Origin: Woeseiaceae bacterium
GTDB lineage: Bacteria; Pseudomonadota; Gammaproteobacteria; Steroidobacterales; Woeseiaceae
NCBI GenBank assembly: GCA_013043165.1
Contig: JABDOQ010000021.1
Location: forward strand, 1-64,000
DNA length: 64,000 nucleotides
Direction: 5' to 3'
Numbering within the stretch: position 1 is the stretch's first letter; every line of letters starts with the position of its first letter. Shown piece after piece: positions 1-64,000 of this stretch. The notes beneath the pieces are model-generated. The model saw nothing but the letters and a program-made list of their open reading frames with translations. It was not told where the DNA came from and did not search any database. Both the position numbers and the translations under genes were made by a program.

Positions 1-244
1 AAGGCGTCGGGTCGAAGGCATGCACGGTCAGGCCGTAGTGATGAATGATGTCCATGTCGAAGTCGACCGAGTCGCCGACCCCGAGCGAATAGACGACCGA
101 AGCGGAACCGAGCAGCTCGGGTATGTAAATCCAGCCACCCGCTTCGAGCACCTCGCGCTCGACGTCCTTCTTTAGCCACAGCTCCTTGCCGCTGATGCGT
201 TTAATAAAACGCTTTACAGGCCAAAACCACGGCTGGCGCTTCAT
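1..244 (-). CDS. FkbM-family methyltransferase-like protein, N-terminal part only
   Basis: The frame is open from an ATG at 244 down to the left edge of the window, giving 81 N-terminal residues of a longer protein. Near residues 55-81 there is a glycine-rich methyltransferase motif (VYSLGVGDSVDFD) followed by a histidine-rich stretch and VHAFDPTP. This pattern is typical of FkbM-type SAM-dependent methyltransferases, where the loop after the first strand binds SAM and the Asp ends the second strand. An in-frame GTG at 262 could give a start six codons further upstream. The gene diverges from the acyltransferase at 359. The substrate cannot be told; relatives methylate sugars or other small acceptors, often in surface glycan synthesis. 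Confidence 0.7.
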   Translation of the reverse strand, partial: MKRQPWFWPVKRFIKRISGKELWLKKDVEREVLEAGGWIYIPELLGSASVVYSLGVGDSVDFDMDIIHHYGLTVHAFDPTP

Positions 245-358
245 CCATCCGGATGTTCTCACGATGACTCCAAATCCGATTACAAATTGACTCAGCCGGC
301 GTTACTATGCCACACCGGGGTGCGGCAACAACCGACCAACATTCGGACAGTGAAGCCC

Positions 359-922
359 ATGTTAAGAGGCCTTGCAAGATTGATATTGCGCGTCGGCGGA
401 TGGACTGCCGTGGGCGAGATGCCGGATGTGCCGAAAGCGGTCATCATCGCTGCGCCACACACCTCGAACTGGGACGGCTTCTGGGCGCTGGTTTACAAGG
501 TCGCGATCGGCGCTGAACTGCATTTCTTTGCCAAGCATTCTTTGTTTTGGTTTCCGCTCAGCACGTTGCTCAGGGCGCTCGGAGCCATCGAGCTGGATCG
601 CGAGCGTGCGGGCTCTGCGGTGCGCCAGGCGATTAACATGTTCAATGAACAAGACAGCTTTTTCTTTGCTCTATCGCCCGAAGGCACGCGCAGCAAAAAA
701 CGCGGCTGGAAGACCGGCTTTTACCGCATCGCCGAAGGCGCGAACGTTCCTATTTACCTCGGCTTTTTCGACTACAAACACAAGCGTCTCGGCATCGGAC
801 AACGATTCGACCTGACCGGCGATCAGGACGCCGATCTCAGGTTCTTCCAGGATTATTACGCCAGATTCGAAGGTCGCTGGCCCGAGAAAACCACGCCTGT
901 CGAGTTTGTCGACCGGTCATGA
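359..922 (+). CDS. Lysophospholipid acyltransferase (PlsC/AGPAT-like)
   Basis: The protein (187 residues from this ATG) carries the acyltransferase HX4D block as HTSNWD near residue 38 and the second block as EGTRS near residue 110. These bind the acyl donor and the phosphate of the acceptor in 1-acylglycerol-3-phosphate acyltransferases. It is short for a full PlsC and lacks a long N-terminal membrane segment, as in the small family that transfers acyl groups at the inner membrane. An in-frame TTG at 287 would add 24 residues that look unlike protein, so the ATG MLRGLARL was preferred. The stop overlaps the trmB start by ATGA, so the two are probably co-translated. The exact acceptor is unknown. 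Confidence 0.8.
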   Translation: MLRGLARLILRVGGWTAVGEMPDVPKAVIIAAPHTSNWDGFWALVYKVAIGAELHFFAKHSLFWFPLSTLLRALGAIELDRERAGSAVRQAINMFNEQDSFFFALSPEGTRSKKRGWKTGFYRIAEGANVPIYLGFFDYKHKRLGIGQRFDLTGDQDADLRFFQDYYARFEGRWPEKTTPVEFVDRS

Positions 923-1626
923 CCGCGCCGGACAACAGCCGGCGCCGCACGATTCGCAGCTTCGTGCGCCGTGCCGGAAGGCTGACACCCTCGCAGGAGC
1001 GCGCCCTTCTTGAGCTATGGCCTTCCCTTGGCGTTGATTTCGATCCCGACCGGGTCATTGACTTCGACAAGCTCTTCGACCGCAGTGCGCCCATCGTTCT
1101 CGAAATCGGTTTCGGCAACGGGGACTCGCTCGTGCAGCAGGCGCTCGAGCACCCGGGGATGAACTTCCTGGGGATCGAGGTGCACGAACCCGGCGTCGGG
1201 CATTGCCTGCTGAAAGCACGCGCTGCCGGCCTGTCGAACCTCAAGCTCATCAAGCGCGACGCGATCGAGGTTCTTACGCACCAGATTCCCCCGGCATCAT
1301 TACAGCGAATCAACATCTACTTCCCCGACCCGTGGCCGAAAAAACGCCATCACAAGCGCCGCATGATTCAAGCCGGGTTTCTGCAACTGCTGCACGAACG
1401 CACGGCTGCGGGCGGCACGCTGCACATCGCAACCGACTGGGCGAACTACGCCGAGCACATCGACGAAGTCCTCGGACAGTCAGGTCTTTTTCGCTGCGAG
1501 GAGCGGCGCGAACACGATGGCAGCGGGCCGCTGGATCGTCCGGGCACCAAGTTCGAGCGGCGCGGCCTGCGCAAAGGTCATCGTATATGGGACTGGCGCT
1601 GCAAAAAATCGGCCCATGACAGCTAG
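919..1626 (+). CDS. trmB: tRNA (guanine-N7-)-methyltransferase TrmB
   Basis: This 235-residue SAM-dependent enzyme makes m7G46 in the variable loop of tRNAs. Family marks are the SAM site LEIGFGNGDSL (about residues 60-70), FLGIEVHEPG for the second strand, INIYFPDPWPKKRHHKRR (the PDPWPKKRH block that contacts tRNA) and the late IATDWANYAEH motif. Length is normal for the family. It starts inside the stop codon of the upstream acyltransferase (ATGA). The short, basic N-terminal tail (about 25 residues with SFVRRAGR) is typical of the gammaproteobacterial form. Confidence 0.96.
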   Translation: MTAPDNSRRRTIRSFVRRAGRLTPSQERALLELWPSLGVDFDPDRVIDFDKLFDRSAPIVLEIGFGNGDSLVQQALEHPGMNFLGIEVHEPGVGHCLLKARAAGLSNLKLIKRDAIEVLTHQIPPASLQRINIYFPDPWPKKRHHKRRMIQAGFLQLLHERTAAGGTLHIATDWANYAEHIDEVLGQSGLFRCEERREHDGSGPLDRPGTKFERRGLRKGHRIWDWRCKKSAHDS

Positions 1627-1699
1627 ACTATTGCGCTTCTGCCTCCATGATCTATAACTAGTGGTAGGATGGTTTTTATTCGTTTGAGGACTCTGTCAA

Positions 1700-1990
1700 G
1701 TGGCACTGCACGAACCCATCATCGGTCGCTGGTTCAAAAGGCCAGGCGGAACCGTGTTTGAGGTCGTCGCAATCGACGAAGACGCCGCAACCGTGGAAAT
1801 TCAGCTATTCGACGGTACGATCGATGAAATCGACTTCGAAATCTGGCCGACTCTCATGCTGATTGAAGTTGCCGCGCCCGAAGACTGGTCCGGGTCCGTC
1901 GATATGGATCCGGAGGATTTCGACGGCAAGAACGCAAACGACAATCCCACCGGTTACCAGGATCCGCTCGACTTCCTCGACAGGACCTGA
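1700..1990 (+). CDS. Small acidic protein, DUF6763-like
   Basis: The 96-residue product starts at GTG. The N-terminal part (IIGRWFKRPGGTVFEVVAID) reads as a small beta-rich domain and is followed by repeated acidic segments (DGTIDEIDFEIWP) and APEDWSGSVD. The layout, with EPxxGxWxxRP at the start and an EDW(S/T)G motif, resembles the small uncharacterised DUF6763 family of Gammaproteobacteria. I assign this from memory of the pattern and not from a search. There is no signal peptide and no membrane segment. It follows trmB by 73 bases and probably has its own promoter. No function is proposed. Confidence 0.7.
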   Translation: MALHEPIIGRWFKRPGGTVFEVVAIDEDAATVEIQLFDGTIDEIDFEIWPTLMLIEVAAPEDWSGSVDMDPEDFDGKNANDNPTGYQDPLDFLDRT

Positions 1991-2304
1991 GACACCACCA
2001 CCCCCAACATTCTTAACGTGGCGGCGAGCGCAGCGAAATCTCGCTCGCTCCCGCTTACGCAACGTCGCTTCGCGAGACACGCCGGCGCTCGCCGCCGCTG
2101 CACGGCGACGCGAGGGTCCGGTTCTGGGAGTTCCTCGAGCGTCGTGCGAAGCGCAGCGACGCATGGACGCCAAAGCAAGCGGAGCCCGATGTGAGCGAGG
2201 CAGGACGCCGAGCGAGCTTAAGCGAGAGGAATTCCCGAAGCGGGCCCCTTTGCCACGCGATCGGCGCCGCGGTCGGCTGTCGTGTTGGGTAGTGAACGGG
2301 AGAG
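1991..2304. other. Intergenic region of 314 bases without a supported gene
   Basis: Reading frames here are open in several phases but encode Arg/Ala-rich, low-complexity peptides typical of GC-rich noncoding DNA. The stretch is full of short inverted motifs built on gcgag/ctcgc. It holds one copy of a dispersed repeat (2036-2101) whose partner lies at 59056-59119. It sits between two genes that converge on it (1700-1990 and the Rieske gene), so it probably functions as a transcript end region. I see no clear T-rich terminator. Confidence 0.6.
2036..2101 (+). repeat. Dispersed intergenic repeat, copy A
   Basis: By hand alignment, 56 of 66 positions match the segment 59056-59119 with two single-base gaps. 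The best block is ACGCAACGTCGCTTCGC, followed after a short variable part by CCGCCGCTGC. Both copies lie immediately downstream of a protein-coding gene on the same strand and outside any gene. This suggests a family of intergenic repeats in this genome. Confidence 0.7.
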
Positions 2305-2661
2305 TTACATGCTCGTCGGGCCGGTAACGTAAATGACGCCGTCGCGGATTGACAGTTCCACTCGTCGCAATGCCTTCCCGGATGCCGGCCCCGCTATACA
2401 GCGACCCGTCTCGATCTCGTACGTCGCGCCGTGTGATGCGCAGATGATTGCGGACTTGTCTTTGGTCAGGAACTTTTCGGGCGACCAGTTCAACGGGTGG
2501 CCGACATGGGCACAGAAATTCTGATAGGCGAAAACCGCGTCGCCCTGTCGCACGACGAAACCGCGAAACGGCCAGTCGCCTTCGCCGATCTGGAATTCAC
2601 GACAACCAGGATCATCCAGCTCGTCCAGCTTGCCGACAACGATTTCCTGTTCCGCTGGCAT
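2305..2661 (-). CDS. Rieske [2Fe-2S] domain protein
   Basis: From the ATG at 2661 this is a 118-residue, single-domain Rieske protein. Cluster ligands are the pairs CAHVGH (C-x-H) and, about 25 residues later, CASHG (C-x2-H), the usual Cys-His/Cys-His arrangement. It has no signal peptide or membrane anchor, so it resembles soluble ferredoxin-type Rieske proteins and not the cytochrome bc1 subunit. The start codon shares one base with the AmpG-like stop (TGATG), the classic coupling arrangement. Longer in-frame starts would lie inside the permease gene. The redox partner is unknown. Confidence 0.85.
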   Translation of the reverse strand: MPAEQEIVVGKLDELDDPGCREFQIGEGDWPFRGFVVRQGDAVFAYQNFCAHVGHPLNWSPEKFLTKDKSAIICASHGATYEIETGRCIAGPASGKALRRVELSIRDGVIYVTGPTSM

Positions 2662-3926
2662 CAGGTATCCGTCTCGTTCCATGGCGCGACCTTGAAGAGC
2701 AACAACATCCCCGGCACAGCCAGCAGTGTGCAGATAAGGAAAAAGTTGGTCCAACCGGTTCGCTCAACGATGAGGCCGGTTGTCGCGCTGGCCAGAACCC
2801 GGGGCACCGAGATGAGCGCCGTAAACAGCGCGAACTGGGTCGCCGCGAACGCCACGTTGGTCGACTTGGCCATGAAAGCGGTCAATGCCGCAGTTCCCAA
2901 GCCGACGCCCAGGTATTCGAACGCCATCGCAAACGCCAGCATCCAGGGGTTTGCACCAACGACCGACAGCAAGGCGAATCCGAGAATGCTGGCTATCTGC
3001 ACTAAGCCGAAGAGCCACAATGCCCGGTTGATCGAAACCTTCACCATGATCAATCCACCGATGAGCCCGCCGACGATTGCCGCTGTCGTACCGACGAACT
3101 TTGCGATTGTGCCGATCTGCGTTCCCGAAAAGCCCACATCATGAAAGAACGGTGTCTGCAAAGCCGTCGCCATGTTGTCGCCCAGTTTGTAAAAAAACAG
3201 GAACGCGAGTACCAGCAATGCTGATCCGAAACCGGCACGACCAATGAACTCCCGGAACGGTTCGATCACGGACTCCTTCAGCGATCGCGGTGGCGTTGGT
3301 TCCTTGATCGCCTCGTCGATCACCAGTGTCATCACTATTCCGACCAACATGAACAACGCGACGACGATAAAAACCATGTGCCAGGGAAGGCGGTCAGCCA
3401 GGATGAGTGCCAACCCTCCCGGAATCAGCCCTGAAAGCCGGTACGCCTGTACGTGTATGGAATTGCCGAGCCCGAGCTCGACGTCGGGCAACAGCTCGCG
3501 CCGGAATGCATCGAGAACGATATCCTGGCTGGCACTGAAAAACGCAACCGCCGTGGCAAGGTAGGCAATCGTCCACAGTGACATCGCCGGCTTGAAAAAG
3601 CCGAGTGTGCTGATCGCGACAAGCAGCGCCAGTTGCGTCACGATAATCCAGCCGCGCCGGTGACCCAGAAACGGCAAGGTGTAGCGATCCATGATCGGCG
3701 CCCACAGAAACTTCCAGGTGTAGGGGAACTGCACGAGTGCGAAGAATCCGATTTCCGCAAGGCCTACACCCTCGGTACGCAGCCAGTAGGGGACCATCTG
3801 GAAGAGCATGTAGAGCGGCAGTCCCGACGAGAAACCGGTGAACACGCAAATCAGCATGCGACGGTTCAGGACAGCTTCCTTCAAGCTCTCCTTGCGCGTT
3901 CGGTCGAAGTTTGAATCAGCCGCCAT
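2661..3926 (-). CDS. ampG: AmpG-like major facilitator permease (muropeptide importer family)
   Basis: This 421-residue inner-membrane protein has about twelve hydrophobic segments. The opening block FTGFSSGLPLYMLFQMVPYW and the following LVQFPYTWKFLWAPIMDRY match the AmpG signature (SGLPL then PY..KFLWAP..DR). AmpG imports GlcNAc-anhydroMurNAc peptides for cell-wall recycling. Other AmpG-like proteins have unknown cargo, so the substrate here is inferred. The 5' end overlaps the 3' end of xth by 11 bases, and the stop is coupled to the Rieske gene. xth, the permease and the Rieske gene therefore look like one transcript. Confidence 0.8.
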   Translation of the reverse strand: MAADSNFDRTRKESLKEAVLNRRMLICVFTGFSSGLPLYMLFQMVPYWLRTEGVGLAEIGFFALVQFPYTWKFLWAPIMDRYTLPFLGHRRGWIIVTQLALLVAISTLGFFKPAMSLWTIAYLATAVAFFSASQDIVLDAFRRELLPDVELGLGNSIHVQAYRLSGLIPGGLALILADRLPWHMVFIVVALFMLVGIVMTLVIDEAIKEPTPPRSLKESVIEPFREFIGRAGFGSALLVLAFLFFYKLGDNMATALQTPFFHDVGFSGTQIGTIAKFVGTTAAIVGGLIGGLIMVKVSINRALWLFGLVQIASILGFALLSVVGANPWMLAFAMAFEYLGVGLGTAALTAFMAKSTNVAFAATQFALFTALISVPRVLASATTGLIVERTGWTNFFLICTLLAVPGMLLLFKVAPWNETDT

Positions 3927-4698
3927 GGACCCAATCGTAATCCATGATCAGCGGCGCGTGATCGGAGAAGCGCTGCTCTTTGTAGATATCGGTCCTCAGC
4001 ACCTTGTCCTTCAATCCCGGCGTTACGACCTGGTAATCGATGCGCCATCCTGTGTTGTTATCCCAGGCGCGGCCGCGGTTCGACCACCAGGTGTATTGGT
4101 GCGGCTCCTGCTCGATCGTACGAAACGCGTCCGCGAATCGATGTTCGCCGAACACTGAATCCATCCAGGCGCGTTCTTCGGGCAGGAACCCGGAATTCTT
4201 TCGGTTGGCGCGCCAGTTCTTGAGATCGATCTCCTTGTGAGCGATGTTCCAGTCGCCACAGATTACGTATTCCGAGCGGCGTCGCCGCAGCTTCTTGAGG
4301 TGCTCGGTGAACGTATCCATGCAGCGATACTTGGCCGCCTGCCGTTCCTCGCTCGATGAACCGGATGGCAAGTACAACGATACGACGTTGATGCCCTCGA
4401 GCTGTACCTCGAGGTAGCGACCTTCAGCATCGAACTCCGGGTCGCCGAAACCGCGAACAACTTTCTTCGGCCTGTGTCGGCTGTAAACGGCCGTGCCGCT
4501 GTAGCCCTTCTTGACCGCATCTTCGTAGTAGCAGTGGTAGCCCTCGGGCGAAAAAATATCGTCCGTCAACTGATGAGCCTGCGCCCTGGTTTCCTGGATA
4601 CAGATCACGTCGGCATTCTGCGTCGACATCCATTCGAAAAAACCCTTGCGGGCGGCCGCCCGAATACCGTTGGCATTCAGGCTGATAACGCGAAACAA
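3916..4698 (-). CDS. xth: Exodeoxyribonuclease III / AP endonuclease
   Basis: The 260-residue protein belongs to the exonuclease III family, which cleaves at abasic sites and trims 3' ends in base-excision repair. Visible active-site blocks are [10 protein letters not shown] at the N-terminus (Asn), CIQETRA (metal-binding Glu, about residue 36), the tyrosine segment [25 protein letters not shown] (Asp and Asn) and the C-terminal [10 protein letters not shown] (Asp-His pair). Length is close to E. coli XthA. It is divergent from pyrE with about 59 bases between their starts, and it precedes the AmpG-like gene with an 11-base overlap. Confidence 0.95.
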
Positions 4699-4757
4699 GA
4701 TCGATCTCCTGTGTCATAATTCGGTGGGTCGCGGCCATGATACAGAAGACCAATCGA

Positions 4758-5405
4758 ATGCGTGGGTACAAGCGGGAATTCATCGAACTGGCACTGGAAC
4801 TCGGCGTATTGCGTTTTGGTGAATTTACGCTGAAGTCGGGTCGCGTCAGCCCCTATTTCTTCAACGCGGGGCTTTTCAATACCGGTTACGCGGCGGCGAA
4901 ACTCGGTCGCTTCTACGCATCGGCAATTGCCGAATCACGCGTCCGTTTCGACATGATTTTCGGGCCCGCGTACAAGGGCATTCCGCTGGCCGCACTCGCC
5001 GCCGCATCGCTCGCCGAACACCACGACATCGACGTGCCCTACTCATTCAATCGTAAAGAGGTCAAAGCACATGGCGAAGGTGGCAGCATCGTTGGCGCCC
5101 CGTTGTCAGGCGAAGTGCTGATTGTCGACGACGTCATCACCGCAGGCACTGCTGTGCGAGAGGCTTACCAGGTTATCTCTGCCGCCGGCGCCCAGATTGC
5201 CGGGCTCGTCATCTCGCTCGACCGCCAGGAACGCGGACAGGGCCATTTTTCGGCCGTGCAGGAGCTAAAGCAGTCGCTCGGAATTCCAGTCATCAGCATC
5301 GTCCAGCTCGACGATTTGATCAACATTCTGGAGGAATCAAGCGAATATGAGGAGTACCTCGAGCCTGTGCTGAGCTATCGTAAGCAATATGGCGTAATAT
5401 CGTAA
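4758..5405 (+). CDS. pyrE: Orotate phosphoribosyltransferase
   Basis: PyrE joins orotate to PRPP to make OMP in pyrimidine synthesis. The product is 215 residues from the ATG at 4758. The start [13 protein letters not shown] and the following [19 protein letters not shown] match the family closely, so the earlier in-frame ATG at 4737 (adding seven residues) was not chosen. Other marks are [25 protein letters not shown] (flexible catalytic loop) and the PRPP-binding motif [13 protein letters not shown]. It stands alone between divergent xth and the DUF4124 gene. Confidence 0.95.
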
Positions 5406-5519
5406 GTAGCTGAAAAACATGCCTGCTACGATGGTTTACAGGGTGAGATCGAGGGTTTAAGGTGCAATAACGAGAACCAGTCCCGGTCTTCTGTTTGTTT
5501 TTGCTGGCATATTTGAATA

Positions 5520-6140
5520 ATGCGGAAATTGAATTTTACATTTGTGCTGTTGCTGTTGGCGCCGCTCGCGAGTCTCGCGCAGCAGGCCAAGGTCTACAAG
5601 TGGGTGGACGAGCATGGCACCCTGCACTACGGCGACAGCATCCCCGCCAAGTACGCCGAGTTTCCGAAAGAAGTCCTTAATGATCACGGCGTAACGGTCG
5701 AGAATCTCGAGGGCAAGAAAACGCCCGAACAGATCGAAGCGGAGCGTCTCGAGAAAGAACGAGTAGCCGCCATCGAGTTGCAGCGCCGCGCTGACCAGGC
5801 ACTGCTCGCGACCTATCTTTCGGTTGACGAGATTCTGATGCACCGCGATCGCCGCGTCGAACTTTTCCAGGCGCAGTCGCGCGTCACCGAACTCTATCTC
5901 AGAAACCTGGAGCGCCGCATGCAGAAGCTGAAAAGCGAGGCATCACATTTTCAGCCGTATAGCGAAGATTCGGACGCGCCAATGATTCCTCGTGAGCTCG
6001 CCGAAGACATTCGCATGACGAAAGACATAGTCGCACGGCACGAACGCAATCTGATGAAGTTCCAGGCGGACGAACAGCAAATCATTGCACGCTTCGATGG
6101 CGATATTTCACGCTTCAAAACCCTCAAAGGCATCGACTGA
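5520..6140 (+). CDS. Secreted DUF4124 protein with coiled-coil region
   Basis: The 206-residue product begins with a signal peptide (MRKLNFTFVLLLLAPLASLAQQ, cleavage expected after the Ala-rich end). It is followed by the DUF4124 block KVYKWVDEHGTLHYGDSIP, a small domain common in periplasmic proteins of Gammaproteobacteria. From about residue 75 it is charged and helical with many Glu, Arg and Lys, likely coiled coil. DUF4124 has no established activity. The gene has no partner on its strand; dut converges from the right with 15 bases between the stops. Confidence 0.85.
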   Translation: MRKLNFTFVLLLLAPLASLAQQAKVYKWVDEHGTLHYGDSIPAKYAEFPKEVLNDHGVTVENLEGKKTPEQIEAERLEKERVAAIELQRRADQALLATYLSVDEILMHRDRRVELFQAQSRVTELYLRNLERRMQKLKSEASHFQPYSEDSDAPMIPRELAEDIRMTKDIVARHERNLMKFQADEQQIIARFDGDISRFKTLKGID

Positions 6141-6155
6141 CGCCGAGGCACCCTG

Positions 6156-6611
6156 TCACGCAGTGCCCGAATGACCGAAACCGCCTGAACCTCGGTCGCT
6201 TTCATCAAACTCCTTTACGACCCTGAATTCGACCTGCTCCACAGGGACGAATACCATTTGCGCGATGCGCTCCGCCGGCTGCACGTCGTAGCTTCCCGAG
6301 CCCCGATTCCAGCAGGATATAAACACCTGCCCCTGGTAGTCGGAATCGATGAGTCCGGTGAGATTGCCCAGCACTATTCCATGTTTGTGCCCCAGACCCG
6401 AACGGGGCAACAATACGGCTGCCAGTGACGGATCGGAAACGTGAATAGCGATGCCGGTTGGTACGAGCACGGTTTCGCCCGGCGCCACGGTGATCGGTTC
6501 GTCGATACAGGCCCGCATGTCGAGCCCGGCGGAACCGTCAGTGGCGTAGTGCGGCAGGGGAATCGAGTCCCCGATACGCGGATCGAGAATTTTCAGTTCA
6601 ATGGATCGCAC
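6156..6611 (-). CDS. dut: Deoxyuridine 5'-triphosphate nucleotidohydrolase (dUTPase)
   Basis: Dut hydrolyses dUTP to dUMP and PPi, which keeps uracil out of DNA and feeds thymidylate synthesis. All five motifs of the trimeric enzyme are present in 151 residues: [30 protein letters not shown] (catalytic Asp), RIAQMVF and, at the C-terminus, [10 protein letters not shown], the glycine-rich arm that closes the site. It follows coaBC by 13 bases on the same strand, the common coaBC-dut pairing in Proteobacteria. Confidence 0.97.
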
Positions 6612-6624
6612 GTGGTCCTGTCCT

Positions 6625-7860
6625 TCAGTCCTTGTTCGATATGACCGTGAGGCGGGGCTCGGTCTCCACGCCGCGATTGGCGTGAAAATGGTCTGCTATC
6701 AGTGCAACAAGATCTCGGGCGAGATCGGATTTGGCGGCCTTTGGAAAGTCTCTTTTGCCGTCGCTCCACAGCACGCTGGCTGCGTTATCGTCTCGATCAA
6801 AACCGCAATCGTCGCCGACCTGGTTGGCGACAATCATGTTCAGCTTTTTTTTGTTTAGCTTGACACGCGCATGGGCCTCGACATTTTCAGTCTCGGCAGC
6901 AAAGCCAACCGTGAACGGCGGCCTGTCCATCGCGGCGACCGATGCCAGGATATCCGGGCATCGGACCAGTTCGATGCGGCTGGTTTCGTCCCTCTTTTTG
7001 ATCTTCTGCTTTTCGACCACTGCCGGCCGATAGTCGGCTACAGCCGCAGCTGCGATAAAGATGTCCGCGTTCGCGATGCGTTCATGCGTTGCGTCGAACA
7101 TTTCCTGGGCCGTATTGACGTGATGCACCTCCACGCCTGGTGGCGCAGACAGGTCGACCGGGCCGCTGATCAACAGGACATTCGCACCCTGGGCCGCAGC
7201 GGCGCGGGCAACGGCATAGCCCATTTTTCCGGAGCTGCGATTTGTTATGTAGCGCACAGGATCGATCGGTTCGCGCGTCGGTCCCGCTGTTGCGATGACC
7301 GTGCTGCCGTCAAGCAAGCCTTCGCCCTTGCCAACGCTCAAATCACAAACTGCTGCAGCGATCGTCTCGGGTTCCAGCATGCGACCGGCCCCGGTTTCGC
7401 CACAGGCCTGCGAACCGGTGCCCGGCCCGAGAATATGTATGCCGCGGCTTTCCAGGATCTCGCGGTTCGACTGTGTCGCAGGGTTGTTCCACATGACATG
7501 GTTCATCGCGGGCGCCAGGGCAATCGGTGCTTCCGTTGCGAGACACAGGGTCGTCAGCAGGTCCGGTGCTGCACCGCTGACAATACGCGCCATCACCTCG
7601 GCCGTCGCCGGTGCGATCAACACGACATCGGCCCAGCGCGCCAGCTCGATGTGGCTCATGGCGGCTTCGGCCTCCTTGTCCCACAGGTTTGATCGAATCG
7701 GCCGGCCCGATACGGCCTGCAGGGCAGTTGCCGTTACAAACTCCTCTGCAGAGGCCGTCATGACAATTTGTACTTCCGCGCCGCGCTCACGCAGGCGCCG
7801 CACCAGGTCGGGCGCCTTGTACGCAGCGATGCCGCCAGTAATGCCAAGGACAACGTTCAT
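6625..7860 (-). CDS. coaBC: Bifunctional phosphopantothenoylcysteine decarboxylase / phosphopantothenate-cysteine ligase
   Basis: CoaBC carries out two steps of coenzyme A synthesis. The N-terminal CoaC half (FMN enzyme) shows [11 protein letters not shown] at the start, the active-site histidine region [20 protein letters not shown], the Asn of PAMNHVMW and the catalytic cysteine in [10 protein letters not shown]. The CoaB half begins near residue 185 with [21 protein letters not shown] and [15 protein letters not shown], the CTP-binding ligase domain. The product is 411 residues, normal for a fusion protein. It lies upstream of dut and starts back to back with radC. Confidence 0.96.
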
Positions 7861-7940
7861 GCCTTGATTCTACCGAAACCGGCGATCGTGGCCAGATTGA
7901 TTCGTTGTAAGCAAATCTCGAAAACCATGACCATGGACTC

Positions 7941-8567
7941 GTGAAGCATGAGGCCCACAAACGATTGAGCGACGCTCAGTTGCTGACAACCCTGCTTGGT
8001 ACGGGCAGCGGCAGCTCGGCGGGCCAGTCGGCTGTGCAGCTTCTGCGGCGCTTTGGCAGCCTTCGGGCCGTGCTGCACGCCGAGACGGCAGCGCTGCTGG
8101 CCTGCCGCGGTATCGGGAGGGCGCGGCTTGGTATGCTGCAAGCGCTGCCGGAACTCGCCCGCCGCTATTACTCGCAGTCTCTTCCCAGCGGCGAGACGAT
8201 TCGTAATCCTGTCGATACGGAGGCCTTCCTGCAGTCGCGCATGCGGCACCTGGATCACGAGCTCTTTTGCTGCCTGTTTCTCGACAACCGGCATCGAGTC
8301 CTGGGCTTCGAAGAGCTGTTTCGCGGCACGATAGACGGGACATCGGTCTACCCCCGCGAGGTCGTCAAGGAAGCCCTCGCCATCAACGCCGCCGCGGTCA
8401 TTCTCGCCCATAATCACCCTTCCGGCGTCGCCGAACCCAGCCAGGCCGATGAGCGCATCACCCGGCGGCTGAAATCGGCCCTGGACCTGGTCGATATCAG
8501 GCTCCTCGACCATCTGATTATCGGCGACGGCAAAGCGACCTCGCTGGCCCGGCGAGGCCTGATCTGA
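7941..8567 (+). CDS. radC: RadC/MPN domain protein (JAMM metalloprotease fold)
   Basis: The 208-residue product has a helix-hairpin-helix-like N-terminal region (LACRGIGRARLGMLQAL) and the RadC MPN domain. The JAMM zinc-binding motif is present as AHNHPSGVAEPSQADE: His-x-His, then Ser-x7-Asp. RadC has long been linked to DNA repair, but its biochemical role is not settled. The start is GTG. The family usually begins about 15-20 residues earlier with a PREKLL-type block; here a TAA at 7908 closes the frame, so this N-terminal piece is absent. It is divergent from coaBC and precedes rpmB. Confidence 0.88.
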   Translation: MKHEAHKRLSDAQLLTTLLGTGSGSSAGQSAVQLLRRFGSLRAVLHAETAALLACRGIGRARLGMLQALPELARRYYSQSLPSGETIRNPVDTEAFLQSRMRHLDHELFCCLFLDNRHRVLGFEELFRGTIDGTSVYPREVVKEALAINAAAVILAHNHPSGVAEPSQADERITRRLKSALDLVDIRLLDHLIIGDGKATSLARRGLI

Positions 8568-8598
8568 TGACTATCTCCTGCAGCCTCGGTGCTGCGCT

Positions 8599-8626
8599 TG
8601 TATTGCACCATGGAGACTGGTATAAA
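8599..8626 (+). promoter_or_regulatory. Putative sigma70 promoter for rpmB-rpmG
   Basis: TTGTAT at 8599 and TATAAA at 8621 are separated by 16 bases, upstream of rpmB and downstream of the radC stop. The -35 is imperfect and the -10 is good. The spacing to rpmB leaves a leader of about 50 bases that contains the hairpin at 8639-8655. Confidence 0.45.
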
Positions 8627-8638
8627 GTTTCGCTCTCT

Positions 8639-8655
8639 GCCCGCCCGCCGCGGGC
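8639..8655 (+). other. GC-rich hairpin in the rpmB leader
   Basis: GCCCGC and GCGGGC form a perfect six-pair stem with a five-base loop, followed by AACTTTTAAT. It lies between the predicted rpmB promoter and the rpmB start. It could be a leaky terminator at the end of radC or a leader structure affecting ribosomal protein expression; the sequence does not tell which. Confidence 0.5.
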
Positions 8656-8685
8656 AACTTTTAATAAAATCAGAGACTTAACCTA

Positions 8686-8922
8686 ATGTCTAAGGTTTGC
8701 CAAGTGACTGGGAAGCGGCCGCAGAGCGGCAACAACGTATCCCACGCAAAAAACAGAACCCGCCGCCGCTTTCTGCCGAATCTGCAGAGCAAGCGCTTCT
8801 GGATCGAATCCGAGAAACGCTACGTGCGCCTGCGCGTGTCGCACAAGGGCCTGCGGATCATCGACAAGCACGGCATCGAAAAAGTCCTGACCGACCTGCG
8901 TGCAAGCGGGCAGCGCGTTTAA
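8686..8922 (+). CDS. rpmB: 50S ribosomal protein L28
   Basis: The 78-residue basic protein has the L28 core: [17 protein letters not shown] at the start, [17 protein letters not shown] in the middle and [19 protein letters not shown] near the end. It binds 23S rRNA in the large subunit. Like the E. coli form, it has a single N-terminal Cys and no four-Cys zinc site. It is followed by rpmG after 18 bases, the standard rpmBG operon of Gammaproteobacteria. Confidence 0.97.
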
Positions 8923-8940
8923 GCACCCGAGGAACCGACT

Positions 8941-9096
8941 ATGCGTGACAAAATCAAACTCGTTTCCAGTGCCGGAACCGGACATTACTACACGGTAACC
9001 AAGAACAAGCGCCTCCATCCTGAAAAGCTGGAGACCAAGAAGTACGATCCGACGATTCGGAAGCACGTGTTGTACAAGGAAGCCAAGATCAAATAG
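8941..9096 (+). CDS. rpmG: 50S ribosomal protein L33
   Basis: This 51-residue protein begins [17 protein letters not shown] and ends [12 protein letters not shown]. The [11 protein letters not shown] block is characteristic of L33. It has no cysteines, so it is the zinc-independent form as in E. coli. It follows rpmB and is closed by a strong terminator 19 bases after its stop, before mutM. Confidence 0.97.
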
Positions 9097-9114
9097 CAAC
9101 GCTCCAACAGTTTC

Positions 9115-9141
9115 AAAAAGCCCCGCTCGACGGGGCTTTTT
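9115..9141 (+). terminator. Rho-independent terminator after rpmG
   Basis: GCCCCG and CGGGGC form a six-pair stem around the loop CTCGA, flanked by five A on the left and five T on the right. The symmetrical A/T flanks could allow function in both directions. It separates rpmBG from mutM. Confidence 0.92.
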
Positions 9142-9159
9142 ATTAGGGCACAATAGCGT

Positions 9160-9972
9160 ATGCCCGAACTACCTGAAGTCGAAACCAGCCGTCGCGGCAT
9201 CGAGCCGCACATTATCAACACGGCCATCTCGCGCGTTGTGATTCGCGAGCGGAGCCTGCGCTGGCCCGTTACGAAGGAGGTAGACCAAAACCTGCCGGGC
9301 CAGACCGTTACATCGGTGGGTCGCCGCGCAAAATACCTGCTGATCAATACGGAAATCGGCTCGGCCATTTTACATCTCGGCATGTCGGGCAGCGTTTGCA
9401 TCGTCGATCGTGACACACCGGCCAGTGTGCATGACCACGTCGACATCGAGTTTAGCTCGGGACTGATGTTGCGCTACCGCGATCCCCGGCGTTTCGGCTC
9501 CCTCCACTGGAGCAGGAATCCACTGTCGCATCCGCTGCTGAACAAACTCGGGCCGGAGCCGCTCGGCGACGAATTCAATGGCGACTACCTTTGGCAAATA
9601 TCACGGGACCGCAAGGTCAGCATCAAGCAGTTCATCATGAACGCCCACATTGTCGTCGGCGTTGGCAACATCTACGCGAGCGAAGCGCTGTTCGTGGCCG
9701 GCATCAATCCGCGGCGCGCGGCCGGGCGAATCTCGGCGCTTCGTTACGACGCGCTGGCTGATGCAATCAAGGAAGTCCTCAGCAGGGCGATCACGGCCGG
9801 CGGCACGACCTTGCGTGACTTCTACGGTGGCGATGGAGAGGCGGGCTACTTCCAGCAGCAGCTGCAAGCCTACGGCCGCGAAGACGAGCCGTGTCGACGC
9901 TGCAGCACGCCGATTACCGCGATTGTCCAGGGACAGCGCTCAACCTACTACTGCAAGAATTGCCAGACCTAG
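9160..9972 (+). CDS. mutM: Formamidopyrimidine-DNA glycosylase (Fpg/MutM)
   Basis: MutM removes 8-oxoguanine and formamidopyrimidines and nicks the strand by beta/delta elimination. The N-terminal catalytic PELPEVE (Pro after Met removal, Glu next) is intact. Lys in the HLGMSGS region, the GVGNIYASEALF helix-two-turn-helix block and the C-terminal zinc finger (CRRC then CKNC) are all present. At 270 residues it has the usual length. The start lies 18 bases after the rpmG terminator, so it probably has its own promoter or depends on read-through. Confidence 0.97.
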   Translation: MPELPEVETSRRGIEPHIINTAISRVVIRERSLRWPVTKEVDQNLPGQTVTSVGRRAKYLLINTEIGSAILHLGMSGSVCIVDRDTPASVHDHVDIEFSSGLMLRYRDPRRFGSLHWSRNPLSHPLLNKLGPEPLGDEFNGDYLWQISRDRKVSIKQFIMNAHIVVGVGNIYASEALFVAGINPRRAAGRISALRYDALADAIKEVLSRAITAGGTTLRDFYGGDGEAGYFQQQLQAYGREDEPCRRCSTPITAIVQGQRSTYYCKNCQT

Positions 9973-9975
9973 CGC

Positions 9976-10464
9976 TCAGTCGCGCCCACAGCGATCCAGC
10001 AAGGCGTGTTTCACATCCGGCGACACAAACTTGGACACGTCGCCGCCCAGGGAGGCAACCTCGCGAACGAGGCTTGATGAAATGAACGTGTATTTGTCTG
10101 TCGGCGTCAGGAAAACCGTTTCCACTTCTTCTGTCAGGTGACGGTTCATGTTGGCAAGCTGAAACTCATACTCGAAGTCAGAGACAGCTCGCAAACCGCG
10201 GATGATTACGGCAAGGCCATGCTCCCGGGCGAAGTCAACCGTGAGCCCTTCGTAGCCAGTGACCTCGATGTTCTTGATTTTCGACAGCGCTGCCTTGGCC
10301 AGCTCGACGCGCTCGCCGAAGGTAAACATCGGAGCCTTGGAGCCCGGGTGGGCGGCGATAGCGACCACGACCTTATCGTACAGGCGTGCCGCCCTGCGCA
10401 CGAGGTCTTCGTGTCCGAGTGTGATCGGATCAAACGTTCCGGGATACATTGCGGATACTTTCAT
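9976..10464 (-). CDS. coaD: Phosphopantetheine adenylyltransferase
   Basis: CoaD transfers AMP from ATP to 4'-phosphopantetheine, the fourth step of coenzyme A synthesis. The start at 10464 gives [18 protein letters not shown], the ATP-binding block with the T/H-x-G-H nucleotidyltransferase signature. [14 protein letters not shown] and the [14 protein letters not shown] motif near the C-terminus complete the family set. The product has 162 residues, the normal size; an upstream extension to 10512 reads into noncoding-like peptide and was rejected. It follows rsmD by 13 bases, a pairing conserved in many bacteria. Confidence 0.96.
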
Positions 10465-10477
10465 CGAGTGCGTCCTG

Positions 10478-11065
10478 TCATGTCCTTTGCCGAACCAGCA
10501 TATAACGGACACTGCCGGCCGTCTTGTTCTTTAGCACTTCCCAGCCCTCTGGCAAATCGGGCTCCGCCCTGGATCGTTCTTGCTCAATATAAATACAGGC
10601 ATCTTTTGTCAGCAGTTTTCGCTCAGCCAGCAGGCTGCACACTTCCTCGATCATGCCGGCTGCGAATGGCGGGTCCAGGAACACCAGGTCGAATTGTTCG
10701 GTGTTGTCGCCGCGAAGGTAGTTCAGCGCGTCCGTGTGCCGGACGACCGCTCCCGCCGCGCCCAGTGTCCTGATGTTGGCGTTTAGCGTACTGGCGGCCC
10801 GCATCGACTTTTCCACGAAAACGGCACTACCCGCGCCGCGCGACAATGCCTCCAGTCCCAGCGCGCCGGTTCCCGCAAACAGATCCAGGCAATGAGCGCC
10901 GTGGATGCGTGGCTCAAGCCAGTTGAACAATGTCTCGCGAATCCGCGCCGACGTCGGCCGCAGGCCCGCGACATCGGCGATATCCAACAGACGACTGCGC
11001 CAGTTTCCCGCTACAATACGCAGCCTTCCTGGCCGGGCTTTGCTCGTTTTTTGTCGCTTGGCCAT
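10478..11065 (-). CDS. rsmD: 16S rRNA (guanine966-N2)-methyltransferase RsmD
   Basis: The 195-residue enzyme methylates G966 of 16S rRNA in the small subunit. It shows the basic N-terminal entry [13 protein letters not shown], then [16 protein letters not shown], the SAM site [19 protein letters not shown] and the amino-methyltransferase motif FLDPPFA (DPPF). The gene is divergent from ftsY, with 35 bases between start codons, and is transcribed with coaD. Confidence 0.95.
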
Positions 11066-11100
11066 GTTCTTCCTGCTGCCGGAATTAATAACGTATATCC

Positions 11101-12063
11101 ATGTTTGCCAAGAAAGAAAAGCCCGAGAAGCGTGCAGGCTTCATCAAGCGCCTCCGCGCACGCCTTAATCGTGGTGATAGCTGGCTCACTTACGATCTTG
11201 CCAACCTCGCGCCCGGCGGCAAGATCGACGAAGACGTTCTCGACGAACTCGAATCCTTGCTGGTTATGGCAGACGTCGGCGTTGACACGACCGAGCGCAT
11301 TGTTTCCGACCTGCAAAAAAGCCTGGCGCGCAAAGAGCTCAAAGACGTCGAGGCACTCCAAAAGGGTTTGCGAAAATCACTGTGCGAGATCCTCGCCCCG
11401 GTCGAGGCGCCGCTGTCGATAGGACCGGCTAACGGGCCGTTCGTCATACTGATGGTCGGCGTCAATGGTGCCGGGAAGACGACGACGATCGGCAAAATGG
11501 CGCGTCGATTCAAGGATGACGGCTATTCTGTGATGCTGGCCGCGGGCGACACGTTTCGCGCGGCCGCCGTCGAACAGCTGCAGGCGTGGGGTGAACGCAA
11601 CGATGTGCCGGTTATTTCGCAGCAGGCAGGCGCAGACCCGGCAGCCGTTATTTTCGATGCGTGGGACGCGGCGCGCGCGCGAGATATTGATATTCTGCTG
11701 GCCGACACGGCCGGCCGCTTGCAGAGTCAGAAGGGACTGATGGACGAGCTGGCCAAGGTCAAGCGCGTGCTGGCACGCCGCGACGATTCGGCGCCTCATG
11801 AAGTCATGCTGGTGCTCGACGCAAGCCAGGGCCAGAACGCGCTCGTGCAGGCGCAGAAATTCCACGACGCGCTGGGCCTCACCGGCATTACCGTCACGAA
11901 GTTGGATGGCAGCGCGAAGGGTGGCATTCTGCTGGCGATCGCTAACCAGCTGAAGGTGCCGGTGCGCTTCATCGGCATCGGCGAAGCCGCGGAGGACATG
12001 CAACCTTTCTCCGCGGAAGAATTTGTCGACGCGCTGCTCACATCGGGCACGCAGGGACCGTAA
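11101..12063 (+). CDS. ftsY: Signal recognition particle receptor FtsY
   Basis: FtsY is the membrane-associated GTPase that docks SRP-ribosome complexes at the translocon. The 320-residue protein has a short basic N-terminus, the helical N domain and the G domain with VNGAGKTTTIGKM (P-loop), AAGDTFRAAAVEQL, DTAGRLQSQKGLMDEL, and TKLDGSAKGGI near the C-terminus. The acidic A domain seen in E. coli is almost missing, as in many compact FtsY proteins. It begins the ftsY-ftsE-ftsX run, with nine bases before ftsE. Confidence 0.97.
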   Translation: MFAKKEKPEKRAGFIKRLRARLNRGDSWLTYDLANLAPGGKIDEDVLDELESLLVMADVGVDTTERIVSDLQKSLARKELKDVEALQKGLRKSLCEILAPVEAPLSIGPANGPFVILMVGVNGAGKTTTIGKMARRFKDDGYSVMLAAGDTFRAAAVEQLQAWGERNDVPVISQQAGADPAAVIFDAWDAARARDIDILLADTAGRLQSQKGLMDELAKVKRVLARRDDSAPHEVMLVLDASQGQNALVQAQKFHDALGLTGITVTKLDGSAKGGILLAIANQLKVPVRFIGIGEAAEDMQPFSAEEFVDALLTSGTQGP

Positions 12064-12072
12064 GCCGATTCC

Positions 12073-12744
12073 ATGATTCGACTCGAGAATGTCACGAAAA
12101 GTTACCCCGGAGGTCAGGAAGCTCTTTCCGGCCTGGACCTCTCGGTCGACAAAGGAGAAATGGTCTTTGTTACGGGACACTCCGGCGCCGGCAAAAGCAC
12201 GCTCCTGCGCCTTATTGCACTGATCGAACGCCCGACGAGCGGGCAGGTTATCGTCGACAACCAGAACACAAGCCGCGTCAAACGCCGCAAGATCCCGGCT
12301 TACCGGCGTCAGATAGGTATGGTTTTCCAGGATCACAAGCTGCTCTACGATCGTCCGGTATTCGACAACGTTGCGTTACCGCTCATCATTGCAGGCGTCA
12401 GTCGAGGTGACGCCGGGCGGCGCGTTCGTGCCGCGCTGGACCAGGTCAGTTTGTTGCATAAGGAAAAACAGAGCCCCGAAACGCTATCCGCCGGCGAACA
12501 GCAACGTGTCGGCATCGCGCGCGCTATCGTGACTCGCCCCAAGCTCCTGATTGCGGATGAACCAACGGGTAACCTGGATCCGGACCTCTCGCTTGAAGTC
12601 ATGCGAATATTTCGCCGCTTCAACGAGGTTGGCGTAACGCTCCTGATAGCGAGTCACGATATCTCGCTTATCGATCGCCTCGGCTGTCGTCGCATCGGGC
12701 TGGAGGAAGGCCGCCTTCAAGAGGAGGTCGATCCGTGGCAATGA
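12073..12744 (+). CDS. ftsE: Cell division ATP-binding protein FtsE
   Basis: FtsE is the ATPase of the FtsEX complex, which controls septal peptidoglycan hydrolases. Visible ABC features in 223 residues are Walker A GHSGAGKSTLL, the Q-loop VFQDHKLL, a signature segment of the form LSAGEQQRVGIARA, Walker B LLIADEPTG and the switch histidine in ASHD. Its final codons overlap the ftsX start by ten bases, and an AGGAGGT sits just ahead of ftsX within the ftsE coding region. Confidence 0.96.
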   Translation: MIRLENVTKSYPGGQEALSGLDLSVDKGEMVFVTGHSGAGKSTLLRLIALIERPTSGQVIVDNQNTSRVKRRKIPAYRRQIGMVFQDHKLLYDRPVFDNVALPLIIAGVSRGDAGRRVRAALDQVSLLHKEKQSPETLSAGEQQRVGIARAIVTRPKLLIADEPTGNLDPDLSLEVMRIFRRFNEVGVTLLIASHDISLIDRLGCRRIGLEEGRLQEEVDPWQ

Positions 12745-13700
12745 CCCGAAACGCCGATGCGGTCGCGCCGGTTCGATCTTCCGGGCCGCTGTCAACCTGG
12801 GTAACCCGCCACGTGAGTACGGCCATCGGCTCACTCGGTCGGCTGGTGCGCCAACCGTTTGCAAGCCTCATGATCATCCTGGTCATTGCCGTGACCCTGG
12901 CCATGCCGGCCGCGATCAATCTCATTGTCAAAAACGCAAGATCGGTGAGTGGCAGTTGGGATAACGCACTCGATTTTTCGGTATTTCTCAGGCAAGAGAT
13001 TTCGGTCAGCGAAGCCGAAGCGCTTGCACGATTGATTCGGCAACGTGCCGATATCGATACGGTTGAGTTCGTTTCGGCAGAGGACGCGCTTGCAGAATTC
13101 AAACGGCAATCGGGCTTTGCGGAAGCACTCGATCAGCTGCCCGACAATCCATTGCCACACACGCTGGTGGTTCGGCCCAGTGCCGGCAACACGAGCGCAT
13201 CGCTGATCCTGTTGCAGGAGGAAATTGGCAACCTGCCGGAGTCTGATTACGTCCAGATTGACACCGAATGGGTGCAACGATTTCACGCGATTCTGGATAT
13301 CGTGCGGCAGGCCATCTCGATTGGCGCCGCACTGCTCGGCGTGGCGATCATCGTTATCATCGGCAATACGATTCGTCTCGACATTGAGAACCGTCGTGAA
13401 GAGATCGAGGTCACAAAGTTGATAGGCGCCACCAATGCGTTTGTCCGACGCCCGTTTCTCTGGACGGGCTTCTGGTACGGCCTGTTTGGCGGATTGACGG
13501 CATTGGCTTTGGTCCATTACGGCCTGTTCATGCTGGAGGGCCCGGTCGCAAAGCTCTCGGGGCTTTATCAGAGCAATATCGCCGTCGCGTCCCTGGACCT
13601 CAGGGAAGCGGCAGCCATCATCGGTATCGGCGTCTTCCTGGGCCTGTTCGCATCCTGGTTCACGGCCGCGCGCCACATGCGGCGGATCGAACCGCGCTAG
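12735..13700 (+). CDS. ftsX: Cell division membrane protein FtsX
   Basis: FtsX partners FtsE at the septum and passes conformational signals to murein-hydrolase activators through its periplasmic loop. The 321-residue product has the expected four membrane segments: one near residues 45-67, then three in the C-terminal FtsX permease domain (RQAISIGAALLGVAIIVII and two later). The first start, GTG at 12735, lies six bases from AGGAGGT (12722-12728). The ATG at 12741 would overlap the ftsE stop as ATGA but sits 12 bases away, so GTG was preferred. An about 33-residue cytoplasmic tail precedes the first segment. Confidence 0.94.
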   Translation: MAMTRNADAVAPVRSSGPLSTWVTRHVSTAIGSLGRLVRQPFASLMIILVIAVTLAMPAAINLIVKNARSVSGSWDNALDFSVFLRQEISVSEAEALARLIRQRADIDTVEFVSAEDALAEFKRQSGFAEALDQLPDNPLPHTLVVRPSAGNTSASLILLQEEIGNLPESDYVQIDTEWVQRFHAILDIVRQAISIGAALLGVAIIVIIGNTIRLDIENRREEIEVTKLIGATNAFVRRPFLWTGFWYGLFGGLTALALVHYGLFMLEGPVAKLSGLYQSNIAVASLDLREAAAIIGIGVFLGLFASWFTAARHMRRIEPR

Positions 13701-13769
13701 TAACCCTGCGGGTCAGCGGGCCCGACGAGCCTTGTAACCGATTGTTTCTGTTAGATAAAAAATTCTTCC

Positions 13770-13775
13770 TATAAT
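13770..13775 (+). promoter_or_regulatory. Putative -10 element (TATAAT) of the rpoH promoter
   Basis: A perfect TATAAT lies 75 bases ahead of the rpoH start. No good -35 hexamer is seen at the right distance. If used, transcription would start near 13782, placing the CIRCE element just inside the transcript. Confidence 0.45.
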
Positions 13776-13790
13776 GAACTCCAGATCTTG

Positions 13791-13817
13791 TTAGCACTCT
13801 AATGCGGCGAGTGCTAA
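13791..13817 (+). promoter_or_regulatory. CIRCE operator (HrcA binding site) upstream of rpoH
   Basis: The sequence is TTAGCACTC, nine bases, GAGTGCTAA: a perfect match to the CIRCE inverted repeat bound by the heat-shock repressor HrcA. It lies 27 bases before the rpoH start codon and about 15 bases after the putative -10. As a DNA operator it would block rpoH transcription; as RNA it would also form a hairpin close to the ribosome binding site. Confidence 0.93.
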
Positions 13818-13844
13818 AATTATGTCCCAACATGGAGGTAGTTA

Positions 13845-14708
13845 ATGACGAACGCTATTGCGAACTTTAATCGTGATCTGGTACTGGCGGGCCCGGTAGG
13901 CAGTCTTGATGCCTATATCCAGGCCGTTGGTACGATCCCTGTGCTGTCCAAGGAGGACGAACAGGCGCTGGCCACCCGTTTCCGCGAGGAAGAAGACCTC
14001 GAGGCGGCTCGTGACCTGGTCATGGCGCACCTGCGATTCGTAGTTCACATCGCCAAGAGCTACACCGGCTACGGTCTGCCCCTGAACGACCTGATTCAGG
14101 AGGGCAACGTCGGCCTGATGAAAGCCGTCAAGCGTTTCGATCCGAGTTACGACGTGCGTCTCGTGTCATTTGCCGTCCACTGGATTCGCGCGGAAATCCA
14201 CGAATTCGTTCTCAAGAACTGGCGCATCGTGAAAGTCGCTACGACCAAAGCGCAGCGCAAACTGTTCTTCAATCTTCGCAGGGCAAAGAAGAGCCTTGCC
14301 TGGTTGTCAGCCGACGAGACTGCGGCGGTCGCCAATGATCTCGGCGTCAGTGAGAAGGAAGTCACCGAGATGGAGAAGCGCCTGCATTCGCGCGATGCTA
14401 TTTTCGATCCAACTCCGGATGCCGATGACGATCGCAATTTCACGCCGGCCGCTTATCTGCCGAGCCCGGATGCCGACCCTGCGACACTTGTCGAAACGGC
14501 CGACTGGAATACGGACGCAACGAACCGTATGGCATCCGCGCTCAAGATTCTCGACGACCGGTCCCGCCGCATTGTCGAACAGCGCTGGCTCAGTGAGAAA
14601 AAGATGACGCTGCACGAGCTTGCCGCGGAATACGGAATCTCAGCTGAACGAATTCGACAGCTCGAGACCAATGCCATCAAGAAACTTCGCAATGCGATGG
14701 CTGTGTAG
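13845..14708 (+). CDS. rpoH: RNA polymerase sigma factor RpoH (sigma32)
   Basis: RpoH directs RNA polymerase to heat-shock genes. The 287-residue protein has sigma region 2 (HLRFVVHIAKSYTGYGLPLNDLIQEG, split by the core-binding helix), the DVRLVSFAVHWIRAEIHEFV promoter-melting block and the RpoH box QRKLFFNLR, which distinguishes sigma32 from other group 3 factors. Region 4 has the helix-turn-helix SAERIRQLETNAIKKLR. A strong ribosome binding site GGAGG (13834-13838) is six bases before the ATG. Control by HrcA is suggested by the CIRCE site upstream. A terminator follows. Confidence 0.97.
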   Translation: MTNAIANFNRDLVLAGPVGSLDAYIQAVGTIPVLSKEDEQALATRFREEEDLEAARDLVMAHLRFVVHIAKSYTGYGLPLNDLIQEGNVGLMKAVKRFDPSYDVRLVSFAVHWIRAEIHEFVLKNWRIVKVATTKAQRKLFFNLRRAKKSLAWLSADETAAVANDLGVSEKEVTEMEKRLHSRDAIFDPTPDADDDRNFTPAAYLPSPDADPATLVETADWNTDATNRMASALKILDDRSRRIVEQRWLSEKKMTLHELAAEYGISAERIRQLETNAIKKLRNAMAV

Positions 14709-14728
14709 CGAGCGCTGAAAGATCAACG

Positions 14729-14757
14729 AAAAGGCCGCTCAACGAGCGGCCTTTTTT
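14729..14757 (+). terminator. Rho-independent terminator of rpoH
   Basis: GGCCGCTC and GAGCGGCC make an eight-pair stem with a three-base loop, followed by six T and preceded by four A. It lies 20 bases after the rpoH stop. Confidence 0.93.
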
Positions 14758-14845
14758 GTGGTTTTCCACTTCCTCGTCGAGAGTCTTGCCGTCGGTAGCG
14801 CACATAGCCTCCGTCTTCGACACCCAGCCGGTCGTGGCGCGCCAC

Positions 14846-14880
14846 AAAAAACGCGGCAGGCCATCCCTGGCCGCCGCGTT
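14846..14880 (-). terminator. Rho-independent terminator of the OmpA-like lipoprotein gene
   Basis: On the minus strand AACGCGGC pairs with GCCGCGTT around an inner GGCCA/TGGCC stem, followed by a run of T. It lies 20 bases beyond the stop of the gene at 14901-15578. Confidence 0.9.
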
Positions 14881-14900
14881 CGTTTGACGCTTCGCGCGTT

Positions 14901-15578
14901 CTAGCCGGCGGTTAGCGGCACCATCGTGATTTCAACACGACGATTGGCCTGGCGGCCGTCTGCCGTGTTGTTGTCTGCTACGGGGCGCAGCTCGCCCATA
15001 CCGACCGTGATCAGACGTTGCGGATTTATCCCCTGAGCCTTCAGGTACGTCGAAACCGACCCTGAGCGACGCTCTGACAAACTCTGGTTGTACGACTCGG
15101 ATCCTGTGTTGTCGGTGTGACCCGCAACCTCAACGACGGTCTTGTCGAATTCCTTGAGAACCTTGCCAACCGAATTCAGCACGTCGAAGAACGCCGGGCT
15201 CAAATCCGAGCTGTTGGTTGCGAACGTAACGTTGCCGGGCATATTGAGCGTAATATTATCGCCAATGCGGGTAACGCTGACACCCGTGCCTTCGAGTTCG
15301 GCGCGAAGTTTGGCTTCCTGGCGATCCTGGTAGTTGCCGATAGCACCACCGGCCAACGCGCCAACGCCAGCACCGATCAATGCGCGCTGCCTGCGTTCGA
15401 CCGCGTCATCACCGGAAATGAGGCCAACAACTGCGCCAGCCGCTGCACCAATCAAGGCACCCTTGGTGGCTTTGCTGGTCTTCTCTTCCCGCGTATACGG
15501 GTCCAACGTTTCACAGGCGCTCGCGAAGACGGCAAATACCGTCATTGCGAGGACGATCTTTTGAGACCTGGTAATCAT
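14901..15578 (-). CDS. OmpA-family lipoprotein with glycine zipper
   Basis: The 225-residue product starts with a lipoprotein signal ending FASAC (Cys at residue 22). Next is a glycine-zipper region (GALIGAAAGAVVGLISG and GAGVGALAGGAIGNY), then an OmpA-C peptidoglycan-binding domain with VEVAGHTDNTGSESYN and LSERRSGSVSTYLKAQG. The layout matches YiaD-type outer-membrane lipoproteins that link the outer membrane to peptidoglycan. It is a single gene ended by its own terminator and convergent with rpoH. Confidence 0.9.
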   Translation of the reverse strand: MITRSQKIVLAMTVFAVFASACETLDPYTREEKTSKATKGALIGAAAGAVVGLISGDDAVERRQRALIGAGVGALAGGAIGNYQDRQEAKLRAELEGTGVSVTRIGDNITLNMPGNVTFATNSSDLSPAFFDVLNSVGKVLKEFDKTVVEVAGHTDNTGSESYNQSLSERRSGSVSTYLKAQGINPQRLITVGMGELRPVADNNTADGRQANRRVEITMVPLTAG

Positions 15579-15753
15579 GTTCGTTCCTCTTGCCTACAGT
15601 AAATGGTGTGCATTGTAATGCCAAACTACCTGAACACAGACTTAATTAATGCGTTTATGTTCAGTAATTTCAATATGGATTGCCAGACTGTGGACCACGT
15701 CACAGGGCGCCTATTGTACGTGTAGAATGGCGGGTCGCCGAGCGAGAAAATCG

Positions 15754-16221
15754 ATGAGTGAAACCGACAACTGGCTGCTGCGCTACGAGCAAAACCACAG
15801 CGAGCTCAACAATCCATGGGTTTACTGGGCGGCCGTACCGATGGTCGTAACCGGCACGGTCGGGCTCCTGTGGGCCCTGCCAATCCCGGCGGAATTCTAT
15901 GAGATCTCTCCGCTGCTCAACTGGGGCAGCGCTTTTCTGATGGCGGCGACCATCTACTATTTCATTATATCCCTGTCGATCGCCATCGGCATGCTGCCGT
16001 TCCTGCTGGGTCTCGCGACGCTGCAACTCTGGCTGACGGCCTCCCCCTACCCCGCGCTTGGCGTATCGATCGGCCTCGTGGTCGCCGGCACGGTTGGGCT
16101 GGCCATGGGCCGTCGCGGCGCAGGAGGCATTCGCGCCATCCTGCAGGACCTGCAGCTCATGATGATCGGCCCGGCGTGGTTGCTGTCGGTCATCTACCGA
16201 CGATTCGGTATCCCTTATTAG
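15754..16221 (+). CDS. Mpo1-like (DUF962) membrane protein
   Basis: From the ATG at 15754 the 155-residue protein has four to five hydrophobic helices. Its entry, WLLRYEQNHSELNNPWVYW, matches the Mpo1/YGL010w family, in which a conserved His follows a Tyr and an Asn-containing helix start comes next. The yeast member is a 2-hydroxy fatty acid dioxygenase of the ER; the bacterial proteins are mostly untested, so activity here is inferred. A longer frame upstream to 15649 reads like noncoding sequence and was not used. It precedes gcdH by 63 bases. Confidence 0.75.
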   Translation: MSETDNWLLRYEQNHSELNNPWVYWAAVPMVVTGTVGLLWALPIPAEFYEISPLLNWGSAFLMAATIYYFIISLSIAIGMLPFLLGLATLQLWLTASPYPALGVSIGLVVAGTVGLAMGRRGAGGIRAILQDLQLMMIGPAWLLSVIYRRFGIPY

Positions 16222-16284
16222 ATGAATGCCACTGTAAGCTAGCTGGTCTAGAATCAACGCCCCACCCAACCCAGGACAACAGCC

Positions 16285-17454
16285 GTGAGCGCGCAACAAC
16301 TCGATCCTCTCGACCTGTATGACGTTCGTTCGGAACTGAGCGAAGACGAAATCATCGTGAAGGACACCGTCGCTCGATTCGTCGACGACAAGGTGATCCC
16401 GTTAATGCGTGAGGCGTTCGAGCAACACGTTTTCCCCCGCCACCTGGTCGGCGAAGTCGCGGAACTCGGACTGCTTGGCACGTCTATTGACGGCTACGAC
16501 TGCGCCGGGCTCAACAGCGTCAGCTACGGTCTGATCTGCCAGGAACTCGAGCGCGGCGACAGCGCGCTCAGGAGTTTCGTTTCGGTGCAGAGCAGCCTCG
16601 TGATGTTCCCGATTCATGCCTACGGGACCGAGGAACAAAAGCAGCGCTGGTTACCGGCGATGGCGCGCGGCGAAGCGATTGGCTGCTTTGGCCTGACCGA
16701 AGCACATGGTGGCTCGGATCCCGGCAACATGAAGACCCATGCAAAGCGCGACGGCGACGACTGGATACTGAATGGTTCCAAAATGTGGATTACCAATGCA
16801 ACGATCGCAGATGCGGCCGTTGTCTGGGCGATGACGGACGATGGTGTAAGAGGATTCATCGTCGAGAAGGGCATGCCGGGATATGAAGCGCAGGAGATCG
16901 AAAACAAGTTTTCCCTGCGAGCATCGGTAACGGGCGCGCTTTTCTTCAATGATGTCCGCCTTCCCGCAGCCAACCTGCTGCCCGGCATCTCTGGCATGAA
17001 GGGCCCGCTCAGCTGTCTGACCCAGGCACGCTACGGTATTACCTGGGGCGTTATCGGCGCTGCGCAAGCCTGTCTTGACGAAGCGATTAAATACACACAG
17101 GACCGTATTCTCTTTAACCGTCCTGTGTCCCACACACAGGCGATGCAGATTCGCCTCGCGGACATGAGTCGTCGTATCACGACGGCGCAGTTGCTGTCAC
17201 TGCGGCTCGGTCGCATCAAGGACAAGGGCCAGCTCAAACCGACTCAGGTGTCGCTCGCGAAATGGAACAATTGTCGCGCGGCACTCGACATTGCACGTGA
17301 CGCCCGGGATATCCTTGGCGGCGCCGGCATCAGCGCCGAGTACGTGCCGATTCGTCACATGCTGAACCTCGAAAGCGTCATTACCTATGAAGGAACCGAA
17401 ACGATTCACCAGCTCGTCGTCGGCAAGGAACTGACAGGAACGAACGCGTTCTGA
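16285..17454 (+). CDS. gcdH: Glutaryl-CoA dehydrogenase (acyl-CoA dehydrogenase family)
   Basis: The FAD enzyme oxidises and decarboxylates glutaryl-CoA to crotonyl-CoA in lysine and tryptophan breakdown. Marks in 389 residues are SFVSVQSSLVMFPIHAYG (substrate loop typical of GCDH), CFGLTEAHGGSDP (FAD-binding block), SKMWITNA, and YEGTETIHQLVVGKELTG with the catalytic Glu. The start is GTG. It appears to stand alone; the MATE gene begins ten bases after its stop. Assignment to GCDH over other acyl-CoA dehydrogenases rests on the SVQSSLVM block. Confidence 0.9.
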   Translation: MSAQQLDPLDLYDVRSELSEDEIIVKDTVARFVDDKVIPLMREAFEQHVFPRHLVGEVAELGLLGTSIDGYDCAGLNSVSYGLICQELERGDSALRSFVSVQSSLVMFPIHAYGTEEQKQRWLPAMARGEAIGCFGLTEAHGGSDPGNMKTHAKRDGDDWILNGSKMWITNATIADAAVVWAMTDDGVRGFIVEKGMPGYEAQEIENKFSLRASVTGALFFNDVRLPAANLLPGISGMKGPLSCLTQARYGITWGVIGAAQACLDEAIKYTQDRILFNRPVSHTQAMQIRLADMSRRITTAQLLSLRLGRIKDKGQLKPTQVSLAKWNNCRAALDIARDARDILGGAGISAEYVPIRHMLNLESVITYEGTETIHQLVVGKELTGTNAF

Positions 17455-17464
17455 TGAACACCGT

Positions 17465-18799
17465 TTGAACGATCGACTTCCGCAGCACCGGGATATGTGG
17501 CGCATCGCGGCGCCGATGATCCTGTCCAACGTATCCGTTCCGCTGCTGGGCATGGTCGACACCGGCGTTACCGGGCATTTGGACAGCCCCGTCTACCTGG
17601 GTGCCGTCGCCATTGGCGCAATGATTTTCAGCTTCCTGTACACGGGCATGAATTTCCTGCGCATGGGCACCACGGGCATTACGGCGCAAAGTTTTGGCGC
17701 GGATGACAACGACGGCTTACGCGTCTCGCTCGGCCAGGCAATTATCGTTGCACTCGTTGTCGCTTTAGGATTAATCCTATTACAGCGTCCGCTCGGAAAT
17801 CTCGCGATGCATTTGCTCGGCCCCGACGCAGAAACAAGGGCCTACGCGATCGAGTATTTTTCCATTCGAATCTGGAGTGCGCCCGGCACGCTCGCCAATT
17901 TCGCGCTGATCGGCTGGTTTATCGGCCTGCAGAATGCGCGCATCCCATTGCTCATCTTTCTAACGATCAACATCACCAATATCGTGCTCGATTTGATTTT
18001 CGTCCTCGTCTTCGGCATGAAAGTCGATGGCGTCGCGTTGGCTTCTGTTTTTGCAGAGTACTCGGGACTCGTGGTCGGCGGCGCATTCGCACTCTCGACG
18101 CTTCGCAAACGCACGGGGCGCTGGCCAGTTGACAGGCTGGTCAACGTCTCGGCCTACAAAGCGTTTTTCTCCGTAAATGCCAACCTGTTTATACGAACAA
18201 TGGCGCTGATATTCACGCTGGGTTTCGTCACCGCACAGGGCGCGCGCCTCGGCGGGCTGATCCTTGCCGCCAACGCGGTACTAATGAATTTCCAGAACCT
18301 GACATCGTTCGGCCTGGACGGTCTCGCGCACGCGGCAGAGGCGATGGTCGGCAAAGCGATAGGGCAAAAACGCCGCAACGCACTCCAGCAAGCGGTTCGG
18401 CTCACGCTCAGGTGGTCGCTGATATTCTCCCTGGGCTTTACCTTGGTCTATTTCGTCGCAGGGCCCTTGATCATCGGCATTCTCACCGACCTGCCCGACG
18501 TTCGCGCGACAGCGGTTCGCTATCTCCCCTGGATGGTTGCGTCACCGCTCATTTCAGTGTGGTGCTTTCTATATGATGGCGTCTACGTTGGCGCGACACG
18601 AGCGAAAGAGATGCGCAACATCATGCTGGTCTCCACACTCGTCGTGTTTCTGCCGGCCTGGTACCTGTTACAGCCGCTGGGAAATGACGGACTCTGGCTT
18701 GCATTCCTTATTTTTATGGCCAGCCGCGGCATAGGCATGCATATTGGGTACAGCAGAACTGTACTACCGATGGTGTCTTTGGATCATGAACAGCGATAA
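17465..18799 (+). CDS. MATE-family exporter, DinF-like
   Basis: The 444-residue inner-membrane protein has twelve predicted helices in two six-helix bundles. The opening DMWRIAAPMILSNVSVPLLGMVDTGVTGHL matches the DinF branch of MATE transporters (P-x-I-x-N-x-S-x-P-L-x-G-x-x-D; split here by spacing). These export drugs or metabolites using H+ or Na+ gradients. The start is TTG at 17465, or ATG at 17495 (MWRIAAP), so up to ten N-terminal residues are uncertain. Its end overlaps the thioesterase start by 14 bases. It is one of three MATE genes in the window. Confidence 0.88.
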   Translation: MNDRLPQHRDMWRIAAPMILSNVSVPLLGMVDTGVTGHLDSPVYLGAVAIGAMIFSFLYTGMNFLRMGTTGITAQSFGADDNDGLRVSLGQAIIVALVVALGLILLQRPLGNLAMHLLGPDAETRAYAIEYFSIRIWSAPGTLANFALIGWFIGLQNARIPLLIFLTINITNIVLDLIFVLVFGMKVDGVALASVFAEYSGLVVGGAFALSTLRKRTGRWPVDRLVNVSAYKAFFSVNANLFIRTMALIFTLGFVTAQGARLGGLILAANAVLMNFQNLTSFGLDGLAHAAEAMVGKAIGQKRRNALQQAVRLTLRWSLIFSLGFTLVYFVAGPLIIGILTDLPDVRATAVRYLPWMVASPLISVWCFLYDGVYVGATRAKEMRNIMLVSTLVVFLPAWYLLQPLGNDGLWLAFLIFMASRGIGMHIGYSRTVLPMVSLDHEQR

Positions 18800-19577
18800 C
18801 CAGGCCTTCTTCTCGATCCGAGACGGCGAATGGTTTGTCGGCAACGACGGTGCACGCGGACCGTGGTCAGCAGACGCCTGCCATGCCGGGCCCGTTACCG
18901 GGCTGATCGTACGTGCGCTCGAGCAGGCCGTGACTGACAAGCAGCTCGTTCGCATCACTACCGATTATGCCCGGCCAATCCCGATGTCAGGATTTCGCAT
19001 TGACACGAAAGTCACTCGAAGCGGGCGCGCCGCCGCGACGGGCACCGCTGTGCTGACAGATGCAGATGGCAAGGTCTGTGCGACAGCGACGAGTCTTCAC
19101 CTCGTCAAATCGGATCTTGGCAACTTGCCGACCGCCAAATTTCAGGGACCCTCGAGAAAAGACGCCAGGCCCGGCAAGTTCGCAGTCGAAAACGCCCATC
19201 ACGGCCTGCCATTTTTTCGCGATTCGATAGAAGTAGCATACCCGCCGGGCGAATCGAACGCGCCGGGCCCGACAACACTCTGGATGCGCACGCCGCCGTT
19301 GCTCGACGACGAGATCCCGTCGCCGTTTCAGAGCATCTGTCCATTGGCGGACTGCGGCAACGGAACGTCCAGGAACGCAGAACTGACTGACGCGACGTTT
19401 GTCAATCCCGACCTCAGCATTGTTTTGCATCGGCTACCCGCTTCGGAATGGCTCGCCTCCAGCGCCGTTTCATTTTGGGAGCCAACCGGTATCGGGTTGT
19501 CTCGAGCAACGTTGTTCGATGAGAAAGGGCCCGTGGGATCCGCGTTACAAACCCTGCTTATTCAGCCCATAGACTGA
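18786..19577 (+). CDS. Acyl-CoA thioesterase-like protein (double hot-dog fold)
   Basis: The 263-residue protein from the ATG at 18786 resembles TesB-like/thioesterase-superfamily proteins with two hot-dog halves. Visible marks are GPWSADACHAGPVTGLIVRAL at the N-terminus (split by the family's conserved Ala-Gly-Pro), RITTDYARPIP and the C-terminal FWEPTGIGLSRATLFDEKGPVG, which is the end block of this family. It presumably hydrolyses an acyl-CoA; substrate unknown. The start lies inside the MATE gene end, so they are likely co-transcribed. Its last 16 bases overlap the converging MATE gene. Confidence 0.82.
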   Translation: MNSDNQAFFSIRDGEWFVGNDGARGPWSADACHAGPVTGLIVRALEQAVTDKQLVRITTDYARPIPMSGFRIDTKVTRSGRAAATGTAVLTDADGKVCATATSLHLVKSDLGNLPTAKFQGPSRKDARPGKFAVENAHHGLPFFRDSIEVAYPPGESNAPGPTTLWMRTPPLLDDEIPSPFQSICPLADCGNGTSRNAELTDATFVNPDLSIVLHRLPASEWLASSAVSFWEPTGIGLSRATLFDEKGPVGSALQTLLIQPID

Positions 19578-20929
19578 CTGGTCGCAAGCTTGCACAAGCG
19601 GTGCGCGTTGGTTTTCGCCCAGTAATAGCCCAATATTCCCGAGACAATGTTCGCCACGGCGTAAGCGACAAAGATACCGGTAATGCCAAAGTAGTGCATG
19701 CCGAGCATGGCCAGCGGTACGTACAGTACCACTATCCGCGTAACGCTTATGATGACGCCCGGCATCGGATTGCCAAGGCCGTTGAATGCAGCGTTCACGA
19801 CCATAACGATGCCATACGCGCCGTAGCTGATGGGTGCTATCCACAAGAATTGTCGCGTTACGCTGACGACGGCTTCGCTGTCGCTGAACAGGGTTGGCAG
19901 GAAACCCGACAACAGTGCGAGGATGATCGCAACGGCCAGGCCGCTCGAAATACAGAAGCCGGCACACAGGCGCAGCGACAGCTGAATCCTGTCCTCTTTA
20001 CCGGCGCTCAGGTTCTGCCCGACGAACGGACCGATAACGGCCGAGAGCGCGTAGTAAAGCACGAGCACGAGTGACTCGATGCGACTTGCAACACCGAAGC
20101 CTGCAACGGCCTCGGGGCCGTAACGCGCGATCATCGCCGTGATCACGGCAAGGCCGACCGGCACGATGGCATTCGTGCCGGCGGCGGGCAGCCCAACATG
20201 CAGTATGTCGACCCACGATTTCCTGAGTTCCGGAAAATTCGGTTTCTTGAAAGACACCATGTCGAGCTTGTACAGCAGCAGGTACAACGTGCCAAAGAAG
20301 ATCGTACCTCTCGCAAGCAATCCCGCCGTCGCCGCACCGTTTAGACCCATGGCCGGAACAGGCCCGAATCCGAAAATAAATATAGGATCCAGAATGACAT
20401 TCAGAATGGCGCCCGCGATCATGAGCTTGCTCGGCAAGCGCGTATCACCGGTGGCGCGCATACTGCTCATGCCCACCATGCCAACCACAACGAACGACAC
20501 CCCGCTGTACAGGATGATCATGAAACTCCGGATCATCGGAATCATGTCATCGGGAGCGCCGAGCAATCGAAACAAGGGCTCGATCGTCAGAATGCCAACC
20601 ACACAAACCGATGCCGTGATCAGGAAAGACAGAATCAGGCTGTCCGTCACCAGTCGTTTCGCCCGGCCATGATCTTCGGAGCCGATCGCTCGAGCGACAA
20701 CCGACGAGGTGCCGGCGCCCAGGCCGATGGCGACACTGGTGACGATCATCAGAATTGGAAAGCCGAAGCTATAGGCCGCCAGCGCACGATCGCCGACCCG
20801 GCCGAGGAACCATGCATCGATAAACGACTGCCCCATCATCGTCGTGATTCCGAGCAACATCGGCAAAGCCATGTCAACAAGGTGACGGCCTACCGGCCCA
20901 TGCGTAAGTCTGGCTTTCTGGGGTTGCAT
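19562..20929 (-). CDS. MATE-family efflux protein
   Basis: The 455-residue product has twelve hydrophobic helices. GPVGRHLVDMALPMLLGITT and the following FIDAWFLGRVGDRALAAYSF are the N-terminal MATE block (P-x-x-x-G, then D and A-x-A). The mid-protein SSMRATGDTRLPSKLMIAGA corresponds to the conserved R-A-x-G-D-T segment. It exports cationic compounds or metabolites by Na+ or H+ exchange in characterised relatives; the substrate here is unknown. The ATG at 20929 was chosen because the longer frame to 20986 runs over the promoter region of the SRPBCC gene on the other strand. Confidence 0.88.
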   Translation of the reverse strand: MQPQKARLTHGPVGRHLVDMALPMLLGITTMMGQSFIDAWFLGRVGDRALAAYSFGFPILMIVTSVAIGLGAGTSSVVARAIGSEDHGRAKRLVTDSLILSFLITASVCVVGILTIEPLFRLLGAPDDMIPMIRSFMIILYSGVSFVVVGMVGMSSMRATGDTRLPSKLMIAGAILNVILDPIFIFGFGPVPAMGLNGAATAGLLARGTIFFGTLYLLLYKLDMVSFKKPNFPELRKSWVDILHVGLPAAGTNAIVPVGLAVITAMIARYGPEAVAGFGVASRIESLVLVLYYALSAVIGPFVGQNLSAGKEDRIQLSLRLCAGFCISSGLAVAIILALLSGFLPTLFSDSEAVVSVTRQFLWIAPISYGAYGIVMVVNAAFNGLGNPMPGVIISVTRIVVLYVPLAMLGMHYFGITGIFVAYAVANIVSGILGYYWAKTNAHRLCKLATSQSMG

Positions 20930-20971
20930 TGCGGCCCGATAGGCTATGATGAAAAAAGACGAATACAGGTA

Positions 20972-21430
20972 ATGAGGATGAAACACAAGACTGAAATTGT
21001 CATCGACGCGAATCGCGCGATCGTGTGGCGACTCTTCGACGATCCGGACCGGATGGTGGAATGGCAGCCTGCTTTAAAAACATTTACGCACAAAGCAGGC
21101 ACGCCGGGACAACCGGATGCCATCTCTGAACTCGTCTACGACGAGGATGGTCGCGAAGTTGTAATGACCGAGACCATTACGGCGCGCCGGGAGCCGGATT
21201 TCCTGGGCGGCACCTACGAATCAAACTGGGGCACGGTAATCATATTCAACCGTTTTGAGGTGACCGAAGATGGCAAGACACGCTGGGTGGTCAACACAAA
21301 CTATAATTTCAGGGGCTTCATGAAAATCATGGCATTCTTCATGCGCAAATCGATTCGTGACCGCACAGATACGGACTTGAATCGCTTCAAGCTACTCGTC
21401 GAGACGGAGGCGGCCCGGAAGCCATCATGA
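20972..21430 (+). CDS. SRPBCC-fold (polyketide cyclase-like) protein
   Basis: The 152-residue product begins MRMKHKTEIVIDANRAIVWR, followed by LFDDPDRMVEWQPAL, the N-terminal strand and helix of the START/SRPBCC fold that encloses a hydrophobic cavity. The rest is beta-rich with a C-terminal amphipathic helix (RTDTDLNRFKLLVE). Members bind lipids or small hydrophobic molecules; nothing here shows a specific ligand. A second ATG at 20978 is an alternative start. Its stop overlaps the NUDIX start (ATGA), so the two are co-translated. Confidence 0.82.
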   Translation: MRMKHKTEIVIDANRAIVWRLFDDPDRMVEWQPALKTFTHKAGTPGQPDAISELVYDEDGREVVMTETITARREPDFLGGTYESNWGTVIIFNRFEVTEDGKTRWVVNTNYNFRGFMKIMAFFMRKSIRDRTDTDLNRFKLLVETEAARKPS

Positions 21431-21969
21431 GCTGGAAGAAGATGTCATCGCGCACAGTTTACGAAAATGGCTGGATGGAGGTTCGCGAGGATCATGTCAT
21501 CAACCCGGGTGGAGGCCAGAACAACTACGGTTACGTACATTTCAAGAACGTGGCGGTCGCGATTATCGCGCTCGATGAGGCCGACAATACCTGGCTTGTC
21601 GGACAGAACAGGTACACGCTTGGCGAGTATTCGTGGGAGCTGCCGATGGGGGGCGCACCGCTTGACGAGCTACCGCTGACAGCCGCGAAACGTGAGCTCA
21701 AGGAGGAAACCGGCATTCGGGCGTCGCACTGGCAACAGCTCATGCGTCTGCACACCAGCAATTCGATCACCGATGAACTCGGCTTCGCTTACGTTGCCAC
21801 GGGCCTTTCATTTGGCGAAACGAACTTCGAGGAGACCGAAGACCTCGAGATTCGCAGGCTGCCGCTGGAAGACGCCGTGCAAATGGTGTTAGACGGCCAG
21901 ATCACCGACGCGATCTCTGCTGCCGCGCTGCTCTGCATACGCGCTGTCAAAAAAGCATCTGCGCCGTAA
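21427..21969 (+). CDS. NUDIX hydrolase, ADP-ribose pyrophosphatase-like
   Basis: The 180-residue protein carries a complete NUDIX box: GGAPLDE, seven residues, then RELKEETGI, matching G-x5-E-x7-R-E-U-x-x-E-E-x-G-U. The N-terminal part (SSRTVYENGWMEVREDHV) is like the ADP-ribose/GDP-mannose pyrophosphatase branch, which clears nucleotide sugars. Substrate is not shown by sequence. Start overlaps the SRPBCC stop; its own stop overlaps the convergent sortase stop by 23 bases. Confidence 0.9.
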   Translation: MSWKKMSSRTVYENGWMEVREDHVINPGGGQNNYGYVHFKNVAVAIIALDEADNTWLVGQNRYTLGEYSWELPMGGAPLDELPLTAAKRELKEETGIRASHWQQLMRLHTSNSITDELGFAYVATGLSFGETNFEETEDLEIRRLPLEDAVQMVLDGQITDAISAAALLCIRAVKKASAP

Positions 21970-22528
21970 CGATGTAGCGCAGCGGGCCGCCTGCGTCGCG
22001 CGCCTCGAATGGATAGCAGGTCACGAGCGTCAGCATAGACGTATCGGTGTCCAGCACCAGGCCGCCTTTACGCGAATCGACAACATTTGCTCCAATCACT
22101 TTGTAAACGTGCTTCTGGCCCCTGGCCGACTCGATGCTGAGCAGCTCGCCTTTCTCGATGCCCCTCAGAAACTTGAAGTGCGTGTCCCGATGACCCGCGA
22201 TAACGGTATTCCCGACCTCACCGGGCATTGCACTCGCGCTGAGATGCCCGGGCCCGAATGCCAGGGTTCGACCAGACCCGCCTGCAAGGACAATCAGGTC
22301 GACCTCGCGCGACGTTGAACGCAAGCGCCCGATTGGCCAGGTATCGGCCCACGGCCATGGGGCCGGACGCTCGATGTCTCTTGCGGCACGCAGCCAGGCC
22401 CTTTGCATGAGCTCCTGGGCCAGCCAGGCCTTGGCAGGAATGTATGCGCCCGTTCCCAGTTGCCAAAAGCCGAGACAAAGCAGGCAAGCCACGAGCCAGC
22501 GCCCTGCGAGACTATATCGCGTGAACAC
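21947..22528 (-). CDS. Class GN sortase (dedicated marine proteobacterial sortase)
   Basis: This 193-residue transpeptidase has an N-terminal membrane helix (residues 8-28) and a sortase domain. The catalytic set is present: His113 in TVIAGHRDTHF, Cys171 in TLVTCYPF and Arg184 in GPLRYIV. The TLVTCYPF form and the pairing with the VIT/VWA protein identify the Gram-negative dedicated sortase. It would join the target's C-terminal signal to an unknown acceptor at the inner membrane/periplasm. The GTG at 22528 starts inside the last 17 bases of the target gene; a longer frame to 22591 would lie further inside that gene and reads as non-protein. Confidence 0.92.
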   Translation of the reverse strand: MFTRYSLAGRWLVACLLCLGFWQLGTGAYIPAKAWLAQELMQRAWLRAARDIERPAPWPWADTWPIGRLRSTSREVDLIVLAGGSGRTLAFGPGHLSASAMPGEVGNTVIAGHRDTHFKFLRGIEKGELLSIESARGQKHVYKVIGANVVDSRKGGLVLDTDTSMLTLVTCYPFEARDAGGPLRYIVTAQMLF

Positions 22529-24575
22529 GATGCGTGCGCCGGCCGACCTGCAGCGCAGTAAACAGCAGCAAGGCCAGGAGTACACAGGCAATTCCGGTCA
22601 TGCGCAGCATCGGTGCATTGGTTGCTGTCGCAGGGAAACCGAATATTGCATTCATGCTCTGGCCATACGGCATCAGGTTCGGCACCTGTTCGCTCGACAA
22701 TGGATCACCGCCCGGACGCACCGGTGTTTTGTCGACGGCAACCAGGCTCGTGTATTTGCTGACCAGGTGGTGAGCGAGCGCCGTCTCTACGATTGCTGCG
22801 CGTAGTCCGGCGGCGCTTCCGCTTCGCCTTTCTTTCTCCATGAGTTCAGCGATCCTGGCTCGCGCCCAGAGCGCTCCAATGCCCTCGCTTTTTTCCGGTG
22901 ACTGCAGTGACAGGTTCTTCGACCAGCCACCCGTGACAAAATTGCCGCTGATGCTGACAGTGTCGCCGGCCCGAAACTCGCCGGAAGCCCTGATCTTTAC
23001 GGTGACGGGCTCACCAAGATAGAGGTCCGGAATCGTTTGCGGATAGCTGTCGATTGCGACACCGCTGGGCCATTGAACGTCGATATCGGTGACCTGCGGA
23101 TGCTCGAGCTTGCGGAACAACGCATTCATTTTGTCGCGCACCTCGTGCAGGGCGCTTATAAACGTGTAGGATCCCCGGCCCGCCTCCGCCGCCCTGCGCA
23201 TGAACCAGCTGTTCGGGGCTGAACCGATGCCGACCGTAAACAGGCGCGCGTTGCCGAGTTTGTCTTCGATCATCGAGAACATCTCGTCCTCGTAAGCAAC
23301 GCTGCCGTCGGTGATAAAAACTACCTGGCGCAAGTGTGTTTCCTCAGCCCTGCTGCTCAGCGCCATGTCCAGCGCCGGGCGCATCTCGGTGCCACCGTTG
23401 GCCCGCAATTGCTTGACGAAATTCAGTGCATCGGCAATGTTCGATGGGTTTGCCGCAACGCTGGCCCGGTGCAGGGCGTTCGTCGACGAGTTGAATTCGA
23501 TGACGTTGAAACGATCGCCTGCGTGCAGGCTTTTCAAAGCAAGATGCACGGCCCGCTTCGCTTCTGCGATAGACACACCGTGCATGGAGCCCGACGTATC
23601 GATGATCAGGATCATCTCGCGAGGCATCAGAGCGGCTGGCGCCTCATTCTGATCCGGCGGCATGACCATCAGCAGGTGGTGTGGTTGGTCCTCGATCGTT
23701 TCTGAGAAAAGCATTGCCCTCGGCGCTGCCGCTGGCACAGGCTGCCAGTCCAGCTCGAAGTCGTGGTCCATGGCGACCTGCCCGGCGCTGAGCGTCACGC
23801 GGTAGCGACCGTTGTCTTCAGCGACGCTGACCGGATGATAGCGGCTCACGACAGTCGCCAGCGGCACGCCCGCATTGACGTTGGCTGTCAGCGTCATTTT
23901 GTGGCCACGTGACCCCGCAACCATGGGCGGCGTGACAAGCGAGGCGTCCGGCACTCGGTCAGTATCGCGCGACCAGCCGTTGCCGACCTTGTCTGCCAGC
24001 GGCTGCCCGCTGATATAGCGGGGCGTCAGGGTCATCGGGAATCGAATGCTGAAGCGGCCATTTTCATAGCGAATGTCTTCCAGGTATTCGATTTCGACGA
24101 CCACGCGTTCGCCTGGCGCGACATTTGCCACTGACGTTGTAAACAAATTGGGTCGCTGTTGCTGCACGAGGCTGGCTTTTTTGCCGGCCTGCTTTGCTTG
24201 TTCATAGGTTTTCTCGGCATGTTGCTTCTCCTGAACATCGCCCTCGATAAAACGGTCGCCGATATGCAGCCGCATACGGTCGACCGCGGCGTTTTCCGAA
24301 AGCGGGAAAACGTAAATACCCTCGACCCACTCGGAGCCTTCGTTGTGAAATTCCTGCCGTACAGAGACGCGTGCGACGAGCCCGCTGATTTGCATGTCGA
24401 CGTCAGTGTTCAACAGCATTGCTGTCGTATAGCCCTGCTGCATTTGCCACAGCAGGCTGCCGGACCGCGCCTGATCGGGCATCGGCTCGCTCGCACATGC
24501 CAGGACCGGCCCGATCAACAGCAGCAAGACCAGGCGCGCCTTCCATGCGTGGATTTTGGTTTTGCTTCGTTTCAT
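22512..24575 (-). CDS. Dedicated sortase target: VIT and VWA domain protein with sorting signal
   Basis: The 687-residue product has a signal peptide (about residues 1-29), a VIT domain (about 45-180; SVRQEFHNEGSEWVEGIYVF) and a VWA domain from about 318. The VWA domain has an intact MIDAS start DTSGS (326-330), so it can bind a metal ion and a partner protein. The C-terminus holds a sorting signal: FPATATN at 647-653, a hydrophobic helix, then the basic tail GRRTHR. This is the usual substrate layout for the adjacent sortase, with F in place of the more common L. The role of the displayed VWA protein is unknown; it may mediate adhesion or complex assembly. Confidence 0.93.
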   Translation of the reverse strand: MKRSKTKIHAWKARLVLLLLIGPVLACASEPMPDQARSGSLLWQMQQGYTTAMLLNTDVDMQISGLVARVSVRQEFHNEGSEWVEGIYVFPLSENAAVDRMRLHIGDRFIEGDVQEKQHAEKTYEQAKQAGKKASLVQQQRPNLFTTSVANVAPGERVVVEIEYLEDIRYENGRFSIRFPMTLTPRYISGQPLADKVGNGWSRDTDRVPDASLVTPPMVAGSRGHKMTLTANVNAGVPLATVVSRYHPVSVAEDNGRYRVTLSAGQVAMDHDFELDWQPVPAAAPRAMLFSETIEDQPHHLLMVMPPDQNEAPAALMPREMILIIDTSGSMHGVSIAEAKRAVHLALKSLHAGDRFNVIEFNSSTNALHRASVAANPSNIADALNFVKQLRANGGTEMRPALDMALSSRAEETHLRQVVFITDGSVAYEDEMFSMIEDKLGNARLFTVGIGSAPNSWFMRRAAEAGRGSYTFISALHEVRDKMNALFRKLEHPQVTDIDVQWPSGVAIDSYPQTIPDLYLGEPVTVKIRASGEFRAGDTVSISGNFVTGGWSKNLSLQSPEKSEGIGALWARARIAELMEKERRSGSAAGLRAAIVETALAHHLVSKYTSLVAVDKTPVRPGGDPLSSEQVPNLMPYGQSMNAIFGFPATATNAPMLRMTGIACVLLALLLFTALQVGRRTHRVHAI

Positions 24576-24718
24576 TGCGGCCTCCCTTTGGCGTCCTCAC
24601 TATTGCAACCCCCCAAAACGCCGGTCTGCCGACAACGACATGGCAATGCACCGGCGTAATGTGGCAAATTGTGGCCACCAGTACTTCGCGAGGGCGGAGT
24701 GCGAAGCAGGAGGCCCAT

Positions 24719-25411
24719 GTGGCGAAACGGATAGCAATCGTTGAAGACGAGGCGGCGATTCGGGACAACTACGCGGCGGCGTTCCGCCGTGAAGGCTATG
24801 TCGTCGATGCTTTCGAGGCGCGGGCACCGGCCCTGAACGCATTTGAGAGTCGGCTGCCGGATCTGGTCGTCATCGACATCAACCTCAAAGACGATGTCGA
24901 GGGCGGCTTCGAGCTGTGTCGTGAACTTCGGGCGCGCGCGGCGGAATTACCTATCATCTTCCTGACGGCCCGCGACAGCGAGTTCGACGCCGTATCGGGG
25001 CTGCGGCTTGGCGCCGACGATTACCTGACCAAAGACATAAGCCTGCCGCATCTGATGGCTCGCATCGCGGCCCTGTTCCGGCGGCTTGACGCTCTGCAGA
25101 AGCCGCAGGGCGCTGCAAGCCGCATCACACGCGGGGACCTCGTCATTGATACGGAGCGCATGACGATACACTGGCAAGAACAGCCCGTTGGCCTGACGCT
25201 TACGGAATTCTGGCTCGTACATGCGCTCGCTCGATTCCCGGGCCACGTCAAGAACCGGCAGCAGTTGATGGATGCCGCGCAAGCCGTGCTCGACGACAAT
25301 ACGATTACCTCACATGTGAAACGTATCCGTCGAAAGTTCCTGAACATCGACGCCGGCTTTGACGCTATCGAAACAGTTTACGGTATGGGCTACCGCTGGC
25401 TGTCTGACTAG
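24719..25411 (+). CDS. Response regulator of the dedicated sortase system
   Basis: The 230-residue protein has a receiver domain with the acidic pair in IVEDEAA, phosphoacceptor Asp53 (VVIDINLKD) and Lys in DDYLTKDISLP. It is followed by a winged-helix DNA-binding domain (VGLTLTEFWLVHALARFPG, TSHVKRIRRKFL, YGMGYRW). It is an OmpR/PhoB-type regulator. The GTG start is fixed by AGGAGG at 24708-24713, five bases ahead. It is divergent from the sortase target, with 143 bases between them, so it is well placed to control both directions. The kinase gene follows after 13 bases. Confidence 0.93.
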   Translation: MAKRIAIVEDEAAIRDNYAAAFRREGYVVDAFEARAPALNAFESRLPDLVVIDINLKDDVEGGFELCRELRARAAELPIIFLTARDSEFDAVSGLRLGADDYLTKDISLPHLMARIAALFRRLDALQKPQGAASRITRGDLVIDTERMTIHWQEQPVGLTLTEFWLVHALARFPGHVKNRQQLMDAAQAVLDDNTITSHVKRIRRKFLNIDAGFDAIETVYGMGYRWLSD

Positions 25412-25424
25412 CCAGCGCCGGGCG

Positions 25425-27455
25425 ATGAATCTAAGGCGCCAACTGCTACTTGTCAGCCTTCTGACGCTGATGCTCCCCTGGGCCGGGTGTGAGTTCATTC
25501 GTGAAACGGAGTCCGCGCTGCGAACAGGGCAACAGCAAATGCTGGCGGCGACGGCCCGTGCGCTTGCCAACTCCATGGCGCAATACCGTGAAGAATTCCC
25601 GCGGCAGGATGCCGCGCTCGCTACGGATGACCAGCTGTACATACACGAACTCGAGATGCGGCCGGAGATTGACGGCTATTTCGACGATTGGCCGCTGCGC
25701 CCAGATTCGCTCGAGTCCATGCGCGGCGTCGATGGCCCCGTGCTTTTTTCCTTTGGCTCGTTCGGTCAAACGATCTATTTTTATGTCGAAGTCAGCGACC
25801 GCAATGTCATCTATACGACACCACAGTCTCTGGTCCTTGATGATGAGTCACGCCAGGCCGATCGCGTCACGCTGATCAGCAGCAACCCGCCCTACCTTCA
25901 GGAGACGATCGCTTTCGCCGCGGAAGCGCCCGGCAAGATTCTCAGCTATAAACAGGACGCGTACGGCATTGCTTTGGAACCCACAATCACGGCGCACTGG
26001 CAGGATATTCCAGGCGGATACCGGCTGGAATCGGGCATTCCTGCAGCACTCCTGGGAACGCATTTGGGCATCGTCGTCAACAACACCGACGATGCGGCCC
26101 GCCCAGGCACGCGCAGCAGCAGCTTTTCGGGGCTCGCACCGGGTCCAACGGCGCGTATATCGCCTGACGTCAACGCGATCGCCGCCAGGCTCGTGCAGCC
26201 GGGCATGCGGCTCATCGTTACCGACACCAGCGGCTGGCGGATCGCAGCCGCGGGTGAATTAAGCGCTGACACTGCCGCCAATACACGCCCTGGCTTTGCC
26301 CGTCGCCTCTACGACCTGCTGGTTGAGTCCGGAAAAGAGGCTGTTTTCGCAGAACCCGACCCGCTCGGACGAGAGCAGCAAAGCTATGTTGCCGCGGCGC
26401 TACAGGGCCGCGAAATGGCAAGCTGGTTTCGCAGCGACAAGAGTGGCAAGGCCATCGTCGCGGTTGCGGCCCCAATCAGGTCGGGTAGCGACACGCTGGG
26501 CGCCGTCATATTGCAACAGGACACCGACGCCATACTCAGTCTGACGAACGAGGGGCTTGCTCGCCTTATCAACGTCACTTTGATCGCAACGTTGCTGGTG
26601 GCCGGCACGCTACTGGGATACGCCACCTGGCTGTCACGCCGCATTCGTCACCTGTCCGTCGCGGCCGAAGCAGCCCTCGAGAACGAGGCGCTGCAATCGT
26701 CTTTGCCCAGTGCGCTTGCGAGCGATGAAATCGGTGATCTCTCTCGCAGTTTCTCAAGCGTTTTGAAACAGCTCGGCGACTACAACGAGTACCTCAAATC
26801 GCTGGCATCGAAACTCTCGCATGAACTGCGTACTCCTCTGGCTATCGTCACCTCGTCGCTCGAAAACCTCGAACACGAACCGCTCAACGAGGCCGGCATG
26901 GGTTACACGGCACGCGCAAGAGATGGCGCCGACCGCCTGCGGAGGATCCTGAGCGCCATGAGCGAAGCCAACCGAGTCGAAGAATTGATGGCCAATGTAG
27001 AACCTGAAATGTTCGATTTTCGTAAAGCCCTCGACTCGACTGTCACTGCTTATCGTGATGTTTACAGGGAGAGATCATTCGAAATCGACTGTGATCTGAC
27101 AAACCTGAACACGACCGGATCGCCGGAATTGCTTATCCAGATGCTCGATAAGCTGGTTGACAATGCAGTTGACTTTAGTAACAAGGGCGACACGATTACA
27201 ATTCGACTGCTTGCACGGCACGACGAACTCGAATTGTCTGTCATAAACCCGGGGCCCCCATTGCCGGAGCGCATGCGCACGCAGATGTTCGATTCGATGG
27301 TTTCCATGCGTTCAGGTGACAATACACGTCACCTTGGTCTGGGCCTGTATGTTGCCCGCCTGATCGCCGTCGGGCATGGTGGCAGCATCGACGCCGACAA
27401 CGTCGACGGAGGCGTCATGTTCCGGGTGGTGTTGCCAACGATGACGAGCGGCTAA
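25425..27455 (+). CDS. Sensor histidine kinase of the dedicated sortase system
   Basis: The 676-residue kinase starts MNLRRQLLLVSLLTLMLPWA then GCEFIRETE, a start typical of the sortase-linked kinases. A periplasmic sensor of about 350 residues follows; residues 78-240 (EIDGYFDDWP, YFYVEVSD, DDESRQADRV) resemble a CBM9-like carbohydrate-binding fold. A second membrane helix near residue 400 leads to a HAMP-like segment, the H-box LSHELRTPLAIV, an N-box DKLVDNAVDFSNKGD and the G-box HLGLGLYVARL. It presumably phosphorylates the upstream regulator. The sensor's resemblance to CBM9 is by pattern only. Confidence 0.92.
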   Translation: MNLRRQLLLVSLLTLMLPWAGCEFIRETESALRTGQQQMLAATARALANSMAQYREEFPRQDAALATDDQLYIHELEMRPEIDGYFDDWPLRPDSLESMRGVDGPVLFSFGSFGQTIYFYVEVSDRNVIYTTPQSLVLDDESRQADRVTLISSNPPYLQETIAFAAEAPGKILSYKQDAYGIALEPTITAHWQDIPGGYRLESGIPAALLGTHLGIVVNNTDDAARPGTRSSSFSGLAPGPTARISPDVNAIAARLVQPGMRLIVTDTSGWRIAAAGELSADTAANTRPGFARRLYDLLVESGKEAVFAEPDPLGREQQSYVAAALQGREMASWFRSDKSGKAIVAVAAPIRSGSDTLGAVILQQDTDAILSLTNEGLARLINVTLIATLLVAGTLLGYATWLSRRIRHLSVAAEAALENEALQSSLPSALASDEIGDLSRSFSSVLKQLGDYNEYLKSLASKLSHELRTPLAIVTSSLENLEHEPLNEAGMGYTARARDGADRLRRILSAMSEANRVEELMANVEPEMFDFRKALDSTVTAYRDVYRERSFEIDCDLTNLNTTGSPELLIQMLDKLVDNAVDFSNKGDTITIRLLARHDELELSVINPGPPLPERMRTQMFDSMVSMRSGDNTRHLGLGLYVARLIAVGHGGSIDADNVDGGVMFRVVLPTMTSG

Positions 27456-27467
27456 AGAGGTAGAGAC

Positions 27468-28565
27468 ATGGCGAAACGACATTGCTCCACGTTCGGTCTT
27501 GCGTTACTCATATTGAGCGGACTTTTTTCCGCACCTGCAGTTGCAGAGCTGCGGCCGATCAAAGCATGGCAGTGCACCATAGCGGCGCCAGACGCCGAGG
27601 CAAAGACTGAGAGCCCGCGTGACAGGAAAATTACACTGTATGAATACCGGTCGCCCGACAATTGTCTGGATGAGGCGCTGCCACCGGTCGGCAGCTACGT
27701 TTGCCGCGCGGACTATACGAAAGACGGGGCCACCGAGACGCTGTGGCGCGCCAGGAACAACCGCGATTACTGTCGTCCCCGTACCGAGGCTCTCGTACAA
27801 GACCTTGATAAAGCGGGTTTTTTCTGTACGGCTCTTGAGGTCGAAGGGTGTGACGAGCCGGCGCACGTCGCAGGCGACGCTGGCCCCGCAGCCGATGTCC
27901 TGACATTACCCGATACTGAGCCCAATCACGATGTTCAGTCCGTATACGAAGCCGAACCCCTGCAGACTCCGGAACCCGTTGCGGGCACACACAGTATCAA
28001 GACGCCGACTGCAGGCACGGCCGGAAACGTGCCGCCAGTTGACAAGACGGCGAGCCGCGAAGAGCAGTTAGCCACGTTTTTTAACGGCTTGTTCGACGCC
28101 CCGTTGGCGATGGCCATGACATATGCCGCTATTCCCGACAACTTTACTGTGTATGACGACAGTACGCTGTCAGCCGCTAACGGTGAGACGCTTCGTTTTA
28201 CGCGAGGTACTCATGCCTGGGAAACACGCAGAGATGAAGGAGTTCTGGTTATCAACGCTGACTTTCATCACGGAACTTCGTTCAATGATGTTTTTTTCGG
28301 CTTTACATTCGACAGAAGTCGTTCGACAAATGAACCGGATCGTCATCAATTCCGATACCTCGGCGTTGTGAGTCCGGAGACCGAGAGCGAAGTAATCTAT
28401 GCGAGTGAGGACAAGATCATCATCTCGTCCAAATGGTATACCGGGTCCAGCGACTGTAGTTCGTCCCGAACCACGGACGAATATCGATGGTCGGACTCAA
28501 TCTACGGCACGCTGCAAATGCGTACGATCAGCGTGATGGATAATGCGGATTGCGCCGGCGAATAG
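27468..28565 (+). CDS. Unrecognised secreted cysteine-rich protein next to the sortase kinase
   Basis: The 365-residue product starts 12 bases after the kinase with a good ribosome binding site (AGAGGT), so it is probably in the same transcript. It has a signal peptide (ending PAVAE near residue 27). Its N-terminal region, about residues 28-130, holds many cysteines (AWQCTI, PDNCLDE, SYVCRAD, RDYCRPR, FFCTALEVEGCDEP), likely paired. Next comes a Pro/Thr/Ala-rich linker (about 135-195) and a C-terminal domain (about 198-365) with few hydrophobic runs and Cys near the end. I do not recognise either domain and see no sorting signal. Base composition turns A/T-richer towards its 3' end. Possible role: periplasmic partner of the sortase system. 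Confidence 0.7.
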   Translation: MAKRHCSTFGLALLILSGLFSAPAVAELRPIKAWQCTIAAPDAEAKTESPRDRKITLYEYRSPDNCLDEALPPVGSYVCRADYTKDGATETLWRARNNRDYCRPRTEALVQDLDKAGFFCTALEVEGCDEPAHVAGDAGPAADVLTLPDTEPNHDVQSVYEAEPLQTPEPVAGTHSIKTPTAGTAGNVPPVDKTASREEQLATFFNGLFDAPLAMAMTYAAIPDNFTVYDDSTLSAANGETLRFTRGTHAWETRRDEGVLVINADFHHGTSFNDVFFGFTFDRSRSTNEPDRHQFRYLGVVSPETESEVIYASEDKIIISSKWYTGSSDCSSSRTTDEYRWSDSIYGTLQMRTISVMDNADCAGE

Positions 28566-28600
28566 AATTCGAGAGGCGCCAACGACAATCAAAAACCAGC

Positions 28601-29086
28601 TTACCGCCAACGTTTTGTGGTCAGTCTGGGGACGAACCGTCCGGTTTTCTTTTGATACTCAAGATACGCCTCGCCAAAAATATCAATCATCAGTTTTTCT
28701 TCAGGCCTTATCAGGTAGGCCCATATCGGATGCAAAAGCACGGCCCATACGATGTAAATATAGCTGTTGAGGTAAATGGCCAACCCGAAACTGAATACTG
28801 TTAGAAATGCGGCATACAGGGGGTGGCGAACATACTTGAACGCCCCAGTGGTACAAAGCTGATTGCCTCTTTTGGCCACGGGTAATGATTTCAAACTCCA
28901 GACAATGATGACTAGTGTTAGCAGCACCGAAACAAGAAATATTGTATTCAGGAGGAACTGATTTTCCGAGACGCGGGGAAGATCGATTCGCAGATCCAGC
29001 CAGCGGGCAATGAAGAGCAGCAACAGGCTAAGCAAAAACCCAATCGGGCCACTGCCAAAGATCTTATTGAAGCCTGTTGTTTTCAT
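28601..29086 (-). CDS. Isoprenylcysteine carboxyl methyltransferase (ICMT)-like membrane protein
   Basis: The 161-residue protein has four to five hydrophobic helices and the ICMT/PEMT SAM-binding C-terminal block: TTGAFKYVRHPLYAAFL, then RPEEKLMIDIFGEAYLEYQ and the FVPRL end. Family members methylate isoprenylcysteines or lipids; bacterial forms are of varied and mostly unknown use. The gene is clearly richer in A and T than its surroundings. It converges with the 27468 gene (35 bases apart) and its start overlaps no other gene. It looks like an acquired single gene. Confidence 0.85.
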   Translation of the reverse strand: MKTTGFNKIFGSGPIGFLLSLLLLFIARWLDLRIDLPRVSENQFLLNTIFLVSVLLTLVIIVWSLKSLPVAKRGNQLCTTGAFKYVRHPLYAAFLTVFSFGLAIYLNSYIYIVWAVLLHPIWAYLIRPEEKLMIDIFGEAYLEYQKKTGRFVPRLTTKRWR

Positions 29087-29172
29087 CTCAATGTCCGCCT
29101 CCTGTCACTAGCTGGCGTTCGGTATTTTATCATCCGAGCAGCGGCGATCGGCCGGATGCAGACGTTCACTCC

Positions 29173-30276
29173 ATGATAAACTCCGACGCAAATCGGACCG
29201 GAATCCCCCAGGATAGGGCAGCACCATACTCCATGGCCAAAGAACTCGACCTTGCCCGGCTCAAGAGCCTGTCCCCACTCAACGGTCTGAAGAAGGACAA
29301 CCTCCACGCGATTCTCGATAAGATCGAACTGCTGGAAGCGCACCGCGGCCAGAGTCTGTTTAAGAAAGGCGATACCGATAAGCGCACGGTCTATGTGCTG
29401 TCCGGGACGATAGAACTCAAGCAAGGCGACAAAGTCGTCCACACCATCGCGGCTGGCACAGATGAAGCACTCAACCCGATCGCCCCCATACTGCCACGCC
29501 AACAGACGGCCGTAGCGGCTGGCGCGGTTAAGTACATCAGTATAGATAGTGAGCTTCTTGATGTGACGTTGACCTGGGACCAAACCGGTATCTACGAGGT
29601 TGGTGAATTCAGCACCGAACAGCTGCAGGAGACCGGAGACTGGATGTCTTCGTTTCTTCAAATCAAAGCTTTCCAGCAGATTCCGCCGGCGAATATTCAG
29701 TCGATTTTCATGCGCCTGCAGCAGGTTAATTCTAAAGCCGGGGATGTCGTGATCCAGCAGGGCGACGACGGCGATTATTTCTATATCATCAGTCGTGGCC
29801 GCTGCATGGTGACACGCGAGACGCCTTTGAGTGACGCGGGCATCGACCTAGCTGAGCTATCTGCCGGCAGCACGTTCGGTGAAGAAGCGCTGCTCACTGA
29901 TGCAAAGTGCAACGCGACGATAAGAATGCAGACGGACGGCGTCCTGATGCGTTTGGGTAAAGACGACTTTCAGGCGCTTCTAAAAGAGCCGATGCTCGAG
30001 TGGGTGGACCAGGACGAAGCGGACAGGGTCGTTAGCGAGGGAGGCCAATGGCTCGACGTCCGGCTGCCGGGTGAATTCAAGGTCCTGCACAAGGACAACG
30101 CTGTGAATTTGCCGCTGTATGTTCTTCGTCACAAGCTCAACACGCTGGACCGCGGAAAGCAGTACGTAGTCTGTTGTGATACCGGCCGGCGAAGTTCGGC
30201 CGCGGCCTTCGTACTGAAACAGAAGAATTTTCAGGTCGTCGTTCTTAAGAACGGACTAAACCAGAGCGAACTCTAG
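29173..30276 (+). CDS. Double cyclic-nucleotide-binding domain protein with C-terminal rhodanese domain
   Basis: The 367-residue protein has two cNMP-binding beta-roll domains in a row (about 35-140 and 160-275), then a rhodanese domain (about 280-365). The second beta-roll shows GDDGDYFYIISRGRC and the phosphate-binding cassette AGSTFGEEALL, close to the functional consensus. The first roll is weaker and may be structural. The rhodanese active loop is CDTGRRSS, the usual six-residue Cys loop, so sulfur transfer is possible. The start could instead be ATG at 29233 (MAKELDLARL). Which nucleotide and which target are unknown; no DNA-binding domain is seen. Confidence 0.85.
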   Translation: MINSDANRTGIPQDRAAPYSMAKELDLARLKSLSPLNGLKKDNLHAILDKIELLEAHRGQSLFKKGDTDKRTVYVLSGTIELKQGDKVVHTIAAGTDEALNPIAPILPRQQTAVAAGAVKYISIDSELLDVTLTWDQTGIYEVGEFSTEQLQETGDWMSSFLQIKAFQQIPPANIQSIFMRLQQVNSKAGDVVIQQGDDGDYFYIISRGRCMVTRETPLSDAGIDLAELSAGSTFGEEALLTDAKCNATIRMQTDGVLMRLGKDDFQALLKEPMLEWVDQDEADRVVSEGGQWLDVRLPGEFKVLHKDNAVNLPLYVLRHKLNTLDRGKQYVVCCDTGRRSSAAAFVLKQKNFQVVVLKNGLNQSEL

Positions 30277-30371
30277 GGTCAGCGATCAGCTTCAGGCCGG
30301 GCCAGTGTCTGCCGCGGATTGGCCGAAAATTGCCTCTCGCGCACACGGCGGGGCTTATGCAGGATGCTGGT

Positions 30372-31025
30372 TTAGTTGCTGGTAAACCCTATCTTCTTGT
30401 GACTGCCGTCGCAAAACGGTTTGTTTTTCGACGCGCCGCAGCGGCAAAGCGCAACCTTCTTCCCACTCCAGGAGGTGCGGCCACTGCCACCGGAGATCGT
30501 GACGTTGCCTTTGACCATTAGTGGGCCATCTTTCACGGCTTTGATGACTAATAGGCCGCCCGACTCAGCATTCGGCTCGCCCGTTTCACCAACAGCACCG
30601 GAGTCGCGAAACCCGGCATCCTCATGACTGTTGTCGCAAAACGGCTTGTTTTTCGATTGTCCGCAGCGGCATAGCGCGGCCCGAAACTTCAAGCCCGGTG
30701 CATCGGATGGAGCGCCGTCGATCGCGAGCTCGCCACGAACGAACAATGGACCGTTATAAGCAACGCTGATCGTGTTTTCGGGGCTCGCGGTTTCGGGTTG
30801 CGAACCATCTGCAAGCTCGACCGTCAACGCGCCGGTCGGACAGCGCATAATGACCTCCTGAACCTGATCATCGCTCGCAACGTCGGGCTGACACCATGGC
30901 TGTCGGCCGCCGACGAATAATTCTCCTTTCGCCCGGCCGCATTCGCCGATGTGAATGCACAAAGCACCATGCCATGAAACTTCTGCGCTTTTACCTGGGT
31001 ATTTTGTGATTTTGCCATCGGGCAT
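30372..31025 (-). CDS. Iron-sulfur protein: divergent 4Fe-4S domain plus two CDGSH domains
   Basis: The 217-residue protein has an N-terminal region (LCIHIGECGRAKGE to MRCPTGAL) resembling the mono-cluster ferredoxin domain, then two CDGSH-type motifs: CRCGQSKNKPFCDNSH and CRCGASKNKPFCDGSH. Each CDGSH motif (C-x-C-x-S-x3-PFCD-x-SH) binds a 2Fe-2S cluster with three Cys and one His. ATG at 31025 has GGAG eight bases upstream; a longer reading to 31103 overlaps the gltD end and is unlikely. It may shuttle electrons or Fe-S clusters; sitting next to gltD, an Fe-S flavoprotein subunit, is suggestive only. Confidence 0.88.
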   Translation of the reverse strand: MPDGKITKYPGKSAEVSWHGALCIHIGECGRAKGELFVGGRQPWCQPDVASDDQVQEVIMRCPTGALTVELADGSQPETASPENTISVAYNGPLFVRGELAIDGAPSDAPGLKFRAALCRCGQSKNKPFCDNSHEDAGFRDSGAVGETGEPNAESGGLLVIKAVKDGPLMVKGNVTISGGSGRTSWSGKKVALCRCGASKNKPFCDGSHKKIGFTSN

Positions 31026-31099
31026 TGCCTGTTCTCCACTCAATGTTGTGTGCTTTGTCGCCCGCGCCATCCGTCGCGCTGAAGCCTGCGGCTGCCGCT

Positions 31100-36960
<5,861 letters not shown>

Positions 36961-37040
36961 ACGTGCCGCCGGGAGCGCGCGGGCGCCCCCACTTAACTTA
37001 CTCGATACAATGGTTTGGCGCAGGACGCCGGGAACCGATT

Positions 37041-37046
37041 AGTATA
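37041..37046 (-). promoter_or_regulatory. Possible -10 element (TATACT) for gltB
   Basis: TATACT on the minus strand lies about 80 bases ahead of the gltB start, in the 255-base gap 36961-37215. I see no convincing -35 at 17 bases. The gap shows no gene I can support; a frame opening at 37084 soon runs opposite the LEA-type gene and was rejected. Confidence 0.3.
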
Positions 37047-37215
37047 GAGCAGGAAATCGCAGCGGTGCTTAGCCCGGTCGAAAATGGCATTTTTTTTGCC
37101 AGAAACCAGGGTTTATCAATGGCTTATCGCGGACGTTGCCGAAGATCGCCGCATTGTTGCGCGCGAAACCATGGGGCGCGCGAATGCTGGCGTGCTGCTG
37201 CTTCGCTCGCAGAGC

Positions 37216-37692
37216 TCAGGGGTTCAGTCGAATCGACCCGGCGTTGCGGTAGGAAACGGACGGCGCGAACGGAAGGTCAACGGCGAGCACTCCGTCGAGC
37301 TCGTACGTCACGTCCTCACGGGCACTTTGGCGCACGATCGCGAGCAGCTTCGGTGCGGTTTGCAGCAGGTTCAGATCGACGCTGATCGCAAACACTGTCT
37401 CACCGTTTGCAGGCACCGAAAATTCGCCGGCTGTCTTGCCACCCGCAAATCGCTGCCCGTCCAGCTTGATGCCGTAACTGACGGACCGGACAGGAAGCGC
37501 AAACGGATTCGGGTTGCTGACATCGAACGACAGCAAGAAAGTCTGGCTATTGAAACCAAGACCTACGAGCTGGACATTTTGCAGCTCGACGACCGGACTC
37601 TTTACCAGGTTTTCCAGGCTCGTCGCACAGCCGCTGAGGCAAATCGCAAAGACTGTCGATGACAAAGCGAGTATTCGCAACACGGTGCTCAT
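37216..37692 (-). CDS. LEA type 2 (WHy domain) lipoprotein
   Basis: The 158-residue product has a lipoprotein signal (AICLSGC near residue 20) and then a WHy/LEA14-like beta domain: SPVVELQNVQLVGLGFNSQTF, NPNPFALPVRSVSYGIKLDG (the N-P-N-x-F-x-L-P signature) and GETVFAISVDLNLLQ. These domains occur in stress-response proteins of plants and in bacterial envelope proteins of unclear role. Its ATG overlaps the stop of the upstream lipoprotein gene (ATGA), so the two are co-translated. Confidence 0.85.
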   Translation of the reverse strand: MSTVLRILALSSTVFAICLSGCATSLENLVKSPVVELQNVQLVGLGFNSQTFLLSFDVSNPNPFALPVRSVSYGIKLDGQRFAGGKTAGEFSVPANGETVFAISVDLNLLQTAPKLLAIVRQSAREDVTYELDGVLAVDLPFAPSVSYRNAGSIRLNP

Positions 37693-38138
37693 CGCAGCTC
37701 CTGGCCCAATTCGCCCCAACGGGCCGAGATCAACTGCCAGTCGGCGCCGTCGTTTTCGAGCACCAGCGAGAACCGGTAGGCATCCGCGCTAAATCCGAGG
37801 ACACCATCATGAGTGCCGGCCATCCCGACCGTTATCAACAATTCCGCCGCCGAGTCGCCAATGACGGTGATGTCCTCGATAGCGGGCAGCAGTTCGATTT
37901 TTTTCATTCTCAGGAAATACGCCCTGAATATGTTCTCAATTCGATCCCGGTCATTGCCACGCGCATCTGCATAGGCTGGTGAAATCATGCCAACGAGCAC
38001 GCGACGCTCGCCGTTCTCGGCCGCCGTGACACCGCGGCTGACCCAGTCGCGCAATTGCTCTTCCGGACCCACGTTCGTCTTGCCACAGGCGCACAGGAGC
38101 ACGATCGCGACGCTGGCCAGAGCCCAGCAACGAAACAT
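37689..38138 (-). CDS. Probable lipoprotein, NTF2-like
   Basis: From ATG at 38138 the 149-residue product has a hydrophobic signal ending LLCAC, an acceptable lipobox. The rest alternates helix (RDWVSRGVTAAENGERRVLVG) and long strands (IEDITVIGDSAAELLITVGM; DAYRFSLVLENDGADWQLISARW). A helix followed by a strongly curved sheet suggests the NTF2-like fold, but this is a structural guess. A start at 38174 would add 12 residues. It is coupled to the LEA-type lipoprotein downstream. Confidence 0.65.
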   Translation of the reverse strand: MFRCWALASVAIVLLCACGKTNVGPEEQLRDWVSRGVTAAENGERRVLVGMISPAYADARGNDRDRIENIFRAYFLRMKKIELLPAIEDITVIGDSAAELLITVGMAGTHDGVLGFSADAYRFSLVLENDGADWQLISARWGELGQELR

Positions 38139-38300
38139 CGCGCTTTCGCAATATCGGGTTGCGATGTATTTCATCTGTTAAAGTCTACTGGTATCCGGTA
38201 ACCCAATCGTGCCGTTCCACTCATTTTGTGACCGGGTTCGCACTTCGCACTGTGCAGGCACCGCACACTGGCCACTGGGCGACAGCCGGGATGGGAAGAA

Positions 38301-38969
38301 ATGTCAGTAAAACTCCTCAGCGAAAGCATGGACGCGACAATTACCGATGATGACCAGATACGCATCGATGCCGTTCTGTCATTCTGGTTCAAGGAACATG
38401 AGCTTTCCGCACCGCAAATTGACCAGCGTATGGAGATCTGGTTCAGCGAGGACCCGGTTTTCGATCTCGAGATTCAGAAAGAATTCGCCGATGACGTGGC
38501 CGCAGCCAGCAAAGGCGATCTCGATCACTGGGGGAAAGACTCACGTGGCCGACTTGCATTGATTATTCTCATTGACCAGTTCCGCCGCAATATTCATCGT
38601 GGTACGGCCGAGGCCTTCTCCAAAGATCAACTCGCGTTAAAACACTGTGTACAGGGTGCTATGGAGAAAAAGGACAAGGGGCTGACGCCGATCCAGAAGG
38701 TGTTCTTCTACATGCCTTTGCAGCATGCCGAATCACGCAAGGTACAGGCGAAGTCCGTTGAGCTCTTTCGTCGTCTCGCCGAGACCGTCTCGCCAACACT
38801 CCGTGAGACTTTTATGACTGTCGCGCAGTTTGCGGAACTGCACAAAGACATCATCGATCAGTTTGGCCGATTTCCGCACCGAAACCAGCTCTTGAATCGC
38901 GAGAACACACCTGAGGAAGATGAGTACCTGGCCGGCGACAGCCCAACGTTCGGTCAGGGCGGTGGCTAG
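38301..38969 (+). CDS. DUF924 family protein
   Basis: The 222-residue all-helical protein matches the DUF924 pattern: VLSFWFKEHELSAPQIDQRME, then LALIILIDQFRRNIHRGTAEAF, VFFYMPLQHAESRKVQAKSVE and GRFPHRNQLLNRENTPEEDEYL. Family members resemble TPR-like helical bundles and have no proven activity. A GGGAAG motif sits just ahead of the ATG. The gene is convergent with the third MATE gene. Confidence 0.88.
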   Translation: MSVKLLSESMDATITDDDQIRIDAVLSFWFKEHELSAPQIDQRMEIWFSEDPVFDLEIQKEFADDVAAASKGDLDHWGKDSRGRLALIILIDQFRRNIHRGTAEAFSKDQLALKHCVQGAMEKKDKGLTPIQKVFFYMPLQHAESRKVQAKSVELFRRLAETVSPTLRETFMTVAQFAELHKDIIDQFGRFPHRNQLLNRENTPEEDEYLAGDSPTFGQGGG

Positions 38970-38974
38970 ATTCC

Positions 38975-40333
38975 TCAGGCCTCGATTTTCGACAGGCGAT
39001 AATAGCGCCACGTCAATAGAATAGCGGCGACGCCCAGCCCAACGACGAACCCGCCCCAAATATAATTCGGCGGTGCCTTGTACGTGATCGCGGCGAGAAA
39101 TGCCAACGGAAACGCCAGCACCCAATATGCAAACATGTTGACGGCCATCGGGATTCGAGTGTCCTTGTAGCCGCGCAGCGCGCCGGCCGCACCAATTTGC
39201 ACCCCATCGGCGACCTGGAAAATTGCGGCCATCAGCAGCAGGCTGATCGCGATTCCCCGGACCGCGGGATCGTCCGTGTACAAATCGACAACGGCGTCTC
39301 TGAAAACCAGCAGGAACATTGCCGAGAGGGCCATGAAAGAGGCGCACAGGCCGATACCGACCGCACCGCTGATTCTTGCGCTCTGCATGTCGCCGGCGCC
39401 GATGCGCTGGCCAACCTGCACGGTTGTTGCCGAACTCATTGCCAACGGGATCATGAACATCGTTGCCGAAAAATTGATTGCTATCTGATGCGCCGCCGTT
39501 ATTTCGGTTCCCCTGGTACCCATGAGAATCGAAACGGCTGCGAACAACCCCGCCTCGGCAGTTATTGTGATCGCGATGGGCACGCCGAGCGTTATAATTT
39601 CAACAAGTGCCGATAGTCGCAGTGGCCCGATTCGCGACATTATTTTGAATGGCCGGTAATGCTTGCTGATAAGAATGTGCGTGCCCAGTGCGAGCGCCAC
39701 GATCCACATCGTTATCGCGCTGGCCACACCGCAGCCAACAGCCCCCATCGCCGGCGCCCCCAGCTTTCCGAACATCAGTACATAGTTCAGGAAAACATTA
39801 CAGACGAGCGAAAACACCGAGGTGAACATTATCGGACGCGTGTGGCCGATACCTTCGGTCGTAAACCTGAGCGCGAGAAAAATGAATATGCCCGGCGCGC
39901 CGAACATTATCGCTGCGACATAACCGACCGTTAGATCGCGAAACTCCGGATCTATGCCTATCATGGTCAGCAGCGGATCGATCGCAAACTGGCCGATCAG
40001 GATCAGGGGGACGCCCAGCCCGAAACCCAGGTAAATACCCTGTCGAGTGTATCGCCCGATCTTTCCGTGATTGCCGGCGCCGAAGTGCCGCGCGACAATT
40101 GGCGAGATCGCCATCAATAGTCCGAGGCAAAAGGAAAATCCGAGCATCCAGACGCTGCCGCCAACGGCAACCGCGGCCAGCGCATCGGCCCCGAGCTGTC
40201 CGGCCATGACTGTGTCGGCAAACTGCATGCCTGCGACCGCCAGGTTGTTGACGATGAGCGGGCCACCGAGTCGCAGCAGCGATTTCGCCTGCATGCGCCA
40301 ACCTCTGTCATGTCTGGCCATCATGAGCGGCAT
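38975..40333 (-). CDS. MATE-family efflux protein, NorM-like
   Basis: The 452-residue protein has twelve hydrophobic helices. LLRLGGPLIVNNLAVAGMQF and the following ADTVMAGQLGADALAAVAVG match the NorM branch, including the conserved D and the A-x-A-A-V-A-V-G run. NorM proteins use the sodium or proton gradient to export cationic dyes and drugs. The start may be at 40333, 40321 or 40294; the first is near an AGG, so it is kept, with low certainty. It is divergent from the thiolase gene. It is the third MATE gene here and from a different branch than the DinF-like one. Confidence 0.88.
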   Translation of the reverse strand: MPLMMARHDRGWRMQAKSLLRLGGPLIVNNLAVAGMQFADTVMAGQLGADALAAVAVGGSVWMLGFSFCLGLLMAISPIVARHFGAGNHGKIGRYTRQGIYLGFGLGVPLILIGQFAIDPLLTMIGIDPEFRDLTVGYVAAIMFGAPGIFIFLALRFTTEGIGHTRPIMFTSVFSLVCNVFLNYVLMFGKLGAPAMGAVGCGVASAITMWIVALALGTHILISKHYRPFKIMSRIGPLRLSALVEIITLGVPIAITITAEAGLFAAVSILMGTRGTEITAAHQIAINFSATMFMIPLAMSSATTVQVGQRIGAGDMQSARISGAVGIGLCASFMALSAMFLLVFRDAVVDLYTDDPAVRGIAISLLLMAAIFQVADGVQIGAAGALRGYKDTRIPMAVNMFAYWVLAFPLAFLAAITYKAPPNYIWGGFVVGLGVAAILLTWRYYRLSKIEA

Positions 40334-40410
40334 CTTAACCTAGAGGTGAAGTCCTTGGATGGTGTAAAGTTGCGTCGCGGCCCGGGTCACAAAAATAATC
40401 GGAGACAGGT

Positions 40411-41697
40411 ATGTTGCACGACGGACGAGCTATTCGAGTTGCGGTGGTTGGCGGAGCACGCATTCCGTTCTGTCGATCGCACACGGCGTATAAGGATTGT
40501 TCGAACCAGGACCTCATGGTCGCCGCGCTGGGTGGCCTGGTTAGCAAGTTTGACCTGCGAGGGCAAACGCTCGGCGACGTCGCCCTTGGTGCTGTCATCA
40601 AACACTCAAAAGACTGGAACCTCGCGCGCGAGTGCGTGATTGACTCGGGTCTGTCTCTACGGACGCCTGGCGTGGATCTGCAGCGCGCCTGCGGCACCAG
40701 CATCGAAGCCGCCATTATGATTGCCAACAAGATCGCCCTGGGCCAGATCGAAGTCGGCATGGCGGGCGGCACCGACACCGTTAGCGACGCGCCGATTGTT
40801 TATCCGGACGACTACCGCAGCGTCCTCATGGAAATCCACCGTTCGCGCTCGCTGATGGGCCGCATCAAGCCCTTGTTTCGTATTCGCCCGCGTCATTTCA
40901 AACCCGTGCTACCCGGTGTCGAGGAGCCGCGCACCAAGCTCTCCATGGGTGAAAGTACCGAGATAACCGCCAAGCAGTGGGACGTCCAGCGGGAACACCA
41001 GGATCAGCTGGCTCTTGCCAGTCATATCAAGGCTGCCGCCGCCTATGACGCGGGCTGGTACGAAGACATCATCGTGCCATTCATGGATGTCGAGGAAGAC
41101 AACAACATTCGGCGTGATACGACGTTCGAGAAACTAAGCACCTTGAAACCGGTATTTGACAGAACCGGCGAGGGCACGATGACCGCAGGCAACAGCACGC
41201 CGTTGACTGACGGTGCCGCGGCTGTGCTGCTCGCTTCGGAGGACTGGGCGCGCCAGAAGAATCTCCCTGTCATGGCGTACCTCACGTTTGCCAAGGTCGC
41301 CGCCGTAAATTTTATCGACCAGGAAGGGCTGTTGATGGCTCCGGCATATGCGGTCTCCGATATGCTCAAGCAGGCTAATTTACGTTTGCAGGATTTTGAT
41401 TTCTACGAAATCCACGAAGCGTTTGCGGCGCAGACGATCGCTACGCTAAAGGCCTGGCAGTCTGAAGAATTCTGCCGCGACAAACTCGGTCGAAACAAGC
41501 CCCTGGGCCCGATCGACCTGTCGCGACTCAATACGAAGGGCGGCAGCATTGCGATCGGCCATCCCTTCGCGGCAACGGGTGCTCGTATCATCGGCGCCAT
41601 GGCGAAAATGCTGCAGGAAAAGGGCTCCGGCCGCGGCCTGATTTCGATATGTACCGCTGGCGGAATGGGAATTTCGGCGATTATGGAGGCCAACTAA
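40411..41697 (+). CDS. Acetyl-CoA acyltransferase (thiolase)
   Basis: The 428-residue enzyme has the thiolase nucleophile in DLQRACGTSIEAA, the His of EIHEAFAAQ, NTKGGSIAIGHPFAATGARI (second catalytic His) and the C-terminal acid/base Cys in ICTAGGMGISA. It is closest in pattern to the FadI-type acetyl-CoA acyltransferases of fatty-acid breakdown, but a biosynthetic role cannot be excluded. An AGG lies just ahead of the start. The symporter gene begins 19 bases after its stop. The N-terminal IRVAVVGGARIPFCRSHTAY is intact. Confidence 0.93.
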   Translation: MLHDGRAIRVAVVGGARIPFCRSHTAYKDCSNQDLMVAALGGLVSKFDLRGQTLGDVALGAVIKHSKDWNLARECVIDSGLSLRTPGVDLQRACGTSIEAAIMIANKIALGQIEVGMAGGTDTVSDAPIVYPDDYRSVLMEIHRSRSLMGRIKPLFRIRPRHFKPVLPGVEEPRTKLSMGESTEITAKQWDVQREHQDQLALASHIKAAAAYDAGWYEDIIVPFMDVEEDNNIRRDTTFEKLSTLKPVFDRTGEGTMTAGNSTPLTDGAAAVLLASEDWARQKNLPVMAYLTFAKVAAVNFIDQEGLLMAPAYAVSDMLKQANLRLQDFDFYEIHEAFAAQTIATLKAWQSEEFCRDKLGRNKPLGPIDLSRLNTKGGSIAIGHPFAATGARIIGAMAKMLQEKGSGRGLISICTAGGMGISAIMEAN

Positions 41698-41716
41698 TCA
41701 GCAAACGGGGAACCTG

Positions 41717-43426
41717 ATGGGAGACGTTAGCGGGCTGCTCGCAACGATCAATGGTCTCCTCTGGCACGAGTACGTGCTGTATGCGATCGTCGCGACCGGT
41801 GTCGTATTTACGATCTGGAGCGGATTTTCACAGTACCGCGCCATCACTCACGGCACGAGGGTCTTGCGCGGCGTCTACGACGATCCCGACGATCCGGGCG
41901 CGATCAATCATTTTCAGGCCTTGTCGGCCGCGCTGTCCGCGACCGTCGGCCTCGGTAATATCGGTGGGGTCGCGCTGGCGATTGCCCTCGGCGGACCCGG
42001 CGCCATGTTCTGGATGTGGGTCATCGCGTTTCTGGGCATGTCGATCAAGCTCACCGAAGTGACGATGTCGATGTTGTATCGCAACACCGACGATCCCGAC
42101 AATCCTCACGGCGGGCCGATGTGGGTCGCCGCCAGGGCCCTGGAGCGCCGGGGCATGGCGGGCCTCGGCAGGGCCCTCGGCAGCATTTTCTGTGTTTGTC
42201 TCCTCGTCTCTACCGCAACCGGCGGCAACATGTTCCAGGCCTGGAACGTCGGTGAACTGACCGAGGAATATTTCTCGGTGCCGAGCTGGATCACCGGCAT
42301 CGTACTCGCACTTATCGTAGGCGCCGTCATTATCGGCGGCATCAAGCGCATCGGTAAAGTTACCGGCACGATCGTACCCCTGATGGTGGCCCTTTACCTG
42401 GCAGCCGGATGTTACGTACTCGCAGTAAACTTCGGCGACATACCGGGTATGTTCGTACTGATCGTGAAATCGGCTTTCATGCCGACCGAAGCGGCAGGCG
42501 CTTTCATTGGCGGCACGGCAGCTTCTGCCTTCCTGTTTGGCATGAAGCGCGCCGTGTTTTCGAACGAAGCCGGACAGGGCTCGTCACCGATTGCACACTC
42601 GGCCGCAAAAACCGACGAGCCGGTCCGCGAAGGTATCGTCGCGGGACTGGAACCGTTCATCGACACGCTGGTGGTCTGCACGTTCACCGCGCTGATCATT
42701 CTCTCGACCGGCATCTGGAATCGTGCACCTGACGTCCCGCTGGAGCCGCTTCCTGCTGCCATACAAACAGAGTCTGGCTGGCTGTTTGCGGACACGCTCC
42801 TGCCGGGCGATGACTGGATTGCGGGAAACAAGGTAACGATGATTGTCGAAGCGCACGACAATGTGCAAACCGGCCTGAAGTTTCACCGCATCGAAGGTAC
42901 TATTTTCAGCAGTGACTCCGGCTATGTGACAGGCTGGGATCCATTCGTCGGACCCGCTTTGCCAACGATCGTTGGCGATGGCCTTTACCGAAACTACATC
43001 GGCGCGACGCTGACGGCAAAAGCATTCGATACCGTGTGGCCCGGCCTCGGGAAATGGCTGATCTCGGTCGCCGCGTGGTTTTTTGCCGTATCAACAATGA
43101 TCTCGTGGGGTTACTACGGTGAGCAGGGCGTCGTCTTTCTCGCAGGCGAGAAAGCCGTGCCTGGATACAAGCTGGTCTATTGCCTGCTGATTATTGTCGC
43201 GACGCTCGGTCTCGTGCAGACCGATACCGACCTCGACAATGTGACGGGCATCGGGACCGCCGTCTTGCTATTTGTGAATATTCCGATCTGCTGGCTTTTC
43301 GGATACCAGGCGATGCGCGCTTATAAGGAATATATCGGTCGACTCAAATCCGGCCGCATGGGGCCCGATCATCCGCCACCCTCCCTGGACGACCTTCTCT
43401 CCGGACGCGATGTAGAAAAAAGCTGA
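41717..43426 (+). CDS. Sodium:alanine symporter (AGCS family)
   Basis: The 569-residue inner-membrane protein has about ten to twelve helices. FQALSAALSATVGLGNIGGVA is the AGCS substrate/sodium motif. Further marks are GPGAMFWMWVIAFLGMS and KRAVFSNEAGQGSSPIAHSAAK. These carriers bring alanine or glycine in with sodium. A stretch of about 90 residues near 330-430 (rich in charged and aromatic residues) is longer than in typical members and may be a periplasmic loop. It has GGGGAA ahead of its ATG and follows the thiolase gene. Confidence 0.92.
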   Translation: MGDVSGLLATINGLLWHEYVLYAIVATGVVFTIWSGFSQYRAITHGTRVLRGVYDDPDDPGAINHFQALSAALSATVGLGNIGGVALAIALGGPGAMFWMWVIAFLGMSIKLTEVTMSMLYRNTDDPDNPHGGPMWVAARALERRGMAGLGRALGSIFCVCLLVSTATGGNMFQAWNVGELTEEYFSVPSWITGIVLALIVGAVIIGGIKRIGKVTGTIVPLMVALYLAAGCYVLAVNFGDIPGMFVLIVKSAFMPTEAAGAFIGGTAASAFLFGMKRAVFSNEAGQGSSPIAHSAAKTDEPVREGIVAGLEPFIDTLVVCTFTALIILSTGIWNRAPDVPLEPLPAAIQTESGWLFADTLLPGDDWIAGNKVTMIVEAHDNVQTGLKFHRIEGTIFSSDSGYVTGWDPFVGPALPTIVGDGLYRNYIGATLTAKAFDTVWPGLGKWLISVAAWFFAVSTMISWGYYGEQGVVFLAGEKAVPGYKLVYCLLIIVATLGLVQTDTDLDNVTGIGTAVLLFVNIPICWLFGYQAMRAYKEYIGRLKSGRMGPDHPPPSLDDLLSGRDVEKS

Positions 43427-43445
43427 GGACCTGGCCACCGGCTTC

Positions 43446-43871
43446 CTATGTGTCGGGACCGCGGCCAAGCGCGTCAATTACCTTGTCCAGGCGCGCTTTT
43501 GCCTGCGCGGTTATGCCGCCCTTTCGGTGTTCGTCGACAACGAACGTCTCCAATCGACCGACCAGGGCGTCGATATCCGCCTCCGGAAACTCCTGGAAAT
43601 GTCGCAGCTCGGGGGGAGCGTTCTGCAAGGCACCGAACAGGTTGATCCAGCGCTCACTTTGCTTGCCCATGCCGATCAACTGATAGAACTGGTCCCCCGG
43701 CCGGCCGTCTTTGACGGACGCGAGACTGACTATGCCCGCAACCAGTGACGCGGGTACGAGAATCAGGTCGCGCAGCCCATCGACGACGAGCTTCACCTGC
43801 AGGACCGCGATGTCGCGGATCAGGGTCCAGCGATCGGATGAGTCGTTTTTGCTTTCCGGCAATTCATTCAT
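43446..43871 (-). CDS. Uncharacterised small membrane-associated protein
   Basis: The 141-residue product (from ATG 43871; an upstream TTG at 43889 is possible) has one hydrophobic stretch (RDIAVLQVKLVVDGLRDLIL then VPASLVAGIVSLAS). This is followed by a soluble part with a C-terminal helical region (ALVGRLETFVVDEHRKGG). I have seen similar proteins annotated as hypothetical but recall no function. It diverges from hemH; its upstream region contains TGACAAATGTCA. Confidence 0.7.
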   Translation of the reverse strand: MNELPESKNDSSDRWTLIRDIAVLQVKLVVDGLRDLILVPASLVAGIVSLASVKDGRPGDQFYQLIGMGKQSERWINLFGALQNAPPELRHFQEFPEADIDALVGRLETFVVDEHRKGGITAQAKARLDKVIDALGRGPDT

Positions 43872-43984
43872 TTGGATTTCTTCTGACAAATGTCAAGTAA
43901 GACAAGTAATTATAGCCTCATCGGCTGGCGCCGGGGATGGCTTTGCAGTACTGTTGATCGCGTCTGATGCCGGCTTCCGGGATT

Positions 43985-45070
43985 ATGCCAACCTACCAAT
44001 CAACACCCGACTTCGAACACGGACGAGCAGAATCGACAGGCATTCTGCTCGTCAACCTGGGTACGCCCGAGGAGCCAACATCGTCGGCCGTGCGTCGCTT
44101 CCTCAAGCAGTTCCTTTCGGACCCCAGGGTAATCGAATATCCGCGCTGGCTTTGGTGGCTGATTCTCAACGGCGTTATTCTGCGCATTCGGCCCTCACGG
44201 TCCGCGGCCGCTTACCGGAAGATCTGGGTTGAGGACGGTTCGCCGCTGATGATCTTTTCGAACGCTGTCGCCGATGGCATCCGGTCACAACTTGACCTCA
44301 GGCTGCCCGGCGCCACGAAAGTCGAGCTCGCCATGAGCTACGGTGAGCCCTCTATCGATGCCGCCATCGACCGGCTGCTTGCCAACGGCGCGCGCCGGCT
44401 CCTGGTGCTACCGATGTACCCGCAGTACTCGGGTACAACAACGGCGTCGGTTTTCGATGCCGTCGCTCGAAAATTGAAGCGGCTGCGCTGGATACCTGAA
44501 ATCCGGTTTATCAACCAGTACCACGACGAGCCGGGCTACATCGACTCGCTGGCAGCCAGCATCCGTGAGTCCTGGAAACAGGAAGGACGCGGCAGCCTGC
44601 TGATGTTCTCGTTCCACGGCGTGCCCAGAAGCACGTTGCTGAAAGGCGACCCCTACCACTGCCAGTGCCAGATGACGGCACGCCTTGTCGCCGCCGCGCT
44701 CGAGCTTGGCGACGATGAATGGATTGTGTCGTTTCAGTCCCGCGTAGGCCGCGAAGAGTGGCTGCGCCCTTACACCGACGAGACTATTGTCGAGCTCGGC
44801 CAGCAAGGCCTGGATCGTCTCGACGTCGTCTGCCCCGGCTTTTCCACGGATTGTCTCGAAACGCTCGAGGAGATTGCGATGCAAAATTCGGAACTGTTTC
44901 TGGAATCGGGCGGAGAATCCCTGCACTACATACCTGCGCTGAATGCGCGCGACGATCATGTCCGTTTCCTGGCTGATCTTGTCGCCCGACATATCGGCGG
45001 CTGGCCCCGGTCTTACTCCGATGACCCGGCGTGCCGTGAACGCGCCGTAGCCATGGGGGCTTCGAGATGA
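43985..45070 (+). CDS. hemH: Ferrochelatase
   Basis: HemH inserts Fe2+ into protoporphyrin IX, the last step of heme synthesis. The 361-residue product shows ILLVNLGTPEEPTSSAV at the start, LPMYPQYSGTTTASVFDA, the catalytic His in FSFHGVPRSTL and the DPYHCQCQMTA segment usual in gammaproteobacterial forms. PGFSTDCLETLEEI is the second iron-site block. The ATG at 43985 (MPTYQSTPDFEHG) fits family N-termini better than the one at 43967. It overlaps the VOC gene by ATGA. Confidence 0.95.
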   Translation: MPTYQSTPDFEHGRAESTGILLVNLGTPEEPTSSAVRRFLKQFLSDPRVIEYPRWLWWLILNGVILRIRPSRSAAAYRKIWVEDGSPLMIFSNAVADGIRSQLDLRLPGATKVELAMSYGEPSIDAAIDRLLANGARRLLVLPMYPQYSGTTTASVFDAVARKLKRLRWIPEIRFINQYHDEPGYIDSLAASIRESWKQEGRGSLLMFSFHGVPRSTLLKGDPYHCQCQMTARLVAAALELGDDEWIVSFQSRVGREEWLRPYTDETIVELGQQGLDRLDVVCPGFSTDCLETLEEIAMQNSELFLESGGESLHYIPALNARDDHVRFLADLVARHIGGWPRSYSDDPACRERAVAMGASR

Positions 45071-45834
45071 GCGCGCTGGGTGATTTTCTGGAATTTTCCG
45101 TGCAGACGCCGGATATTCTCGAGTCGCTGCAATTTTATAAGACGCTCGGCTTTTTCGAGCTCGAAATCGGCGATGTCTGGGCACACAAATATGCTGTCGT
45201 CAGCGATGGAGAACTCAACATCGGTCTGCACGACAGAGAATTCGACTCGCCCGCCGTCACGTTCGTAAAACAGGATCTTGCGAAGCGTGCGCGCAAGATG
45301 ACCGATCACGGTTTCAACTTCAGCGTTCTTCAGCTTGGTGAAGATTCCTTCAATGAAGTCGGTTTCGCTGATCGCGACAAACATATGGTCCGCATGGTCG
45401 AAGCGCGCACCTTTCACGCGAGCGAGGAGGCGGAGAGGGACTCGCTTTGTGGCAGCCTGCTCGAACTGACCCTGCCTGTTCGTGACACCTTGCGGGCTGC
45501 GCAATTCTGGGCGCCTATCGCACCGACTTTACTGGATATGCGGGAAGAGCCGACAACGCACATGCGTTTCGACGCCAACGGACTTCCTCTCGGTCTTTCC
45601 GAGAGCATTGCCCTGGAAGGACCTTCCCTGTCGTTCAAGTGCGCCGACCGACCGCATCTGATGGAGGTCCTTAAACAAAAGGACATGGACTTCGAGAAAT
45701 TCCCGGGCTTCGAGGGCGCGTTCGTTGCAATCAGGGCCCCTGAGGGCACGATGTTGTATGTCTTCGAAGAAGACTTTCTTGGCGAATCTTACGAGGTCGA
45801 GGAGACAGATCACTTCAGCGTATTACCGGGCTAG
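45067..45834 (+). CDS. VOC superfamily (glyoxalase-like) protein, two modules
   Basis: The 255-residue protein has two tandem VOC halves. The first begins LEFSVQTPDILESLQFYKTL (the typical strand-helix-FY motif) and ends in a region with AVVSDGELNIGLHDREF. The second starts near residue 138 (SLLELTLPVRDTLRAAQFW). The metal ligands expected of active glyoxalases or dioxygenases are not all evident, so function is open. It is co-translated with hemH through ATGA, so a link to heme metabolism is possible but unproven. Confidence 0.82.
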   Translation: MSALGDFLEFSVQTPDILESLQFYKTLGFFELEIGDVWAHKYAVVSDGELNIGLHDREFDSPAVTFVKQDLAKRARKMTDHGFNFSVLQLGEDSFNEVGFADRDKHMVRMVEARTFHASEEAERDSLCGSLLELTLPVRDTLRAAQFWAPIAPTLLDMREEPTTHMRFDANGLPLGLSESIALEGPSLSFKCADRPHLMEVLKQKDMDFEKFPGFEGAFVAIRAPEGTMLYVFEEDFLGESYEVEETDHFSVLPG

Positions 45835-45844
45835 ACAGCGCGGT

Positions 45845-46714
45845 TTAAAGAAGGCCTCTGATCAGAGCCAACGCCCGGCCCTGATATCCACTGCCAAACA
45901 GGTTGAGGTGATTCAGCACGTGATAAAGCTGGTATAGATCCTGTCGCCTGGTACTGCCAGGTCCCAACGGCCACGCCGCGTCATACGCGTCGTAAAAAGC
46001 CCGCCCAAAACCGCCAAACAACCGTGTCATGGCAAGATCCGTCTCGCGATCACCGTAGTAGACGGCCGGGTCGAAAATTACGGGTTGGCCTCCACTGCTG
46101 GCCCAGTTGCCCCCCCACAGGTCACCGTGCAACAGCGAGGGCAGAGGCCGGTAGTCGTCAAACAATGACGGCAGTCGCTCGAGCAGGCGAAGACCCTGGC
46201 GCTGCAACTCACCGTTGTAACCATTCTGCGCCGCAAGATTGAGTTGATAAGCAATGCGATGTTCCCGAAAAAACTCGACCCAGTCCGCGTTCCAGCAATT
46301 GTGTTGCGGTGTCAGACCGATGGTGTTGTCACGATGCCAGCCAAAACGGTCGCTGGTCGTACGATGCATTTTCGCCAGTTGCTCCCCGAGCCGCTGCTCG
46401 CACCTGGCGTCTGCCCGATCAAGCGGCAACCATTCCAGCGCCAGAAATGCCGCGTCCGCGATTTGTCCGACTGCAAGTACTTCGGGAACGCGCAAGGCGT
46501 CCGCCTTCGCGATCTCTGCCAGGCCGTCTGCCTCGGCCGCAAACATGTCACTTGTCGGGACCGGGCCGGTCTTGAGAAAGACACCACCATCGTCGGTATC
46601 GAGGCGCCATGCCGCGCTGATATCGCCACCGCCCACGGGCCGCGGTGTCACGGTATGAGCAAGTGGAATGCCGGCGTCACGCAGGTGCTGGTTTAATGCT
46701 CCCCAGTCAGGCAT
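45845..46714 (-). CDS. Fructosamine kinase family protein
   Basis: The 289-residue protein is an aminoglycoside-phosphotransferase-like kinase of the fructosamine kinase family, which phosphorylates glycated amines or related sugars. Family blocks are VGGGDISAAWRLDTDDGGVFLK (split nucleotide loop, Lys), LEWLPLDRAD, HRDNTIGLTPQ, the catalytic SLLHGDLWGGNW and VIFDPAVYYGDRETDLAM (metal-binding Asp). Bacterial members act in ribulosamine or fructosamine repair. It lies 10 bases from the VOC gene stop (convergent) and 14 bases after the exonuclease stop on the same strand. Confidence 0.9.
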   Translation of the reverse strand: MPDWGALNQHLRDAGIPLAHTVTPRPVGGGDISAAWRLDTDDGGVFLKTGPVPTSDMFAAEADGLAEIAKADALRVPEVLAVGQIADAAFLALEWLPLDRADARCEQRLGEQLAKMHRTTSDRFGWHRDNTIGLTPQHNCWNADWVEFFREHRIAYQLNLAAQNGYNGELQRQGLRLLERLPSLFDDYRPLPSLLHGDLWGGNWASSGGQPVIFDPAVYYGDRETDLAMTRLFGGFGRAFYDAYDAAWPLGPGSTRRQDLYQLYHVLNHLNLFGSGYQGRALALIRGLL

Positions 46715-46728
46715 GGCCGGAGCAACGA

Positions 46729-47619
46729 CTAGTGCCGGTAGATATCGGACACGCGCTCTGCTTGCCGGCGCAGCGCCGTACCGATGCCCGCCTCATCGAA
46801 CAATGCGTTGATCTCCCCCAACCTCGGGGCCGAGGGTTGCATTAGTGCTTCAGCGTCGTCAAACGGTGCATCGCAGGCAATTCCGGTCAAACGGCGCGCC
46901 AGCATTGCGTCGTCTTTGTGCGTTTCGAGCTTGCTGCCCAGGGTCCTGGCTCCTCGCACGTTCACCTCGTGGACCCTGTCGAGGTTGTCATAAATCGCGT
47001 CAAGACTGCCGAAGTGTTGCAGCAGAACGGTAGCCGTTTTCTTGCCGACACCTGGAACACCCTTGATGTTGTCGACCGCATCACCGGCCAGCGCGAGATA
47101 ATCGGCTATCTGTTCCGGCCAGACGCCGAATGAACCCGCAATTTCCTCATACCGGAGCTTGCCTTTGCCCGCGAAATCCCAGAACACATCTTCCTGCTTC
47201 AACAGCTGGGTCAGGTCCTTGTCACGGGTCACGATTGTGGACGGGCGGCCTTTGCGCCGTCCGTGCTCAACCAGCGTGCCGATCAGGTCGTCCGCCTCGT
47301 ACGTCGGACTTGCATGCTCCATGATGCCGAGCGCGCGAACGTAGCGGCGGCACTGCTCAAACTGGCGCTTGAGCTCTGGTGGTGCCGGGTCCCGGTTGGC
47401 TTTGTATTCGGGGTAGATTTCGGTTCGAAACGACTTCGACAGACTTTCGTCGAACAACACGGCCACGTATTCGGGCGTTACGTTTTCCATGAAATCACCC
47501 ATGAAGCGGCAGAAACCGTAAAGCGCGTTGATGGGGTTACCGCTGTCATCGACCATGTCATCGGGCATGGAATAGTAGGCACGAAAGACGTAGACGCTGG
47601 CGTCAATCAGGTATTGCAT
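46729..47619 (-). CDS. 5'-3' exonuclease (PolI-like FEN domain protein)
   Basis: The 296-residue protein is a free-standing 5'-3' exonuclease/flap endonuclease domain. It shows YLIDASVYVFRAYYSMP at the start, RTEIYPEYKANRD, the acidic cluster YEADDLIGTL, VTRDKDLTQLL and the helix-three-turn-helix GVPGVGKKTATVLL. Metal-binding Asp residues are kept. Small stand-alone FEN proteins such as Xni/ExoIX are known in Gammaproteobacteria. Its start shares a base with the HNH gene stop (TGATG). Confidence 0.92.
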   Translation of the reverse strand: MQYLIDASVYVFRAYYSMPDDMVDDSGNPINALYGFCRFMGDFMENVTPEYVAVLFDESLSKSFRTEIYPEYKANRDPAPPELKRQFEQCRRYVRALGIMEHASPTYEADDLIGTLVEHGRRKGRPSTIVTRDKDLTQLLKQEDVFWDFAGKGKLRYEEIAGSFGVWPEQIADYLALAGDAVDNIKGVPGVGKKTATVLLQHFGSLDAIYDNLDRVHEVNVRGARTLGSKLETHKDDAMLARRLTGIACDAPFDDAEALMQPSAPRLGEINALFDEAGIGTALRRQAERVSDIYRH

Positions 47620-48272
47620 CAGTCGTGGAAATGCACTTCAACAATCTCTTCGCCGCTGGAAAGATGATCACTTAAACGGGCATGCAGGGGGCTGGAGCGC
47701 GGGATATGTGCAAGCAGGTACTGCATCTGGTCGGCCAGTACGCGTCGGCCCTTCAGGTAAATGTATTCAGCGTAATTCGGTATGAACGGTACCGCAATCA
47801 GCTGCATTGCCGCCTGTTCGGGCGTGCGGCCACCCTTGTAGTTGTTGCAGCGGCGACACGCCGTCGCGACATTGTTCCAGGCGTCGCGTCCGCCTTGCGA
47901 GACCGGCGTTATGTGATCCCGCGTCAAATCACGCGTCATGTATCGCATGCCGCAGTAAAGACAGAGGTTCGCATCGCGCTTGAACAGGGTTCGGTTGTTC
48001 AGCGGCGGCACATACTTGTCGCGATTTCGCGAGAGACTCTTGCTCGTGCCGTGCGTTGCTATGATCGAATTGACGTCGATACGGCTGCGGCAACCGTCTA
48101 TGGAGCTGTAACCGCCGAAAACAGAGTAAAGGCGCGTGCCGCAGTCATACGCAACCTGCTCGGCGTGGTAAAGACGCACCGCTTCACGGTAGTCAATCCA
48201 CTCGAGCGGCATTCCGGCAATGTCGGTCCTGAGAACCTGTTGCGAAATGTCGGATGCAAGTCCTGCGAGCAT
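47619..48272 (-). CDS. HNH endonuclease family protein
   Basis: The 217-residue protein ends in an HNH domain: CLYCG (zinc pair), DHITPVSQGG (catalytic His), NNVATACRRCNNYKGGRTP (Asn, His position and second Cys pair). The N-terminal 90 residues (YREAVRLYHAEQVA and similar) form a conserved helical module often seen before HNH in this protein type. It is tightly coupled to the exonuclease. Relatives are widespread in Beta/Gammaproteobacteria and usually annotated only as HNH endonuclease; I see no partner methylase or phage gene. The start at 48272 is ATG. Confidence 0.87.
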   Translation of the reverse strand: MLAGLASDISQQVLRTDIAGMPLEWIDYREAVRLYHAEQVAYDCGTRLYSVFGGYSSIDGCRSRIDVNSIIATHGTSKSLSRNRDKYVPPLNNRTLFKRDANLCLYCGMRYMTRDLTRDHITPVSQGGRDAWNNVATACRRCNNYKGGRTPEQAAMQLIAVPFIPNYAEYIYLKGRRVLADQMQYLLAHIPRSSPLHARLSDHLSSGEEIVEVHFHD

Positions 48273-48339
48273 GCTTGTCCCCTCCGGCCTGTCGCGCCTC
48301 GTATGGGCTATCTGCTTACGCCCCGATTATGACCTACCT

Positions 48340-49740
48340 CTAGAGCGCCTTCAAAACTTCGTCCAGGGTTTCTTTCGCGTCACCGAAAAGCATGCGCGTA
48401 TTTTCCTTGAAGAACAGTGGGTTTTGAACGCCAGCGTAACCGGTAGCCATACTGCGTTTCAGCACTATCGATGTCGAGCCTTTCCAGACCTCGAGCACCG
48501 GCATGCCCGCGATCGGACTGTCCGGCTCTTCCTGTGCCGATGGATTTACGATGTCGTTTGCGCCGATCACAACCGAGACATCGACGTCCGGAAAATCATC
48601 GTTGACTTCGTCCATTTCAAAAACGATGTCATAAGGTACCCTGGCCTCCGCAAGCAATACGTTCATGTGGCCGGGCATTCGGCCTGCGACCGGGTGAATG
48701 CCGAATCGAACATTGACGCCCTTTTCCCGCAATACGCGTGTAATTTCGAACACCGTGTGCTGCGCCTGTGCAACCGCCATTCCATAGCCAGGAACGATCA
48801 TGACTTCTTTTGCGCTGGCCAGCAAAGCCGCTGTTTCCTGCGGATCGATCGGATAGACCTCGCCCTGTTCCACGCCGTCGCTGCTCGCCGGCGTTCCCCC
48901 ACCGGTACCGAATCCGCCGGCGATGACAGCGATAAAACGACGATTCATTGCGCGGCACATGATGTAGCTCAGAATCGCACCGCTTGAGCCAACCAGCGCC
49001 CCTGTGACGATCAGCAGGTCGTTGTTGAGCATGAAGCCGGTCGCGGAGGCCGCCCATCCGGAATAACTGTTAAGCATCGAAACCACGACGGGCATGTCTG
49101 CGCCGCCAATTGCCATCACCATGTGAATGCCGAACAGCAGCGCGATAACCGTCATGATTATTAGCGGAGTTATGCCGCCGCCAGCGGCAGACTGCAGCAC
49201 GAATTCACGACCGAACCAGATCGCACCTATCAACAATGCGAGATTCATCCAATGACGTGCTGGCAGCAGCATCGGGCTGCCACCGATACGGCCCGACAAT
49301 TTGCCAAATGCGATCACCGACCCTGAAAAAGTGACCGCGCCAATCAGGATGCCAAGATAGGTTTCTATATCGTGAATCGTCAGGTCGATGCCGACGTAAT
49401 GTTTGTTCGGATCCATGAAGCTCGCGAAACCGACCGCCACGGCCGCAAGACCGACAAGGCTGTGAAGAACGGCAACAAGCTCGGGCATTTGCGTCATTTG
49501 CACGCGGCGGGCGAGCACGAGACCAATACTGCCACCAACAAGCAGCGCCACAATGAGCAGGCCGAAATTTTGCGTCACGTTCTCGCTGAAAATCGTTGCG
49601 AGCAGGGCGATGATCATGCCGAAAATGCCGTACCAGTTGCCGCGTCGGGCGGTTTCCTGGTTGGAAAGTCCGCCAAGTGCCAGTATGAAGAGTACCGTCG
49701 CTACGATGTAGGAAACGGTAACCACGCCTGTAGGAATCAT
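48340..49740 (-). CDS. pntB: NAD(P) transhydrogenase subunit beta
   Basis: PntB carries most of the proton channel and the NADP(H)-binding domain III. In 466 residues it has about eight to nine membrane helices and the C-terminal domain with [40 protein letters not shown] and [13 protein letters not shown]. With PntA it makes NADPH from NADH, driven by the proton gradient. Its ATG follows the pntA stop by seven bases. Confidence 0.97.
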
Positions 49741-49747
49741 TTCGACC

Positions 49748-51286
49748 TCACTTCCTGAACATTTCGAGCATGCGGCGCGTCACGGCAAAACCGCCGGCAA
49801 TATTGATGCTCGTTATCATCACCGTAGCCAAAGCAACCCACATGATGATTTTGTCGGTCGAGCTGATTTGAAGGAGTGCGCCGATGACAATGATGCTCGA
49901 TATCGCATTCGTGACACTCATGAGCGGTGTATGTAGTGCAGGCGTTACGTTCCAGATGACCATGTAGCCGACAAAACACGCCAGCACGAACACCGTGAAG
50001 TGCGCCATGAACGACTCCGGTGCAACCGCGCCCAGGCCGAGTAGCGCGGCTCCACCAACAATGGCCGCGACAATGGGCCCGATCACCGAGCGTTTCTTTT
50101 GCGGGACTGCGGCCGGGGCCGGCGCAGGTTTCGCTTTCGGCGGTGCCGCGGAAAGTTTCGGTGCGGGCGGCGGCCATGTTGTTTTGCCGTCCCTGCAAAC
50201 GGTCGCCCCACGAACGACTTCGTCTTCAAAATCGACGACGATGTTGCCATCTTTTTCCGGTGTCAGTTCGGAAATCAGGTGCTTCAGGTTGGTCGCGTAT
50301 AGCTGACTGGACTGGGTCGCCAGTCGACTCGGCAAATCGGTATATCCGATTATCGAAACACCGTTTACCTGCACAACCTCGTCTGCTTTCGTGAGCTCGC
50401 AGTTGCCTCCCTGCTCAGCCGCAAGGTCGACAATCACGCTGCCGTCCTTCATCGACCGGACCATGTCCGCCGTGATCAGCCTGGGGGCGGGTTTGCCCGG
50501 AATCAGCGCCGTGGTAATGATGATGTCGACATCTTTCGCCTGCTCGGCGAATAAGGCCATCTCGGCTTTAATGAACTCCTCGCTCATGACTTTGGCGTAG
50601 CCGCCTTCCCCTGAACCGTCTTCGTCATCTTCGAAATCGAGCATCAGGAACTCGGCGTCCATGCTTTCGACCTGCTCTTTGACTTCGGGGCGGGTGTCAA
50701 ATGCGCGAACGATCGCGCCCATGCTCTTCGCTGCTCCGATGGCAGCCAGCCCGGCAACACCGGCGCCAATAACCATCACTTTCGCCGGCGGCACCTTGCC
50801 GGCTGCGGTGATTTGCCCTGTAAAGAAACGACCGAAATGCTGGGCGGCTTCGACGACCGCACGGTAACCCGCAATATTGGCCATCGAACTGAGCGCGTCC
50901 ATTTTCTGCGCACGAGAGATGCGCGGCACGCTGTCCATCGCCATCACCGTCGCACCGCTTTCGGTCAGCTGCTCGAGCAGTTCCGTGTTTTGACCTGGCC
51001 ATAAGAAACTGATCAAGGTCTGGTCGGGGCGCAGCGCTGCCGCTTCGGCACCCTCTGGTGCCCTGACCTTGAGAATCAGGTCGGCATGCATCCACAGGTC
51101 GCTGCTCGAGTCGATGACATCGCATCCGGCTTCCCGGTAAGCGTCATCCGAGTAGCTCGCCGCGGCACCGGCATTCGTTTCGACGGCGACACTGAATCCG
51201 AGTTTGATCAGCTGGGCGGCAACGTCAGGCGTCGTCGCGACACGCCGCTCACCTGCATGCATTTCTTTCGGGACACCGATTTTCAT
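49748..51286 (-). CDS. pntA: NAD(P) transhydrogenase subunit alpha
   Basis: PntA holds the NAD(H)-binding domain I and part of the membrane domain. The ATG at 51286 ([20 protein letters not shown]) has GGAGG just ahead; the reading to 51373 would run across the terminator and is wrong. The 512-residue product has [28 protein letters not shown] (nucleotide fold), and [20 protein letters not shown]. An Ala/Pro/Lys-rich linker near residue 375-410 precedes the C-terminal helices. This is the fused alpha type as in E. coli. Confidence 0.96.
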
Positions 51287-51343
51287 TCGTACGCCTCCAA
51301 TTGGACTGCGGCAGTGTAACGAACACCTTCTATGCACACAAAG

Positions 51344-51370
51344 AAAAAGGCCTCCAATTGGAGGCCTTTT
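51344..51370 (-). terminator. Rho-independent terminator of the DUF3106-like gene
   Basis: GGCCTCCAATTGGAGGCC is a perfect 18-base palindrome followed on the minus strand by five T. It lies between the DUF3106-like gene (51393-51878) and pntA. Confidence 0.93.
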
Positions 51371-51392
51371 CACAAGGATTTACCGCGGCGGC

Positions 51393-51878
51393 TTAGTCGC
51401 GACGGGCGGGGCGAGGGCGTTTTGCCAGGCGGTCTCGCAAACGCTGCCGCTGTTCGGGCGTCATGCGTTTGTAGCGGTCCCGAAGTTGTCTGCGGCGGTC
51501 CGCGTTCATCTCGCGATACTGACGAAAATTCTTGCGAATACGCTCCTGCTCGTTCGGAGGCAGGCTCCTGAAAATTTGTGCACGCTCCCGAATCAGTGCG
51601 CGCCGGTCGTCTGCGAGGTCGCGCCAGGCACGAAATCGTTTCCGCGCGTCCTTGCGCTGTTGCCGCGACATACCGTCCCAGCGGTCGGCACCGCGCGACA
51701 ATCTCTGCTGGCGCTCGGCCGGCAATGTATCCCAGCTTTCTTCAAGCTGACTCAGCACCGCGCGCTGACCGTCGCTCAGGCTGTCCCAGTTTACGCCGTC
51801 TTCCTGGGCAACAGCCGTGCCCAAAATCAGCATCGCGGCAACCGCGATTATGGTTATGGCATTTGCCTTAACGTTCAT
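51393..51878 (-). CDS. Secreted Arg-rich DUF3106-like protein
   Basis: From ATG at 51878 the 161-residue protein has a signal peptide ending GTAVAQ near residue 24. The mature part is unusually rich in Arg and Gln and is built from short repeated turns: LSDGQRAVL, LPAERQQRLSRGADRWDGMS, RQQRKDARKRFRAWRDL, LPPNEQERIRKNFRQYREM, MTPEQRQRLRDRLAKR. The W and R pattern resembles DUF3106 proteins, which lie beside ECF sigma genes in Burkholderiales. It is the last gene of the four-gene cluster and has its own terminator. Function unknown. Confidence 0.8.
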   Translation of the reverse strand: MNVKANAITIIAVAAMLILGTAVAQEDGVNWDSLSDGQRAVLSQLEESWDTLPAERQQRLSRGADRWDGMSRQQRKDARKRFRAWRDLADDRRALIRERAQIFRSLPPNEQERIRKNFRQYREMNADRRRQLRDRYKRMTPEQRQRLRDRLAKRPRPARRD

Positions 51879-52107
51879 CTTCTGTCTCCATCGATTCTTC
51901 ACCTTTCGGTACAGGATCGCTCCGTTCATTATTGCCAGCCGTCATCGCTTCGTCGAGGATCAGCCAGTCTTCATCTGATTCTTCCCACATTCCGAGGTAT
52001 TCCAGAAACTCCATATCCGGCATGTCTTTCTCGTCAGCGCACACCAGTCCGCCGCTGCCCAACAATATTCCGCACGTCAATGCTTCCAATGTGCGCTTAG
52101 CTGACAT
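51868..52107 (-). CDS. Very small acidic secreted protein
   Basis: The 79-residue product from ATG at 52107 begins with a signal peptide-like hydrophobic stretch (ALTCGILLGSGGLVCA) and then is strongly acidic: DMPDMEFLEYLGMWEESDED, then WLILDE and a Glu-rich end. It overlaps the end of the anti-sigma-like gene by 11 bases and the DUF3106-like start by 11 bases, so all are probably co-translated. No family is known to me. The acidic, aromatic pattern resembles the periplasmic tail of its upstream neighbour. Confidence 0.7.
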   Translation of the reverse strand: MSAKRTLEALTCGILLGSGGLVCADEKDMPDMEFLEYLGMWEESDEDWLILDEAMTAGNNERSDPVPKGEESMETEDER

Positions 52108-52453
52108 CGCTATCCATGTCCGCACTGTCTATCCAGCTGTAAAACTCAAGCTCCTCGAGCATCTCGATGCTGTCTTCGCCCAGCAGGATTTCCATGTCGG
52201 TCACATTCGCCGCCTCGGGAAAATCGTCAATCGCTGTCGGACTTTGCAGAAGCATCACGGCGACCAGTACGGCAGCGGCAACGCCTGTCGCCGGCATCCA
52301 GTGTGACCACCGGCGTCCCGGGCGCTGTAGCTCGGCAAGCGCTTCGTGGCGACCGCGATTTAGCCTCGATAGTGTCGCTGCATCCAGCTTCTCAACCGAC
52401 TCGTCGAAGGTGGCTTTCAGTTGTCTGCCAAACGTGTCATCTGGTTTGTTCAT
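52097..52453 (-). CDS. Single-pass membrane protein, possible anti-sigma factor
   Basis: The 118-residue protein has a short charged N-terminal part (about residues 1-50; LDAATLSRLNRGRHEALAEL), one membrane helix (ATGVAAAVLVAVMLLQ, about 55-70) and an acidic C-terminal tail (MEILLGEDSIEMLEELEFYS and more). This arrangement, directly behind an ECF sigma gene, suggests a membrane anchor or anti-sigma role, but no zinc-binding motif of the ZAS type is visible. It resembles small proteins that neighbour sigma factors in Burkholderiales (DUF3619-like); this is recall, not a search. Confidence 0.65.
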   Translation of the reverse strand: MNKPDDTFGRQLKATFDESVEKLDAATLSRLNRGRHEALAELQRPGRRWSHWMPATGVAAAVLVAVMLLQSPTAIDDFPEAANVTDMEILLGEDSIEMLEELEFYSWIDSADMDSDVS

Positions 52454-52464
52454 GGTCTTCCTTC

Positions 52465-53088
52465 CTACGACCCGCGCTCTTCGGGCCGGTGCTCTTCCAG
52501 TTGTTCTCGCAATGCATGTACGGCACGCGAGTAGTGTGTTTTGACGCTGCCCTCACTGCAGCCCATTGCCACCGCAGTCCCGGCAACGTCCAGGCCCTCG
52601 AACATGCGCAGCATGAAAGCTTCACGCTGTCGCGCGGGCAGGTCATGCACGGCGCCGTCAAGACGCTCCATGGCCTCGTTGTTCGAGAGCTCTTCTTCGG
52701 GCGCCCGCCCAATCGGGTCGGGTGCCGACGCAATTGCGTCGTAGTCATTGTCGTCCGAGGCCTTCTTGCCAAACCAGACCATGACGCGGTTGCGCACCGC
52801 CTGTCGGCGATGCCAGTCACGAACGCCATTTTGCAAAATGCGGTAGAACAACGGTGTCCATTCCTCGCGACTGCGTTCCGAGTAGCTGCGCACCAGCTTG
52901 ATCATCGCATCCTGGACAAGGTCCAGTGCCTCGTCGCGATCCCGAATTCCGATTTCGGCGATTCGCAGCGCACGCCGCTCCACCTCGGCCAGAAACTGGT
53001 TCAATTGCCGTTCTTTTTGCAGTGCTCGCGTCCCTGTTTTTGGCGTGCCGGAACAAGATACCGCAAAAACCGCGGTGCTGACGTCCAT
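52465..53088 (-). CDS. ECF-type RNA polymerase sigma factor
   Basis: The 207-residue protein begins MDVSTAVFAVSC and includes sigma region 2 (VERRALRIAEIGIRDRDEAL and LVQDAMIKLVRSY) and region 4 with the helix-turn-helix DVAGTAVAMGCSEGSVKTHY. Region 2.4-like residues WTPLFYRILQNGVRDWHRRQ are clear. The start at 53088 fits ECF length; the frame extends to 53235 but covers the priA upstream region. A loop of about 45 residues between regions 2 and 4 (GKKASDDNDYDAIASAPDP) is acidic. It heads the cluster with the membrane protein, the acidic protein and the DUF3106-like protein. Confidence 0.88.
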   Translation of the reverse strand: MDVSTAVFAVSCSGTPKTGTRALQKERQLNQFLAEVERRALRIAEIGIRDRDEALDLVQDAMIKLVRSYSERSREEWTPLFYRILQNGVRDWHRRQAVRNRVMVWFGKKASDDNDYDAIASAPDPIGRAPEEELSNNEAMERLDGAVHDLPARQREAFMLRMFEGLDVAGTAVAMGCSEGSVKTHYSRAVHALREQLEEHRPEERGS

Positions 53089-53242
53089 ATCTCTTGACTC
53101 CACGACGAGGTCATCTAACTTGTCTCCCTTGTTTAACGGCCGAACCCGGGCCCAGGTTGACAGCATCCGGGACCATTTGGCCATATTATGTAAAATTTCT
53201 GAGTGATTCCCGATTAACGACGGACCCATACTCAACGTCGCT

Positions 53243-55420
53243 GTGAACGTGCCTTTGTCGCGCTTGTTCGACTATTTGCCACCCAGGGACGACGTCGCCC
53301 CGGCCGTGGGTTGCCGGGTCCTCGTGCCTTTCGGCCGTCGCCACCAGGTCGGCCTCGTGCTCGAGCATTCGGCCGAATCCTCGCTGCCGCCGGGAAAGAT
53401 CCGACGCTGCGATGCGGCCATCGACGAAGCGGCCCTGATATCCGCAACGGACCTGCGATTGATCCGCTTTACCAGCGACTACTACCACCATCCCATAGGC
53501 GAGGTCGTCGCGGCCGCCCTGCCCGCGCTGCTGCGGCAAGGTAAAGCGCTGCATCCAACCGTGGAAACCATCGCCGTCTCCGATCTGGGTCAATCCCGGG
53601 ACGCCGCAGCGCTGGCGAGGCGGGCGCCTAAACAGGCCGAGTTGCTCGAATTCCTGGTCGATGCCGGAGGCAATGGCGTCGATGCTGATCGGCTGACCGA
53701 AGAGCTGCCGAATTGGCGGCGTGTAGCCAGAGCGCTGTTCGAAAAAGGCTACATCGCGCGTTCCGAATTGCGAACCGAGGATTTCGACGAAACGCTCGCG
53801 AGCGCCAGGGCCGACAGCCTGGTTCTGAATGAGGACCAGCAAAAGGCCGTCGCGATTTTGCGGGCCAGCGATCATTTCGGCGCCTACCTGCTTGACGGCG
53901 TTACGGGTAGCGGCAAGACCGAGATATACCTGCAGCGCATGCGGGACGTCATCGAACAGGGCAAGCAGGTGCTCGTGCTTGCGCCCGAGATCGGACTGAC
54001 GCCGCAACTCGTCGCGCGACTTCGGGATCGCCTCGGTATCGAGCCGGCATTGTTTCATTCAGGTCTTACAGACACCGAACGCCTGACAGCGTGGCGCGCG
54101 GCGCGCGGTGGCACAGCCCACCTGCTGGTAGGAACTCGCTCGGCGGTCTTCACGCCCCTGAAAAATCCGGGATTGATCGTCGTTGACGAAGAACACGACC
54201 ATTCCTTCAAACAGCAGGAGGGTCTGCGTTACTCGGCGCGGGATCTCGCGATCGTGCGTGCAAAACACCTCGACGTGCCGGTCATCCTTGGGTCGGCGAC
54301 GCCGACGCTGGAGATGCTGCAGCACTGTCGCGAAGGCAAATACAAGCACATTCGCTTGCCGGTTCGCGCCGGCAGCGCAGAGCCACCCATCATGCGTCTC
54401 GTCGACACGATCCGGGCGCCAGCCGCTGACGGAATCAGTGAGCCTCTCAGGGAAGCAATCCACGCCCATCTCGGCTCCGCTGGACAGGCGCTGATTTTTC
54501 TTAACCGACGTGGATTCGCCCCGACGCTCATCTGTGCCAGCTGCGGGCACATAGCCGGCTGCGATCGATGCGATTCCCGCCTTACCGTGCATGCACACAG
54601 CAACCAACTGCGCTGCCATCACTGTGGCGCCTGCCGTTCGCTCGACACTCGTTGCGGCGAGTGTGGAGAAGTCGTCAAGCCACTCGGCGAGGGTACGCAG
54701 CGGCTGGAAGAAGCGCTGCGCGCTCAATTTCCCGAACATTCGATTATGCGCGTTGACAGCGACAGCACGAAACGCAAAGGTGCAATGCACGAGGTGCTCG
54801 AGCAGGCAACGGAGGGTGACGCAGACATCCTTGTGGGTACACAGATGCTGTCCAAGGGCCACCATTTTCCAAAGCTCTCGCTAGTAGGCATCGTCAATGC
54901 AGACCAGGGTCTGTTTGGCACCGATTTCCGAAGCGCCGAACGCATGGCGCAGTCGATCGTGCAGGTCGCCGGTCGTGCCGGTCGAGAAAGTCGCCGTGGC
55001 GAGGTCCTGATTCAGACCGCATTCCCGGAGCACCCGTTCTGGTCCACATTGATTACGGGAGGCTACAGCCGGGTTGCCGCCGAGGCCCTGGCTGAGCGCG
55101 AAGTCACGCGCTGGCCGCCATTTACGCGACTGGCACTGCTTCGCTCTGCTGCACATCGTCACGGCGATGCGCTCGGGTTTCTTGAGATTGCGAAACGATC
55201 TGTCGCTGATCGGGCCGATGAAAGCCTGCGTATCCTCGGTCCTGTCGATGCGCCTATGGCGCGCCGGGCAGGCCGTTACCGGGCTCAACTACTGTTGCAA
55301 AGCAGTGATCGGCAAGCGCTGCAAAACCTGCTCCGAGAATTGCGACCTGCCCTCGAGCAGGAGCCCATGGCCCGCAAAGTCCGTTGGTCGATCGATGTTG
55401 ATCCGATCGAATTGTTCTAG
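53243..55420 (+). CDS. priA: Primosomal replication protein N' (PriA helicase)
   Basis: PriA restarts replication at stalled forks as a 3'-5' helicase. The 725-residue product has the N-terminal 3'-binding domain (VPLSRLFDYLPPRDDV, CRVLVPFGR), Walker A GVTGSGKTEIYLQ, DEEHDHSFKQQEG and eight zinc cysteines (CASC, CDRC, CHHC, CGEC, about residues 430-475). FLNRRGFAP and QMLSKGHHFPK are later helicase motifs. The start is GTG at 53243. Homology seems to begin about six residues earlier (ILNVAV), where no ATG, GTG or TTG exists in frame; a TGA at 53204 closes the frame. Confidence 0.95.
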   Translation: MNVPLSRLFDYLPPRDDVAPAVGCRVLVPFGRRHQVGLVLEHSAESSLPPGKIRRCDAAIDEAALISATDLRLIRFTSDYYHHPIGEVVAAALPALLRQGKALHPTVETIAVSDLGQSRDAAALARRAPKQAELLEFLVDAGGNGVDADRLTEELPNWRRVARALFEKGYIARSELRTEDFDETLASARADSLVLNEDQQKAVAILRASDHFGAYLLDGVTGSGKTEIYLQRMRDVIEQGKQVLVLAPEIGLTPQLVARLRDRLGIEPALFHSGLTDTERLTAWRAARGGTAHLLVGTRSAVFTPLKNPGLIVVDEEHDHSFKQQEGLRYSARDLAIVRAKHLDVPVILGSATPTLEMLQHCREGKYKHIRLPVRAGSAEPPIMRLVDTIRAPAADGISEPLREAIHAHLGSAGQALIFLNRRGFAPTLICASCGHIAGCDRCDSRLTVHAHSNQLRCHHCGACRSLDTRCGECGEVVKPLGEGTQRLEEALRAQFPEHSIMRVDSDSTKRKGAMHEVLEQATEGDADILVGTQMLSKGHHFPKLSLVGIVNADQGLFGTDFRSAERMAQSIVQVAGRAGRESRRGEVLIQTAFPEHPFWSTLITGGYSRVAAEALAEREVTRWPPFTRLALLRSAAHRHGDALGFLEIAKRSVADRADESLRILGPVDAPMARRAGRYRAQLLLQSSDRQALQNLLRELRPALEQEPMARKVRWSIDVDPIELF

Positions 55421-55498
55421 CCGGGCGCTTCGAGGGCCCACATTCGAAGAGATATCCGGGTAGAATTGCCGCCTCGCAAAACTCGCCGTCCGTTCTGA

Positions 55499-57250
55499 AT
55501 GAAACACATCGTTGCGCAACTTGTTACAGATGCCCTTGCCGAACTGCCCGAACTGGCCGACGCAGCGGCTGATCTATCGATTGAAAGCACGGTCGAGCGC
55601 ACCCGGGATGCCAGCCATGGCGACTTTGCCACAAATATTGCAATGCGCCTGGCCAAACCTGCGCGAAAGAATCCGCGTGAGCTCGCAGCGAGCATTGTTG
55701 CCGCGCTTGCAGACGATGCCGACGTCGACAGTGTAGATATCGCCGGACCGGGCTTCATCAATTTTCACCTGAACTTGTCCGCTTTTCATGCCGAACTGGA
55801 AACGATTCTGCTGCAGGGCGAGAACTACGGACGGCAGGCATCCAGGGACAGACCGAAGATCCTGCTGGAATTCGTGTCCGCTAACCCGACCGGCCCGCTG
55901 CATGTCGGTCATGGCCGGGGCGCCTCTTTCGGCGCCACGGTTGGCAACCTGCTTGAGGCGGTTGGCTACCCGGTGCATCGCGAGTACTACGTCAACGACG
56001 CGGGCCGGCAGATGGACATTCTTGGCGTGAGCGTCTGGCTGCGCATGCTGGAGAAAGATGGCATTGCCGTCGGCTTTCCCCAGGGTGGTTATCGCGGTGG
56101 CTACATTCGCGACATCGCGGAAACGATCAATACGGATGGCGTGACTTCAGTGTCCGCCGAATCCGTCCTTTCCGGCCTGCCCGCCGATGCGCCCGAAGGT
56201 GATAAGGAAGCCTACCTCGAGGCGCTAATCGGAAAAGCCCGTACCTTGCTGGGCGAAGCCGGTTTCGACCATGTGCGTCAGCAGTCGCTGGAGTTGATTC
56301 GCGATGACATCGAGGACGATCTTGCCGAATTCGGCGTCACGTTCGACACCTGGTATTCCGAGCAGTCCCTGACGAAAACCAATCGCATCGACGACGCGCT
56401 CGAGGTACTCAGAAAGCGCGGCATGCTGTACGAGAAGGACGGCGCAAGCTGGTTTCCGGCGACCGATTTTGGCGACGAGAAGGATCGTGTCGTCATTCGT
56501 GCGAACGGCATCAAGACCTATTTCGCCTCGGACATCGCCTACCACTTCGACAAACGCGAACGCGGTTTCGACCATCTCATCGATATCCTCGGTGCTGACC
56601 ATCACGGTTATTTGGCGCGCGTTCGTGCGGGCCTCGAGGCGATGGGCTACAAGGGCGATGACCTCGAGGTCGAACTCGTGCAGTTCGTAACGCTTTACCG
56701 CGGTGGCAAGAAAATGCAGATGTCCACGCGCTCGGGCGAATTTGACACCCTGCGACAATTGCGCGCCGAGGTTGGCAACGATGCCGCACGTTTTTACTAC
56801 GTATCGCGATCGAATGACCAGCATCTCGACTTCGATCTCGACGTCGCGAAATCGCAGTCCAGCGACAACCCCGTTTACTACATCCAATACGCGCACGCCC
56901 GCATCGCAAGTGTTTTCCGGCAGCTGGCCGAGAAGTCTCTCAAGTGGAATGATACCGAAGGCAGAAATCACCTTGCACTGCTGGTAGAACCCCAGGAAAA
57001 AGCGCTGATGACCTCGTTGAGCCGGTACCCCGAGCTTATCGAACTTTCAGCAAACAACCGCGCGCCGCAGCATCTTGTGCATTACCTGCGCGACCTTGCC
57101 AACGATTTTCATACCTATTACAACGCGCACGCGTTCATTGTCGACGATACGATGCTGCGCGATGCAAGGCTCTACCTGATCTCGGCAACGCGTGTCGTCA
57201 TTGCAAACGGTCTCGGCATACTGGGCGTGTCGGCCCCGGAGAAAATGTAA
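55499..57250 (+). CDS. argS: Arginyl-tRNA synthetase
   Basis: ArgRS charges tRNA-Arg. The 583-residue class I enzyme shows the HIGH-equivalent HVGHGRGAS after FVSANPTGPL, the KMSTRSG-type site KKMQMSTRSGEFDTL, AND HHGYLARV region and the C-terminal anticodon-binding helices. The N-terminal Add-1 domain (MKHIVAQLVTDALAELPE) is complete. Its stop shares a base with the SPOR protein start (TAATG), as in many Gammaproteobacteria. Confidence 0.97.
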   Translation: MKHIVAQLVTDALAELPELADAAADLSIESTVERTRDASHGDFATNIAMRLAKPARKNPRELAASIVAALADDADVDSVDIAGPGFINFHLNLSAFHAELETILLQGENYGRQASRDRPKILLEFVSANPTGPLHVGHGRGASFGATVGNLLEAVGYPVHREYYVNDAGRQMDILGVSVWLRMLEKDGIAVGFPQGGYRGGYIRDIAETINTDGVTSVSAESVLSGLPADAPEGDKEAYLEALIGKARTLLGEAGFDHVRQQSLELIRDDIEDDLAEFGVTFDTWYSEQSLTKTNRIDDALEVLRKRGMLYEKDGASWFPATDFGDEKDRVVIRANGIKTYFASDIAYHFDKRERGFDHLIDILGADHHGYLARVRAGLEAMGYKGDDLEVELVQFVTLYRGGKKMQMSTRSGEFDTLRQLRAEVGNDAARFYYVSRSNDQHLDFDLDVAKSQSSDNPVYYIQYAHARIASVFRQLAEKSLKWNDTEGRNHLALLVEPQEKALMTSLSRYPELIELSANNRAPQHLVHYLRDLANDFHTYYNAHAFIVDDTMLRDARLYLISATRVVIANGLGILGVSAPEKM

Positions 57251-57828
57251 TGGCACAGCGCAAAAAACGTCGCCGAGCGCGTTCGAAAGAGACGCAATAC
57301 CCACCGTTTGTGTGGATGCTGTTCGGTCTCGCGATTGGCCTGTCCGTTGCGGTCGCTGTCTATGTCAAAGACCGTGAACCGTCCAGGGTGCCACAGGCAG
57401 CGGCTCCGCGCCCCGCGAGCATGCAGGGCGCGCTCGATGACAACGACGAACCGGCGACACCATCTGCGAAAATCGAAAACCCCAGGGACAAACGCTTCAC
57501 GTTCTACGACATATTGCCGAATTTCGAGGTCGTCACGCCGGACAAAGAGCCCGAAGTCAAAGCTGACAGGGAACCCAGGGCAATCGAAGAGCCAGGTGTC
57601 TATGTGCTCCAGGCGGGCTCCTTCTCGACGAATCAGGACGCCGACCGGCGGCGCGCCGAACTTGCACTGCACGGCATCGAATCTCATATTCAGCGCGTGA
57701 AAGTGAACGACCGCAATTATCATCGTGTGTACATCGGGCCAACGGACGATCTCGATGAATTGAATCTGCTGCGCAGTCGCTTGCGTGCGGCGAAAATCGA
57801 CGTCCTGCGGATCCGGCTCAGTGACTAG
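57250..57828 (+). CDS. SPOR-domain membrane protein (FtsN-like)
   Basis: The 192-residue protein has a basic cytoplasmic start (MAQRKKRRRARSKETQYPP), one membrane helix (FVWMLFGLAIGLSVAVAVYV), a Pro-rich linker and a C-terminal SPOR domain (GVYVLQAGSFSTNQDADRRR then ELALHGIESHIQRVKVNDRN and VYIGPTDD). SPOR binds denuded peptidoglycan at the septum; the arrangement is that of FtsN-type division proteins, which follow argS in many Gammaproteobacteria. The short E. coli-like FtsN activation segment is not obvious in the linker. Confidence 0.9.
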   Translation: MAQRKKRRRARSKETQYPPFVWMLFGLAIGLSVAVAVYVKDREPSRVPQAAAPRPASMQGALDDNDEPATPSAKIENPRDKRFTFYDILPNFEVVTPDKEPEVKADREPRAIEEPGVYVLQAGSFSTNQDADRRRAELALHGIESHIQRVKVNDRNYHRVYIGPTDDLDELNLLRSRLRAAKIDVLRIRLSD

Positions 57829-59002
57829 CCTCGCTACCTCGTGCCGACCACTCGCCGCCGTCGCGCTGCTGCTGTTGGCGGCATGCGCAACAAGCCCTGC
57901 GCCCGACGCGCCGCCCGCGCGCGCGCCCGCCCCGCCTGAGGAAGTGCCTCAGGCCGTGACTCCATTGCCGCCATTGCCGGACAAGGCGACCCTGCGGCTC
58001 AGTATCGCTTCAGTCGGCGACATGATGATCGGCACCGACTACCCGCAGAATCATTTACCCGACGACGACGGCATTGGCTTTCTCGCGGCCGTCGCGCCGT
58101 ACCTGTCATCGGCTGACGTCACGTTCGGAAATCTCGAAGGTGTCCTGCTCGATGGCGGGCAGCCGGGCAAAAAATGCAGCAACCCCAGCGCCTGTTATCT
58201 GTTTCGCTCGCCCACCCGCTACGCGTACCACTACAGGTCCGCCGGCTTCGATGTCTTGAGCCTGGCGAACAACCACGCGCGTGATTTCGGGGAAGAAGGT
58301 CGTAGCAGCAGCATGCAGGCAATAGCTGCAGCCGGCATGCACCACTCCGGGCGTGTTGACGATTTTGCGAGCTTTGAAGTCAATGGCATCAGCGTCGCCG
58401 TACTCGCGTACGCCGTTACCAAGAACTCCAACATGATGCTCGACTACGAGCTGGCCTTCGAGACCGTGGCAAGGTTCGCCGGCTCGCACGACATCGTCAT
58501 GGTTTCGTTTCACGGCGGCGCGGAAGGCGCCGATGTCACGCATATCCCGTTCGCCGACGAAGAGTACTACGGTGAGCCGCGCGGCGACGTCGTCTGGTTT
58601 GCGCGTGGCGTGATTGACGCCGGCGCCGACCTGGTCATCGGTCACGGCCCGCACGTCGTCCGTGGCGTGGAACGTTACAAGGACCGCCTCATTGCCTACA
58701 GCCTGGGTAACTTCGCGACTTACTACGGAATCAGCGTGGCAGGTATCAAGGGGATCGCACCAATACTGACGACCACGCTCGACGGAACCGGCGCCTTTGT
58801 CGAAGGGAATATCGTATCGACGATTCAGCTGCGGCCGGACGGCCCGAGCATTGACCCGAAGCAGCGGGCGTTGAATCTTATGCGCGAACTGAGCATCGAG
58901 GATTTCGGCGAGCCGGGCCTCACGTTTCTTCCCGACGGACGGCTGCTGCCGGCCCCGCGACCACGGGTCCAGCCCCACATCCTCCAGACACTGGTCGAGT
59001 AG
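57821..59002 (+). CDS. CapA-family poly-gamma-glutamate/capsule-like lipoprotein
   Basis: From GTG at 57821 the 393-residue product has a lipoprotein signal ending LLAAC (about residue 23), a Pro/Ala-rich linker (SPAPDAPPARAPAPPEEVP) and a CapA (PGA_cap) metallophosphatase-like domain. The core motifs are ASVGDMMIGTDY, FGNLEGVLLD, LSLANNHARDFGEEG, SFHGGAEGADVTHIPF and VIGHGPHVVRGVERYKD, which fit the binuclear metal-site fold. CapA acts in poly-gamma-glutamate synthesis in Bacillus; in Proteobacteria roles are uncertain. It overlaps the end of the SPOR gene by eight bases. Confidence 0.87.
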   Translation: MTSLATSCRPLAAVALLLLAACATSPAPDAPPARAPAPPEEVPQAVTPLPPLPDKATLRLSIASVGDMMIGTDYPQNHLPDDDGIGFLAAVAPYLSSADVTFGNLEGVLLDGGQPGKKCSNPSACYLFRSPTRYAYHYRSAGFDVLSLANNHARDFGEEGRSSSMQAIAAAGMHHSGRVDDFASFEVNGISVAVLAYAVTKNSNMMLDYELAFETVARFAGSHDIVMVSFHGGAEGADVTHIPFADEEYYGEPRGDVVWFARGVIDAGADLVIGHGPHVVRGVERYKDRLIAYSLGNFATYYGISVAGIKGIAPILTTTLDGTGAFVEGNIVSTIQLRPDGPSIDPKQRALNLMRELSIEDFGEPGLTFLPDGRLLPAPRPRVQPHILQTLVE

Positions 59003-59055
59003 GCCACCACCCATCATCCACCATCCAGCATTTGACCGCGGCGGTGATCACGGGG

Positions 59056-59119
59056 AGATCTTGCTAGCTCCAGCTACGCAACGTCGCTTCGCAAGACACC
59101 CCGCACTCACCGCCGCTGC
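59056..59119 (+). repeat. Dispersed intergenic repeat, copy B
   Basis: This segment aligns with 2036-2101 at 56 of 66 columns (two gaps). It lies between the capA-like gene and ntrX and is followed directly by a REP-like hairpin. See copy A for the shared core. Confidence 0.7.
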
Positions 59120-59139
59120 TCAATCGTGCGCCTGTAGGA

Positions 59140-59154
59140 GCGCCCCCAGGGCGC
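59140..59154. repeat. REP-like palindromic hairpin
   Basis: GCGCCC and GGGCGC form a perfect six-pair stem with the loop CCA. The left side is preceded by CTGTAGGA, the motif of REP elements in Pseudomonas and Xanthomonas-type genomes. It lacks a T run, so it is unlikely to be an intrinsic terminator on either strand. It lies in the 178-base gap between convergent capA-like and ntrX genes. Confidence 0.75.
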
Positions 59155-59180
59155 GAAGCGAAGCAGCGGTCGCAGCCGCC

Positions 59181-60530
59181 CTATTTGAAACTGACTCCCA
59201 GTGAGCGAAGTTTTCGGTACAGGTGTGTCCGCTCCATCCCGACTCGTTTCGCGAGCTGCCCCACCTTGCCATCACACAGGACCAGCTGCTGCTGCAGGTA
59301 GGCGCGTTCAAACTGCTCGCGTGCTTCGCGCAATGGCAGCGCGAGAAGATCCTGTTTCACCAGCGGCTCGTCAGCGGCCGCTCCTGCACTGATTTCTGCT
59401 TCGACTTCTTCGAGCGTTATATCCTTATCACGACCGGACAACAGCAGCCGCCGCACGAGGTTCTTGAGCTCCCGCACATTGTCGGGCCAGGGATAGTTTC
59501 TCAGTCGATTCTGCGCCGCAACACTGAACCGCCTGAACGTCAATCCTTCCGCGTCGACAAGCTTGTCAACGTAGTAGGCCAGCAATTCCGGAACGTCCTC
59601 GGCGTATTCACGCAACGGCGGGATTCGAAGGCTGAGCTCGCTCAGGTTTGCGACCAGGTCGCGGCGCAAGGCACCCGACTCGATCTGGGACTCATAGTCA
59701 GCGCCAACTGTAGCGACGACGCGTGCGCCTACCTTGATCGGCCGGGAACCGCCAACGCGAGTGAAACTGTTGTTCTCCAAAATTCCGAATAACACTCTCT
59801 GTGCGGCGTCGTCCAGGTCAGCCAGCTCATCGATAACCAGCGTTCCGCCGGATGCCCGCTCAAATGCCCCGGCAACGATTTCTTCCTCGTGCTCACTGCC
59901 AAGTAACTGCTCTTGCATATTGCTTTCAGTGATAGTCGCGGCTGTCAGCGTCGTTATTGGCTCGGCGGCGCGGCGGCTCAATGCATGCATGTAACGTGCA
60001 AACGCGCCGCGCCCGGTTCCCGGCTCGCCGCTCATCAATACCGATCCGTCGTGGCGTGCATATTGCTGTACGCGCTCACGCAGACCCTGCATCAGCTGAC
60101 TGCGGCCGACAGGCGCTAACAAAGATGGCAACAGGCTGCGCGCGACTCTTGCCTGCTTGCCGGCCGATTCGAGGGCCGCTTCAACAGTTCGCAAGAGTTT
60201 CGCAATCGACAGCGGCTTTTCGACGAAATCAAAAGCACCGAGTCGGGTTGCCTCGACCGCCGTATCGACGGTGCCATGTCCCGACATGATGACCACCGGA
60301 CAATTCAAATCGCCGCTCTCGGACCACTCGCGCAGCAACGTTATGCCGTCGGTATCAGGCATCCATATATCAAGCAGAACGAGGTCGAACTTCCGGCTTG
60401 CCCGTGCCTTCCTTGCTTCAGCAGCATTGATTGCTACCGTTACGCCAAAATTCTCGTCCGACAGAATGTCTTTGATCAGGGCGCCAATATCCGCCTCATC
60501 ATCGACAACCAGTACATGAGGATTACTCAT
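59181..60530 (-). CDS. ntrX: Nitrogen regulation response regulator NtrX
   Basis: The 449-residue protein has a receiver domain (phosphoacceptor Asp54 in [10 protein letters not shown]; Lys105 in DFVEKPLS), an AAA+ domain and a C-terminal Fis-like helix-turn-helix ([20 protein letters not shown]). The AAA+ part is unusual: the P-loop reads GEPGTGRG (168-175), with Arg where a Lys is expected, and no GAFTGA sigma54-contact loop is present before [16 protein letters not shown]. The usual role is response to NtrY and control of nitrogen or redox genes. It lies after ntrY with a 4-base overlap. Confidence 0.93.
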
Positions 60531-62761
60531 GCGTGTTCCCTCCTCTTGTCTGCGCGTCCGGGAGCTTTCGCAATAATCAGCTCACGCGCTGCATCGTTGA
60601 CCGGCAACCTGATGCTGATCATCGCCCCACCGTCCTTGCGATTCTTCGCACGAATCGAACCTACGTGTTCTTCGACCAGCTTCTTCACGATTGCCAATCC
60701 CAGACCGGTTCCCTTGGGCTTCGTCGTTACATAGGGATCAAAGATCTGATTGACGGAACTCATATTAAAGCCGGGGCCGTTGTCCTCGACCGTGACCTGG
60801 ATAATCTTGACATCATCGATCTCCGCAGCACTGACATGGACATCAATTCGTCCGTCGCTTCTACCTTCGAGCGCTTCAATCGCATTGCGAATCAGGTTGT
60901 GCAGCATTTGCCGCACGCGCCCCATATCGGCCTCGAGCAATGGCATTGTCGGATCGGTAGTAAGAACGATATCGACACCGCTCTTCTGGGCGCGATACAG
61001 GTCGACAATCTCATGCACGAGCTTGTCGATATCGAACAGGGAAAAATCCATGTCGGGCGCGCGGGCGTAATCGCTGAACGCATTAACCATCTCTTTCATC
61101 GCCTCGACCTGCTGCACGATTGTATGCGTAGCCCGATCGAGTACCTGCGCGTCTTCTTCGGGCAACGTATGCAGATACTTGCGACGCATCCGTTCTGCCG
61201 ACAGTTGAATGGGGGTCAGCGGATTCTTGATTTCATGCGCGAGGCGCCGGGCGACTTCGCCCCAGGCCGCGTCTCGCTGCGCCTGCAGCAAAGCCGTGAT
61301 GTCATCAAATACGATGACGTAGCCAGCCGCGTGATTCTCGTCGCCGGGCAAAGTCGTACAGGCGCAGGTCAGGACGCGCCGGCCGACCTCGCCTCGCAAT
61401 ACGATCTGCTCACGCCACTCGGTCTCGCCCACATCCAGGTGAACGCAGGCAACGTCCACAAACTGCTCGAGCAGCGGATTGTCCTTTGCAACCGCAGTCA
61501 ACGATTCTCCGGCACGGCTCTCGAGGTCAACGCCCAGGATCGAGCCGGAAGCCTGGTTGGCCGTGCGAATCGTCAGGTCCGACTCCAGCGCAAGGACACC
61601 CGTGGAAAGACGCGCAAGAATGACCTCCAGGTTGGTGCGCTCGGCCTCGACCAACGCCTGGCTCAGACTTGCCTCTCGTCGCGCTGTGGCCAGCCGCTGC
61701 GTCATGTCGTTGAACGAGCTGATCAGGAAACCGATCTCGTCGCGCGTCGGCGTAGGCAGTCGGGTATCGAAGTCGCCCATGGCCACGGCGCGCGTTCCGG
61801 CCACCAGGTCCTGGATGGGAGCAACCAGCCGGCGCGACAAAACAAACGCGCCGTAAATGGCGGCAAGCAAGCTCAACAGCAGCACGAATGCCAGCGTCAG
61901 AGACAACAGAGCCTTGAGGTCTTCCCGGAAAAACAACAGTTGCTGGTATTCCTGGTAGGACCTCTCGACGCTGTTGATCATGCGCCCGAGTCGTTCGGTA
62001 ACCGGGTAGTGCGCCTGCACAACTCGAACCTGCTGCGGGCCGCCGCCCTGGTGCATGAAAACAACCGCGGTGCGAATCTCTACGCTGCCCGCTCCATACG
62101 ACTCAAGACTGACGAAAGGCCGGTCCTGCTGCATCTGAACCACGACCTCTTCGGGCAGCGGTTTCGGAAGGCTTGCCATGGAACTGTCGGAACTCGTCGC
62201 GAGCACAGTGTTGTTTTGACCGTACAGAGTCATCTCACTGGCGCCGGTCTCGCGTCGCAACGTGCTGAGTTCGAAAATAATTTGCCGGTCGTTGATCCGG
62301 GACAGTCGTCTCGCCACCTGCTGCGTCGCGAAGACGTTTTGACGCTTCTGCATTTCGAGCGCGGCACGGCTCAGTGTCAGGGCGTTGTCGAGCCCCTCTT
62401 CAACCTGCACGTTAAACCAGCTATCGATGCCGCGATTAATAAACTGCATGGAAAAGTAGAAGACCACGATCAGTGGCAGTACCGCGAGGCCAACGAACAT
62501 GCCAACCATCCGTGCTTTGAGTTTCGCACCGGGCACATTCTGCCGGTAGTCGCGAAACAACCGCGTGAGGTTGCCAATGAGCAAAGCGATAAGCAGAATG
62601 CCGGCCGCAATATTGATTGCAAGAATGACGTCCTGCAGCCGATCAAAATCATCAGATTTCTGCACAGTTTGTGTCAGCAGGAAAAGCGCAGCGAGCGCGA
62701 GGCCAACGCCAGCCGCAGCCACCAGGAAATATAAAACTCGTTTCAACGTTCGAGCAACCAT
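60527..62761 (-). CDS. ntrY: Nitrogen regulation sensor kinase NtrY
   Basis: The 744-residue kinase has an N-terminal pair of membrane helices, a periplasmic/HAMP region ([20 protein letters not shown]), a PAS domain, the H-box [20 protein letters not shown] and an ATPase domain with [15 protein letters not shown] and [16 protein letters not shown]. This is the NtrY layout seen in Proteobacteria. Start and stop overlap with DUF4390 (19 bases) and ntrX (ATGA) show one operon: rsmB, DUF4390, ntrY, ntrX. The large open frame opposite it is noted as rejected. Confidence 0.95.
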
Positions 62762-63345
62762 TCAAACCATTCACTTTGTAGCTGCCACTCCCCGCGCCAG
62801 AAAAACAGCAGGCGCAGAGTCGCCGGGTATTGTTCGGTATTGAGCATCGCGCGCAGGCGGATACGGTATTCACGATTGGCATCGAGCAGCGCATCATCGA
62901 TTATCGGCAGTCCCTGTACACGACCCAGGCTGTTCAGCGCCGAGTAAAGTGTTGCGAAAGAGTCCTGTTCCCCGCTGTTCAGGTTTTTGACGATGTATCG
63001 CTCTCTGAGCGGTCTGTACTCGAGTTCGTAACGCACGGCGAGCTCTGCCACATCGGCGTCGGGCAACCAGCGTCGCGGACGGATAACCTGCAGCTGCAGC
63101 TCGATTGTCAGCGTGACGCCGCTCTCGAGTGCGGCAAGGGCCTCGCTGCTCAGCACCAGCTGCAGTCGCGCATCAAGCGTGTGCACGCCGGCGAGAACCT
63201 CGGTTCTCGCTGATCGAACCTCGAAGTAGCCCTCGCGTTCGACATTGTCCTGGGCCAGTCCCGACCCGATCGCAAGCACGGCAAGGATCAGGAGCACTGC
63301 GTACATCATGCTTTTCTGGCGGGGTGATGGGGGGGACGTCAGCAT
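62743..63345 (-). CDS. Secreted DUF4390 protein
   Basis: The 200-residue product has a signal peptide ([20 protein letters not shown], near the N-terminus) and a periplasmic beta-rich domain with [39 protein letters not shown] and the closing [19 protein letters not shown]. This matches the DUF4390 family, whose gene lies between rsmB and ntrY in many Beta/Gammaproteobacteria. Function unknown; linkage suggests a role in NtrY signalling. Start chosen at 63345; a start at 63309 would trim the first 12 residues. It overlaps ntrY by 19 bases. Confidence 0.85.
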
Positions 63346-63353
63346 CGCTTTTT

Positions 63354-64000
63354 TCAGGAAATCCTCTTTTCGAGGCACGCGTAGTAGAAACCGTCTAGTC
63401 CCGCCGTTCCCGGCAGGACCTGGTAGCCGCAGGCTCGCCTCCGCATTAGATCGCGGATGTTGTTATTTGGCAACACGTCATCTTCCGTCGCATCGTCGTG
63501 GCCAGACAGGAACCGCATGACAACGGCTTCATTCTCGGCCGCCAGCGTCGAACAGGTCGCGTACAGCAGCCGACCGCCGGGCGCCAACAGGGCCCAAAGC
63601 GCGTCAAGAAGTACGCTTTGCAGCTCGCTCAGCCCATCGATATCACTGGCCCTGCGCAGCAGCTTGATATCGGGATGTCGCCGAATCACGCCCGTCGCCG
63701 AACACGGTGCATCGAGCAGAATGCCGTCAAAGGGCACGCCGTCCCACCACTCTCCTGTTTTGGATGCATCGGCAGCGATTATGGTTGCGCCTCGACCGAT
63801 TCGGCCGAGGTTTTCATTGATACTCTCGATGCGGGAGGCGTCACGGTCCACGGCCGTCAGCGTAATATCATCCCCGCCAAGCTCGAGCAGGTGAGCGGTC
63901 TTGCCTCCGGGCGCTGCGCAGGCATCGAGAATACGTCCGCGCGTATTGGTTAGTAGCCAGCGCGCCGCAATCTGCGCAGCCGCATCCTGCACTGAAACGT
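63354..64000 (-). CDS. rsmB: 16S rRNA (cytosine967-C5)-methyltransferase RsmB, C-terminal part
   Basis: The frame is open to the right edge of the window, so only the catalytic domain is present. SAM motif ILDACAAPGGKTAHLLELGG, catalytic DAPCSATGVIRRHPDIKLLR and YATCSTLAAENE (the two active-site Cys) identify the RsmB/NOP2 family. At the edge the residues read VSVQDAAAQIAARWLL, which is the usual entry to the catalytic domain, so the N-terminal NusB-like domain lies outside. It begins the rsmB-DUF4390-ntrYX operon. Confidence 0.95.
   Translation of the reverse strand, partial: VSVQDAAAQIAARWLLTNTRGRILDACAAPGGKTAHLLELGGDDITLTAVDRDASRIESINENLGRIGRGATIIAADASKTGEWWDGVPFDGILLDAPCSATGVIRRHPDIKLLRRASDIDGLSELQSVLLDALWALLAPGGRLLYATCSTLAAENEAVVMRFLSGHDDATEDDVLPNNNIRDLMRRRACGYQVLPGTAGLDGFYYACLEKRIS

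Follow-up and report, generated by a model that had tools for sequence, protein, structure and literature searches.

The sortase locus and its family assignments

We analysed a 64,000-nucleotide stretch of a Woeseiaceae genome (the window), in which a sortase gene adjoins the gene of its target and a regulator-kinase pair lies divergent from them. The features of the locus, in window coordinates, are:

21947..22528, reverse strand: class GN sortase, 193 aa (TIGR03784, PF04203)
22512..24575, reverse strand: sortase target of 687 aa (VIT and VWA domains; TIGR03788)
22617..22637, reverse strand: sorting motif FPATATN (target residues 647-653); a hydrophobic helix and basic tail follow
24639..24675, reverse strand: 37-bp conserved element (candidate PdsR box) between target and regulator
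24719..25411, forward strand: response regulator PdsR, GTG start (TIGR03787; PF00072, PF00486)
25425..27455, forward strand: histidine kinase, PdsS type (TIGR03785; PF00512, PF02518)
25503..26558, forward strand: predicted WalK-like Cache fold, kinase residues ~27-68 and 246-378, split by CBM9
25629..26159, forward strand: predicted CBM9-like sensor domain, kinase residues 69-245 (AlphaFold2 model)

Profile searches returned family matches far beyond chance for all four genes, with E-values of 3.6e-63 for the sortase, 3.9e-229 for the target, 1.1e-114 for the regulator and 7.7e-154 for the kinase. Membership was called with the NCBI curated family cut-offs, which the sortase, the VIT/VWA target and the regulator exceed. 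The proteobacterial dedicated sortase system comprises five families (TIGR03784, TIGR03788, TIGR03787, TIGR03785 and TIGR03789) in a divergent layout; the window shares this layout, all five families are present or traceable in its genome, and the gene content of the cassette is kept in the loci of relatives. Judged by these matches, the locus is a genuine proteobacterial dedicated (class GN) sortase system of a kind already described. It differs from the described system in having pdsO on another contig, in a kinase (and, in relatives, PdsO proteins) under the curated cut-offs, and in its FPATATN motif.

An earlier note on this DNA had drawn the locus as 21947-28565, with sortase, target, regulator and kinase as its genes. 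These four genes are real, while the right-edge ORF (27468-28565) is not part of the system and a further member, PdsO on another contig, had been left out. We excluded the ORF because neither Pfam nor NCBIfam yields a match for it and, among 80 relatives' loci, L011 alone contains a homologue (some loci end early on that side). The region 22000-28600 contains no above-threshold Rfam match to a structured RNA. Among the listed clusters of neighbouring genes from 80 loci and the window, no additional conserved neighbour, as a possible acceptor, occupied a constant position next to the cassette in near as well as distant loci; this clustering used stop-to-stop ORFs, so that overlapping false ORFs inflate clusters, the clusters are partly annotated, and loci with pdsO beside the target lie outside the set clustered. 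Such sortases had been called rare in Gram-negative bacteria, which overstates the case: the sortase occurs in 37 of 398 sampled Pseudomonadota genomes (33 above the curated cut-off) and also in Nitrospira, and is thus not very rare.

A single sortase with a single target

The sortase scores 212.3 bits against TIGR03784 (cut-off 158.25), as expected of the dedicated class GN enzyme that had been proposed. Read from the sequence, it starts at a GTG at 22528 and its stop codon ends at 21947; with this start the catalytic residues named earlier, H113, C171 and R184, are exact (193-aa numbering; H109, C167 and R180 in the 189-aa query used for alignment). In an alignment of 81 sequences R is invariant, and H and C are retained in 80. 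The next-best subfamily is that of the class D sortases of Bacillus (LPXTATN; NF058671), at 80 bits against class D cut-offs of 165 and 140.

The target reaches 762 bits against TIGR03788 (cut-off 552). It begins with a signal peptide, assigned by eye, and its VWA domain has an intact MIDAS, whose D-x-S-x-S, T and D residues are kept in 73 of 73 aligned targets. Its tail is a complete C-terminal sorting signal, as had been claimed, with FPATATN followed by a hydrophobic stretch and an Arg-rich end. The Phe in place of Leu, noted before, is no oddity but the usual first residue of the motif (50 F, 19 L and 4 Y among the 73 aligned targets). Eight tails carry Gly for Thr by eye (L044, L065, L076, L081, L083, L085, L086 and L128); the automatic count of the residue preceding the presumed cut (114 targets) mispicked several tails. 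A model of the target resembles inter-alpha-inhibitor heavy chain 1 (6fpy; Foldseek E 5.7e-37 over 628 alignment columns, 16% identity). The vertebrate heavy chains share the VIT and VWA architecture and overall fold; they have no sortase, and are joined to glycosaminoglycan by a different chemistry.

The target and sortase genes overlap by 17 nt, and PMC3237569 likewise places the sortase adjacent to its dedicated target. A search of the whole genome found one sortase and a single TIGR03788 match. For the motif PxTATN, which was the sole pattern used in the substrate search, the genome holds eight DNA matches, only one of them C-terminal and belonging to the target; the other seven fall within small reading frames, 45-118 codons from stop to stop, in which inspection by eye shows no tail of the sorting type. 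The expectation of a lone target is thereby borne out; transpeptidase activity of the sortase on that target would be a prediction. For Bacillus cellulosilyticus, PMC3617157 lists an extended TAT motif like that of the window's target, and, in contrast to the one substrate found here, 27 LPXTA proteins according to its body text (23 according to its abstract); the present system also differs from class D in belonging to a Gram-negative envelope.

A response regulator and a kinase with a predicted composite sensor

The divergent two-component system claimed earlier stands in full for the regulator and in part for the kinase. PdsR, a receiver with an OmpR-type winged helix, scores 382 bits against TIGR03787 (cut-off 336). 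The kinase aligns to TIGR03785 over its full length (1-703 of 703) at 513.7 bits, below the cut-off of 612.2; it is PdsS-type by position and is not filed as a PdsS member. A periplasmic-type sensor between two predicted helices precedes its HisKA and HATPase domains.

Pfam gives no significant match for the sensor of the window's kinase; PF06452 exceeds its cut-off in one distant relative (L087). An AlphaFold2 model of the sensor (mean pLDDT 85) matches the CBM9 structure 7nwn with Z 15.4 (rmsd 2.7, 158 aligned), which places the predicted model within that fold, and Foldseek gives a CBM9 match at E 3.7e-5. Across residues 27-378 the model also matches 4ywz, the extracellular domain of WalK (Z 12.3, rmsd 3.0, 133 aligned). 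The sensor is therefore predicted to be a CBM9 fold inserted into a WalK-like Cache domain. WalK/YycG, the wall-sensing kinase of Firmicutes, has a like predicted Cache fold, and its profile matches the kinase half of the window's protein; unlike WalK, the latter carries the CBM9 insertion and reaches 88 bits against a WalK cut-off of 725.

A 37-bp element that follows the regulator

The element between target and regulator lies 63 nt upstream of the target's start codon and outscores the next best site in the 64-kb window by 75 bits. Among 49 aligned sequences, 28 of its 37 columns are at least 90% conserved, against 0 of 43 and 10 of 63 columns in the flanks (23 columns of the former flank are an insertion absent from most relatives). 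Its direct repeats are spaced by roughly one helical turn, with GCCAC at positions 1 and 11 of the element and GCCAT at 32; the repeat expected near position 21 is weak, as is the first repeat in several distant loci. This spacing fits OmpR/PhoB-type regulators.

The distribution of the element associates it with PdsR. Where PdsR is linked, a site of at least 18 bits is present in 65 of 70 loci (the exceptions are L080, L087, L105, L111 and L112), a count that is partly circular, as 15 of the 21 matrix training sequences come from these loci; distant loci were additionally scored with their own site left out. Of these 65 sites, 62 lie within 300 nt of the matched start of the regulator and the other three directly before the target's matched start. 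Of the 37 usable loci without linked PdsR, Nitrospira included, 32 have no such site, and the genomes of the five exceptions (L116, L118, L119, L124 and L134) hold an unlinked PdsR above the cut-off, in a search that covered genomes other than Nitrospira. Follow-up covered seven genomes in which PdsR is not linked to the target (G007, G288, G186, G122, G318, G234 and G015): a site is missing at the target in G234 and G015 and at the regulator in G186 and G015, and the site at pdsO/pdsR of G288 is only a weak one of 12 bits.

At E 0.01 the element model matches 6 of 361 sortase-negative genomes. Three of these (G348, G282 and G162, with no TIGR03784 match) carry the element near PdsR, together with a PdsO or PdsO-like gene by our own profiles. 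Matches in G072, G036 and G180 lie in fetched stretches of 7-8 kb that show neither PdsR nor PdsO, and were taken as chance, three being about the number expected from rough E-values. The element is thus more strongly associated with PdsR than with the sortase. We infer that it would be a PdsR box through which target, sortase and PdsO are controlled; in the open-access literature searched, no title or abstract opening names a regulator site for a dedicated sortase system.

Most second sites precede pdsO

Away from the target, 51 of 54 fetched sites in Woeseiaceae precede a PdsO-type OmpA gene, and the element training set contained no pdsO site from this family. The remaining three (L198, L204 and L241) are not at an intact PdsO; in L204 an apparent PdsO start breaks off. 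In the reverse direction, 16 of 17 PdsO genes picked by protein profile alone are preceded, within 300 bp, by a site scoring 20 bits or more, or 10 of 11 after removal of the six genes whose site had trained the matrix or model. Distances from site to pdsO start are mostly 71-152 nt.

In the window's genome the second site is at C109:180-206, on a different contig from the sortase locus, and precedes a PdsO start that matches 40 residues of a relative's PdsO at 63% identity and runs into the contig end. No TIGR03789 match in this genome exceeds 152.2 bits; because the gene is cut by the contig end, this may be an assembly effect. Relatives also score low: the second-site gene of L168 has 117.7 bits against the cut-off of 152.2, with TIGR03789 the best of all NCBIfam families, and seven PdsO proteins of Woeseiaceae fall at 110-136 bits. 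The OmpA gene at 14901-15578 was considered as PdsO (82 bits for its C-terminal part) and rejected as a YiaD lipoprotein (NF053611, 265 bits against a cut-off of 175).

Outside Woeseiaceae, a search at E 1e-30 failed to find PdsO in 7 of 17 same-class sortase genomes (G186, G122, G015, G070, G138, G174 and G154), although our own profile finds it in G122; within the family it was not found in G424. Since several sortase genomes show no PdsO, it is not essential to the system. In other same-class loci (L099-L101, L109, L125 and L127), pdsO lies between target and regulator.

Proposed working and alternatives

We consider it likely that the locus is a class GN sortase cassette serving one substrate, and that the common DNA element couples its expression to that of PdsO, encoded elsewhere. 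The PdsS-type kinase would sense an envelope signal, perhaps a glycan, through the CBM9 fold within its Cache domain and phosphorylate PdsR, which would bind the tandem repeats of the intergenic element and switch on target and sortase, probably co-translated from their overlapping genes, and at the second site pdsO. The exported target would be retained by its C-terminal helix, cut by the sortase at FPAT|ATN via Cys171, and transferred to a periplasmic amine acceptor. The VIT/VWA protein would thereby become anchored in the envelope next to PdsO, which is expected to bind peptidoglycan through its OmpA domain. PdsR as the element-binding protein, the direction of regulation, the cleavage site, the topology and the wall binding of PdsO are what we infer. 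As to the acceptor, our first guess is a peptidoglycan stem peptide and our second PdsO.

An ordinary system, in which a conserved core promoter or another regulator's site accounts for the element and the link with PdsO reflects common envelope control, would suit the promoter-like distances at which the element precedes start codons (63 nt at the target and, at pdsO, mostly 71-152 nt), PdsR being a predicted binder of the element. A plain promoter should not be so restricted, however: the few matches in sortase-negative genomes, half of them near PdsR, the 32 of 37 loci with neither linked PdsR nor site, and a repeat spacing that suits OmpR/PhoB-type regulators make this explanation unlikely. 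A release function, in which the sortase works chiefly as a protease and sets the target free from the inner membrane into periplasm or medium without linking it to an acceptor, is somewhat less improbable. Sortases are known to hydrolyse substrates as a side reaction, we know of no acceptor established for a sortase in the Gram-negative periplasm, and the listed neighbour clusters offer no further gene at a fixed place in near and distant loci; yet triad and motif agree with transpeptidase sortases, and a co-occurring protein with a peptidoglycan-binding type domain suits attachment better.

That PdsO itself is the acceptor, the sortase linking the target Thr to a PdsO amine, is the least probable of the alternatives. 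The element common to target and pdsO, and the position of pdsO between target and regulator in several same-class genomes, speak for it. Against it, alignment reveals no conserved near-N-terminal lysine usable as acceptor, the lysine of SKEE being of Woeseiaceae type and not kept in the other aligned same-class proteins, and several sortase genomes show no PdsO. Turning back to the coupled cassette, a wider and speculative reading, which we regard as rather doubtful, would make PdsS-PdsR a Gram-negative counterpart of WalK-WalR that reads envelope glycans by CBM9. Its core output would be PdsO, which would explain the joint persistence of element, PdsR and PdsO in sortase-free genomes; the sortase and its heavy-chain-like VIT/VWA protein would be an added second output, covalently reinforcing or decorating the envelope under the same signal.

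Significance

The sortase system was already described, and the computation adds the element, the second sites at PdsO, the association with PdsR and the predicted folds. The role of sortases in Gram-negative organisms is described as unknown in PMC10581121. A candidate DNA switch common to the gene pair and to a separate, putative wall-binding protein would offer a handle on the purpose of the system. The element would name a co-regulated set made up of target, sortase and PdsO, to which the regulator itself probably belongs, and the predicted glycan-type sensor suggests candidate signals, so that the function of the system becomes testable.

Dedicated sortase cassette

Profile search bore out the earlier note's dedicated class GN sortase, VIT/VWA target and divergent two-component genes, with sortase, target and regulator above their curated cut-offs. 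The kinase falls below its own cut-off though it is full length, and the four genes belong to the proteobacterial dedicated sortase system.

Genes of the cassette and the adjoining ORF, with NCBIfam profile scores
21947-22528, minus strand: class GN sortase (TIGR03784), 212 bits, above curated cut-off
22512-24575, minus strand: VIT/VWA target (TIGR03788), 762 bits, above curated cut-off
24719-25411, plus strand, divergent: response regulator (PdsR, TIGR03787), 382 bits, above curated cut-off
25425-27455, plus strand, divergent: histidine kinase (PdsS-type, TIGR03785), 514 bits versus 612 needed, end-to-end alignment
27468-28565: 365-aa ORF directly 3′ of the kinase, without match to any family

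The GTG start codon of the sortase lies within the target gene (17-nt overlap), and with this start the residue numbers previously assigned (H113, C171, R184) are exactly reproduced. The locus had been drawn to 28565; we leave the ORF at 27468-28565 out of the cassette because it matches no family and because the 80 relatives' loci, some of them truncated on that side, yielded a single homologue (64%), in L011, a close relative. The genome-wide check suggested by the earlier note returned a lone target: the window's own draft genome (3.19 Mb, 113 contigs, 98% complete) holds one PF04203 match, one TIGR03788 match and, among eight DNA matches to PxTATN, the one motif searched, a single one placed towards the end of a long frame and followed by a hydrophobic stretch, that of the target.

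The cassette genuinely belongs to a known kind, and its parts are ordinary. TIGR03784 was found in 37 of 398 sampled Pseudomonadota genomes including the window's own, 33 of them above cut-off. A search for the sortase in genome contigs yielded 553 confirmed stretches, of which the best 80 loci were kept; many of these are labelled Woeseiaceae and some Nitrospira, and the best matches (up to 90% identity) place the window in the Woeseiaceae. Phe in place of Leu in the sorting motif, pointed out in the earlier note, is ordinary: among 73 aligned targets, position 1 is F in 50, L in 19 and Y in 4, while position 4 is T in 67 and G in 6, and position 6 is T in 69. Gly replaces Thr at the presumed cut in 8 of 114 targets (L044, L065, L076, L081, L083, L085, L086, L128; tails read by eye, such as LPQGATD, YPAGATP and FPAGATK), across loci that bear several different taxonomic labels; six of the eight retain the AT after Gly. 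In these cases the sortase either accepts Gly or cuts elsewhere. Ten Nitrospira-labelled loci (L066, L068-L073, L077, L078, L088) carry target-sortase pairs with a motif of LP[RK]T type, and both the two-component system and the conserved element described below are missing from these loci. Two sortase loci (L040, L043) lie in the same MAG, CALDZH01, and genome G474 has two target-type element sites; these are either second copies or mixed bins.

Predicted folds of sensor and target

The kinase sensor was modelled over 397 residues from a 46-sequence alignment (mean pLDDT 85). The best solved-structure matches of this predicted model are CBM9 modules (7nwn, Foldseek E 3.7e-5), to which residues 69-245 align with a VIA-align Z of 15.4 (rmsd 2.7, 158 aligned), and the remainder of the predicted model resembles the Staphylococcus aureus WalK extracellular domain (4ywz, Z 12.3, rmsd 3.0, 133 aligned, range 27-378). 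A profile of the sensor alignment matches the same CBM9 by sequence, weakly (E 0.02). The Pfam CBM9_1 cut-off is passed by one distant kinase of four tested; the window's own sensor lies below it. Inter-alpha-inhibitor heavy chain 1 (6fpy) is the best match of the modelled target (mean pLDDT 85), with E 5.7e-37 and a TM-score of 0.58 by target length, and the target's MIDAS residues are invariant in all 73 aligned targets.

A conserved element linked to PdsR

Aligning the target-regulator intergenic region of the window and 48 relatives revealed a 37-bp block, GCCACAATTTGCCACATTACGCCGGTGCATTGCCATG (24639-24675, minus strand), with at least 90% conservation at 28 of 37 columns in the 49 sequences. 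That level is reached by none of 43 columns in the regulator-side flank, 23 of them an insertion missing in most relatives, and by 10 of 63 in the target-side flank. The element contains GCCAC at positions 1 and 11 and GCCAT at 32. With a weight matrix, the window copy scores 66 bits and the rest of the 64 kb never rises above -9.

We scored 117 loci (the 80 best sortase loci and 37 others) and dropped ten that lacked a target or a usable upstream region. The best score anywhere in the locus reaches at least 18 bits in 65 of 70 loci with linked PdsR versus 5 of 37 without, a count that is partly circular, as the matrix was trained on 21 sequences, 15 of them from these loci and six of Woeseiaceae type. 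When a locus's own site was left out of the matrix, 24-40 bits were kept by L064, L065, L074, L076, L081-L083, L099-L101, L109, L118, L119, L124, L125, L127 and L134, and 18-21 bits by L067, L085, L116 and L132; L087 dropped to 11. Within PdsR-linked loci, 62 of the 65 sites lie at most 300 nt from where the match to the regulator starts, and the remaining three just upstream of the start of the target match. The five loci with the element and no linked PdsR (L116, L118, L119, L124, L134) belong to genomes G122, G288, G318, G186 and G007, in all of which PdsR is above cut-off but unlinked; no such PdsR was found in five non-gammaproteobacterial genomes examined from loci without linked PdsR. 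Five loci with linked PdsR (L080, L087, L105, L111, L112) have no site of 18 bits anywhere in the locus. L064 (Woeseiaceae MAG, JANQLK010000022.1, about 9897-10555) has the element, the regulator, the kinase and the sortase, with no target gene in the locus between element and sortase.

A second site upstream of pdsO

A sequence-only model of 39 elements (R1), whose training excluded every one of the family's second sites, was run with stricter filters on 107 genomes of the window's family. At E 0.05, 94 match, 65 of them with at least two sites (counted by hand from the result table). Among the matches listed, 56 sites were fetched, two of them target sites (L206, L237), and 51 of the 54 others precede a gene for one type of secreted protein, ~240 aa long and combining a glycine zipper with an OmpA domain; a contig end breaks the gene in three (L167, L205, L238). 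The best NCBIfam family for the L168 protein is PdsO (TIGR03789), at 117.7 bits, below the cut-off of 152.2. The remaining three of the 54 (L198, L204, L241) have no intact PdsO-type gene downstream; at about 4000-4400 of L204, a PdsO-like start (ASREENIGVGS) stops after a few codons.

In the reverse test, a protein profile search found PdsO genes in 17 of 30 genomes; in the 300 bp upstream, the site reaches 20 bits or more in 16 and 12 bits in one (L216), and all 17 beat 300 mononucleotide shuffles each. Leaving out six training sites (four in the matrix, two more in R1), 10 of 11 reach at least 20 bits. In eight genomes (G385, G330, G267, G368, G362, G007, G318, G234), divergent pdsO and pdsR flank the site, which is oriented towards pdsO; in G122 the site is followed by pdsO, then regulator and kinase. 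The association of element, PdsR and PdsO is, however, not a strict rule: PdsO at E 1e-30 was not found in seven sortase genomes of the window's class, and G234 and G015 have PdsR and no element site at the target.

In the phylum sample (398 genomes, the same as in the TIGR03784 survey judging by handles), R1 at E 0.01 matches 19: 13 of 37 with sortase, a largely circular count, and 6 of 361 without. R1 matched no sortase genome outside the window's class (0 of 19). Three of the six sortase-negative genomes (G348, G282, G162; no TIGR03784 match at E 1e-15) carry the element near PdsR and kinase, with PdsO, by our own profiles (the PdsO-like match of G162 is weak, 40 bits), and the other three are close to the chance number of about 3.6 (E-values rough). 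The element is thus associated more closely with PdsR and PdsO than with the sortase.

In the window's own genome (G000), R1 finds a second site at 180-206 of contig C109 (18.8 bits, E 0.006). On the same strand, 90 nt past it (counted by hand), an ORF start reads by eye as a signal peptide. The PdsO of a relative aligns to C109:5-124 with 63% identity across query residues 3-42 (E 1.6e-6), the first few matched residues of the query being upstream reading frame, and the contig ends there. This pdsO thus appears traceable but broken by assembly, and a gene cut at the contig end would explain why the profile search found no PdsO above cut-off in this genome. A transposase-like ORF (by eye; C109:366-1706) adjoins this incomplete gene at a distance of 160 nt from the 37-bp-type site, and such a repeated sequence may be why the assembly breaks near here. 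Elsewhere in the window, 14901-15578 encodes a YiaD-type glycine-zipper/OmpA lipoprotein adjoining rpoH-like and ftsEX-like genes (names read by eye).

Proposed working of the system

We propose that PdsR would bind the element and control, with whichever sign, both the target-sortase pair and pdsO, and that the sortase would fix the target in the envelope through the Thr of FPAT. A passage of a 2011 paper (PMC3237569) already notes the system and its adjacent dedicated target, and one in a 2023 paper (PMC10581121) describes what sortases do in Gram-negatives as unknown. Progress on what the system is for could come from the shared element and the predicted sensor.
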